Assembly: GCF_019097595.1 (NCBI RefSeq)
Contig: NC_080710.1
Location: forward strand, 3,995,780 to 4,059,779
Length of the DNA stretch: 64,000 bases
Source: Hemibagrus wyckioides
Taxonomy: Eukaryota > Chordata > Actinopteri > Siluriformes > Bagridae
Reading direction: 5' to 3'
Part shown: positions 1-64,000 of the stretch, one piece after another
Layout of the letters: each line of letters starts with the position of its first letter
How positions within the stretch are numbered: position 1 is the first letter of the stretch
Position numbers and translations under genes: made by a program
The notes under the pieces: generated by a model
Databases searched by the model: none
The model's input: the letters and a program-made list of their open reading frames with translations, nothing else
Told to the model about the DNA's origin: nothing

Positions 1-187
1 AAAGGAACAATACTTGCTCTTTTGCACCTGTTGCTACCTGTGCAGACTCCTTCAAAGAGTGAAGAAGAACCTGAAGTGCTGATACACCGTATCCACCAAG
101 CAAGCAGCAGTTCACTACCCCCACAACCTTCAGGTGTTTACTGAATAACCCCGTATATACATGAAATACAGTTTCTACAATGTGCAA

Positions 188-897
188 GTGATTTCAGAAA
201 GGACTTTATTGAGCTATAACTTTGCCTCAAATCCCTCAAAACACCACCCACCCCAAGCTGTTTCAATGCAACAGTCTGATCTCAGGAGGTACCCACAAGA
301 TGCTGGTCATTATAGGCTCTATCTAAATGATTTCAGAAAGAACTATAGCAAACTATATCTTTGCCCCACCATAGCCCCAATCACCCACCCCCAAGCTGTA
401 TGAAAGCAACAGTGTAATCTCAGGAGGTACCCACAAGATCCTAGTCAGTGAAGGTTCTAACTAGCACTGGACAAGTGATTTCAACAAAGAACTATATCAA
501 ACTATATTTTTTCCCCCACCTATCCCCCAGCAGCCACATCCAAGGTGTTTCAAAGCTAGAGTTTGATCTCAGGAGGTACCCACAAGATCCTGGTCAGTTA
601 ACGTTCTAACTAGGGTTAAGCAAGTGATTTAAGAAAGGACTATAGTGAACTGTATCTTTGCCCCCACCCTTAAGCTGTTTCAAGTCTATAGTTTGATCTC
701 AGGAGGTACCCATAAGAGCCTGGTCAGTGAAAGTTCTAACTAGCATTGAACAAGTGATTTCAGAAAGGACTATAGCAAACTATATTTTTGTCCCAATACA
801 GCCCTGATCACCCACCCCCAAGCTGTTTCAAAGCTACAGTTTGATCTCAGGATGTACCCACAAGATCCTGGTCAGTGACGGTTTTAACTAGGATTGA
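188..897. repeat. Five-copy tandem repeat, unit about 130-150 bp
   Basis: Five diverged copies start near 188, 328, 475, 624 and 754, each opening with a variant of GTGATTTCAGAAAGGACTAT. Each then runs through a C-rich stretch, an AAGCTGTTTCAA block and a well-conserved CTCAGGAGGTACCCACAAGA block. The spacings differ (140, 147, 149 and 130 bp), so the array is old and has gained indels. It lies downstream of the last visible asb10 exon, within the intron before the missing final exon. No coding potential is apparent. Confidence 0.85.
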
Positions 898-1115
898 GTC
901 CTGTGGGGTCCAGGAATAGCCCTCTGGATTGGTGAAACCAAAATCGACCTTTGCTAGAGTGTGTGAATGAGGAATGTGTAACGATTTACAGAATAAAAAA
1001 GTACAGTCCATGATCACTTAGGTATTAGGTCAGCTGTTAAGATTGCAACCGGAATAGACCAAAAAGAAAATGGCTTTGGGGTTAAAAACACGAGATTCTG
1101 AGATCCCACACTGAC

Positions 1116-1620
1116 CTTTGGCAGAGCTCCTGGCCACACTCTGATTGATCCATAGTTGAGCAGTTCCTGAACAATCCGCTCAGGTTCATGCTCCAACTTA
1201 TAAGCCACCATTTTTAGGATATTATGCATGGGTGCCTCGCCTCCGTAGTTCATGATATTGACGGAGGCACCGTTCCGTAGAAGTAGCACCACTATCCCGA
1301 GGTTGGCGTTCTTGCATGCCATGTGCAGAGGAGTGTGTTTGTCGGTGTCACCCGTGCCCACGTTTGCCCCGGCCTCCACCAGCCGCTGGCACACTTGGGC
1401 ATAGCGCTCAAGAGCAGTGTGCTCATGCGGATGTGAACATGCAGTGTTCAGTGGCGTTTGTCCTTCGTCATTCTGCCAGTCCACTGCTGCACCGTGACGC
1501 AGGTACAGATCCACGTGGCCCAGAAGACCGTGACGTGCAGCTACATGCAACGGCGTGTCGTTTTCTTCCAAGCTGCGGCCGTTTATGGCTGCACCGTACT
1601 CGAGGACATACTTGGCACAC
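1116..1620 (-). CDS. asb10: asb10 exon 3 (ankyrin repeats to pre-SOCS region)
   Basis: The acceptor CTTTTCTCAG|G at 1620 restores a Glu codon split with exon 2 (LESLECAKYVLEYGA). The exon holds at least four more ankyrin signatures (DTPLHVAARHG, QTPLNTACS, HTPLHMACK, YGGEAPMHN) and ends in RVWPGALPK at a donor AAG|GTCAGT. In ASB10 this point is followed by the exon that carries the SOCS box, so that exon should lie left of the window. Confidence 0.85.
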
Positions 1621-1656
1621 CTGAGAAAAGTAAAGTATGTCAAAGAAGGCTAAGAG

Positions 1657-1701
<45 letters not shown>

Positions 1702-1820
1702 TTTTTCTTGTTTGTTCTGTATTAATTGTTTCATTTCTCGATCCCTTTTCTTTTTTTATTTCTTTTTATTGATTCTTTCTTTCCATTCATTTTTTTTCTT
1801 TTGTTAATCTATCCACCTTC

Positions 1821-1879
<59 letters not shown>

Positions 1880-2971
1880 TCATTTTAATTTGTTATTGTA
1901 ATTTGTTTTAAATTTCTTGCTATAATACCTCCATGTACTGTTTACTTGTCTGTTCACTTGTCTCTTTTTGCTTTCTTTATTTGTTTGTACTTAATTCCAG
2001 TATTTATTTTCTTTCTTTCTTTCTTTCTTTCCAAAAAATTCTCCTATAAACCTTCCATCTACTGTTTTCATGTCTGTTCAGTCGTCTTTTTTTGCTTCTT
2101 TCTTTCTTTTTTTCTATTCTTTCTTTTCTTAAACACATTCAGATCATTAAAGAAAATATCTTCCTTTGCTAATGACAGAAACCATCTTATCAGTCATACT
2201 ACATTACCTTTGGTATGACCAGTATTGACCTTCCTATGGTTCCTAAGATAATGTAACTAATTGTGTAGGATTTAAAAATAATGGCGACGTATTATCACTC
2301 ACTCCAGTGACTCCAGCTCAGTGCAGAGGTGCAGGGGCATCAGGCCGTCCTCAGTGACGGCGTTGGCGTTGGCACCGTACTGCAGCAGCACTTTAACACA
2401 CTCCGCCTGGCACTCCTGGCATGCCTCGTGCAGTGCAGTGGTGCCCCCAGGGGCAAAATCTACACTGGCCCCTCTGAGGAGGAGATGCCTCAGGCACTCG
2501 GTGAAGCCTCGGCCCGCAGTGATGTGCAAAGGCGTGGTCAGCTCCTGCTCGTAGGTCAGAGACCACAGTCCTGAGGAAGAAAAGGCCAACACCAGACCTT
2601 TCATCATTCACCAGAATGTTTGTGGAGTTATTTTAGAAAAATGTGTCTCCCAATAAGCCAGGAAATGAATTTAGTAGAACGTGAGAAAGAAAACACTGCA
2701 TGTTGTGCTGTTACAGGAAAATAATCAACCCCCTGCTGCTGCTGTGACATGTCCCAAAGGGTTCGATTCCTCTGAGACCACAGCAGTGTCCCAGTAATTA
2801 CAGATTTATTGAATAAACAATGACGTTTACTTTTTATTTAATTTAATGTTTGGTAACATCCCTAAAACAAGTTTGTTATTATTTTTAAATCTATTTTTTG
2901 TTTGTTTGTTTGTTTCCCTTTCTTTCAATTTAAAATTTCTTTCTTTCTCAACATCATGTATATTTGTTTTC

Positions 2972-3014
<43 letters not shown>

Positions 3015-3992
3015 AATCTAATAAATCTGAATAGATGAATCAGTAAATGGAAAAGGATACGTTTCTTCTACACGTGTTGAACAGCAGCATGTTTGTAATT
3101 TGTAAACTACTCAGTAACGATCACGTATTTAAAAGCGCAGTTTGCTGACCAATCAGAACGGATAATTCATCAGCACCGTGACATACTCAACCCTCTGTAG
3201 TTAAACCTGAAGTTCTTCCACTCCTCAATGTCGCTGGTGTCATAAATGGCGTCCATCAGGTGAGCGTACTCGGGGTCATCGATGATACTGACCACAATGA
3301 CCTCATCGCCAACCAGAAGAGCGTTCCAGAACTGGAGAACCCATCCTGTAGCATGCGCAGTCGCGATCACGTCGTTGCGGTATTTCTTCTGCTTCCTGAA
3401 CTTAATCTTCGGCCCCATGATTTAAAGCGAAGCAGCTCGTCGACTGGACGGAATCCAGCACCGTGTTGTTGTGTTGTTGTTGTTGTGTTGTTGTTGTTGT
3501 TGTGTTGTTGTTGTGACCCGGTTGTTGTTGTGACCCGGTTGTTGTTTATTCCTCAGTGATCTCTGCACAGCTCTGAGCTCTGTTTGCACGACAGCTCTAT
3601 TTTAAGGCTTGGTGGATGTTATACAACCAGATGGACATGTTAGAAGCTGTGAGGCAGTTGTGGCATTTGCACCACATGAGATTTGTGCCCTCTTACACCG
3701 GGCTGGGGCACTTATTAACGTCCATTAATGATGAGTCACGTCCTACTGCCTCACTAAACTCAACTCACCCCACTGTCTCCTCCACCATCCTCTAATTCTT
3801 TATTTTATTAGTTTGCTTTGATTCTTTACTTTTCCTATTTTGACCAATTTTTCTTTCCATCTATCTTTCTTTCTTTCATTTTGTCTCTCATTCTTTCTTT
3901 GAGTACTTTGTGTTTTCTTTTTCTTCTTCCAGATTTTTTCATTTATTTTTCCCCTTTCGTCCAGTATGCATGTACTATGCCAGTATTTATTT

Positions 3993-4048
<56 letters not shown>

Positions 4049-4258
4049 TTTCTTTCTTTCTTTCTTTCTTTCTTTCTTTGAGTACTTTTTGTTTCCTTTT
4101 TTTCCTTTCAATTTTTTCTTCATTTATTTTATAATGTTTTATCTGTTTTTTCTCTGTTTTATTTTTCTTTCTTTATTTATTTTTCTTTAATTCATTCATT
4201 TTTCTTTTGCCCTTTTCTTTATCTCATGGATTCTGCCAGTACATATTCAGTTGTTTTG

Positions 4259-4289
<31 letters not shown>

Positions 4290-4421
4290 CTTCTTTACCT
4301 TCTTTAATTCCTTCAACATATTTCCATTTATTCTTCTCTATGTCCATCCTCTTTTCTATCTCTTCTCCGTCATTAATCCATCTGTTTGCTGGTTCTTTCA
4401 ACCAATGTGTTCACTCACTCT

Positions 4422-4453
<32 letters not shown>

Positions 4454-4801
4454 TCCAGTACCTCTCACTCTCCCGTCAGCGACCCAGCGCATGGCCCCTC
4501 CCTCAGGCTTGATGACCAGCTTCTCGGGAGAGCCTTTGGGAAAGAGCCTCTTCACGGCCTCTACATCTCCTGTGTACAGCGCATTCTGTACCACCAAATC
4601 ACGGCACACCAGCGGCGCTGACGCTACCTCCGGGTTCCTCCTGGACACCACAGCCTTTTCCCGAGCCTCCTTTCTCAGCAGGTAGCCGCTGACGGTGGGC
4701 TCAATGAGCTTTCTCTGATACCTCCGTCTCTCCACGAGGTCTCGTTCCTGTTCTAAGGAGCGCAGAGCTGTTGGAGTGAAAGCAAAGCTCCGCTGAGACA
4801 T
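1116..4801 (-). CDS. asb10: Ankyrin repeat and SOCS box protein 10-like gene, 3' end beyond window
   Basis: ASB proteins are substrate receptors of Cullin-5/Elongin B/C ubiquitin ligases. Ankyrin repeats bind the target and a C-terminal SOCS box docks the ligase. Four exons are visible on the minus strand: first exons 1a (4462-4801) and 1b (3187-3418), exon 2 (2303-2570) and exon 3 (1116-1620). Splice phases agree (1, 2, then 0). Motifs typical of ASB10 include FRFNYRGL, LWSLTYEQELTTPLH, repeated TPLH/ALHEA ankyrin signatures and VWPGALPK. The visible part encodes 371 residues (1a form) or 335 (1b form), against roughly 450-470 in mammalian ASB10. The missing remainder is the SOCS-box exon, which I could not find between 1 and 1115. 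The paralogue ASB18 is the alternative, but the TSDIEEWKNFRFN and ALPK segments fit ASB10 better. Confidence 0.8.
1659..1881. repeat. Two TTTC microsatellites in asb10 intron
   Basis: Near-pure TTTC tracts at 1659-1702 and 1821-1881 are joined by pyrimidine-rich DNA. On the transcript strand of asb10 they read GAAA. The first begins about 40 bp upstream of the exon 3 acceptor on the gene strand. Confidence 0.95.
2011..2031. repeat. Short TTTC microsatellite
   Basis: Five perfect TTTC units in the same asb10 intron as the tracts at 1659-1881. Confidence 0.9.
2303..2570 (-). CDS. asb10: asb10 exon 2 (ankyrin repeats)
   Basis: An acceptor TTCTTCCTCAG|GA opens the exon and a donor GGA|GTGAGT closes it (phase 1 in, phase 2 out). 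It encodes about 89 residues: LWSLTYEQELTTPLH, then ankyrin signatures around GFTECLRHLLLRGA, TALHEACQ and GLMPLHLC. The spacing of TPLH/ALHE/PLHL motifs at about 33 residues is that of consecutive ankyrin repeats. Confidence 0.85.
2972..3014. repeat. TTTC microsatellite
   Basis: About ten perfect TTTC units between asb10 exon 2 and exon 1b. A short TTTG run lies just before it, near 2897-2913. Confidence 0.95.
3187..3418 (-). CDS. asb10: asb10 alternative first exon 1b
   Basis: The ATG at 3418 begins MGPKIKFRKQKKYRN, a basic leader. It is followed by LQFWNALLVGDE, an ankyrin-like helix, and AIYDTSDIEEWKNFRFN, which closely resembles the segment of human ASB10 just before its LRLWSL motif. 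The donor TTGA|GTATGT closes the exon at 3187 in phase 1, giving RGLRLWSLTYE across the junction. It has its own start codon and lies between exons 1a and 2, so it is best read as an alternative promoter/first exon. No acceptor is needed for it, and splicing 1a into 1b would not be required by phase. Confidence 0.75.
3462..3545. repeat. GTT-rich microsatellite
   Basis: An imperfect (GTT)n run is interrupted by GTGTT and by two GTGACCCG blocks. It starts 44 bp upstream of the exon 1b ATG on the gene strand, so it would lie in the 5' untranslated region or promoter of that first exon. Confidence 0.9.
3991..4079. repeat. Long TTTC microsatellite
   Basis: About 22 TTTC units with one TTTTTC interruption, in the intron between the two alternative first exons of asb10. 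Confidence 0.95.
4260..4290. repeat. TTTC microsatellite
   Basis: Seven perfect units ending in TTCC, 170 bp beyond the donor of asb10 exon 1a. Confidence 0.9.
4424..4454. repeat. CA microsatellite
   Basis: A (CA)n run immediately downstream of the exon 1a donor. On the gene strand the intron begins GTACTGGATG followed by (TG)n. TG runs next to donors are known to affect splicing in some genes. Any effect here is inference. Confidence 0.95.
4462..4801 (-). CDS. asb10: asb10 alternative first exon 1a
   Basis: The ATG at 4801 opens with MSQRSFAFTP, followed by a charged EQERDLVERRRYQRK helix and a CRDLVVQNALYTGDVEAVKRLF segment that looks like a first ankyrin-like helix pair. A donor AGAG|GTACTG ends the exon at 4462 in phase 1, so it joins exon 2 to read RVRGLWSLTYE. 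A tempting upstream donor (AGA|GTGAGA) is in phase 0 and would shift the frame of exon 2. The 5' flank contains a (CTT)n run. The reading frame stays open upstream to an ATG at 5011, but the start at 4801 begins the family-like sequence. Confidence 0.75.
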
Positions 4802-5160
4802 GATGAGAAGAACAAGAAGAAGAAGAAGAAGAAGAAGAGGACAATGATGTTTAGCTCTTTTAATAATAGCGTTTTGCTCCTTGCCGTAAGCAACCACGTT
4901 CTCTGTCCTGCCCTGGCTTACTGGGGTTGTTTTGATATTTAATCTCAGACGGGCCTCGCTGCCTATGAGCAGGAGTCTATTTTTAACCCCGGGGTCACAT
5001 GGGCAGCGCATGCCGGGTTTAGTTGTTCAGCTGAAAGTGTGACAAGGACATTTTTAGTCCACTTTAGATGACAATAAGCTTATCCTCAATGTCTCTTTCT
5101 ATAGAAATAGTGGAGCAGGGAGGGGGTGTGGCTTAACTTCAACTTCTTTTGTCTCTTAGT
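4802..5160 (-). promoter_or_regulatory. Presumed 5' flank of asb10 exon 1a
   Basis: This holds a (CTT)n run next to the ATG, a GC-richer stretch (4890-5010) and no clear TATA box. The exon 1a reading frame continues open to 5011. It is called a promoter region only by position. Confidence 0.35.
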
Positions 5161-5492
5161 ATTTTTCTTTCTTGAATTCTTTTTTTCTTGTTTTTCCCTC
5201 ATTCTTCTCCCTTTTTCCATGTTTTGATTCCCCTTTTTCCTGTTTTCCTTTTCTTTCTTTTCTGCCTGTATTTATTCATTTATTTAAATCATTTTCTTTC
5301 TTTCTTTCTTTCTTTCTCTTTTTTCTTTCTTATCATTTTTACTTTTACCCTTCAAATGTCCTTTTTTAATCCTGTCTTCTATTTTTTTTTCCTTTCTGGG
5401 GTTAATGTCTCTAATTTATCCTTGTTTAATTTTTTTCTCTTATTTTCTCTTGCTTCTTTAATCCTTCCACCAGTTCTTAAACCACTTGTCGA

Positions 5493-5569
<77 letters not shown>

Positions 5570-5862
5570 TCCTCCATTTGTTCTTTATTTATTCTTTATT
5601 TACTTATCTATTCTTTCTTTCTTTTAATTTACTCTTTCACTATCATCTTTTCCATTCTGTTGTTTATTCTCCCCTACCTTTCTTTTTTTCCTTTTTATTT
5701 TTATTCTACTCTTTCCTTTTGCTCCTTGGGTTCTTAGTTTTGTTTTTTTCTTTCCCTCTCATTCTTTATTTTTTCCACCTGCTCTTTTCTGCCTGTCTAA
5801 TTTCCTTTCTTTCATTCATTTGTCCATCTGCTGCTTTCTTTCTCATTTCTATCAAAATGTAA
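5161..5862. repeat. Pyrimidine-rich low-complexity block with TTTC arrays
   Basis: About 700 bp in which the plus strand is overwhelmingly C and T. It contains TTTC tracts at 5294-5317 and 5495-5571. Its long Phe/Ser/Leu-rich open frames are artefacts of composition. Confidence 0.9.
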
Positions 5863-6573
5863 AAATAGTGCTGGATGAAACCCGAGTCAGTGACATGATC
5901 ACGCTGTCCCCCACATGCTCTTTAACCAAGACAAATATGTACTAGAAATTATTAGCTCTTTGTACAGAAACCCTTTATTGGTGTCGCAACAAGGGGCGTG
6001 GCTTAGCATGACTCTGGGTTGTTGAGGGAGGGGCTTAATGTGGAACACCTGAAACTTATTCTAACTGAACAAGTTCTAAACTGAAATATACGCTAGTCAA
6101 CTCTGGCACTAGCAATCATGCTAGCTTATTTAAATGTAGCTATTTGTTGTTTATTATAATAACATGTTAAAATAGAGGTCATCTTATACTCACGCTCCCC
6201 AGTGGATTATTATCAGTGAACGCTGCAGTGTAGCATTCGAAGGTCATGTGACTATTTCATACTTTGAGAATTTAAATAAAAACACAAGGAGCAAATTGGA
6301 CACAAATGAACTCAATTAGTATAAATAGGTAAGTATATTAACAAAAAACAGGTACTAACATTTTTCCCAGCCCTGACTTTAATCTGTGAAATTTTTCTAC
6401 GAAATATTAGAAAATATTATTTTCAACTATTTTATGTTATCTAGTCAGCTATATATCTATTTTTTTTATATTTATATAATATACCACTGATTGTGTTCTG
6501 CAGTGTGCCGTAATGGCTGTCACATTGACTGAAGGAATCAAAGACTTCCGACTTTGCAAACACACATTACCGG

Positions 6574-6613
<40 letters not shown>

Positions 6614-7116
6614 CGAGATTGTTTTTTTGCTGCTGGAGTACATCCTTTTAAATGATACGCATAATGAGTTTATAATATGCATCTGGGCTACCTCCTCTCT
6701 ACTTTGATGTCTTCCAAATGGCCCGGGTGTCATCAGCAAAACATGTAGGCACTTTCCCGGCCCATTGCCTCCCAAATGTATTTTAAATATCATTCCTCGT
6801 AACGCAATTATTTAAAACGTTGAACTAAACACTTACTAATGGGGGAAAAGAGACAGCGACTTCCACAAATTCATTTCTCAAATGGTGGACATTCGATTTT
6901 TATTTATTTATTTATTTATTTATTTATTATTTATTTCTAAATGGAGACAGGGACTTTCTCAAGCAGGAAAAGAAGATTGGGGGGTGTTGGGTTGGGGGGT
7001 GTTGGGTGGGTGTGTTGGTGCTGGGTAGGATCAGGTTTTTAGAGGAAATGGGAAAAAAAAAGAATCAGCACCCTTTCAGTCATTCGTCTTACTCCCTGCA
7101 GACACACACACACACA

Positions 7117-7153
<37 letters not shown>

Positions 7154-7229
7154 GTTACTCCCTGCAGATCACAGAACCACACCAAGCAGCTCACACACAC
7201 AAGACGATTTCTGCGGAAGCAATAAGATA
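5863..7229. other. Intergenic, no gene seen; four simple repeats
   Basis: Simple repeats are (GA)n at about 6575-6608, (TTTA)n at 6899-6937, a G-rich run near 6979-7020 and (CA)n at 7101-7149. The rest is unremarkable AT-rich sequence. I see no exon with family similarity. Confidence 0.7.
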
Positions 7230-7530
7230 AACATGGATCCGGCCATCTGTGGTGCTCTCTGGTCACTGGACTCACAAAACAGCCTAATGATCGCCGGCCT
7301 CATCAATACAATTAGGCAATTAGTTCCTGCTGATTATCTCCCACTCATTTCCAACTTGACTGCTGTGCCTCCCATTAAAATTAAAGCACAAAAAAAAAAC
7401 CAGAGGAATATACACGGAGGCTCGTCTAGTTGGCATGCGAAGACAGCGGTAATAACACATGGGCTAATTAATGGCATGTCGGTAGGAGGGGAGGACTTTG
7501 AAAATGCAGACTAATTGCTTGAGACTAATT
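7230..7530. promoter_or_regulatory. Candidate conserved regulatory element with many TAAT cores
   Basis: This compositionally balanced, non-repetitive block holds several homeodomain-type cores: CAATTAGGCAATTAG near 7309, GGGCTAATTAATGG near 7461, and paired ACTAATT motifs near 7511 and 7525. An open frame of 93 codons runs through it but matches no family I know. A regulatory element is more likely than a gene. Cross-species conservation cannot be seen from here. Confidence 0.35.
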
Positions 7531-7708
7531 TACAGAGTAACTAACACACTTATTGTAGTATTTTGAAAAGTATATCCTAAACACCCACAATTCCATTCCA
7601 TTGACTTTTAAGGTTCGTAAGTAACTCGAGATTTATTTTGACTTCGATCTCGACAGAGCGATGCAGCGGCGCTTTAGCATGTCCGACTTTATGCATTACT
7701 CTCACTTG

Positions 7709-8094
7709 TACATAGATATATGTTAGATCGCTAAATATCTGAAATAAAGAAATTAAACATCAGGAAATGATGTCTTTCTGATATAAGGTCCAGATTTGGT
7801 GCCAGTTGTAGCTCTGGATTCCTATTCTAGGCCATCAGGAGCCTCAAAGTTTGATATATTGTGCATTTAGAGATGCTTTTCAGCCTGCTCGATTATGTGT
7901 AGAGTGATTGTTTGAGCATTTTAAGCCTTTTAAGGCCCTTCTCCTCGAGGGTTTGCCTTGGCTTTTGAAAATCCCAGGTGAAGGACCAAGTGTACAGGAG
8001 TGCAGGAGTGTGAGTCTATACGCTCAGAGCCGTATGCAGACGATATAATGGTATAGAGAGCTGGATGTGCGCAATGGAAATAAAGTAGCACGTT
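7709..8094. repeat. Tandem duplication, copy 1
   Basis: This matches 8095-8457 throughout. Shared blocks include TTAGATCGCTAAATATCTGA, GGTCCAGATTTGGTGCCAG and GCAATGGAAATAAAGTAGCA. About 386 bp. No coding potential. Confidence 0.9.
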
Positions 8095-8457
8095 GTACGT
8101 AGATATATTTTAGATCGCTAAATATCTGAAATAAAGAAGTTAAACATCAGGAAGATGATGTCTTTCTGATACAAGGTCCAGATTTGGTGCCAGTTGTAGC
8201 CCCGGAGGCCATCAGGAGCCTCAAAGTGTGACATATTGTGCATTTGGAGCTGCTTTTCAGCTCAACTCGGTTGTAAAGAGTGATTGTTTAAGCCTTTTAA
8301 AGCTTTTCTCCTCGTGGTTTTGCCTTGCCTTTTGAAAACTGCGAAGGACCAAGTGTACAGGAGTCCCGGAGTGTGAGTCTATACGCTCAAAGCCATATGC
8401 AGATGATATAACAGCATAGAGCGCTAGATGTATGCAATGGAAATAAAGTAGCAAGTT
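8095..8457. repeat. Tandem duplication, copy 2
   Basis: Head-to-tail partner of the preceding copy, about 363 bp, with small deletions (for example in the part after GTAGCCC). Divergence is visible but modest. Confidence 0.9.
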
Positions 8458-9700
8458 CCTGAAGAAAAACACGAAGCTGCATAACCGAGTCAGTCATCGA
8501 GCGTAATAGGAAACACTTTTCCCCAGCTCAAACACTCGGGGCCAAATGGGATCGGCGTAGTATTAAATGCAAATGTCCAATGTGTGACAGAGAGATGAGG
8601 TTGGCATGCTAATGCGCATGATTTGTACCAAGTCGCCGGCTAAAGCTTGGCTGCGTATTTCCTCGCTGCTTTCTTTGGCTTGCGAAAAAGAAAGGAAATG
8701 TGAAAGAATTCTGATGGCGTGAAGGATGAGGGAAAAAAATAAATAAAATAAATAAAAGACCCTTCCAGCGTTTAAGCCGGTACCTGGGAAGTTTAGCGCG
8801 CTATACGTTGTAGTGTTGATCCCCGCACAAATGGAGGCCCACTTCATTATGACAATTGAGAGGTTCATATTTCAATCTAATAGCTCTCGATAAATTTAAC
8901 AATCGATCACAACCTCATTTCATCGCGAGCGCCCCTAATACGCGCTTCCCCGCCAAGTGGAACATTTTCTAATGATGCACTTGCACACCAAAACAATGCG
9001 GGGCCCAGTGACTACATTAGTCACTAATGTCCCAATCCATAATGTGCTTATAACGCTCTCCCAAAAGAGAGAGAGCGAGAGAGGGAAGTAGAAAAAGAGA
9101 GAGAGAGAGAGAAATGACTCCAGAGAGAGAGAGAGAGGGAGAGAGAGAGAAAGGGGGGATCAGCGAGGAACCGGGAGATCAGAGGGAAAATGGTCATGAT
9201 GATGATAGTGCTTAAGACACTGTCATTAATGACCCTATCACACGCGCCGTAATACGTCCGCAGACATGCTCTCATTAGCATACATCAGACCATCAAGGCA
9301 CATTGCAGGAGCAAGAGAGCAAGCAGGGGAGGGAGACGGAACGCAATACACCACATTAACATCCGGCATTGCTCAGGCTGCGTTGCTGTAGCTCTGATTA
9401 ATGCAAAACAAAAAGCACCATTTATTTTCAAACCAAGGTGTCTGCTGCTTTGCCTCTGCTCGTTCGCTCTGAAACAACCCCCCCCCCAAACCCCCTGAAA
9501 CCCTCTTCCCAACCCTCTCACCATCTCCAGTTCACCAGGCTAATACAAGGCAGCATGCTAATGCGCATAAACTGTTGACCAAAGTCTTCAGGCAACCTTC
9601 AGGCTAATTAGATGACGCTTTTAAGAACTTCCTTAAGACTTATCAGACTTCTCCTTATCTTTCAGGATAAAAGTTGTACAGAGAGAACCAGCCAAAATAT
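8458..9700. promoter_or_regulatory. Candidate regulatory region with repeated octamer-containing 16-mer
   Basis: GCATGCTAATGCGCAT occurs exactly at 8604-8619 and at 9553-9568. Each holds ATGCTAAT, an octamer-type POU site, overlapping the palindrome ATGCGCAT. A further ATTAGCAT (same core, other strand) lies at 9274-9281. Imperfect (GA)n fills 9066-9152. No gene is seen. The regulatory reading rests on motif content only. Confidence 0.35.
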
Positions 9701-10920
9701 AATATATTAATACCTGGAGTTTGTAGTTCAGTCTAATAACCCAAACTGAATTTCTAGTGGATGTAAATTAGTAGGAATGCTGATTATTGTTTACCCTGAA
9801 AATTGTATGTGAACTCATTTAAACATTTACAGCATGCGAGAAATCACAAGCTTGAAGAAATTTCACAGGAAAATAATTGATTTATGTATAAAAATGTAAA
9901 ACTGAATTAATTGCGTAAGAAAATCATGCGGAAATTAATAAATCAAATATTAAAAATAATACGATGTGGGAAAGAATCATGAAAAAAGAATCTCGTTTGA
10001 AAATGAAGTGAAAGGCAAATTACATGTGAAAATAAACTGATCAGCAGATTCTAAATGAAATGTGGAAAAACGTGTAAAATAAATTAGTCGCATTAAAATG
10101 AATTAATTGGGTGAAAAAAATGAATCGTTTTGTGTAAAAATGATTTGCATGTTACAATATATTAATTGTATTTTTGCGAAAATGTGATGATTGAGTCATC
10201 ATAAAAAAAGTCACATGTTTAAAAAATTTCATGAAAATGTTTTAAAAAATGTACTATTGTCTATAAAAAAATGATCTTGTATGAAAATGACATGCAAGTA
10301 AATAAATCATTAAAAATCTTAAGTTAAAACAAAAAAAGACTTTGTGGAAAAAACACACAATTGTTTAAAAAACACGTCATAAATTTCATGTTTTGTTTTT
10401 TGTAAATTAAGCTGTAAATCTTTTATCAGGCTGATTATAGGTCTAGAATATTTTACAATTGGGAAACATTTTCAATTAATTCTCAAATATTTTCATTTAG
10501 AATTATAAGCAATAAAATGAAATGATTAAATGATACAGTATTTATTTTGATATGTCTGTTTTTTGGGGGTTTTTAAAGAATCTTTAACGTTATATATTAG
10601 GACATATTCCTAATATGTTTCCAAAACTCTACTGAGGAGGCTGAGACACATTTAAACCAATCAGCCATTTGAGTAAATGATCATTAGCATGGCTAAATCC
10701 ACAAGCTACAAATTAAAATGTTCTAAACCTCACGCCCAGATCTGCTCTGTTAACTCAGCTTGTTACGTTAAATTAAGTCAATTCAATTAAGCCATAACTT
10801 TTTTTTTTTTTTTTAAAGCTATCACGCTAGATATGTAGGTAGTAGCGGCTCACGTTATATAAAGAAAGACATATTTCTACCTCAAGAAATTTTCGGAAAG
10901 TAGTTCCGGCTGTAATTCAA
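9701..10920. other. AT-rich intergenic DNA with degenerate GAAAAT/ATTAAT motifs
   Basis: From 9780 to 10400 the sequence cycles loosely through TGTGAAAATGAATTAAT-like words (for example near 9896, 10020, 10098 and 10280). It looks like a decayed minisatellite, possibly related in style to the one at the right edge of the window. No gene is seen. Confidence 0.5.
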
Positions 10921-11165
10921 ATCACAGGTTGATGCTTTTAATATGATGAGCTCCTTCTGACACGCTATTGCTATAGTAACAACTTGTTACAAGGATTTTG
11001 ATTAAGGATGCTCCACCAAATAGATCCAAAACACTTTCAATTAACAAAAAATTGGGCTTTATTTTCTCCTTACAGAGTTTAAGGCTGATGAAACCCATGT
11101 CTGTGAACCACTGATAGAGACTTTTGGATGGCGCTCTGGATAAAGGCATCTACCAAACACCGTAA
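10921..11165 (+). mobile_element. Short interspersed element remnant (MITE-like part plus SINE tail)
   Basis: CTATAGTAAC at 10971-10980 belongs to a motif repeated elsewhere in the window (47997, 53034, 54379). The end, GGCGCTCTGGATAAAGGCAT followed by ACCAAACACCGTAAATG, matches the familiar 3' tail of a fish tRNA-derived SINE. Boundaries are uncertain. Confidence 0.5.
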
Positions 11166-11620
11166 ATGTAAACGTTTTGCTGTAAGGAGTTGTATGTTCT
11201 TCTCCTAAGGACATTTATGAAAGGAGTCTCCAGGTTCAGTGATTAAGATGTCAGCTAGAGGTAAAGCTGTAAGTTTAATAGGCGTGTTCAACACACTGCC
11301 ATCGGAGTATTCAGTCCAGAACAAGCAGACTGGAGAACAGTCCAGAATCCTTAACGAGCTCTAATGCAGATTTACTGCAGATCACAGCTGCATCTGTTAA
11401 CTACTATCTATATGCACCTTACTTGTACACGCTGCACATGTACTGTAACATATACAGTAAGCTCCTTGTACATTCGCACTCAGCATCTGCATGTTGAAGA
11501 ACATACCTCAGTATGGTACTATATAAACCTACACATATATTTCTACATATACACTATTCTATATTTCCTCATCACTATTATGTCTTTATTATTTTTACCT
11601 TGGCTCTTTTTGTTGCTGTA

Positions 11621-12155
11621 GTTATGACCACCTGCCTAATATTGTGTTGGTCCCCCTTTTGCTGCCAAAACAGCCCTGACCCGTCCTGCACTGTGTATTC
11701 GGACCCCTTTCTATCAGAACCAGCATTAACTTCTTCAGCAGTTTGAGCAACAGTAGCTCGTCTGTTGGATCGGATCACATGGTCCAGCCTTCACTCCCCA
11801 CGTGCATCAATGAGCCTTGACCGCCCATGACCCTGTCTCCGGTTCACGACTGTTCCTTCCTTGGACCACTTTTGATAGATACTGACCACTGAAGACCAGG
11901 AACACCCCACAAGAGCTGCAGTTTTGGAGATGCTCTGATTCAGTCATCTAGACATCACAATTTGGCTCTTCGTCAAACTCAAAGCTCAAATCCTTACACT
12001 TGTCCATTTTTCCTGCTTCTAACATCAACTTTGAGGACAAAATGTTGACTTGCTGCCTAATATATCCCACCCACTAACAGGTGCCATGATGAGGAGATCA
12101 TCAGTCTTATTCACTTCACCTCTCAGTGGCCATAATGTTATGGCTGATCAGTGTA
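11621..12155 (-). mobile_element. Internally deleted Tc1/mariner-type transposon remnant
   Basis: Read on the minus strand it begins at an intact-looking terminus (CACTGATCAGCCATAACATT, ending at 12155). It then shows fragments of a Tc1-like transposase DNA-binding region (a KWSKEGTVVNRRQGHGR-type segment and RRATVAQTAEEVNAGSDRK). The sequence then jumps to the transposase C-terminus (AVLAAKGGPTQY, stop). The DDE catalytic domain between them is missing, frames are broken, and the second terminus is cut off near 11621. It is a dead copy of a common fish family. Confidence 0.75.
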
Positions 12156-12751
12156 TGACAACTAAATCTGAAACCTGACACAATAAGAAAAAGGAAATGA
12201 TGTAAGAGAAAAAGTATGGGGTTCATTAATAAATAAAATTACTGCTGTTGTATAAGAGAAATAAATCAATTGTGCTCTTGAACTTCTTGTTGTTGCTCAT
12301 TTTGCTATAAAAGCAGAACATTTTGTTTTAATGTTTATTGAAGGACTGTTGGTGTGTCAGATAAGGTCATCGCAGGTCATGTCAGATAACTACAAGGTCA
12401 AAGGTAGATGTTTGTTCATTTCCTTATATTTTTCATTTGCATAATTAGGATAAAAAAAACATTTTTTGTTTGTTTTTGGTATTTCTCACACATTGGCTTT
12501 TGACTAAAAGCTTTTAATTTCTGGTTTGTTTCTAGCTCATGCACAATAATATAAATTTTAGGTTTAGATTTAGGACTTTATTAAGGAGCAGAGTTAAATT
12601 TTATTTACACTAAGTTCATACATGATCATTTATGTAAACAATGGTTTTAATTAACCTCCAGAAACCTGAAGATCTTCTTCTGGGAAAAAATATATACACT
12701 ATTCTACACCTTAGAAACAGCGGCTTAAATGTGTTTCAGCTAGAGCTGTAG

Positions 12752-12754
<3 letters not shown>

Positions 12755-12808
<54 letters not shown>
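12755..12808. repeat. TA microsatellite
   Basis: About 27 perfect TA units. Confidence 0.98.
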
Positions 12809-12809
<1 letters not shown>

Positions 12810-13836
12810 CCGTTTCTCCTTGAAAGCGCTTTTTCATTTCATTTGATCGCATTTTCTGCTGTTGATCTTGACCACTGAAGTTTGCTGATGGAGACCTTCA
12901 TCTTAAAAGTTCTCAAATGCTTCCATCTAGTGGTGATTATGTGTTACTACACAACATGAGCGCCAACTCTCCTTTATACTTTATGTTTTCCCACAAACTT
13001 AATTTTTATTTTTGAGTTTTCTCCCCTTTATATAATATTTAGTTTCTCTCTTCTGAACTGTGTTCTTGTTGCTTTCAGGTCACTCTTGTCTTTTAATTTG
13101 TTTTTTCTACTATAAACCAAGTCTTTTTTACTTATTCCGTTTTACATATTTTTTGTTGCATGCACTAATTATTTTTATCATCTCATTTTTATTCTTATTT
13201 TTCTTTTATATAAACTCGACTTGTTTATCTACCCTCTTATTTTTTAATTTCAAAACAATATATTTGGTCTCTTTTGCTTTTGATCTCATTCTTGGTTTGA
13301 TGATTGCTTCTTGTTCGTTTCCTCTTGAGTTTGTGTTTTCTTTCATTTGTATTTTTTGAGCAATTTATAATTATGGTTTTCTCATTTCTAGCTTTTATTC
13401 ACCATCATATTTGACTTTCTCTTGTGGATTATGTTTTTCTGAAGTACTCTGGTCTGATTATTTGCTTTTTTTTGTTTTGTTTACAAATAATAAATTTTAT
13501 TCCTGTGATGTGGATATGATCACAGAACTTAATTAGATCTGAGTCCATTTTATAATTCCTGTAAATATTATTTCCTCCATGGCTACATGGACTATTTCAT
13601 TGTTTCAGGCCTTTCTTATCCAGTGATTTTATTCCCGTTTCATATCTAAAAAAATCTCAGAATAAAATTTACGAACCATCCTAAAGTTTAGTTCTGTTTT
13701 GGAGAATTCAATTTGCAATTCTATTCAGAACTTGGTCATAATCTTTAAAATAATATCTGTAATAAACGTTTTTTTTTTTTTTATTCTGTCTAACCGCATC
13801 AACGCGAGACAACACCACTTTTATCATTTGTGCAAT
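12809..13836. other. AT-rich intergenic DNA, no feature seen
   Basis: Thymine-rich on the plus strand. One F/I/L-rich open frame (13060-13359) is a composition artefact. This is the 3' flank of the histone gene. Confidence 0.6.
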
Positions 13837-13842
13837 TTTATT
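13837..13842 (-). terminator. Polyadenylation signal AATAAA of the H2B variant
   Basis: AATAAA on the minus strand lies 34 nt beyond the H2B stop codon. I see no canonical histone 3' stem-loop (GGCTCTTTTCAGAGCC type) between them. This points to a polyadenylated, replication-independent histone mRNA. Confidence 0.65.
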
Positions 13843-13875
13843 TCCAAAAACGAAATAATCCAACTCAGACTTGGC

Positions 13876-15833
<1,958 letters not shown>

Positions 15834-16188
15834 GGTGCAAAATATTTGGGTTTTGTTTGGTTTTTCCCCCAATTCTAGTGAAAAAATCCACAACTTCAGG
15901 CCGAACTCGAGTTCTTCAGCAGAGCTCAGCTGCAGCTCATCATCAATTTATCACTCCGTCGCAAATACATGCCGACTCTAATTAAACCCAGGGAGTTTCC
16001 TCCTCTCTACACTTCCTTTGAAACTGCTGTTATCTCTTAATCCTGCACTTCACTCCCGGCTTTGAAATCATTCAGCGTTCATTAAAAAGGTCCCACGTGT
16101 TTTTAATACTGAATTTTATACAACTCAACACCCTCACCCAGGATGTATATATGTATAGCTGCAAAATTCTAGCTCACAAAATGTACTC

Positions 16189-16237
<49 letters not shown>

Positions 16238-17154
16238 GTTTTTTTAAATGCAATGACCTTGACAGTTCCTAAAGGTCAACTGTAAAAATGCTGACACCTT
16301 TTTTTATCCCTTACATGTGTTTATGGCTTGTTTGTTTCTCCACATCTGTTTTTCAGACAATATTTATTCTAATGGAGAAACCATTAAAATTAAATTTAAT
16401 AAAATGTTTTTTAAAACATGCATACCGTGTAATTTCTGACATTATATAACCAAAGAGGAAACAGACTGTGTGTGTGTGTGGTTCAAAGTTATGTTTGAAT
16501 TAAATAACCCCAAAAATAACCAAAATATTTAATTTTAAACAAAAATATAGAATTTTACAAAATAGAGTTTTGTGTATACAGTACAATTTTTGTAGGATTC
16601 ATCTTTAAAAAAAAAAAAAAACACACAAAAAGGCTAAAAACTATGGTGTTTGAAGGAGTTCTGACAAAAAAAAAACAAACATTTTTTTCATTGAATTTGG
16701 TATTTGGTGTAGAAAGTCTATCAAGATATATAAATGATCTAGAAATAACAGATGAACAGAAAAAAAAATAATGGCAGTAATGTTGTGAAATGATTTACGT
16801 CTCGTCTTCTACTTAAAACCTGCTGTGAATCGAGTGGCCCCAGTGTATGAGCGGTTTTTCCACCACATGTGATTTCTTCACTCGATTAATTTGTTTTCAT
16901 GTTACTTTTCCACACGCTAGAACTAGCAACGATATGTATGATCACAGTGTTTGGTCTGGATGTTCAAACTTGTTCCACATTACTACTGAGTATCAGTGCT
17001 ACCATGGCTCCACTGTTATTGTATATATCATCAATATAAATGAATTCATTTATATGTAAATGTGTATATTTAAGTCGAGGTTTAAGCATATGGGCTAGTA
17101 CAGGAAAATTGGTGGAAATGTAGCATTTGTGAGCAACCCTCCAGATCATCCTGC
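15834..17154. other. 5' flank of H2B variant and intergenic DNA
   Basis: The first 250 bp upstream of the H2B start is GC-richer and pyrimidine/purine mixed, without a clear TATA box. The remainder is AT-rich. (TTA)n fills 16190-16237. No other gene is seen. Confidence 0.6.
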
Positions 17155-17162
17155 TTTCTCAA
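17155..17162. repeat. Target-site duplication of the hAT element, left copy
   Basis: TTTCTCAA directly precedes the element's CAGAGGTGG terminus and is repeated exactly at 30722-30729. Eight bp is the hallmark length for hAT insertions. Confidence 0.95.
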
Positions 17163-17445
17163 CAGAGGTGGACAGTAACAAAGTACATGTACTTGAGTAC
17201 TGTACTTAAGTACACTTTTTGAGTATCTGTACATTACTTGAGTGTTATTTTTTCTGGAAACTTGTTACTTTAACTTCACAAGAAATATTATACTGTTTAC
17301 TCCACTACATTTCTGTCAAGGTCATTGAGTAGAAAGTAGTTACGTTAATCAGAGGATGATTTTTTTTTTCACTCTTGTAGCTTCACGTGTCGTGAAGTTC
17401 AGTGGTTTTCCGTCATTTTTTGAACTCTGACCAATTGATGACAAA

Positions 17446-18043
17446 ATGGATGAAGACAGATCATCAGCGCAGTGTGTGCATCCATGGCCATACTTAGACA
17501 GTATGTTCCAGTTTTTAGAAAAGAGTAAAGATTCTTTTTGTTTTAAATGTTTGCTTTGTTTACCGAAAACAAACCACATCGCAGCCTACAAAAACTCTCC
17601 ATCCAACCTGCAGAAGCATATTGAGGTATATATACTTTTCATTTCTGCTAAAAGTTTGAAATGGATATTGCCTGTGACATGAAGTATTTATGGTAACTTA
17701 CTCCTCATACATTTCAAATGGAGAGGATTTCTTCTCTAATATCAAGCATGTGCACACACAGGAGACCTCCAAACAACTGGATGCAAACCTAACATGTACA
17801 GCTGAAGGTATGACTATGCTGACATCTTATCCAGCCTTAGCCAACCTGTCACTTAAGCTGGACACAGCCCTCCCTGCCTCAGCGGCCTGTGAGAGGCTTA
17901 TTAGTGCAGCTGGATTGATCTTCAGCCAAAGAAGGGGAGTAATTATTTGGCATAACTTTGAGAACCAGCTTCTACTTAAGATGAACAAGGACGTTTTTAA
18001 GACTGACTTATTTGACCATAGTATGATTTCTCTCTACTACTGA
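17446..18043 (+). pseudogene. Remnant hAT transposase (BED finger plus dimerisation domain)
   Basis: hAT transposases cut and join DNA through an RNase-H-like core with an inserted helical domain. Here the first frame (17446-17682) has WPYLDSMFQFLEK and FKCLLCLPK...NLQKHIE, a BED-type zinc finger (C-x2-C, then H). A second frame ends at 18043 with LANLSLKLDTALPASAACERL and LIFSQRRG...NFENQLLLKMN, the conserved C-terminal hAT dimerisation region. Only about 230 bp separates the two parts, so several hundred codons including the catalytic acidic residues are gone. The product cannot transpose by itself. A spliced BED-dimerisation protein is conceivable, but I see no evidence for one. Confidence 0.8.
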
Positions 18044-18150
18044 TGAGTGAGCCATAGTACCATTGTCACAACTAATGGTTTGGAATTTTTGTTTTGATGG
18101 AAAGTAAGTCTTTCTCTTTTGCTCTTTGTTAAAGCAGTGTTGCTGTTGGG

Positions 18151-21100
18151 CAGTTCTACAGCTACAGTTCTACAGCTAGAGTTCTACAGATAGAGTTATA
18201 CAGATAGAGTTCTAGAGATAGAGTTCTACAGATACAGTTTTACAGATAGAGTTATACAGATACAGTTCTACAGATAGAGTTCTACAGATACAGTTTTACA
18301 GATAGAGTTATACAGATACAGTTCTACAGATAGAGATCTACAGATACAGTTCTACAGATAGAGTTATACAGATACAGTTCTACAGATAGAGTTATACAGA
18401 TACAGTTCTACAGCTACAGTTCTACAGCTACAGTTCTACAGATACAGTTCTACAGATACAGTTCTACAGATAGAGTTCTACAGATAGAGTTATACAGCTA
18501 CAGTTCTACAGCTAGAGTTCTACAGATAGAGTTATACAGATACAGTTCTACAGATACAGTTCTACAGATACAGTTTTACAGATAGAGTTCTACAGATACA
18601 GTTCTACAGATAGAGTTATACAGATACAGTTCTACAGATAGAGTTCTACAGCTACAGTTCTACAGATACAGTTCTACAGATAGAGTTCTACAGATACAGT
18701 TCTACAGATAGAGTTCTACAGATAGAGTTATACAGATACAGTTCTACAGATAGAGTTATACAGATACAGTTCTACAGATACAGTTCTACAGATAGAGTTC
18801 TACAGCTACAGTTCTACAGCTACAGTTCTACAGATAGAGTTCTACAGATAGAGTTCTACAGATACAGTTCTACAGCTACAGTTCTACAGATAGAGTTCTA
18901 CAGATAGAGTTCTACAGATACAGTTCTACAGATACAGTTCTACAGATAGAGTTCTACAGATACAGTTATACAGATACAGTTCTACAACTAGAGTTCTACA
19001 GATAGAGTTATACAGATACAGTTCTACAGATAGAGTTATACAGATACAGTTATACAGATAGAGTTATACAGATACAGTTCTACAGATAGAGTTATACAGA
19101 TATAGTTTTACAGATAGAGTTATACAGATACAGTTCTACAGATAGAGTTCTACAGATACAGTTCTACAGATAGAGTTCTACAGATAGAGTTCTACAGATA
19201 CAGTTCTACAGATAGAGTTATACAGATACAGTTCTACAGATAGAGTTATACAGATACAGTTCTACAGATAGAGTTATACAGATACAGTTCTACAGATACA
19301 GTTCTACAGATAGAGTTATACAGCTACAGTTCTACAGATACAGTTCTACAGACACAGTTCTACAGCTACAGTTCTACAGCTACAGTTCTACAGATAGAGT
19401 TCTACAGATAGAGTTATACAGATACAGTTATACAGATACAGTTCTACAACTAGAGTTCTACAGATAGAGTTATACAGATACAGTTCTACAGATAGAGTTA
19501 TACAGATACAGTTATACAGATAGAGTTATACAGATACAGTTCTACAGATAGAGTTATACAGATACAGTTCTACAGATACAGTTCTACAACTAGAGTTCTA
19601 CAGATAGAGTTCTACAGATACAGTTCTACAGATACAGTTCTACAGATAGAGTTCTACAGCTACAGTTCTACAGATAGAGTTATACGGACACAGTTCTACA
19701 GATACAGTTATACACCTACAGTTCTACAGCTACAGTTCTACAGATAGAGTTATACGGACACAGTTCTACAGATACAGTTATACAGCTACAGTTATATAGA
19801 TACAGTTATATATCTAGTTATACTGATACAGTTATACAGATACAGTTCTACAGATACAGTTATACAGCTACATTTATATAGATACATTTATATAGATACA
19901 GTTATATAGCTACAGTTATACTGCTACAGTTATATAGATACAGTTATACTGATACAGTTATACATCTAGATATACTGATACAGTTATACAGCTACATTTA
20001 TATAGATACAGTTATATAGATACAGTTATACAGCTACAGTTATACAGCTACAGTTATACAGCTACAGTTATACATCTAGTTATACTGATACAGTTATACA
20101 GCTACAGTTATACAGCTACAGTTATACAGATACAGTTATACATCTAGTTATACTGATACAGTTATACAGCTACATTTATATAGATACAGTTATATAGATA
20201 CAGTTATATAGATACAGTTATACAGCTACAGTTATATAGATACAGTTATACAGCTACATTTATATAGATACAGTTATATAGATACAGTTATACTGATACA
20301 GTTATACAACTACAGTTATACAGATACAGTTATACATCTAGTTATACAGATACAGTTATACAGATACAGTTATACATCTAGTTATACTGATACAGTTATA
20401 CAGCTACATTTATATAGATACAGTTATATAGATACAGTTATACAGCTACAGTTATACAGCTACAGTTATATAGATACAGTTATACAGCTACATTTATATA
20501 GATACAGTTATATAGATACAGTTATACAGCTACAGTTATACAGCTACAGTTATATAGATACAGTTATACAGCTACATTTATATAGATACAGTTATATAGA
20601 CACAGTTATACAGCTACAGTTATACAGCTACAGTTATATAGATACAGTTATATAGATACAGTTATACAGCTACATTTATATAGATACAGTTATACAGCTA
20701 CAGTTATACTGCTACAGTTATATAGATACAGTTGTAGAGATACAGTTATACAGCTACATTTATACAGCTACAGTTATACTGATACAGTTATAGAGCTACA
20801 GTTATACAGCTACAGGTATATAGATACAGTTATACAGATACAGTTATACAGATACAGTTATACATCTAGTTAAACTGATACAGTTATACAGCTACCTTTA
20901 TATAGATACAGTTATATAGATACAGTTATACAGCTACAGTTATACAGCTACAGTTATACTGATACAGTTATACAGCTACAGTTATATAGATACAGTTATA
21001 CAGTTACAGTTATACAGCTACAGTTATAGAGCTACAGTTATATAGATACAGTTATACAGCTACAGTTATATAGATACAGTTATACAGTTACAGTTATACA

Positions 21101-24100
21101 GATACAGTTATAGAGCTACATTTATATAGATACAGTTATACAGCTACAGTTATACTGCTACAGTTATATAGATACAGTTATATAGATACAGTTATACAGC
21201 TACATTTATACAGCTACAGTTATACTGATACAGTTATACAGCTACAGTTATACAGCTACAGGTATATAGATACAGTTATACAGATACAGTTATACAGATA
21301 CAGTTATACATCTAGTTAAACTGATACAGTTATACAGCTACCTTTATATAGATACAGTTATATAGATACAGTTATACAGCTACAGTTATACAGCTACAGT
21401 TATACTGATACAGTTATACAGCTACAGTTATATAGATACAGTTATACAGTTACAGTTATACAGCTACAGTTATAGAGCTACAGTTATATAGATACAGTTA
21501 TACAGCTACAGTTATATAGATACAGTTATACAGTTACAGTTATACAGATACAGTTATAGAGCTACAGTTATATAGATACAGTTATACAGTTACAGTTATA
21601 CAGATACAGTTATACTGATACAGTTATACAGTTACAGTTATACAGATACAGTTATACTGATACAGTTATACAGTTACAGTTATACAAATACAGTTATACA
21701 TCTACAGTTATACAGATACAGTTATACTGATACAGTTATACAGATACAGTCATACTGATACAGTTATACTGATACAATTATACAGCTACAGTTATACTGA
21801 TACAGTTATACAGATACAGCCATACTGATACAGTTATACAGTTACAGTTATACAGATACAGTTATACTGATACAGTTATACAAATACAGTTATACATCTA
21901 CAGTTATACATCTACAGTTATACTGATACAGTTATACATCTACAGTTATACAGATACAGTTATACAGATACAGTTATACTGATACAGCTATACTGATACA
22001 GTTATACAAATACAGTTATACTGATACAGTTATACATCTACAGTTATACATCTACAGTTATACAGATACAGTTATACTGATACAGTTATACAGATACAGT
22101 CATACTGATACAGTTATACTGATACAATTATACAGCTACAGTTACACAGATACAGTTATACAGATACAGTTATACTGATACAGCTATACTGATACAGTTA
22201 TACATCTACAGTTATACTGATACAGTTATACAACTACAGTTATACTGAAACAGTTATACTGATACAATTATACAGCTACAGTTACACAGATACAGTTATA
22301 CAGATACAGTTATACAGCTACAGTTACACAGATACAGTTATACAGATACAGTTATACTGATACAGTTATACTGATACAGTTTTACATCTACAGTTATACA
22401 GATACAGTTATACTGAAACAGTTATACTGATAAAATTATACAGCTACAGTTATACAAATACAGTTATACAGCTACAGTTATACAGATACAGTTATACTGA
22501 AACAGTTATACTGATAAAATTATACAGCTACAGTTATACAGATACAGTTATACAGATACAGTTATACTGATACAATTATACAGCTACAGTTATACAGATA
22601 CAGTTATACAGATACAGTTATACTGATACAGTTATACAGTTACAGTTATACAGATACAGTTATACTGATACAGTTATACAAATACAGTTATACATCTACA
22701 GTTATACTGATACAGTTATACTGATACAGCTATACTGATACAGTTATACAAATACAGTTATACTGATACAGTTATACATCTACAGTTATACAGATACAGT
22801 TATACTGATACAGTTATACATCTACAGTTATACAGATACAGTTATACTGATACAGTTATACAGATACAGTCATACTGATACAGTTATACTGATACAATTA
22901 TACAGCTACAGTTACACAGATACAGTTATACAGATACAGTTATACTGATACAGCTATACTGATACAGTTATACATCTACAGTTATACAGATACAGTTATA
23001 CTGATACAGTTATACAACTACAGTTATACTGAAACAGTTATACTGATAAAATTATACAGCTACAGTTATACAGCTACAGTTATACAGATACAGTTATACT
23101 GATACAGTTATACAGATACAGTCATACTGATACAGTTATACTGATAAAATTATACAGCTACAGTTATACAGATACAGTTATACAGCTACAGTTATACTGA
23201 TACAGTTATACTGATACAGTTATACAGATACAGTTATACTGATAAAATTATACAGCTACAGTTATACAGATACAGTTATACAGCTACAGTTATACTGATA
23301 CAGTTATACAGCTACAGTTATACTGATACAGTTATACATCTACAGTTATACATCTACAGTTATACAGATACAGTTATACTGATACAGTTATACAGATACA
23401 GTTATACAGATACAGTCATACTGATACAGTTATACTGATACAATTATACAGCTACAGTTATAAAGATACAGTTATACAGATACAGTCATACTGATACAGT
23501 TATACTGATACAATTATACAGCTACAGTTATACACCAACAGCTATACTGATACAGTTATACATCTACAGTTATACAGATACAGTTATACAAATACAATTA
23601 TACAGCTACAGTTAAACAGATACAGTTATACTGATACAGTTATACAACTACAGTTATACTGATACAGTTATACTGATAAATTTATACAGCTACAGTTATA
23701 CTGATACAGTTATACAGATACAGTCATACTGATACAGTTATACTGATAAAATTATACAGCTACAGTTATACAGATACAGTTATACAGGTACAGTTATACT
23801 GATACAGTTATACTGATACAGTTATACAGATACAGTTATACTGATAAAATTATACAGCTACAGTTATACAGATACAGTTATACAGCTACAGTTATATAGA
23901 TACAGTTATACAGATACAGTTATACTGATACAGTTATACATCTACAGTTATACATCTACAGTTATACAGATACAGTTATACTGATACAGTTATACAGATA
24001 CAGTCATACTGATACAGTTATACTGATACAATTATACAGCTACAGTTATACTGATACAGTTATACAGATACAGTTATACAGATACAGTCATACTGATACA

Positions 24101-27100
24101 GTTATACTGATACAATTATACAGCTACAGTTATACACCTACAGTTATACTGATACAGTTATACAGCTACAGTTATACAGCTACAGTAATATAGATACAGT
24201 TTAACAGTTTTAAAGTTATACAGCTACAGTAATACATATACAGTTATACAGCTACAATTATATAGATACAGTTATACAGCTAGAGTTATACAGCTACAGT
24301 TATATAGATACAGTTATACAGCTACAGTTATACTGATACAGTTATACAACTACAGTTATATAGATACAGTTATACAGATACAGTTATACATCTACTTATA
24401 CTGATACAGTTATACAGCTACATTTATATAGATACAGTTATATAGATACAGTTATACAGCTACAGTTATACAGCTACAGTTATATTGATACAGTTATACA
24501 GCTACATTTATATAGATACAGTTATATAGATACAGTTATACAGCTACAGTTATACAGCTACAGTTATACTGATACAGTTATATAGATACAGTTATACAGC
24601 TACAGTTATATAGATACAGTTATACAGATACAGTTATACATCTAGTTATACTGATACAGTTATACAGCTACATTTATATAGATACAGTTTTATAGATACA
24701 GTTATACAGCTACAGGTATACTGATATAGTTATACAGCTACAGTTATATAGATACAGTTATACAGTTACAGTTATACAGATACAGTTATAGAGCTACAGT
24801 TATACAGATACAGTTATACAGTTACAGTTATACATCTACAGTTATACAGCTACAGTTATACTGATACAATTATACAGCTACAGTTATACAGATACAGTTA
24901 TACAGATACAGCTATACTTATACAGTTATACATCTACAGTTATACAGATACAGTTATACAGATACAGTTATACTGATACAGTTAAACAGATACAGTCATA
25001 CTGATACAGTTATACTGATACAATTATACAGCTACAGTTATACAGCTACAGTTATACAGATACAGTTATACTGATACAGTTATACAGATACAGTTATACA
25101 GATACAGTCATACTGATACAGTTATACTGATACAATTATACAGCTACAGTTATACAGATACAGTTATACAGATACAGTTATACAGATACAGTCATACTGA
25201 TACAGTTATACAGATACAGTCATACTGATACAGTTATACTGATACAATTATACAGCTACAGTTATACAGATACAGTTATACAGATACAGTTATACTGATA
25301 CAGATTATACAGCTACAGTTATACTGATACAGTTATACTGATAAAATTATACAGCTACAGTTATACAGATACAGTTATACAGCTACAGTTATACTGATAC
25401 AGTTATACAGCTACAGTTATACAACTACAGTTATACAGCTACAGTTATACAGCCACAGTTATACTGATACAGTTCTACAAATACAGTTATACAGCTACAG
25501 TTATACAAATACAGTTATACAGCTACAGTTCTACAAATACAGTTATACAGCTACAGTTATACAGCTACAGATACTAATACAGTTCTACAAATATAGTTAT
25601 ACAGCTACAGTTTTACAGATACAGTTATACAGCTACAGTTATACAAATACAGTTATACAGCTACAGTTCTACAAATACAGTTATACAGCTACAGTTATAC
25701 AGCTACAGTTATACAGATATAGTTATACAGCTACAGTTATACTGATACAGTTCTACAGCTACAGTTATACAGCTACAGTTATACAGCTACAGTTATACAG
25801 ATATAGTTATACAGCTACAGTTATACTGATACAGTTCTACAAATACAGTTATACAGCTACAGTTATACAGATACAGTTATACAGCTACAGTTATACTGAT
25901 ACAGTTCTACAGCTACAGTTATACAGCTACAGTTATACAGATACAGTTATACAGCTACAGTTATACTGATACAGTTATACTGATACAGTTATACAAATAC
26001 AGTTATACAGCTACAGTTATAAAGATACAGTTATACAGCTACAGTTATACTGATACAGTTCTACAGCTACAGTTATACAGCTACAGTTATACAGACACAG
26101 TTATACAGCTACAGTTATACTGATACAGTTCTACAAATACAGTTATACAGCTACATTTATACAGATACAGTTATACAGCTACAGTTATACAGATATAGTT
26201 ATACAGCTACAGTTATACTGATACAGTTCTACAAATACAGTTATACAGCTACAGTTATACAGCTACAGTTCTACAAATACAGTTATACAGCTACAGTTTT
26301 ACAGATACAGTTATACAGCTACAGTTATACAGACACAGTTATACAGCTACAGTTATACTGATACAGTTATACAGCTACATTTATACAGATACAGTTATAC
26401 AGCTACAGTTATACAGATACAGTTATACAGCTACAGTTCTACAAATACAGTTATACAACTACAGTTATACAGCTACAGTTATAAGGCTACAGTTATACAA
26501 ATACAGTTATACAGCTACAGTTATACAGATACAGTTATACTGATACAGTTCTACAAATACAGTTATACAGCTACAGTTCTACAAATACAGTTATACAGCT
26601 ACAGTTATACAGATACAGTTATACTGATACAGTTCTACAAATACAGTTATACAGCTACAGTTATACTGCTACAGTTATACAGCTACAGTTATACTGATAC
26701 AGTTATACAGATACAGTTATACTGCTACAGTTATACAGCTACAGTTATACTGATACAGTTATACAAATACAGTTATACAGCTACAGGTATACAGATACAG
26801 TTATACAGCTACAGTTATACTGATACAGTTCTACAAATACAGTTATACTGATACAGTTCTACAAATACAGTTATACAGCTACAGTTATACAGCTACAGTT
26901 ATACAGATATAGTTATACAGCTACAGTTATACTGATACAGTTCTACAAATACAGTTATACAGCTACAGTTATACAGATACAGTTATACAGCTACAGTTAT
27001 ACTGATACAGTTCTACAGCTACAGTTATACAGCTACAGTTATACAGCTACAGTTATACTGATACAGTTATACTGATACAGTTATACAAATACAGTTATAC

Positions 27101-30100
27101 AGCTACAGTTATACAGATACAGTTATACAGCTACAGTTATACTGATACAGTTCTACAAATACAGTTATACAGCTACATTTATACAGATACAGTTATACAG
27201 CTACAGTTATACAGATACAGTTATACAGCTACAGTTCTACAAATACAGTTATACAACTACAGTTATACAGCTACAGTTATAAGGCTACAGTTATACAAAT
27301 ACAGTTATACAGCTACAGTTATACAGATACAGTTATACTGATACAGTTCTACAAATACAGTTATACAGCTACAGTTATACAGATACAGTTATACTGATAC
27401 AGTTCTACAAATACAGTTATACAGCTACAGTTATACTGCTACAGTTATACAGCTACAGTTATACTGATACAGTTATACTGATACAGTTATACAGATACAG
27501 TTATACTGATAAAATTATACAGCTACAGTTATACAACTACAGTTATACAGATACAGTTATACAGATACAGTTATATTGATACAGTTATACAACTACAGTT
27601 ATACAGATACAGTTATACAGCTACAGTTATACTGATACAGTTCTACAAATACAGTTATACAGCTACAGTTATACTGATACAGTTCTACAGCTACAGTTCT
27701 ACAGCTACAGTTATACAGCTACAGTTATACAGATATAGTTATACAGCTACAGTTATACTGATACAGTTCTACAAATACAGTTATACAGCTACAGTTATAC
27801 AGATATAGTTATACAGCTACAGTTATACTGATACAGTTCTACAGCTACAGTTATACAGCTACAGTTATACAGCTACAGTTATACAGATATAGTTATACAG
27901 CTACAGTTATACTGATACAGTTCTACAAATACAGTTATACAGCTACAGTTATACAGATATAGTTATACAGCTACAGTTATACTGATACAGTTATACAGCT
28001 ACAGTTATACTGATACAGTTATACTGATACAGTTATACAAATACAGTTATACAGCTACAGGTATACAGATACAGTTATACAGCTACAGTTATACAGATAC
28101 AGTTATACTGATATAGTTCTACAAATACAGTTATACAGCTACAGTTATACAGCTACAGTTATACAGCTACAGTTATACTGATACAGTTATACAACTACAA
28201 TTATACAGATACAGTTATACAGATACAGTTATACTGATACAGTTATACAACTACAGTTATATAGATACAGTTATACAGATACAGTTATACTGATACAGTT
28301 ATTCAACTACAGTTTTACAGCTACAGTTATACTGATACCATTATACAACTACAGTTATACAGATACAGTTATACAGCTACAGTTATACTGATACAGTTCT
28401 ACAAATACAGTTATACAGCTACAGTTATACTGATACAGTTCTACAGCTACAGTTCTACAGCTACAGTTATACAGCTACAGTTATACAGATATAGTTATAC
28501 AGCTACAGTTATACTGATACAGTTCTACAAATACAGTTATACAGCTACAGTTATACAGATATAGTTATACAGCTACAGTTATACTGATACAGTTCTACAG
28601 CTACAGTTATACAGCTACAGTTATACAGATATAGTTATACAGCTACAGTTATACTGATACAGTTCTACAAATACAGTTATACAGCTACAGTTATACAGAT
28701 ATAGTTATACAGCTACAGTTATACTGATACAGTTATACAGCTACAGTTATACTGATACAGTTATACTGATACAGTTCTACAAATACAGTTATACAGCTAC
28801 AGTTATACAGCTACAGTTATACAGATACAGTTATACTGATACAGTTCTACAAATACAGTTATACAGCTACAGTTATACAGCTACAGTTATACAGCTACAG
28901 TTATACTGATACAGTTATACAACTACAATTATACAGATACAGTTATACAGATACAGTTATACTGATACAGTTATACAACTACAGTTATATAGATACAGTT
29001 ATACAGATACAGTTATACTGATACAGTTATTCAACTACAGTTTTACAGCTACAGTTATACTGATACAGTTATACAACTACAGTTATACAGATACAGTTAT
29101 ACAGATACAGTTATACTGATACAGTTATTCAACTACAGTTATACAACTACAGTTATACAGATACAGTTATACAGCTACAGTTATACTGATACAGTCCTAC
29201 AAATACAGTTATACTGATACAGTTATACAACTACAGTTATACTGATACAGTTCTACAAATACAGTTATACTGATACAGTTCTACAACTACAGTTATACTG
29301 ATACAGTTCTACAAATACAGTTATCCTGATACAGTTATACAGATACAGTTCTACAAATACAGTTATACTGATACAGTTCTACAAATACAGTTATACAACT
29401 ACCGTTATACTGATACAGTTATACAGATACAATTATACAGCTACAGTTATACAGATACAGTTATACAGATACAATTATACAGCTACAGTTATACAGATAC
29501 AGTTATACAGATACAATTATACAGCTACAGTTATACAGATACAGTTATACAGCTACAGTTATACTGATACAGTTATACAGATACAGTTATACAGATACAA
29601 TTATACAGCTACAGTTATACAGATACAGTTATACAGCTACAGTTATACTGATACAGTTATACAGATACAGTTATACAACTACAGTTATACTGATACAGTT
29701 ATACAACTACAGTTATACAGATACAGTTATACAGCTACAGTTATATAGATACAGTTATACAACTCCAGTTATACAGATACAGTTATACAGATACAGTTAT
29801 ACTGATACAATTATACAGCTACAGTTATCCTGATACAATTATACAGATACAGTTATACAGCTACAGTTATACTGATACAGTTATACAGATACAGTTATAC
29901 AACTACAGTTATACTGATACAGTTATACAACTACAGTTATACAGATACAGTTATACAGCTACAGTTATATAGATACAGTTATACAACTCCAGTTATACAG
30001 ATACAGTTATACAGATACAGTTATACTGATACAATTATACAGCTACAGTTATCCTGATACAATTATACAGATACAGTTATACTGATACAGTTATACCGCT

Positions 30101-30290
30101 ACAGTTATACAGCTACAGTTATACAGCTACAGTTATACAGCTACAGTTATCCTGATACAATTATACAGATACATTTATACAGATACAGTTATACAGCTAC
30201 AGTTATCCTGATACAGTTATACAGATACAGTTATACAGATACAGTTATACAGCTAAAGTTAAACAGATACAGTTAAACAGATACAGTTGT
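18151..30290. repeat. 12.1-kb minisatellite of a 14-bp unit
   Basis: About 865 head-to-tail copies of a unit close to TACAGTTATACAGA, with variants at a few fixed positions (TTCTA/TTATA, CAGATA/CAGCTA/CTGATA/CAAATA, ACAG/AGAG). Variant composition changes along the array. A TTCTA+TAGAG zone runs to about 19790. Then comes a TATATAGATA zone to about 21590, a CTGATA/ACAATTATA zone to about 24170, a second TATATAGATA zone to about 24830, and a CTACAAATA/GATATAG zone between about 25450 and 29400. Higher-order repeats occur. There is no spacer, no start codon and no gene. Confidence 0.97.
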
Positions 30291-30721
30291 GTAGCTGGGT
30301 TTTAAAGCAGGTTGGATTTTTTTTTTCTGATCACTCTGTATTCACAGACCACTTGATTCAAATGTGCATGAATGGATACACATAGATGTGTACTTCTTTG
30401 CTGGGGGTGGTAGGAGTGTTAAATAAAAAATGAAAATGATATACCTGTCTTTTTTTTCAGTTTAGTTGTTTCATTTCTATAGGTTTTGTAACATTCTAAA
30501 AGCTCTTAATTCCACAGAGACTACAAACTGGTCAATATATTCACTAGGTTGCTACAAAAGGTACTGTAAGTATTGCATATAACTGTAACAATAATAAAAC
30601 AATGCGATACTAAAGTACTTTTAAAGACAAGACAATTTTATTTCCTTAAATTAGTAATGTTTGACCAGTAGTATCTGTACTTTCACTCAAGTAAGGAAGT
30701 TGTGTACTTTGTCTACCTCTG
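30291..30721 (+). other. Right-hand unique end of the hAT element
   Basis: About 430 bp of AT-rich, non-array DNA, including a poly(T) run. It ends in the inverted terminus CTACCTCTG. It corresponds to the element's 3' untranslated and sub-terminal region. Confidence 0.75.
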
Positions 30722-30729
30722 TTTCTCAA
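30722..30729. repeat. Target-site duplication of the hAT element, right copy
   Basis: TTTCTCAA, identical to 17155-17162. Confidence 0.95.
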
Positions 30730-30871
30730 TAGAATTTAGTTTCAATCATTTGTAGTTTGATGCCTTTCTACTGTATTTTGTGAATTTTGAATGTACATTA
30801 CTGTAAATCTTTGCCTGCTAATGCTTTCATGTATGTTTTTGTGAAAGAAACTAATTGCCATTACTATGCTC

Positions 30872-30978
30872 TGTGTGTGTGTGTTTGTGTGTGTGTGTGA
30901 GTGTGTGTGTGTGTGAGTGTGTGTGTGTGTGTGTGTGAGTGTGTGTGTGTGTGAGTGTGTGTGTATGTGTGTGTGTGG
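30872..30978. repeat. GT microsatellite with GTGAGT interruptions
   Basis: About 107 bp of GT dinucleotides broken by regularly spaced GA steps. Confidence 0.95.
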
Positions 30979-31494
30979 GCATAAGCTTCAAAGGGAAACT
31001 AGCTGAGGCACATCACTGTACACCACTAATGAGAAGAGGTTAGAACTTTAACGTTTGATTTTTCCCACTGTGCTGCAGACAAAAAGGCAAAACAGGCTTA
31101 TAGACTTTAATAATTTTTTCTAAGATGATCAGAGAGATCACCTGATGATCATCTCAAACATATGAAGAAAACAATCATGTGGGTACCTACAGAAGTGTGT
31201 GTAGTGTATACGCTGTTATCGTTTAGTTCTGATGTGAATAGATGGCTGGTAAAGCAGCAGCTGAATTGAATTGCCGTCATGAACGAAGATGGATGGCGCA
31301 GAGGAATCCTCAGTAATCCCGGCTGATATCAAAACAGAGAGGCAGTGGTGTGCCTTTTGGTCTAGAGCAAGGAACTAGAACAGGACAGCTTTTTTTTGGT
31401 TTGTTCCTGAGGCAACATATTCACTGCTAGTCATTTTCCCAAATGTAATGTTTTCTTGGGACAACACATGGTGCAGAAGGTAGCATTGCCCTGA

Positions 31495-31497
<3 letters not shown>

Positions 31498-31569
<72 letters not shown>

Positions 31570-31640
31570 TGTGTGTGTGTGGCATCCCATCCAGGGTGTA
31601 TTCCCACCTCATAACCAATGATCCCAGACACACCATGACT
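31498..31640 (-). mobile_element. GT microsatellite attached to a fish retroposon tail
   Basis: (GT)n with four GTGC steps (31498-31580) is followed by GGCATCCCATCCAGGGTGTA and a stretch ending TGATCCCAGACA. Read on the minus strand this is the GGGAATACACCCTGGATGGG tail seen in many fish retroposons, with CA repeats at its 3' end. Related pieces are at 46450-46560 and 47412-47575. Confidence 0.7.
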
Positions 31641-33275
31641 AGCTAGATTTTTCTTCAAATAAACCAAGGTCTTTATAAAAACTTGCTCTGTCCACATGTA
31701 TCACAATGCCACTTTAGAGGGTATGCAGCATGCTATACTGTGTTTCTTTCAGAAACTCATTTGAGATTCAGCTACAGAAACAAACAACAGCAAAAAACAT
31801 TTAGAAAATGTGTTTTTTCCCCTTCTGAGTTGGCCTTGCAAAAAAAAACCACCCTCAATGGTGGAGAAAATATTAAAACTCCATTTTCAAGGATATCTGT
31901 TTTTTTATTTGTCGCCATCTGCTGGGTCGGCATTCTAATACCAGCGTTTTCAAATCATTTCCTGGTGCTTTTATGTGGACAGAGATATTGTTATGGTTAT
32001 GGACAGAAATATTTTTTAAATTGCAATTTTAAGTAATTTCAAGCCAATTCAGACCCACAGTTCACTGAGGACAGACTAGTCCTTTAGTACTAATGAATCA
32101 TTTCAGTATGCACAACGTAGTCGTTCCAGGGAAGCAGCTTCAAATGCGCATTAAGAGACGGGAGTCTGGGTCGTAATAACCGAGCTCTGGTTAAGCACCA
32201 TTAGTCAGAAAAAGAAGTAACTGTTGTAGAGAAATTCCGCAGTATGATTCAGCAAGCCAAGCAAGTTTGAACTTGACTTGTTGAGTCATATCTATGCACA
32301 AAAGCTGCTGCTGTACATTCTTCCTGGTGGTATCCTTTTTCAGACAGGTTCATAACATAAGCCTGATTCTGCACATCTTCCAGGATGATCGACTGGGTCT
32401 TTTTTTTTGCAAGGCAGATGAAGTGTATGCCTCTACGAAAGCGGAACCGAATGGAGATGATGGGCGTTTGTCAGAGTGCATTGATACGCTGTGGCAGTCG
32501 TCATCATCATACTAATTAGATTTTTCCAGTCTACTAGAATTGCTTTATGAGGCTCCCAGAGTTCTGAACACATTTTAGTTCTTCTCCTAGTGGGCCACAC
32601 AAGCTTGGATGGACTTGATGGAGCCAGGAGGTAGGAACCCCTGAGATGACAGATGATTGAGGAGGTACATGGTCATTTATGCCTGTATTTAAGCACACAG
32701 TCCAATCAAAGTAGAAATGACATTTAAGTGTTGTGTGTTTTTGTAAGAACTGTTGATCACTTTAAAATTCAAGGTTTCTTGTAAAGATTTGGCTAGTCAG
32801 ATGCCAAAATAGTTTATAATAGATTTTAATTCATAAGCTTTCCTTTGTACTTGGCTGTGTTTTTTCCCAAGATCTGTCTGAGTATGGTTGAGCAGCAGGC
32901 GTATGATATTTTGGGTCCGTTTCCATGGTAGGTTTCTGGTTTGTTGTTTGCTTCTCACAAGCCTGTATGTGAGCTAATTTCTCTCACGGCCCTATCTCAC
33001 AAACTCAAGTTTTAGGTTTAGAAACAGCCTCTAATGAATGTGTGGGTTGCACACATGCTCAAAAAGCCATGGAGTCTTGAAACATGTTTTGTTGCATCCT
33101 TTACAGGTGGTGAAAGTGGTTCTGTTGCTTAAAGCCACTTTTCCCAGGCAGCGGAGCAGCAGAAAAACCGTTCCCTCGCCTCCAGTCTACCACTGCCTTT
33201 GGTACTTAAGGACAGGCAGGACATTTTGATTCACACTGAGAATGGAATGATGCTTGCTAGAATAAGGTAATGATA
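31641..33275. other. Intergenic, nothing recognised
   Basis: There is no exon, RNA gene or clear repeat. Short open frames here have no family resemblance and no splice support. Confidence 0.6.
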
Positions 33276-33283
33276 CCTTATCA

Positions 33284-33442
33284 CAGGGGTTTCAAATCTT
33301 ATCCATGAAGGACCGGTGTGGGTGCAGGTTTTTATTCCAACTGAGCAGAAGCCTGAGGTGGAATCAAGTGTGGCTCCTGCTTGATTGGAATGAAAACCCG
33401 CACCCACATGGGTCCTTTGCGGATAAGATTTGACACTCCTTG
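33284..33442. mobile_element. hAT-type MITE, copy 1
   Basis: This 159-bp fold-back element has ends CAGGGGTTTCAAATCTTATCC and, inverted, CAAGGAGTGTCAAATCTTATCC. They continue into complementary GTGTGGGTGCAGGTTTT-type arms. The flanks CCTTATCA (33276-33283) and CTTTATCA (33443-33450) are an 8-bp target duplication with one mismatch. Confidence 0.85.
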
Positions 33443-33450
33443 CTTTATCA

Positions 33451-36292
33451 CCATTTAAGCTGCACTTTGCTTTGTTGCAAGAACAGTTACAAGAACAGTT
33501 CCCTTTGTTTTATTTAAATGTGAGATAGAAATGTTGGTATCTATGAATTCTGGTTCTGACAGTTCCTCAACCTCGACTACATCACTCCAGATATCAAACC
33601 TGATGTGTGACTCACGCTTATAGACATACTCTAACAAATGTAGTTGTTCCTTTTTATTTCCCAGACTTATTTTAAACTCACAGCCTTGTTCATTCAGGTT
33701 ACTTTGTCCTGCAAACTTCATGCTGGTCAGATAAAAGCCTCCTGACTATTTACTCACGTAGTGCAGGATCTCAGTCATTAGTCTCATCCAGATGCCTTCT
33801 GAATCTTTTCTTTGAATAGTGCCCTTCTTATTTATGTCATATTTGTATCTGTCTGGAACATGAATGCATTCAGTTACATCTCTAATGTAGACACGATAAA
33901 CATATATTTATTATTCGCTTTCAAAACTTTATTAGGCCCTGAGTATGATCAGGATTTTCACCTAACTTGTTTAACCCAGTTGTTGGGTCCTAGATACCTG
34001 TATTAGCCTTTTTCTTCATCTTTTATATTGGTCTATGAGCAGCTTACTAGTATTATTTGTTTTTATTTGGTTTTATACATGCAAATAGCAGGTATTGATG
34101 ATTTGTAACTCCTTGGCATCAAAGCATAGCAAGCTTGTTCGAGTGCCTTGACTGGCAGCTTGTAATCTCCTGTGTGAATGGAAGCAGCCTGTAACTGAGA
34201 TTTGGCTTCTACAGTTTTTTGGCAAAACCAAGCAACAGCTGTTTACGGTTCTCTGAAAGGCGGTACAGCAAGCAATAACGAGTGCCTCTCAGTATGTTGT
34301 GAATCTTTGGCCAAGTATGATTACACACACTAAATTTTCAAATTTTCCAGTATTTTCACTTCTGGTTTAATGAAGAAGCTTTGCCAGTTGAGTCTGCCAA
34401 ACAGACTGTACATAGCTTGTGTATAAGAATAGCAGTACTTAATCATGAACACCAAATTTCTTCAAGTGGCACAGGGAAAACGTGATGACAATTCCAAAAC
34501 CTTTAACAGTTTATCTGTTGCTCCTGCTTGTATTGCATTAAGTTACCTTTTGTAGTTTAATGAAATTTTATGCTAACATTCCCAGGTCAGAATGGTGCGA
34601 TTCAGTGAAGAAACAATTATAGTGCTGTAATACCCTGGCAGGTGGAGGGGAATTGAAACTGGAGGTGCATGTCAGAATGGGCAGTGTGTTGTTTATTTTA
34701 TTTTCTCAAAAAAAGAAATGAAAACACAGAAAATTACATAGCATGCACTTACACCCACTGGCTCAGCAGGATGCTGTCTGTAAAATCCCTGGTATCTCAG
34801 TTCTGCACCAGCTCTGCACCTGCCTCTCAGCCCAAGAGTGCAAAACAAACAGCATATAAATAGTTCAGACATAGTCGAATACAGGTGACAGCGTTCATTC
34901 ATTCCATTGCTTGTCATCCAACCTGAATCCTCCCCCAGCGAGAGAAGCTGCCACAGCCTTGCCCGCAGACTACAAATTACTGCTTAAATAGCTGACGGTC
35001 CCAGGTACCACTGGGTGATTTCCGCATTGGTGTCCTGGAGCCTCTGGAATGCAGCCTGGTCTGAGGTCCATCCCAACACGTACTATCAGAGTGTGAGGTC
35101 TGCTTATTTGATGGCCAGATACACCTTCTCTACAGAGAGCTTGCAGCTGATGTATGGCTCTCTCCCCTATCAACCACAGAGGCCTAATACTGTTCACTGC
35201 ACACACCAGGTGGTATATCGGGGGGGTGTTAGGTGCAGTATCCCAATTCAGAAAAGATTCTGGCAAGCTAGAAAAGAATATACCTTTCATTGGGTTATCA
35301 CCTTGTATTGATGGAAAGGTTTCCATATTCCAGTGACCCAACAGACATCCTGGTGCTTTCTTGGCACAAAGGTGTTTCTGTCCATACTTTCTCCATTTAA
35401 CATTGAGATGAGGCTGAGGTTGTGAAGTTAATCTGTGAAGTCAATCATTCATGTTAGGCACAATCATTGCACAGATATTGCTTTCATGTGAACGTTCTCT
35501 GGTGATAGGGTAGAGTGATCAAGGAAAGTCAGGGATGACTCACAAATCAGAGGAAAAATAATGGCAGTATTGTTGCCTTGAACGAGTGACTAACAGAGAT
35601 CCTCTTAGTCTAGGAGATGTAAATGGGTTTGGCACTCAAAACCAAACTCCCCGCTGTATGACCAAACCCTCCTATACTATCCAACTACTGTATGCCCCTG
35701 CAGCAGATCCTACTTTTTGACAATGTCTATTGTTAGAAGTACTATACAAACACAATTTAATTTGACATTTAAGAGAATGCTGGAATGGCGTCTACTACAT
35801 ACACTGCAAAACACATGTGTAGCATGTCTCGCCAATGGCTGCTGTCATTGTAAAGAAAGCAGTCATCTATTTTCTCTGTCTCGGTTTCAAATCAGGTTGT
35901 ATATATACAACGTCTCTGCAAATGTAACTGCATAGGACTGGTCTATGGCTCCATTCACACATGGCCTTAACGTGCATTGTGGGTAATCTGATGGTCAGCT
36001 AAGATGTGAATAAGGTTAAATGATCCAATCACTCAAACCATGTTCTGAGGTTGTCTGGGACAAATATGGTCACATCATATTTGTAGTGTGAACATGAATG
36101 TGCCTCGGTGCATCCCAGACAGCAACAGAAGACAATCTATTTCACTGCATCATTGCTCTGAACAAAAAAAAAGAAATAATTGGCACTCATGTCTAGTGCA
36201 CTTCCTCCAGTGAAAATCTAAAAGCAAAATGGTCAGCGTGGACAGATATTAAGACCAGGTGTGAACAGACCCTAAGGAATGACTGCTTAAGG
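33451..36292. other. Intergenic, no gene recognised
   Basis: AT-rich and mostly non-repetitive. An open frame on the minus strand at 34970-35341 has no recognisable domain. An alternative minus-strand frame near 34980-35080 (WTSDQAAFQRLQDTNAEITQW) looks protein-like but is followed upstream by two stops, so it may be a decayed retroelement scrap. Confidence 0.5.
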
Positions 36293-36486
36293 CAGGGTTG
36301 TCCAATCTTATTCGGAATGGGCCAGTGTGGGTGCAGGTTTTCACTCAAGTCAAGCTGAAGCCACACCTGAGTCTATTAAAAGCCAAGATCACCTGATAAA
36401 ATGTGGAATCAGGTGTAGATCCTGCTTGATTGGTGTTAAAACATGCACCCACACCGGCCCTTTGCAGATAAGATTGAAAGCCCCTG
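36293..36486. mobile_element. hAT-type MITE, copy 2
   Basis: Same family as 33284-33442, 194 bp. It starts CAGGGTTGTCCAATCTTATTC and ends GATAAGATTGAAAGCCCCTG, with arms around GTGTGGGTGCAGGTTTT and its inverse. Flanks GCTTAAGG (36285-36292) and CCTTAAGG (36487-36494) form an 8-bp duplication with one mismatch. Confidence 0.85.
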
Positions 36487-36494
36487 CCTTAAGG

Positions 36495-38219
36495 GCTTTG
36501 TTTGACACGCTGTTTCGTAGTTGACAGTACATTAACAGAACATATACCTTGCAGAAGGAATCTAGTCCAAGTAACAATAAGGTGTTAATTTGGTGGGGCA
36601 TGTCCTGGACTATGTCAGCAAATCTTTGTGATATGTTGATCCCCACAGTATGACACACATGTCTATCTGATCCACAATTTAGCCGGAGGCAACTGTCTTT
36701 ACACGCATAGCTGCAGTGACACGCTATTGATTTGGCTGCATTACTATAGTTTCAAATTCCTACTTGAACCAGTATGTGTGTGGTTTGTTCTTGAATTAGG
36801 CTGATCAAACGGCAAATGTTTGAATCAGCTTCCCGTTGGATAGACACATTGACCAAGGCTCCACATACCGTCAAGACTCCACCTCAGTCCAACTATACCA
36901 GTCTTCAGGAGTGAGGTTTGTCTTTTAGAGGTCCATGAGCTCAGAGCAGATGATGAAGAGGTTAGTTTGGTTAGTTTGTGATGGTTTTTTGATGACACCA
37001 TTTAGGCAGTAGTTTGACCAGCTGGTTCAGTGAATGTGAGCCATACCCACTAACGACAAGTGAGTTCCGTTTGAAGTTCACCCCACAGTCCAGGAATAAT
37101 TTGTTCTCTAGACTTAATTGCTTTCTGTGGCTCCTTCTTTTGCTTAACCTGGGGCAGTAGAAATACTAAAATGATCCTGATATATACTGTATAATAAACA
37201 ATGCAAGAGAAAATTCAATCCTTTATCTTCAGCTTTATGATACAAGTCTTCACTCTTGATCCGACTATGATGGGCAAACTGGTGTTTGAAGAACAGCTCC
37301 TGGTGTTGCTTAAGGATTATAGGTAATGTCTTGACAGCAAACAGGGCAAGAACTGTATGGGCACTTGCATGTATTATTTACAGTGAACAGGAACAAGCCA
37401 CTAGAAATCATGTGAGATCATGTAAAACATATCCTGCTTTTTTTCATTATTATAGATCCCATAGATCTTGCCATAACCTTGGCTGTTTACTCACTAATTT
37501 GCTTTGACCAGCATTGGGTTTGCAATTTCACAGCACTTGAGAGCGTAATGAAACTGACATGCAGACTATATTTCCTGGAAGGACAATAGACCCGAAGTTA
37601 CTGGTCATGTGTAAATTGATATATCAGGTCTTAGATGTAAAGTCTATATATTGAATCTCATATTCTAATGAAGTGAAACCACATGCTCTACATGAAGGGA
37701 TTTAAAAACAAAATGTGTGAGGATACATTTATTCAACCTTTAGAGTCCATAGTGTTTCTGCTAGTTGAAGGTGAAGATATCACTAAGTATTTGTTCTCGG
37801 GTTTGTGTTAAATTGAAAAGCTAATAGACTAAGTAATAATGGAAGCCAACTTGCTTCATGGGCAATCCAAAGGTTATTTTCCTATAACAGCATTGCTGAG
37901 ATTGTTCTGTTCCATACATAAATAATTATATAAAACTGCAGTTTGCAGAGTGAAGTTGATTAGGCATTTAGGTTGATCCTTGAACCACAGGAAATGTGTT
38001 GCTTCTTTTGCTTTCCTTTATGCTACATAACCATAAATGGATAAAAAGTACAGTGAAAAAAATTGTAATCGTTGGCAAATTGCTGCGGGAAAAAAATGCT
38101 TCGGGTGTCAGCAATTTGATGGATTTTTCCTTCCATATTCTCTCTGTACATGCATAAATGTCACTAATTGACTATTAGAGACCATCCTACGTAAATGCAT
38201 CTCTTTCTCTCTCGCTCAA
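36495..38219. other. Intergenic, nothing recognised
   Basis: Non-repetitive AT-rich DNA upstream of the ASIC gene. It could hold distal promoter elements, but no specific motif stands out. Confidence 0.5.
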
Positions 38220-39245
38220 AAAAAAAAAAAGGTTTAAAAAAAGGGCAGGCCAGCGGATTTCTGCAGGGAAGTGGAACGAATCGCGCTCTGGAGATTTGAC
38301 AAGGATGAAATCTCAGTGCACAAATGCCAATAGGCGACTACCTGTGGCTGTGCAGGCAGATTGTAGATTGCAGGCTGTGATTCTCTGTTGTGAAACCTGG
38401 AGACAACGTATTGAGTCTAAGCCCCCTCTGCCCTCCCCCCACACTCGCTATCGCTCGTTCTCTCTCCGTCTCTCTCTCTCTCTCTCTCTCTCCCTTTCTC
38501 TCTCTCTCACACACACACACACATACACACACACTGGTGAAGCAGGAGCTCAGCAGTGGGATGGATTCTGACTACTAAAGAGACGGAGTGAGAGGGAGGG
38601 GGAAAGAGTCAGCGAGCGCCGAGCTTGCACAAGAGAGGGAAAGGATTGAGGCACTGGTGTGCAAATCCACATGAGCAGATCTGGAGGAAAACGCTGGCTG
38701 CTTTGGGCGAGACCTTGAGCGTGGCTTTTCTCAGCGTGAAGAGGTAGCCCTCGGTGCTCGTCGTACATCCCGGAGGAACGAGGCAACAAAGACTTGACTG
38801 ACAAGCGCAAGAGATTGACTAGGGGGAGGTCTATGTCACTTCATTTGCATCTGTGGAGAGGAGGAGTGTGAGGAAGATCCAGGGAAGAAAAATGAATATT
38901 GGACAACAGCTGTTTTTTGAATGATTTTTTTTTTCTCCCCCATTCATAAATCCAACACGGCGATGTAGAGCCAGTCCTCCTAGCTGGATGTTGCATGGTC
39001 TAGTCAGCTGCTGAATGTTTCAGTTGTGGCTCCTTATTTCTTTTCTGTTTGCACTTTTCAGTGTGCAACGTGAACATTTCGCAGGTTTGGGTTCTTTTTG
39101 ACTAGACTGCACATTTCAAGGAGGAACAGAAGAGCAGCTTGCGATCCAAGACGGGAGTTTGGATCATGTGCAGTATTTTTTGATACTCTTGACTTTGCAA
39201 ATTATTTCTAATTTCCTTTCCAACTTCTGATTAGACTTGCTGACC
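38220..39245 (+). promoter_or_regulatory. Presumed promoter and 5' untranslated region of the ASIC gene
   Basis: A (TC)n run at 38462-38507 abuts (CA)n at 38509-38534, followed by purine-rich, GC-balanced sequence up to the start codon. There are several upstream ATGs, among them a bare start-stop ATGTAG at 38963-38968. Where transcription starts, and whether this stretch contains an intron, cannot be told from sequence alone. Confidence 0.4.
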
Positions 39246-39809
39246 ATGACAGCCATGAAGGGAGATTCGGAGGACAGCATCGAGAGCATCAGGCCTTCAA
39301 ATCTGCAAGCCTTCGCCAACTCGTCCACGCTGCACGGCATGAGCCACATTTTTGCCTACGGACACATGACATTCCGTCGCTTCTTGTGGACTCTGTCGTT
39401 CCTGGGCTCTCTCGGGCTGTTGCTTCTGGTATGCATGGACCGCGTGTCGTACTACCTTGAGTTTCCTCATGTCACCAAACTGGACGAGGTGGCAGCACCA
39501 AACCTCACCTTTCCCGCTGTGACTTTTTGCAATCTGAACGAGTTCCGCTTTTCCAAAATCACCAAAAACGACCTCTATCACGTCGGGGAACTGCTGGCGC
39601 TGCTCAACGAAAACTACCAGATTGCGAACCCACATCTTGCAGAGCCAGAAATCCTTGCTGCTCTAAAGGAAAAGGCCAATTTTGTCAACTTCAAGCCCAA
39701 GCAGTTCAACATGACTGATTTCTATAACCGAACGGGCCACGACATCAGTGACATGCTTCTGCAGTGCACTTTCCGAGGCGACGATTGCTTCCCTTTCAAC
39801 TTCACCACA
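39246..39809 (+). CDS. Acid-sensing ion channel subunit, first coding exon (ASIC1/2-like)
   Basis: ASICs are trimeric, proton-gated sodium channels of the DEG/ENaC family in neuronal membranes. The exon encodes 188 residues. These are a short cytosolic N-terminus with the STLHG segment (residues 27-31, His-Gly motif needed for gating), TM1 around residues 48-64 (WTLSFLGSLGLLLLVC), and the early extracellular domain with HVTKLDEVAAPNLTFPAVTFCN and NDLYHVGELLALL. Cysteines fall at 95, 174 and 181, and potential N-glycosylation sites at NLT, NMT, NRT and NFT. The donor ACA|GTGAGT falls just before the VFTRYGKCYTF region expected in the next exon, so the cut is in phase 0. Start: ATG at 39246. 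ATG at 39255 is also possible. Residues matching only ASIC1 (NLNEFRFS, KNDLYH) and only ASIC2 (YGHMTFRR-like, RVSYY, PHLAEP, KPKQF) are mixed, so the subtype is left open. Confidence 0.92.
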
Positions 39810-40687
39810 GTGAGTTGTCAGAGATCTCAGCTTGTTCTCCCCCCATTTACAGTGTGTCAAATGCAAATCCTTTCACTGTCGTAAAAAAAAATTCTGTATC
39901 AGTTTTTATTTAGATCATAGTAAGCTGATGACTGCTTCACTGACCAATGTATAATTAGTGTTATAGTTCTAACATTAACATGCCTAAATTTAAGGTATGT
40001 GTAGTATGTCCAAGGGAAACTCCAACATGTATGTTTTAAATACATTTCAGTAGACAACACATTTCAAATAATTCAAAAAGTCTTGTGGTATGACTTAGTG
40101 GTAGTATAAAAAGTTCTGTAAGTAGTAACAATTCAGTGGAGAATCGTTCAATCTGAGGCAAACCCTTTCACCAAACCCGCTAGTTATTTAATGCTTTTAA
40201 TATTTTATATGTACTTTTTTAATAATGCATGGTGTTTGGTAAAAAATCAACAAAAACCTGTGCTACATTTATAGCCAGAAACATCGCTACATTTATAGCT
40301 AACTAAAGTTGAATGATGTTTTTTTAATTGAAACATTCACTCATGGCTTTACTTAAGCAAGTATGTTTTTTTGTTGTTGTTGGTTTTTTTTGCCTATTTT
40401 TGGCTATGATCCTACCAAACATGTTCGGTTACCGATCATTTTAGTAGATTTTTGTTAACATTAACATCGTTGAATTCTCATATCTGATTGGTCAAAAGAT
40501 GTTGATTGAAATGTGAAGGATCATGCGTTTCATTGTTGATAGTGGTGAAGTTCCCTATTGAAGATTTATTTTTTATTGCGTATTCATATGGAAGGAGTCT
40601 CCAGAGTTTTGTGTTTTTTGATTGCTTGGTAACTAGATAAGCTGAAGTTAGTGAAAAGAAAAAACGTGTTCCGTGTGTTATGTGGAC

Positions 40688-41065
40688 GTTGTACCAGACT
40701 GTCATGGTTGAAGAGCTCAGAGGGTAAACTAGCAATTCACCGGTCAATCTACACAACAGACCTCACCTATAGTTACAAGCTTTGGGCCGAAAGAATGGCT
40801 TTGTGGATACGAAGCTTAGAAATCCATCACACAGATGTTCATGAGGAGCTCAAAGTAGTGTATCTGCATCAGAAGGATCCAGGTGAGGTGGTTCAGACAC
40901 CTGGTTAGGATGCTGCCTGGATGCCTCCCTGGGTAGATGTTTCAGAAATGTCTAACAGGGAGAAGATCCCCAGGAAGACAGGAGCGAGAGGAGGTGGCTG
41001 AGATGAGGGAGGTCTAGGTGTCTCTGCTTGGACTGCTGAAAGTGGAAGAAGATGGATGGATTGGA
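40688..41065 (+). mobile_element. 3' part of a non-LTR retrotransposon (LINE)
   Basis: Decayed copy of a common fish LINE open-reading-frame end. Landmarks are CTGTCATGGTTGAAGAGCTC, ACCGGTCAATCTAC, ACCTATAGTTACAAGCTTTGG, GGAGCTCAAAGTAGT, GATGCCTCCCTGGG-type repeats and a closing GGAAGAAGATGGATGGAT tail. The reading frame is broken. Confidence 0.75.
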
Positions 41066-41228
41066 ATAAAAAGTATAAAATGTGTGTAAAGCTTTTTAAA
41101 CACAAGATTAATGCATAAAGTTCTTCATGGATTCGGGTTAATTCTTGCAGTGGAGAATATAAAAAAGTACAGAATCTCAGTGTTTGCTTTTGCATATCCT
41201 ATGTATTATGAGTTTAATGAATGGAGGT

Positions 41229-41229
41229 A

Positions 41230-41317
<88 letters not shown>
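41229..41317. repeat. TA microsatellite followed by GA microsatellite
   Basis: (TA)n at 41229-41281, a short ACACACA link, then (GA)n at 41288-41317. Confidence 0.97.
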
Positions 41318-41320
<3 letters not shown>

Positions 41321-44260
41321 TCATTATATTGAGACACATTTCACTGCAAGAGCAGGTAACGTATATAGTAGTCGCAGGGCATTACTGAAATTATGGGTCA
41401 TTATGAACCCAGAGCTATTAGGTGCCATGTGAGACTCTGCAGGCTTTAATCGGAGGTAATTGCCACGACAGTGATGCTGAGGATAGCGCACTGCTTAAAA
41501 ATAAATAAATAATGATTTATTTTCTGGTACCGATGATGTAGTGCATTTCTCTAGAGAAGGATGATCGACAAGAAAATCCTCTCAGGTGATCTGAATTATT
41601 AGTACTGTAAGTCAAACAGGTTTGAGTTATTTTTTCTTTTTTTTTAATATCTAAAATTTGCAAACACATTATTAATTCTCTGTCTATAATTTGGGGTTGC
41701 AGCAGGATTGTAGATTCCTTAGTAGTGTACTAGAGAGAACATAGAACAAAGAACACAGAACACAACAAAGAACATAGAACAAAAAGAACATACTTTTCCT
41801 TTCCTTTTCTTGAAAGTCCAAAAACTTAAACCCCCTCAAATTCCATGTGGAAGAAATCTCCAAATGAATGACGTCTAAGGAATTTGGAATTTTGGATGGA
41901 ATATGATCGGATAAAAGGCTGAAGGGAAGGAATGTTGTGGAATTTTATGTGCTATGTGTTTGCAAATGGATAAAAATCAAGTTTCTTTTGTTTTAGTTCT
42001 TCTCTTTTTTTCCCCAAAAGATTCTGCCTCTTGTCTCAATTCAGCATTGGTAAATTACTTCTGAATGGTTCTGACTAATACATTCGCATGTCGAATACAT
42101 GGAAAAGGTGGAATCACGTCCAAACAAAAGAAAGTCTTTGTCTAATTCTCTTTGCTTTAAAGGAACGTTTCTCGCTTCATATGAATTAACAATTTAAACA
42201 AAAATATGCTCCTCTAGTAGTTTTTCTTTTAAATCTCTGAGAATTTTTCTTGGAAGGCATGGATTTGAGCATAGTGGCCTGATCAAAACTTCTATTATTA
42301 TACATCTGATTATACTTCTATAGATGCAGTTTGATCCATTGATGGACACAAGCTTCCATGCTGCATGCTCTCGGGTTCAGAATTTCCGCTGAGCTGCTAA
42401 ATTGTGCAGAAGATCGAGTTTTAAGAAGTTTTGCCTAGCCTAAAGAGCATTGATGCTGAAAATAAAGCTAGTAATAATAATAATAAGAAGAAGAAGAAGA
42501 AGAATGTGTTGATTGTTTTTAGTTTTTATTTTTGGTTTTAATTTATTTTCATTTTATTCAGAATTATTAGTTCTCAGCTTTTGGGTATATGTGTGATAAA
42601 GTTTACTTCAGTATGTAATACAGCGGTTACATAATGACAGCTTACTGATTTCCATTTCATATCGCTGTCAGTTCAAAAACTATTCCTGCTTGAAATCCCC
42701 TCCTTTTGAAAGGAATGCTGAAAGCAGCAGAAGCTGGTTTACCCTTCTGAGCGATGGTTTGATATATAAACGCATTGCTAAATTTAAAGCCGTCTCTGTC
42801 ACTGGAGTAACTGTCCCTGCACTTTTTTTTTAGTTAGAGATGGAGCTTTCTTCATTTACATGAGTGTTGCCTGGCAACAAGGCTTTGCTTTGCCAAAGCA
42901 AATCATTCATGGGTAATTGCTTTTGTTGTGCATAATGACAAACACTTGCCAGGTCACTGAGATGACACAACAGCAGTTTTTGGGGGTTTTTTTTTTTGTT
43001 TTTGTTTTTTGGGTGGGGGGGCATTTGCGCATGCTTAAAACTGCTGGATGCATGCGTGCATGCATTTGTGCCTAATTATTTTTTCTCTGTGTGTGTGTGT
43101 GTGCTTTATGCCTCTAATATCCAACAAATTAGCGTTGACAATGCACCACTGTGCTGAGGGCTGTGTCAAGGTGTCATGGTGCATTCCGATGCATTAGTGC
43201 CGCATTATGCATTCCTGTGAAGCACTTGACTCGTTGGAGATCGGTTCTGTGTCTGTGATCCGTACGGAATCAGCAGAGCGCTTGATTCTACAAGTGACAC
43301 CAACCGACCACTTAATAAGCACTTGTGTGTCTTTGTTGTTGTTGAGGGAACGGTGAGCAAACAACCAAAGGAGAATCAGAAACCACATTTTTCAGGTGTC
43401 TCCATTTACGAAATCTGCCACTAAATTACAAGGTTACACGATTAGTGATGAAAAGCCACTGGAATGAACCCGTTCTGTTGCACATTTATTGCTTTAATAG
43501 ACCTTCATTGAGGCTGATTTTCAACCTGAGATCACTGAAGGACTGTAGATATTAAAGAATAAGAATATTTTTACTCAAAATAAGAATATTAAAAAGTTAA
43601 ACCGAACAAAAATGTTAGCTGAAATCTCCTAGCTGAAAATATTGACATTATGTTTAAGTCGTATGAACAAGCAGCTTGATGAGATGTGTTGGGAGGAGTG
43701 TTGGGAGGTTTCCAGTATAAATAAGAAGAAATTTGAACATTTTTCAGAAAAAATGTGGAAAAGCTAATTCACCGAACGGGAAAGGACAGGAGGCTTATGC
43801 TATCTGGTAATAGCTGCTTTCGCTGATTGATCTGTGATGAATTTTGATGTTTGAATTCATGAGCTAATGGAATGCAAGTGGTCAGGGCTTAGGGGTCTTT
43901 TTAGGGGGTTGGTAAGATAAAAAAATAGGAAGCGATATCCATTGTTAAAATTGTGATACACATGAATAACAAATTTTTAGAGTAAGTCACTACACAATGA
44001 CTACACTACAGAATCACTACATTTAAGGTAACAATTTGAGGTTTTGCACAATTTTGATTTGATATTTGGTACAACCAAAGAGTTTGCTAGGATTTAATTA
44101 TTTTGTATCTGAAAGCAACAATTCGATATCTACTGAATTCATAAAACGATAAGATTTAGCTTCCAAAGGCAACGATTTGATATTTGTTTATCACAGAATC
44201 AATACATAACTAACATTGTTCAGAATATATGCTAGCTCTAATGTTGACTGGTGACTAACG
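41318..44260. other. Intronic DNA, no feature beyond short simple repeats
   Basis: It holds a short GAA run near 42484-42503, a T/G-rich run near 42979-43020 and a small GT run near 43087-43103. Nothing else is recognised. Confidence 0.55.
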
Positions 44261-44811
44261 ATGGCTGTGTCACAAACGAGCCTCTGGTTCAGCCCCCAGT
44301 TCGTCGATATGATCAGAGAGTTGGCCATTTATTTAGGAGAATAGTTCTTTCTCTTTCAGTTGCAAAATCCTTCCTTAAGAAACATAGGCTCTCTAAAAAA
44401 ATAAAGAATGGAAAAAAAAATCCCTCTGCAAAACCCAGGGAGCACCCATACTGACTCACTATGTTCCCTTACTGGAAATGACAATCATATTTTCTGAAGC
44501 CTCTCAGTTTGAAAAAAGTGTCAATCCAACCCGAACTCTTGATCAACTTCATTCATAAACGTAAGTAGCTTGTTAGCGTTGTTGTAATTGTTCTTACACT
44601 CTCAATTTTTAACTTTATTTGACGTTCTACATGTACAGACTTTTGAGTGTTTTGAAAAATCCACTATCTACACTGACTGATGAGGAAATTGCAGGAGGTT
44701 GAGTCAGCAGGTTCTCCATGTTAATTGAGCCAACAAACTTTCCTACTAGCTCACATACTCCATATGCTGACTCACTACCTAGGGAGCTAGGGAGCGGATT
44801 GAGACGCAATT
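44261..44811. mobile_element. Non-autonomous DNA transposon candidate
   Basis: The left end GATGGCTGTGTCACAAACGAG and the right end AGCGGATTGAGACGCAATTG resemble inverted termini of a GGCTGTGTCTCAATCCG type. The interior shares CTCACTATG, CCCTTACTGGAAATG and AAAATCCACTATCTAC blocks with 14540-15005. There is no transposase. The ends are matched by eye only. Confidence 0.5.
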
Positions 44812-46449
44812 GAGTAAGCAATTTTAATTAACTTGGCAACTCACCTATTTTTAGTTTATAATCAACTTAGGATTATTTCCAATAACAATCGATTTCTGCT
44901 TGATTCCTCGATCCTTGCCTTGTCAACTTTTCCTACAAAATTGTCTAAAGTTGACTAATATCCCAGCTATCCAGTGTCCACCTCTTAATTCTGTATGTTT
45001 TGACCTGTGGTAATGTTATCAGTGAAATTTAATACCATTTCATTCTCGGCTTCCTCTAACCCCAGTGGTGTTTCTCTATTGATTTCTTGGTTTAAAACAA
45101 ATCAGTCCATTCATGACCCCAAAAACCTATCTTGAGAAACATAACTTGGCATGTTAATTTGTGGGCATATGCTCTTAAAGAAAATAATGACTAGATCGTC
45201 TCAGACTCTGTGAATTTAAAGAGAAGCCTCATTAGCTTGAGTAAAGCGGCGTGTGTTAGCATTCTGAATTTTTTTTCTGTTTTTTTAATAAGTGCTGCGT
45301 TAATGGAATAAAGGTGTCACCTTGTGCAAAAGAGCTGTTAGTCATTCAGATGGAGTAAATGGAAATATTCACTCTCTCTTCGTATTTCTTTCTGTTTCAA
45401 TTAGCAGTTTGGTGGGAAGGAGGCGGATGTACTGTAGATGCATGGAAATGGAATTGTTCCTGTTCTTTACCCTTGAGACTTGGCATGTTGATTCTGTTGT
45501 GGTGTTGTTGTATTCGTCAAATGGCTTTAAAGTATCCCTTTAACAGATTAGTCTAACTGACTAACGAGTTGATGCACTTGTCTGTTGGAAAAGTTTGAAA
45601 AAGACTGATTGAAATGACAAACAGTTACGAAAAAAAAAAAAAGAATGGCTTTTTAAAAGCAAAGTTTCTTGGCAACGCATGGCGAGATAAATATTGCAGC
45701 TAAAAACAGGAAACGAAAGCTTTTAAACTCTAAATGCATTATTTCATGTGAAGGTGATGCAAATGTTTTGCTCGATATATCCGGAATGGTTTTTTTTTCT
45801 CTCTCTCTCTCTCGCAGCATGTTGTCACTTTGTCTCGTGAATTATTACACGTATCGCGTCGTAAGCCGCTAGTCATGATGTTTCGAAATGACGATCATTC
45901 ACTGACCTTATAACACTTTTATTGTTGTGTAAGACGCCACAGCCATTAAACTGTCCTTTATACCGTATATCATCATTCAAAACAAAGGGGACATCAGAAA
46001 TTGTCCATTAGACTGATGCCTTAGGAGATTCCATGTGAACCTTTTCATTCTTTATCCTTACGGAGGATTCGGATCCTGTCCTGTCACTGTGCTTAACTCT
46101 TTTTGTCCTTGACTTGTTCCATTTTCAGAATGAAATAATCCTTTTTTTTAGTGTATATATTTTAAATCAAAAAGATAAGCACAGGCTATTCTCCCCTTCA
46201 TTTTTTCCTCTCAAGTGCCTGGTGCTTATGGTAAATCCTTGTATTAACACACACTCCATGAACACAATGATCGAGCCTTATGAAGATTTGCTCACACACT
46301 GTTATCTTGTTCCCCTGTGCTACGAAATCATAGTCGCTAGTTATCTCGTTTCTCACGCCGTAATAACTCATGGCCAAGCGTTAGGACTCTGTTCCCACAC
46401 GTTAATAAGTCATTAATGTGGCTGTGTGTCTTTATCAAATCGTGCAGTG
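44812..46449. other. Intronic DNA, nothing recognised
   Basis: AT-rich and mostly non-repetitive, apart from a short (CT)n near 45800-45814. Confidence 0.55.
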
Positions 46450-46560
46450 AAACGTTCGTTCATTCATCTTCAGTCATGGTTTTATCCTGGTCAAGCAGGC
46501 GCTGGATCTGGAACTCATCCCAGGAACAGCAGGTATAGCAAGGAAATACACCTGGACTGG
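46450..46560 (+). mobile_element. Retroposon 3' fragment
   Basis: CATTCATCTTCAGTCATGG, TTTTATCCTGGTCAAGCAGG, GATCTGGAACTCATCCCAGG and AAATACACCTGGACTGG follow the order of a fish retroposon tail (TTTATCCTGGTCAGGGTCGC type). It is followed by (TTTA)n/(TTTG)n at 46562-46625. Confidence 0.65.
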
Positions 46561-47411
46561 TTATTTATTTATTTATTTACTCTATTTATTTATTTATTTA
46601 TTTGTTTGTTTGTTTTTTGTTTGTTTTTTTTAATTCATGAAATTCAAATCCCAGAAACTCTTCTGGTTCTATCATCCATGGCTTTTTTTTTTAAATGGGT
46701 CCTGAAATCAGAAATAAGGTCCTGTAAGTTACCAAAACCGTATTTTGTTCTATAACATAAAATACTTCAGTCATAACCCACTCGATTTTTTTTAGTTATT
46801 TTTTTTTTACTTTTTCTTGTCTTCAAAAAGGCGGTTAGTTTTTCAACTCATGCTTTTGCACACTATTCCAACTTTTTCATTTATTCAGACACTAAAAGAG
46901 CAACAGTGGACCCTTATCGGGGAATATGTTTCTTTTTTTCCTTTTTTTTTTAAATAAAAAATTAAAGCTTCATGGTGTGACCCTTGAAGCCATGTGACCA
47001 TGCTGTAGTTAATTTCAAACCTTTATAACTTGATCGTTTTACTTCTGCTGATTTTTAGGATTCACTATTTAAAGTTGTTCATTTGTGAATTGTTTCTGGA
47101 TGAAAAAAACTTTTGTTGCTCACACGGCTTTGGTATTTTCCACAGTTTGTTGATGGACCAAAAAGGTGATGCTAGCAAAACTGTGTCCTCCTGGCATCAC
47201 TCAATAATGCTGATGAGCACTCGTTGTGCCAACTCATCAGCAAGACACCTATAGAGCAAGTGTGGGGCAGCGTGAGTCCGTTCCCAGTGGGCGTCTGGTG
47301 CGATACCAATTGTTGACCACTAGGTGCAGTAATAACGCTAAATAGGTCAACAATTGCACAACTGATTAAGCAAATGTAATTTTTTAAAAAATGATTTGCC
47401 TCTCAAAGTCA

Positions 47412-47575
47412 TTTTTCATTTCATTGTCTGTAGCGCTTATCCGATCGATACTCGGGCCACGGGGAGCCTGTGCCTATCTCAGGCGTCATTGGGCATCAAG
47501 GCAGGATACACCCTGGACGGAGTGCCAACCCATCGCAGGGCACACACACACACACACACACACTCATTCATTCCT
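47412..47575 (+). mobile_element. Retroposon 3' end with CA tail
   Basis: TTTCATTGTCTGTAGCGCTT, CGGGCCACGGGGAGCCTGTG, ATCTCAGGCGTCATTGGGCA, GATACACCCTGGACGGAGTG and CAACCCATCGCAGGGCACAC are all classical blocks of a fish retroposon tail, ending in (CA)n and CATTCATTC. This copy is well preserved and is related in design to the pieces at 31581 and 46450. Confidence 0.85.
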
Positions 47576-47939
47576 CTCAAATTACTTTTATTAAAACAAA
47601 CGTAGTTGTGAATATCGTTCAATGGTTATTTATACATGGTGGTGCTCCGCCCCCCCACCTGCCAGTCTTTCTACTCTTTCTTGACTACTTCTCTTTCTGC
47701 CTTCTGCTTTGATCAGAACATTCTGGGAAAAAAAGATGTGCAAACGTCGGATCAAGCTCACGTAGGCGCTCCGGTAACGGTTTTCTCACAGTCTTTAGTA
47801 TTCAGATAGAGCCACTTTTCTTAAAGCAAGTCCATCTTTAAGATTATGGCTTTCATCTCCTTCTCTCCAAGATGGCGGGTGTCAGGATGTTGAGTCTCTT
47901 CTTTCTTGCTGAAGCCAGATTTCTTTTGAGAATTCCTTC

Positions 47940-48185
47940 CTTCTGATTGATCAGAAAAAGTCATCTAATTTTAACACACTTTGTAATGTGGTATTGTTTC
48001 TATAGTAACAACTTCTACAGTGGACGATACGTGAAATTGAAGCTCCTAGTGTTATAGGAGGGTGCTGGATAAGCCATGACGTGGTGCCCTTGGGGTAGTT
48101 AGGGATGCTCAAGGTCCTAACAGTGGCACTTTGGTGGTGTTGGGGATTCAAACAATTTACCACAGAGCCACCAGTACAGAGAGAG
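47940..48185 (-). mobile_element. tRNA-derived SINE and adjoining MITE-like sequence
   Basis: On the minus strand, from about 48180, GGTGGCTCTGTGGTAAATTG and GTTTGAATCCC (a B-box-like motif) are followed by CCACTGTTAGGACCTTGAGC, the body of a known fish tRNA-SINE. The plus-strand left part carries CTGATTGATCAGAA and TTTCTATAGTAAC (47997-48009), the motif of another dispersed repeat. Confidence 0.65.
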
Positions 48186-49000
48186 GCTGGTATGGAAAAG
48201 ACTATTTATATCTGATATAAATTAATGATAACAGTAGAGTGTTTTCCAACAATAATGTAACTATAAAAAGATAAATATTATAAGGTTTTTGCTTGGTTAT
48301 TAGTTCATTTGACATAGTAACAGTAACTCTGCAGGTTTATTCCTCTATACAGAGATTATAACGATATTCTCTGCAAAAATACCCACTTCTGTGGCGATAT
48401 TTTGTGGCGAAGTTTTGGCTGTTTCATGTGATGTGAGGACACGGGTTCATATCCTCCAGTCAGAGGCATAATGAGCATCATGGGAAAACATGTGCATCTC
48501 ATTCCAATCACAATGAGCAGGCTAAGAAGTTCAGTACAGCATCTGTCACCACGTTGCGACATGATCCATCACATCTGCAATCATCAAACACGCCACCTCT
48601 CAGCAAGGGGGCGGGGTTTGTATCAGTCCTAACTGAGAGAATGTTCAAAAATTTTCCTGGTACTAATCCCAACTTCTGTGTACCGTGCGTATGAAGTAAG
48701 GAACTGTTATTGATGACTGACTACTGTCCAATGACCAATCAGTGTTAAGTATTAACTAAGGTTGTGATGTAAGAACTGCACAGGTTTGAGAAATTAAAAA
48801 AAAAAAATAAAAAAAGTAAAAAGGACTGTCATTTGATTTACACAAAACATTGTCAGTGTCAGTATCATCGGCAAGTTTCACCACAATATTAAAGAAGTGT
48901 TTGACATTTCATTTGTAAAAAGCTATAATTAACATGGATGATGTGTGAAAAATGGGGAATGTTTGAATGGAGAAGGAAAGATAGCAGACGGCGCAGCAAG
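48186..49000. other. Intronic DNA, nothing recognised
   Basis: AT-rich; an A-rich run lies near 48796-48822. Confidence 0.5.
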
Positions 49001-49370
49001 ACCCCCAGAGCAATTCCGATTAATTGGACGAGGAAGGTTTCTGCTGGCAGGGAGCTCCAGGCGGGGGAAAAAAAAGCTTGTAAAGCTTTATTATGTCGGG
49101 ATATAAAGGCTTGGATTAACGCTATGCACGGTGCTTATCGTGTCCGTTAAAATCGTGGCCTAAATCACATTTGCTTCCCGTAGTCTTTAACAGGAGTCAT
49201 TTGTTCTGTAAGCAAAGGAGATCCGAATGGAAATTTCCTTCCGTTTAAACCTACACGGCTGCTTTAAGAAGGAAAGCCTGTATCCTTTCTATCGATTTGT
49301 GCCGTTATCCAATCAGCCAATCATGTAGCAGATAATAGCATACAGTTTCAGACATAAAAACATCACCTTA
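49001..49370. promoter_or_regulatory. Candidate conserved non-coding block
   Basis: Non-repetitive and GC-balanced, with CCGATTAATTGGACG near 49016 and GGATTAACGC near 49112. It stands out from the AT-rich intron around it. The evidence is composition and motifs only. Confidence 0.25.
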
Positions 49371-51140
49371 TGGCTTTTGACTGTCGGTTTTTCAGTGCGT
49401 TTCAGAAATCTCCTGGGACCAAATGGTCCAAAAAAATATCCATAGTTCTGTGGTTAGACACTGATAAAGTTGTGGTTCACTCAGATTCAGAGAAGAAGTC
49501 CGAGTCTCGCCCTGAGAGTGGCAAAACTGAGACAGACAGGGAAGCTTTATACGAGACAAAGGTGTAGTATCGGACGTCCATAAAGACGAAAGCGTCAGCA
49601 GATAACAGACTTGGTGGTTGACATGTTTACTGGCAGGTTGACGAGTTTATTACGAAGAGGATTATCTAGACTATGGGAGAGACAGCAGTAACTGTTACGG
49701 AGTGTCTGTGTTTATCAGAAAAGGACAGAAAGAATTTCTAAGACGTCATGAGGTCACAACCGAGCTTCCAACATGAGAAGTGATGGGAAGAATGACCAGA
49801 CAGGAAGGCTAGATTAACTCCAATCATCATCATAGTGAGCCGAACAACACAAACTCTAATGCACCTTCAACTAGGTCAGAATTTGGCCTCAGCAACATGA
49901 ACCCACCATGTTGGAGGCATCCTGGTCTAGGGGGATGTCTGGATTTCTTAATACCAAAGTAAGCCTTGTAGCAATGGCATAATTCTGTATTATTATAAAA
50001 TGACTGGTGAGAGTATGTAGAGATTTCACACCTATGGAACTAGACAAGTCACATGACCATCAATGGCGTCTCGAGGTGCGAATCAGAGTCCGAAGGTGCG
50101 AATTGGTGTGAAACAACATTGACAGCGTTGTAAAGAGCTGATAAGCTCTTGTCACTGACTTTCCTGCCTCCTTATCCGACGAACCAGCTGTGTTCCTTCT
50201 CCAGATGTCGGTTTGTTAGTACAGTATTATATTACCGGCAGTAATTAAGGGGTCCAAGCACTTTTTTGCCCTCGCCCTTTTACAGGAAAAGAAAGCTGCT
50301 TGTTCCCAGTGAGATGTAATAAAGTTGAAGGCATAACTATACTTCAAACAAAAACTTCAAGCTGTTGCTGTGATATTGCCTCACTTCCTGTTTTCAGTAT
50401 CCTTACATTTAACATCACACATCACTCACATGTGAGACCATCCGTATGTGACGTCCAGCATGAGTTTTGAACACTATGTACTGTGAAATATTTTCTATAA
50501 TTGTTTCCTTTGGGTATATCTGATGATAAAAGACCTCATTCATGTTTGCTGATACAAGTCTACAGGCTTTTTTTTTGTAAACCTATGCGGAAACAGGAAG
50601 AACATACGAAATTCAACACAGACAGTAACCAGAGCTCAGAATCGAACCTAGGACTCTGGAGCTTTGTGTCGAACGGCACTTCTCCGCCCAAACTGAAGGC
50701 GAGATTCCGTGAAAGAGACAAAGACACCATCCTACACGATCATTAGCTATGTTTACATGACTTTCAGGAATAAAAAATAAACAACACTTGAAGACATCTT
50801 TGCATTCAGCTTAAAAACACACTTAATAGGATTACAACAAGGCAAGGTTTCATCAAACCGTATTCTAAGCAATCCTAGAGACAGATATCTGTCATTTTTA
50901 TACAGATGGAAAGAGTGTATTAGTCTTAACAGCTTTTAGATATATTTCACAATAATAAAGTGATTTGGACAAGAGGACAAGATCTACCTTGAGGCTTTTA
51001 GCTGTTTTTTTTTTTTTTTTAATCAACTGCCTAAGCTGTCTTCCTTCATGAGGATGCAGGCGAAATTAATTTGAGGTTATTTGACCTAAACGGCTTTAAT
51101 GGCAGTAGCTTGTGTTTCGTGCAGCCAGAAAAGGAGTTCT
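49371..51140. other. Intronic DNA, nothing recognised
   Basis: Mixed composition, no recognisable repeat family and no exon signal. Confidence 0.5.
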
Positions 51141-51141
51141 G

Positions 51142-51142
<1 letters not shown>

Positions 51143-51178
<36 letters not shown>
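51143..51178. repeat. CA microsatellite
   Basis: About 17 CA units. A (TTTG)n run follows at 51597-51626. Confidence 0.95.
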
Positions 51179-51180
<2 letters not shown>

Positions 51181-52249
51181 TAATATACTGAGAGCACGTG
51201 CCAGAGCTGTAAAAGAATTTTAAACACACAATTCTAGCATAAAAATTTGGGAGAGCTACGACTTTTTGTTGTAACTTGATTATTTCTTTAATTAAAGAAC
51301 GATATGTTGTAATATTTATCCTTTCCTCAGTCCCTCCAGGATTTTGTAATTGCAGAAATTTACGCAAACTCTTCGATAATTGGTGGAGCTAGCTAATTTT
51401 CAAAACTGCAGAAGATTTGGGTCATGTGACATCATCGCAACACGCATTCAGCCAAAACCCTCATCCATTCACGTTCTTTCGTGGAAATTCATTACATGTG
51501 TGTCTAGATGTCCTAAATATTTTTTTAACCAAAAAAACTCACTGAAATCCTAAATGGAACTGTTTTATAGCTACATTTATTGTTAATGAAAACTTTTTGT
51601 TTGTTTGTTTGTTTGTTTGTTTCCTCACCTGGCTCTCTCTTAAAATTTTTTGTCCCTATCAAAAAAGAAAAAGTGCAAACTTCTCAAAGACTTTTACATG
51701 TCGGAGCTTAAAGTTACAGCTTTACTTGACATTTGAGACGTTTCTACAGACGTTTACTAAACGTCTCCTGACAGAAGAAAAAACATGCTTCACAATCACA
51801 CACACACCTGTTGTTTTTCATCCTTCAGAGGTTTATAAGCTTCTTTCCTACAGACAATTTTACAAACGACTTTGTGTGGCGGCGTTTTTCAGAGACAAAA
51901 AACGAAATCTTCAAAGGGAGAACTGCTGTAATGTAGTCACAATTGTGCTGGTTTTTTCATGACATCAAATGCAGCTATGAACGGATTTAAATGTACGACG
52001 TGTAGTTTAGTACATTTAAAAAAAATATATAACAGTTGTTGTTTAAGAAATGCGAGAAGTCTTCACTTCTGGGCTGTTTATTGGCTGGCGTATCTGTAAA
52101 ATCACTCGTGTGAATATTTCTCATGTTTTGAACACAGAAATTTTCCATATTGTATAAAGAGCTCTTTAAACACAGCAGCTCCGAGGTGGTATTTTTCCAT
52201 TTTTTTATTTATTTTTGAAACATGCTTGTTTTATTTGTGTACAATGGTG

Positions 52250-52580
52250 ACATTTACAGCTGTTTATTGCCTCCCATGCTGAGGTGAAGGCCACACATTA
52301 AACAGCTTGCATCCCGATGTTGCCATGAGAACAGCAAAACCTGGGGAAGTGTAGCGAGTCTCGCAGTAATCCAGAGCTCAAGCACACGTTTGTTGCGGAT
52401 CCACAGATCTGCAATTACTATTACACAGATGAGAATATGTGACCGAGGCCTATAGAGAAAACAGATCCAGATTAGTCATCTCGCTTTATACGGGATTCGG
52501 CTGTCTGTCCTGCGCTTCCAATTTGTTCCAGCCTTTTACTGTATGTTGTGCTGCTTTGGTGCGCAGGAACTTTTCGTTTT
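52250..52580. promoter_or_regulatory. Candidate conserved non-coding block
   Basis: This non-repetitive stretch around GTGAAGGCCACACATTAAAC, CTCGCAGTAATCCAGAGCTC and CTGCAATTACTATTACACAG is free of simple repeats, unlike its surroundings. Candidate status only. Confidence 0.25.
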
Positions 52581-52619
52581 GCATAAGCCATTCATGACTT
52601 TTATCCTCAGCTACTTCTC

Positions 52620-53050
52620 AGGTAGAAAGAAGCAAGCTTGACATTCTCAAATCTGATTGGTCAGAATGTGTTTTTCATTTTCTGGAGCACATATGTGAAA
52701 GACAGGAAGTGCAGCCCAAATCTGCACCATTATGTAGTTGAAATAGTGGGAGTGGTGCTCAAATTCCAGCAAGAATTCATACACTCAACACTCACAGCTT
52801 TGCTTACATAGTTGAAAAGCTGACGCTTGAAACATTTTCAAAATGGCCGACGTCACGCTGATGAGACAAGACCTCTTACAAATGTCCGCCGTCCAAAGTC
52901 CATTTGAGACGATACACAGCTTCGAAAATTCGTACACTAGACCATGTAGTAGTACACAGTGTGTAGTGTGTAGCATGTTATTTTGGACTTAGTATGGGTT
53001 TATATTAAAGAGATCCTTCGAAACACGTTATCGTTTCTATAGTAACCAAG
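52620..53050. mobile_element. MITE-like dispersed repeat
   Basis: CTCAAATCTGATTGGTCAGAA near 52650 and CGTTATCGTTTCTATAGTAAC ending at 53046 recur as a pair of landmarks elsewhere in the window (40480, 47941-48009). This suggests a short non-autonomous element. Termini are not resolved. Confidence 0.4.
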
Positions 53051-53251
53051 TGGCCAGTGGAATAAAAACGTGCGGTCACTGATGTTTTCTCGTAGGATAT
53101 GACGGGGTTTTTTTTTTGGTCATTTAAAGATCCGCTTAAGATTTCCAACAAAGGAGTTCACGCTTCATGGTTTCTCAGTAATGGGATAAGTTGCATGGTT
53201 TTTTTTTGTTTTTTTTAAATGACAAGAAAATAAGAGCAGGAAGCTGGTGAG

Positions 53252-53288
53252 GGAAATAAATAAGTAAGTTAATAAATAAATATGTAAG

Positions 53289-53319
<31 letters not shown>

Positions 53320-53329
53320 ACAAATAAAG
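53252..53329. repeat. AAAT-rich microsatellite
   Basis: An imperfect (AAAT)n run with AAGT interruptions. Confidence 0.95.
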
Positions 53330-53929
53330 TGGCATTTTTATATATTTTTTAAATAGTAATTTTTAAAAAAATGTATTTAATATTATAATATATATTTAAT
53401 ATACAAACGTATATATAATCCATAAATTGTACAATATAAATTTTTTAAAAACATTTTAAAATTAAAAACATTTTATTCTTCTTCTTCACCTTCTTTCACA
53501 CGTGATCCGTATCTTTTCTCACACCGATGAATCGTTTCTGCAAATGACACATGATTCATTTATTCCGTTTTTTTTTTTTTTAAAGACGAATCATTTCATT
53601 CCACAGCTTTTTTTTTCTTCTACAGGATTCATTTATTTTCACACAGTCAGTTTATTGACAGGTGAAATGGATGTGATATTTTTTTTCCCCCCACAAGGAT
53701 GGAAATATCAGTAAGCACAGTTATACTGCAAGCAGTCGGGTGTATCGACGTGCAGCCGACAGATTCAATCCATCAGGTCCAGATTGTAGCAAATCTGAAG
53801 CAAAATCAAACCCGGACCAGGGGACGTGTCGGATACCGTGACCTCAATGACCCGTCACGCATGTGTGTGTGTAAAAGCTTCTGATGAGCAAAAAGGTGCT
53901 TTTCATTTCTCAACACGCTTCCACACTTG

Positions 53930-54125
53930 ACGTACTCTAAAGCTGGAATGATTTGTAGCGTGCGGTCGCAGCCGAGCCGGGCCGAGCGACCGGCTGGAGA
54001 CGTTCGGATCGATATCCACAGCGATGATCTCTCATACTGCACGCTAGTAGAGTCCAGTCCAGTCGAGCTCTGCTTCCTCTGTGCAAGTCAATGGCGTTTA
54101 TATCGCTGACTCGGACCTTTCCCTT
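53930..54125. other. GC-rich island in the intron
   Basis: A CpG-rich patch around GCGGTCGCAGCCGAGCCGGG and CGAGCGACCGGCTGG. It contains no exon I can recognise on either strand. It could be part of a repeat with GC-rich centre or a regulatory patch. Confidence 0.4.
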
Positions 54126-54234
54126 TGCTAGGCCTAAAGGGAGACGATGATTTTCAGTCAGAGTGTAAATTAGATATGGACTTTAACGCTTCGTATTCTG
54201 TGGCAGTGAGATATATTAAGAAAAATTTACACAC

Positions 54235-54400
54235 ATTAGTTCATTTGTTCTACGAGACTGAACCGTATAACCGCTTCACAGCTTCATCACTGGTGCTTAA
54301 ATCAACACTTCCTGACCGTATCACCTATTACACGTTTGCTTTTTATTTATCCACCGCTCAAGTACCTGTGAACGAGCTGTTACTATAGAAACGGTAACAT
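54235..54400. mobile_element. Dispersed repeat end containing GTTACTATAGAAAC
   Basis: GTTACTATAGAAAC (54379-54392) is the inverse of the TTTCTATAGTAAC word at 47997 and 53034. It is preceded by AAGTACCTGTGAACGAGCTG, which looks like the inner flank of the same family. Extent uncertain. Confidence 0.4.
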
Positions 54401-54429
54401 ATCAGACCCGAGTGCATTGCTACAGCATG

Positions 54430-55130
54430 AACCTGTGCTTTGAATCGCAGCTGAACTCATCTTCTCGAGCCGCCGTTCCTTCCGTATGAGCTCCGTGAGT
54501 CGACGTGATAAATTCATTTATTTCTCTATGCCGTGTCAGAAGCGGAGCCCCGTCTGCCCTGAACCCCAGCCGTTAACGAGAGGGTAATGTTTTGAACCCT
54601 CGGGCCGGCCTACGCTCCGGTAATATGCATGTGTTTATCAGGCGCACAGAGGCCTGTTCGAGCGCAGACTTGTTTGGGCTCTGCAAATGTTAGAGCCGTT
54701 TAAATATCACACATCATTTGTATTCGGTGTCTGCGAGCTCCCCGAGAGACGGCTGGGGAAAGCAGGAAGCGGCGCTGCTGGAAATCAGACGTGCTGCTGT
54801 GGTCCCTGATGCTTATCAAATCGATGAGACAAACATACAGCTCTGGATGCCAGCGTTCCCATTTTTAAAAGACTTGTGGGGTTTTGTTTTGTTTTTTGTT
54901 CAAACACATCCCAATCTAAACAAACCAGCACTCCAGCCTCTGAGATTCGTCTAATAAAAGCTTGCAATTACTTTTACATGAAGAAAATTGCCGTTGCTGA
55001 TGAATGGAATCTGTTTTTCCCTTGCATAAAGCATGCCGTGATTTCACTAACTGCACAAGTGCCTGAATTCCTGTTCTCTCTAATGACGAGCACACATTAA
55101 GCATGTAAATAGATTTCACGCAGCTCTCCT
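54430..55130. promoter_or_regulatory. Candidate conserved non-coding block
   Basis: About 0.7 kb of GC-balanced, non-repetitive DNA, with CTCCGGTAATATGCATGTG near 54615 (contains TAATATGCAT) and AGACGTGCTGCTGTGGTCC near 54786. It has no splice-bounded open frame. Conservation is inferred only from its contrast with the surrounding low-complexity intron. Confidence 0.3.
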
Positions 55131-56029
55131 GGTATCGTTTGAGCTTCATAACAACACGCTGCGAGAGCCTCGTTCCACGTCTCAGCCTTCCCGTGCTCAC
55201 AACAACCGTCAGAGGCTTTGTTCGCTGGAGAACAAGAGCGGGGAACAAATACAAAGAGGACAGCAAAAGAGCTTCTGTCTGCCTCATCAGCTCTTTTCTT
55301 TTCTTTTTTTTTTAAAAAAAAAAAAAGAAGAAGAAAAAAACAGTGTCTGCTGGTTTGTGGAAATCAGACTGTCATATATCTAGCTTCAAATCCATTGTGG
55401 CAAGCAAATTGCTCCGTCAGTGCTGGAGCATAAAACCCGAGAATCAATTTTGGAAAATTGTTTTTTTTTTTTTGCGACATGTTTTCTAGATGAAGCTTTG
55501 CTCTGAACATCCAAATGATCAGGTTTGTTCATGAGGCTGAAGTTAAAATGCAAAACCAAATCATTTTGCACATTTGTCATGTGCCATAAATTTAACCTTA
55601 AAAAAAGATTTTACCAGGGTTTTATTACTGGGCTGTTTATTATTTTTTTAAAAATACCCCAAAATGTAGCACGACAGGTTTCATGTTTCATCAGGAATCC
55701 TGGGCATCTTCTTCTTGAGTGGAAAACAGAGGCGTGTCTCAGTTACATGTGATTCCAACAATGGATTTATTATTATTATCTATTTTTTTGCACTGTATTG
55801 ACTGGAGCGAGGAGCAAGCCGCTGTCTGACAGAATGATGTAATGACAATGTGTCACGCTCAGATTTATGTCTTGGCTGTAGATACGCGAAAAACTATGAC
55901 CTGCAATTGAAGTCTAATAATAAATGCATAAATACGACACTATTAATTCAATAAAGTACACAGTCATTATTTAGGACACGGATCACGTGAATACGGCGGC
56001 CGAGAGGTGTGGAACAAAATAGCAAAAAC

Positions 56030-56285
56030 AAAACAAAGCTAAAAAAAAAAACCAAAATAACAAATCAGAAAAAAAAAAAAACAAATCCAGAAACAAAATA
56101 TCAAATCTTAAAAACAAAATAAATGAAAAAAAAAATTAACAAATCTGAAAACAAAATAAATGCAAAAACAAAATAATAACTCTGAAAACAAAATAAATAA
56201 ATAAATAAATAAACAAATCTGAAAACAAAATATATACAAAAACAAAATAACAACTCTGAAAACAAAATAACATGTATATTATTAG
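56030..56285. repeat. AAAACAAAATAA-type minisatellite, left arm of a fold-back
   Basis: Repeated AACAAATCTGAAAACAAAAT words with variants. It is the inverted partner of 56362-56430. Confidence 0.85.
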
Positions 56286-56361
56286 TGACAGATGTCTCGT
56301 CCAATCAGTGGTAAGAATTCCATTCCTACCTGTTCCAGTAAGGCTGAATTGTTGTTGTCTT

Positions 56362-56430
56362 TATTTTGTTTTCAGATTTGTTATTTTGTTTTCTGATTTA
56401 TTTTGTTTTTGGATTTGTATTTGTTTTGTA
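56362..56430. repeat. Inverted TTTTGTTTTCAGATTTG repeat, right arm of a fold-back
   Basis: ATTTTGTTTTCAGATTTGTT is the exact complement of words in the left arm. The arms are separated by about 80-150 bp of unrelated DNA. Confidence 0.85.
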
Positions 56431-57179
56431 CTTCTCAGTCAACATACATGAGGGTTTGTTTTGTTTGGTTATAATTCGAAGCTACGCTTAAAGTGAGCTG
56501 TTTGGTCAGCTTCTTCTTCAAAACATGAGCACTTTATTAATTAGACAAATAATAAATAGAGAAAATAAAAGCAGGATTGAAAATGGCCTAAATCCTGCTG
56601 TCACTTTACCACCACAATGACACATGGCCTCAGTTTATTGCCTCATGGCTTTATTAATGCTGCAAGAAAAAAAGAAACCTGCTGGATCAAGTGCTATTCT
56701 GTCAGCTGCTGAATAATGAGGGTGGAAGCCAGATTTCTACTTAGTGTTCATTTCATCTCATTTTTTTGCAGTGTTTCTATTGAAAAAGCAACATTTTAGA
56801 CGTTTGTACTGAAGGAAGATCTGGCAACCTCAGTGTCATGAACTTATACGTTATTCTAGAGTACAGAACCCGACTCTGAATACGAGAAACTTTCCCACAA
56901 AAAATGGGAAAGTGGGGAATTGAAATGGGGATTTATCTTTATTTAAAAAATCTTTTTTTTCTTTTATTCCTTTGTTTATTTCTTTCCACACCACCTTTCC
57001 TTTTTCCTTTCTCTCTCTCATTCGATTAATGACTCTCTTCTTTCTTTCTTTTTTAATTATTTAATTGTTCCCTTATCTATAGTTTTTTTCTCCTTTTTCT
57101 TTAATTTTTCTGAACAGCTTTCACCTGGTGTACAAATATAAAGTTAGACATTATGTAAAAATCACACGCTGTCGTGGAA

Positions 57180-57860
57180 ACGAACCGAAAGATAAGAGAA
57201 AAGCGGGAGATGGTTGTTGACGTGCAACTTTGGGCGAGCTGCAGGCAATATTATTTTGAGCTATTTAACGTTCTTTATAGTTTATTTTCAATGCATTTGA
57301 GATCGTTTCTCATCCAGAAGTCTTCACTTCATGTGTGATAGATGGAGCTGACTGGTGTTTCCCTGCACAGGCAGTTTTACTCCCGCTTATTTCCACACAT
57401 TATGTTAGCCCAGGGTAATTATTTGCTGTCACAAACTCGGGCCGCAGCTCAGAGCTGCCTGATATCATCGCTTGCATGGACTTAAGCCTTTAAAATGGCT
57501 GTAAATTTCCTTTTGCATTTGTCAGTAATGTGGCAGCAGATTAAGAATAGTCTCTTTGGACAGTGCGGCGAAATCTACAACCTTCCACGGCGCTGTTTAA
57601 GGAAGAGCAATTCGAGGCTGTTTGCTGACAGGAGAAACGCCGTTCCGCCGCCGCTGCCTCGGGCCACGCTTGAAAACCTTCAGCTCTAGTGAAGAGGTCT
57701 TTCCTGAGGAGGTCTTGATGAATGAGGCCCAGCACACAGTGTAGGCTTGATAATCAGTGGAGTGTGAAGTCAATTTATCTCGCACGCCTGGACCGTGTAC
57801 AAAAAGCTCTGAAGACGACGGTATTTCAATCAGCTTGGCTTCCTGTGCGCAGCGATCCTT
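57180..57860. promoter_or_regulatory. Candidate conserved non-coding block
   Basis: Non-repetitive and GC-balanced, including ATATCATCGCTTGCATGGAC, GCATTTGTCAGTAATGTGGC and CCGTTCCGCCGCCGCTGCC. Short open frames on both strands have no family match and no splice sites around them. Confidence 0.3.
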
Positions 57861-57991
57861 CCTATGACTTTATCGATGGTAAAATACACCTTTTTTTGAG
57901 AAAAAAAAAAAAACAGAGACAAGACCAGATCATGGTATAAAAAAGGACAAATTTTGGGCTGCATTTTAATCATCAAAACTTGTAATATGTT

Positions 57992-58865
57992 GCACTGGAT
58001 CAAGTGCTATTTTCCAGGACCTGGGAGCGATACTTTGTGATCGTTACAACAAGAACCATTTATACAGCATTGAACTTCTCTTAGATTTATTTAGTGTTGA
58101 TGTTTCCATCATCTCAGTCACCCATCATCACATAAGTCTGTATTTCATTTAAAAATGGTTTTTAATCTACCTAGGTCCGTATTTTCTATCCCTGATCATT
58201 TTTTTTAATAAATGACCTTTAAATTTTGGGCTGTGAAACAAAAATATGTTAATAAAAAAACTAACTTGACTCCAAACACTATCCCTTTTTGCTCACTAAT
58301 AGAATTTGCTGGATCAAGTGCAATTTTCCAGGACGTGGAAGCGATCCTTTGTGATTGCAGCAATATATACAAAATATATACCAGACTTATAGAGCAGCTT
58401 TATTTAGAGGATCATCACATTAGTCTTCATTTCAAATGACTTAAATTGACTGGGTTTTTTTGTTTCTTGTTTAAAAATAAATACATCTTCTTCGGTCAGT
58501 ATTTTCTATCCTCGATTTTTTAAATTAAAAAATCATAAAATAACCTTTGTCTTTTAATCAAAAATAGGTGTTTTCAGAGACTTCTTACCCGACTCTGAAC
58601 AAATTCCGTTTCCCCCAAAGGGCGTGGAAGCGATACTGTGCGATCATTAAAACTATAGAACCAATATATTATATTAGCATTTGACTTCTGTAACATTTAC
58701 TCCGATTCATGTTCCCTTTTATGTTTCACATTAGTCTTTATTTCAGCTTTGAATTGTCTTATTTTTGTGTTAAAAAACACACAATCTGCTTCTCCGGTCT
58801 ATATTTTCTATCCCGGATTTTTTGTTAAAAATGTGTTTATTTTTGGCTTTTGGGCAAAAATATGT
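57992..58865. repeat. Three diverged tandem copies of a 260-315 bp unit
   Basis: Copies start near 57992, 58307 and 58603. Shared blocks are CTGGATCAAGTGC (copies 1 and 2), CGTGGAAGCGATAC-like (all), CACATTAGTCTTTATTTCA-like (all), and GTATTTTCTATCCC-like followed by a T-rich run (all). No coding potential. Confidence 0.8.
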
Positions 58866-61620
58866 CTAGAAAAGTATATTGATGGATAGAAAATCCTCTT
58901 CAGACTCATCTATCATGACTCTGAGCTCTGAGCGGTGCAGAGCCTTATGAATATTTTTTTAAATACATTTATTCCTGCAGTTTTCTGTCTTATTCAACTC
59001 CATTATAGGATGAATGATTCTCACCGCTGCTAACGTGGCCACTGTTCGCACCACAGGACGCGTCTCATTCTGTAAAATGGTTTCATTTATGTTCTTGGCC
59101 ATGATATGATCCTGAGGAGGAATTGTTGCATTTAAAGACTTCCAGGAGATACCATTATGGATTGGGGACAAAAAAAAAGCACCATTACAAGTTGGTTGTG
59201 TTTTGCGATGTCTTGACAAGACGATTCCTATTCGCTCTCAAACCTCAGCTGCTTTAATATTCGTCTTTACACCACAAAGACGCTGTTGAATTCTTAAATA
59301 TTACGAAATTTTTGAAAATGCCGTTCCAAGGCAAATTTCCATCGAAATTAAATCACTTGCTCTTTAGCATCAGCTTGATTGCAGGAAGTTTTTTCTTCGT
59401 TAAAAAAAGATGTCATTTTTATGGAACCAGACTGGGTCATTTATTTGTCATTTATTTATTTGTTTTTTTTTTTTTTTTACAACTTCAAGCAAAAATGTTT
59501 TGTTTAAGATGACCGTGAAACTAGGCCAAGATGAGCTCCGCAAAAACCTCAAGTCTTGACGTGGCCGGAAAACTGCATAGATACAGTTTCCAGACGTTAA
59601 AGCTTGTAATTCGTCGTTCCACAAAATTTAATTCCAGGCCTATCTTCATGAAATTTGGCACGGAGGAGCTGCTTGACTGTGTTCCATGTGAGAGGAGAAG
59701 ATAAGGACACTTTAATTTAGGTGACTCATGCAGGGAGCAGGACTGCGACTTTACACTGACTTTAAGATAACATGGAAGTAAATCGTGTACATAGTGACCC
59801 GTGAAACTGTAATATTTTGGGGGTAAAAATAATAAGAATTCATCGTGACCGACCGAAATCTTCAAATCGTGAATGGTCATATAATTCTTTTTGCAGATTT
59901 TTGCATCTCCGTCCCTTTATGGTGTACAGTATGGTTTGTGGTTAAATGATGACACTGCAGAAACATAATTACGTTACATTCTTTAGACTGACAAGTGACG
60001 AGCTTGCTCCCTCTCTTCCAGTTTCAGAACCTGTGATTAGCTCCGAATGTCCCAAATTATCCGTCACACAGTTTGTCCACCATGTTTTTTTTTAGATTGT
60101 CAAACAAGAACACAAACCTGTGATTAAAACAGGCCTTGGATTTGTCATTGTTCAGATGAGCTGAACTAACAGCTGTGTTGAGGGTGATGTCGCGTTCATT
60201 AGGCTTGATTAGCTTCGTTGTGTCTGTTAGCGAAGCAGTTTTTCCGAGACATGGTGTGAAAGAAACATAAGAAAATGCTTCATGCTTTTTCTATAGAGGT
60301 TTAACAACATTAATGTCAAACTAGCCTTTCTCAGACTCTAGTTTCTGTGTCATGGTTTTTTGAATCCTGAAGAACAAAATATTACAAATCATAAAAAAAT
60401 CATGCTTCGTTTACTTGAGAAGTAACGTTAGTATGGCTATATGATCAGATCGGTGTGTTTACACCTCAATACACTGAAAGCCATTTGTTTTAAATGTAAA
60501 AAAAAAAAAAGCCAACACATAAATAAATTCTTAGTAGGGCAAATATGACACTTGAAATTTAAAAAATACAAAAATAACGCCATGTCAAACAGTACAAATG
60601 CACCAAATGTGTTTCTCCATTTTCTGCTTGGAAAGTTCTGTATAATCTGTTTTATTAATGCAGTGTGAACATAAAGGTCAGGAACTATTCATGAGTAACT
60701 ATATTATTGTTAAACTCCACACCCCCGGGGGATGTTTTTACTGAAATGCCCAGGCTTTTATGAAAAAACCTTCTAGCGCTACAGCCGCTCGGTCTTTCGT
60801 GGTCAAACGACTAGAGTGAATCATAAACGTCTACGAAACGAATTAACGGCATTAGATGCAGATATACACCCCGTGCTGGATACCAGTCTTTAAAACGAAC
60901 ACCGCCGGCGCATAATGCGAATCCTACGCGTTATGTCGACTAGCTTGCGTGATGCAATCGGAGCTTCGCCTTCGCATCTCTCTCCTGAAGTGCTCGAGGA
61001 AAAAGGATCTGTTTTGATGGCCCTGGAAAACTCACAGGTCATGTGGAATGAGTGTGTGGGTTGTGTGCTTGTTTGCTTGGCCCCTTGCAGACAGTGAGAG
61101 CTGGTAGAATATGTTCACTCCCACCTGCCTTTCCGCTTAATAAGCTCTCGTCTCTCTTTCTCTCTCTTTTTTTCCTCTCTCTTGCTCTCTTTTGCGCTTT
61201 CTCCTTGCCATCTAGCCATCTGCACCATTAGCACTATTCTCCAGATCTGCTAAAATCCGTACAAGAAACAAACAAAGCTAAGCAACGACGTGAAAAACCA
61301 TGAGGAAGGAAAAAAACTGTTGTGATGCTAGTTAATAATTAGCCACTCCTCCACTTTACCAACCAAACACTCTACGTTTTGTTGTCTTTTGGGAGACAAA
61401 TAAAACGTGGCTTGTGAAATCTTAAAGGTGTTTTTTGCAGCATCTGTAATACTGCTAGCTACTGTGTAAGTCCAGAATTAGCATCATTGCTAACTAGAAA
61501 ATCGGAAATTACCACAAAACTAGCATAACATGTTTGCCGAGCTACAAGAAAGTAAACACTGAGGTAAAAGTTTAGCACCTCCTCCATTTTTATTATTGTT
61601 TTCTACTTTCAATTACACCG
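58866..61620. other. Intronic DNA, no feature recognised
   Basis: Includes T-rich runs near 59463-59480 and a (CT)-rich patch near 61150-61205. No exon or element could be supported. Confidence 0.5.
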
Positions 61621-61621
61621 C

Positions 61622-61778
61622 CACTCATTGCCACGGTCCCAAGCCCGAATTAAAAGGGAGGGTTGCATCAGGAAGGGCGTCCGGTGTATAACCTGTGCCA
61701 AATCGAAAACAAGCGGACCAAATGATCCGCTGTGGCGACCCCCAAATAGGAGCAGCCGAAAGAACAACAACAACTTTC
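61622..61778 (+). mobile_element. Retrotransposon 3' end with ACA tail
   Basis: CCACGGTCCCAAGCCCGAAT, GGGAGGGTTGCATCAGGAAG, GGGCGTCCGGTGTATAACC, AATGATCCGCTGTGGCGACC and GAGCAGCCGAAAGAACAACA follow the order of a common fish non-LTR retrotransposon 3' end, closing in an (ACA)n tail. Well preserved. Confidence 0.85.
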
Positions 61779-62329
61779 AATTACACCGCCCACTTGTTTT
61801 CTGAACGTTGTGACACTTTCAGCCCAAAAGAGCAAAAATCTTTTGAAATGTTTCTTGTATCCCTTTTACGAGAAATCGAACCATCGCAAACACTACAGCT
61901 TTTTGGCATACTCGAAAAATCTGAAGTACAATGCTGCACGGTTTGCCATATTTTAGACGTAGCATTTACGATTGTTTGACTTCTGGCTGAAACAGTATTT
62001 TGTTTTGCAGGTATTTTGTGAACAAACAAAATTCACAGGTCAGAAAGCTCAAGTGGATCATTTTGCTTTCCAACTTGCGACGTAATCCGCTACAGTCTTG
62101 TGATCCACTAGACAGTGAGTGGGTGGGGCTGTGATCTGATTGGTTCGGAGGCACTGCTGAGACGTTTTTGTGGTAAAAATTAGTTTCTTCTTTCTGCTTG
62201 GCAGGATTGTTTTCACAGAATAATTCAATATATTTTGTTCTTTGATGCTTTTCCCCCATTGTCGGATGTACGACAGTAAATAAATAAATAAATAAAGATT
62301 TTTACTGCAATATTTTCTATCATGAGAAT

Positions 62330-62720
62330 AATCTTGGTCTTTAATCGCCGCTTGTACCTCTGCCCCCGAACCGCTTCACAGTAACAGCAGGAGCGCACAA
62401 AGCCTCCTTGAATTGCGCTCTTTTATTTTTAAATTAGTTCGAAATTAGTTCCTTCTCAAATCTACAAATCTCATCAGGATGAAAAGTCACCTCCTTTCTA
62501 TTCAAGCACTGCTTAATTAGTTTCGCTGCACCGTAGCGCTGTGTTTATGCGCAAGGCCGTTCGGTGAAGCTCCGGTGATCCGAGTTTGTATTCTGAGCGG
62601 TGGCACGTGCTGTGCTTTCCAAATCAGATCCCCGGTGTTTAACAATCAGTAGGTAAAGCAGGACTGTCCACGAGACACAAATCGCTGTACTGAACTGCTT
62701 ATTTCTACATTCTGCTTAAA
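62330..62720. promoter_or_regulatory. Candidate conserved non-coding block
   Basis: GC-balanced non-repetitive DNA with CTGCTTAATTAGTTTCGCTG and TTAAATTAGTTCGAAATTAG (homeodomain-type cores). It lies between an AAAT repeat (62278-62297) and the minisatellite. Weak evidence. Confidence 0.25.
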
Positions 62721-62839
62721 CTGTGAACTTTTTTCAGTTTTCCCATGTGAGTTGATTTTTTTCATGATTCATTTCCACATTTGGTTTCTTATGTCTTTCT
62801 ATAAAGTGATCTTTAATGTTAACAATTAACAATTAACAA

Positions 62840-64000
62840 TTCATGATCTCTACTTGATTCATTCATTTTCATGTGAAATTCTGCACACGATTCATTCATT
62901 TTCAAAAGATTTATTCATTTTTACATTCAACATTATACAACTTTCTTGTCAAAATTCATTTTTTAACATCCGATCTTAACGATTCATTTATTTTTTACAT
63001 GAAATTCTGCACATGATTCATTTGTCACACGATTCATTTTTCACACGAATCATTTGTCACACAAATCATTTGTCACACGATTCATTTTTCACACGAATCA
63101 TTTGTCACACGATTCATTTGTCACACAATTCATTTTTCACATGATTCATTTGTCACACGATTCATTTTTCACATGAATCATTTGTCACAATTCATTTTTC
63201 ACATGAATCATTTGTCACACAATTCATTTTTCAAACGATTCATTTTTCACACAAATCATTTGTCACATGATTCATTTTTCACACGAATCATTTGTCATAC
63301 GATTCATTTTTCACACGAATCATTTGTCACACAATTCATTTGTCACACAATTCATTTTTCACACGAATCATTTGTCACACGATTCATTTTTCACACAAAT
63401 CATTTTTCACATGATTCATTTGTCACATGATTCATTTTTCACACGATTCATTTTTCACATGATTCATTTTTCATACGATTCATCTACCTTTATAAGTGGT
63501 CTTTAGACGATTCATTCATTTTTTCATTCAACATTATTCAATTTTTTGTTGTTTTGTTTTTTTCCCCTACACATGATTCATTTTTCACGATTCATTTATT
63601 TTTTCACGTGATCTTAATGATTCATTTACTTTTTACATAAAATTCTGCACATGATTCATTTTTCACATGATTCATTTATTTTCACAATTCAATTAGTTTT
63701 ACAAGAGATCTTGATATGATTCTTTCCTTTTCGCCATTTGTTTATTTTTACATCTTCACGATTCATTTATTTTTTGACATGAAATTCTGCACATGATTCA
63801 TTTGTCACATGATTCATTTTCCACGATTCATTTTTCATACGATTCATCTACCTTTACAAGTTGTCTATAAACGATTCAATTTTCAAATGTTTTTTTCCTA
63901 CACATGATCCATTTTTCACGATTCATTTATTTTTTCATGTGATCTTTACATCCATCATAAATTCTGCTTGATTTATTTATTTTTTACAAGTGAACGATTC
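62840..64000. repeat. GATTCATTTGTCACAC minisatellite, continuing past the window
   Basis: The densest part (about 63010-63485) is a 16-bp unit alternating GATTCATTTTTCACAC and GAATCATTTGTCACAC. To the right it becomes a higher-order repeat. A segment starting ACGATTCATCTACCTTTATAAG at 63477 recurs at about 63840, roughly 363 bp away, with TACATGAAATTCTGCACATG-like blocks between. The 79-85 codon open frames through it simply mirror the repeat. Confidence 0.93.

Follow-up and report, generated by a model that had tools for sequence, protein, structure and literature searches.

A family of fish hAT transposons in which a short 14-bp repeat seed most likely moved and long arrays most likely grew in place, chiefly near chromosome ends

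The DNA analysed here is a 64,000-nucleotide stretch of the Hemibagrus wyckioides genome (contig NC_080710.1), hereafter called the window. It is A+T-rich (37% G+C) and includes an exon of an acid-sensing ion channel (39237-39881; E 8e-76 to ASIC1 in the PDB), ankyrin-repeat exons and a histone-like open reading frame; Rfam and tRNA scans of it gave no matches. Between 17163 and 30721 lies a 13,559-bp element, in which an array of 14-bp units (18151-30288, 12,138 bp) stands before the right end and the non-array part amounts to 1,421 bp. A sequence-only reading had described this element as a hAT transposon that is nine-tenths minisatellite, with matching inverted termini, an exact 8-bp duplication on both sides, coding remnants of a hAT transposase and a 12.1-kb array. 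All of these features were recovered in our analysis, and the array makes up 89.5% of the element.

The left terminal inverted repeat, CAGAGGTGGACA (17163-17174, plus strand), pairs inversely with the right one, which reads CAGAGGTAGACA on the minus strand (30710-30721); the match of the window copy is short, 11 of 12 bp, and patchy beyond. The target-site duplication TTTCTCAA is found on the plus strand at 17155-17162 and at 30722-30729 with all 8 bases identical, while random pairs of 8-mers from the window, with the array excluded, agree at a frequency of 8.1e-5. When the two 120-bp ends of the window copy were aligned with each other, the score was 44 (300 shuffles: mean 24.3, maximum 47), and the terminal 12-mer had four matches with two or fewer mismatches against 4.1 expected, so that the 12-mer alone is no proof of an element. 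The proof comes instead from the target duplication together with the family copies that have the same ends. In all 20 copies for which both ends were found, CAGAGGTGGACA and its inverse are present, exactly or with few mismatches, and begin with CA as expected of hAT elements, and the left-end 12 bp are identical in 15 of these 20 copies, the window copy included.

Two plus-strand open reading frames lie to the left of the array. The one at 17446-17682 (78 amino acids), which by eye looks like a BED-type zinc finger, is a candidate N-terminal remnant of the transposase, and a Pfam search of it returned no families. The other, at 17690-18043 (117 amino acids, with the stop codon), is a remnant of the hAT C-terminal dimerisation region: it matches PF05699 weakly (E 0.015, under the curated cut-off) and the Hermes transposase at E about 0.1, whereas an Anguilla hAT protein matches with E 2.5e-38 and 74% identity over 87% of its length. 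At E <= 0.001 there were 123 of 126 candidate proteins, several of them named HAT C-terminal dimerisation or transposase, and those labelled with an organism are from fishes; these matches are more convincing than those to Pfam or Hermes. Most of the transposase is missing, with an approximate internal-deletion junction at 17696-17700 (plus strand), near left-end position 534. Sixteen matches of the genome search with the left end stop at position 534, and one longer copy (L021) has about 1.56 kb extra between left-end positions 532 and 538; Pfam searches of five pieces of this longer copy gave no hAT match. The window copy has neither a catalytic core nor an intact gene. It cannot encode a functional transposase, its movement would need outside help, and we regard it as a non-autonomous hAT derivative.

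The array (plus strand, consensus CAGTTATACAGATA) was assigned a period of 14 and 868.4 copies by TRF, and a wrap-around alignment resolved it into 869 monomers, with an indel in 13 and one partial unit at the end. It is composed of several sub-domains, each with its own unit variants, and contains exact block repeats of up to 327 bp. Since this is the longest exact repeat inside the array and the window contains no N, long reads could place the array. Variants private to one array account for 41% of the clean units in the window array and for 2-34% in 11 others, as counted before five arrays were extended. The slot that holds the array is bordered by the left anchor TGTTGGG (18144-18150, plus strand) and the right anchor GTGTAGCTGGG (30289-30299, plus strand), and the array ends with a degenerate terminal unit, CAGTTGTGTAGCTG (30284-30297, plus strand). 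This degenerate unit and one ordinary unit form the seed seen in short copies, TGTTGGG-CAGTTATACAG(A/C)TA-CAGTTGTGTAGCTG-GG, in which the left anchor is also present. An origin of the unit from the subterminal sequence of the element itself was considered, and the evidence for it was rejected: unit-like 9- to 12-mers do occur in the 1,421-bp non-array part, including one 12-mer near 30578 on the minus strand, and they are not clearly denser than in the flanks. No match to the unit and terminus patterns was found in collections of viral contigs and genome contigs.

We searched the window's own genome (789.7 Mb, 73 contigs) for other copies. The left 1.4 kb gave at least 91 matches, with 39 scored of 531 candidates, and the right 433 bp gave at least 46, with 40 scored of 499; with 531 left-end and 499 right-end candidates, the hAT family is large. 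We examined 33 loci, namely the window and 20, four and eight fetched loci, some of them extended (one further fetched stretch was the continuation of the C13 copy). The slot was short (6-47 bp, roughly a single unit) at 14 loci, held an array of at least 103 bp at 15, and was deleted or not found at four (L017, L022, L025 and L026). The sequence-only reading would have failed if other copies never contained the 14-bp unit; in fact the unit is present in the 14 short slots, in L013 in the form of a shortened hybrid between the seed's two units, and 14 loci besides the window hold arrays, 13 of them beside hAT sequence. The largest arrays measure 13,091 (C13), 12,138 (window), 6,200, 5,792 and 5,254 bp, three others at least 5,166, at least 4,891 and at least 4,717 bp, and the remaining ones 2,805, 2,701, 2,478, 733, 265, 176 and 103 bp. 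The window array is thus the second longest of the 15, extreme but not unique. A search of the genome with the seed-slot pattern found 15 slots, and the reversed control found none.

The slot and its anchors are common to the copies. TGTTGGG or a variant of it with one or two changed bases starts each of the 10 arrays that were followed into hAT sequence on the left, and GTGTAGCTGGG or a one-base variant forms the right edge of 12 of the 15 arrays, the exceptions being L018, L021 and L039. On at least one side, hAT sequence adjoins 14 of the 15 arrays; the left hAT end is absent at L034 and L037 and the right one at L039, whose array (at least 5,166 bp) is free of hAT sequence to the right and was not followed as far as its left end. 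Across the 28 loci adjoining hAT sequence, the slot spans 6 bp to 13.1 kb, so that different copies hold anything from one monomer to a long array in the same place; this is variation between copies at different loci of a single assembly. Most of the 20 both-ended copies have an 8-bp target duplication, exact in 10 and matching at 7 of 8 bases in seven, and three fail (L009 with 2/8, L012 with 4/8 and L024 with 5/8). Random pairs reach 7/8 in 0.4%, against 17 of these 20 copies at 7 or 8/8. Seven of the eight both-ended copies with arrays of at least 100 bp have the duplication at this level; the eighth, L009, has a 2.7-kb array yet no target duplication, which counts against the explanation we favour. 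L010 and L011 share target-duplication bases and are nearly identical in sequence, and therefore probably represent a segmental duplication rather than two insertions. The 14-bp pattern had 4,719 matches genome-wide, 3,243 of which lie inside the fetched loci, where the arrays total 66.5 kb. Megabase heterochromatic arrays like those of a classical satellite were not seen in this count, which is taken from an assembly in which collapsed or unassembled satellite would be invisible; the 14-bp sequence is still a dispersed minisatellite.

If the copies had transposed after their arrays grew, the order of unit variants should be shared between loci. A comparison of exact shared substrings gave only a chance level (5 of 105 array pairs above all 20 shuffles) and was replaced by aligning the order of units, with shuffles and reversed arrays as controls, for the 66 pairs among 12 arrays of at least 40 units. 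The forward alignment beat the reversed one in 35 of the 66 pairs, with 33 expected by chance. Ten pairs scored above all 19 shuffles against 3.3 expected, which counts against our explanation, although the shuffling destroys local composition. Several of these ten also beat the reversed control, over 3-6 units and mostly at the shared right edge. The strongest of them, the window with C13, extends over 8-9 units, and its forward-minus-reversed difference is smaller than any of the top eight listed. The top four listed differences span 3-6 units, and two of these lie where both arrays have their right edge and share the anchor unit. For comparison, five simulated pairs derived from a common array with 3.5% change per side scored 20-1066 against 8-12 when shuffled, each exceeding its one shuffle, by 2.4-fold to about 88-fold, and halves of the same array showed a forward excess in 10 of 12 arrays, slight in some.

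The tree of 26 copies is star-like, with 3 of 23 inner branches well supported and a median end branch of 0.036. Long and short copies are not clearly separated on it: the state changes seven times against a shuffled mean of 9.0 (for the long group, 64 of 500 shuffles need as few), and the tree does not reject one clade of long arrays (p-AU 0.08). With no unit order shared beyond the reversed control and a star-like tree, it is most likely that the copies carried a short seed when they moved and that the arrays grew in place. This evidence is strong but not final, because turnover or unequal exchange could have erased an order once shared.

Where the arrays lie along the contigs, whose ends we took as chromosome ends without proof, differs from where the short slots lie. 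The relative distance to the nearer contig end has a median of 0.06 for arrays (n=15) and 0.30 for short slots (n=20, on contigs of known length, the two seed slots on C16 and C28 being left out), with a Mann-Whitney p of 0.0009, or 0.0002 when L010 and L011 are counted once. The outer eighths of contigs, a cut-off chosen after seeing the data, contain 12 of 15 arrays and 2 of 20 short slots (Fisher 5.5e-5); the two distal short slots are the L010/L011 pair, and the arrays outside the outer eighths are L018, L020 and L028. The difference was also found when the comparison was limited to the 13 seed slots found by pattern (p 0.009) or to the 11 arrays of at least 1 kb, set against the 20 short slots (p 0.005). 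The arrays came by two routes, the left-end search and the pattern search, and the seven from the left-end search alone show no significant bias (p 0.20), so that the bias rests largely on the pattern-found arrays. Thirty other family copies, in which the slot was deleted or unread, local clusters were left uncollapsed and one later proved to be a seed slot, have a median of 0.38, with 8 of 30 within 12% of a contig end. In fish and many animals recombination peaks towards the ends of chromosomes, where human minisatellites are also concentrated. For this reason, growth linked to recombination would be the likeliest reading of the position effect, with preferential retention in distal regions as its main rival.

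We consider it probable that the window holds a non-autonomous copy, reduced by internal deletion, of a fish hAT element whose relatives spread with short slots, and that arrays grew in place afterwards, chiefly near chromosome ends. Family members carry one 14-bp unit and a degenerate second copy of it (CAGTTATACAGATA-CAGTTGTGTAGCTG), about 0.1 kb past the transposase stop codon. A transposase acting in trans would have spread the copies in a burst while the slot was still short. An imperfect dimer is the usual substrate for replication slippage, by which the seed may have begun to grow at some sites, chiefly those near chromosome ends. Blocks of several units may later have been added by unequal exchange or gene conversion, which fits an array with indels in only 13 of 869 units and with block repeats of up to 327 bp, and the outcome would be long arrays with locus-specific variants. 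Where a rearrangement removed a hAT end, a free array would remain. The sequence-only reading had left a choice between transposition with a large array and an expansion nursed in place. The missing shared order, the lack of a clear separation of long and short copies on the tree and the near-end arrays favour expansion over long-array transposition, and the proposed role as a vehicle for seeding satellite DNA is retained for the seeds, which spread, but not for the arrays themselves. The sequence-only reading is in this sense partly supported: the family is a nursery of satellite-like arrays, and it is the seed that spreads.

Other histories can be weighed against this one. Repeated transposition could have started from a master element whose array had grown long beforehand, the short copies being later contractions; hAT elements can move large cargo, a single clade of long copies is compatible with the tree (p-AU 0.08), and many arrays have several unit variants in common. 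We judge this improbable, as unit order is not shared beyond the control, arrays are biased to contig ends and differently deleted copies bear arrays of unrelated length. Moreover, the seed and its degenerate second unit are found in 15 places, a uniform state that repeated contraction would not readily produce. Far less probable still is an origin of the array outside the element, as an independent satellite or element that inserted into a hAT copy. In the window, TTAAAGCAG stands on both sides of the array and could mimic a target duplication; as a sign of nested insertion it was rejected, the similarity between the array flanks being not above that of shuffles (189 of 1000 as high). The same flanks are found in copies without an array, and 14 short slots already hold the unit or, in L013, the shortened seed hybrid.

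More serious is the alternative that arrays near the ends were preferentially retained rather than locally grown, weak selection or heterochromatin there tolerating long arrays. Position bias alone does not distinguish growth from retention, but the long arrays of L018 and L028 lie well inside contigs and thus show that interior sites can tolerate them; we consider retention rather unlikely. A wrong array length or false joins in the assembly are a further alternative, tandem arrays being hard to assemble. An artefact of this kind is, however, very improbable in view of the range of array lengths that different loci show in this one slot, the non-uniform sub-domains of the window array, its longest exact internal repeat of 327 bp and the target duplication at both ends of the element.

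Since seeds are rarely recognised, it is still an open question how a satellite arises from a few tandem copies. In this family, 14 of the loci examined preserve the slot before growth (15 when counted by the seed pattern), and 15 show it after growth, mostly between the same anchors. We tentatively suggest that the family could serve as a natural genome-wide assay, in which a near-identical dimer sits at many sites and its growth to kilobases is set by the neighbourhood, chiefly by nearness to a chromosome end. If this is true, long satellites start from where an ordinary seed lands and not from an unusual sequence. With this family one can directly test what governs growth, be it sequence, position on the chromosome or the rate of recombination, and whether it is seeds, not arrays, that transposons disseminate; the family may record where DNA repeats grow.

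In the literature searched, which had most subscription papers outside its scope, we found no report of a hAT element that behaves in this manner, and a search for the letters of the unit and the terminus returned papers none of which, by their titles and the starts of their abstracts, appears to concern this element. Among hAT transposases of known structure, those of the Hermes type (PDB 6dww and others) resemble the window copy in their C-terminal dimerisation region, which aligns weakly with residues 46-96 of the remnant (E about 0.1), whereas the window copy has no catalytic core and no intact gene. Helentrons are elements of the rolling-circle type. The Cg_HINE Helentrons of the Pacific oyster, in the sections of PMC7492417 consulted, likewise have central tandem arrays between constant flanks and are dispersed by transposition; their units average 140-180 bp and their longest array has 29 monomers, and they differ from the present family in being Helentrons rather than hAT elements with 8-bp target duplications. 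The same source reports, in those sections, a model in which repeat number is inversely related to mobility, and our family fits it, as short slots moved and long ones grew afterwards.

The expansion of tandem repeats within transposons into satellites is an established phenomenon, described in two reviews (PMC9659126, PMC12628747). In Xenopus, the Xstir tandem repeats (Hikosaka and Kawahara 2004, as outlined in PMC12628747) are similar in that one element occurs as MITE, array and composite forms and the units come from inside the element; the account given there proposes two nearby elements, whereas here single elements have one slot with fixed anchors. A close likeness described in these sources is miDNA4, a Tc1/mariner MITE of Xenopus that drives a satellite (Scalvenzi and Pollet 2014, as summarised in PMC12628747 and PMC7492417). 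It is also a non-autonomous DNA transposon in which the repeat occurs as a single monomer or a variable array, and its longer arrays can, by the same summaries, give rise to satellite arrays. The present family differs from miDNA4, as summarised there, in being a hAT rather than a Tc1/mariner element, and in its 14-bp unit, its arrays of up to 869-940 units that make up about 90% of the element, and their link to chromosome position. Transposon-borne expandable repeats are known, and what is new, against the literature searched, is a hAT element of this extent with a position effect.

Arrays of the 14-bp unit do not always stand between two hAT ends. At three loci of the same genome (L034, L037 and L039) one or both hAT ends, the terminal parts between which the array slot sits, are missing: the L034 array keeps just 33 bp of the right part of hAT, the left side of the L037 array adjoins a stretch that, judged by eye, resembles the coding sequence of a LINE reverse transcriptase, and the L039 array is bordered on its right side by unrelated sequence. 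Irregular units are frequent in two arrays: within the array stretch analysed, indels affect 124 of 342 units at L036 and 49 of 271 at L039, whereas the array in the window is nearly indel-free. The array at a further locus, L021 (3933-9254, plus strand), reads as a single open frame of 1,773 aa; we rejected this frame as evidence of a gene because the consensus unit is free of stop codons in all forward phases, making the open frame a by-product of the unit.

The window also contains a second minisatellite at 63010-63483, with 29.8 copies of a 16-bp unit, CACACGATTCATTTTT, that differs from the hAT 14-bp unit, and a lesser stretch of the 16-bp minisatellite at 63790-63847. A core-histone-like ORF lies at 13876-14196 on the minus strand (Pfam Histone, E 5e-16, C-terminal part); it looks H2B-like by eye and is possibly a broken or processed copy.

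Close to an end of contig C12, the hAT copy at L035 adjoins a distinct 14-bp array (unit TACAGATTCCCTAT, 94 copies, L035 3775-5000). Among the scored matches to the right 433 bp of the element (40 of 499 candidates), three lie on contig C6 at 20.99, 21.03 and 21.07 Mb, and their spacing of ~39 kb suggests a tandem segmental duplication carrying the hAT element.
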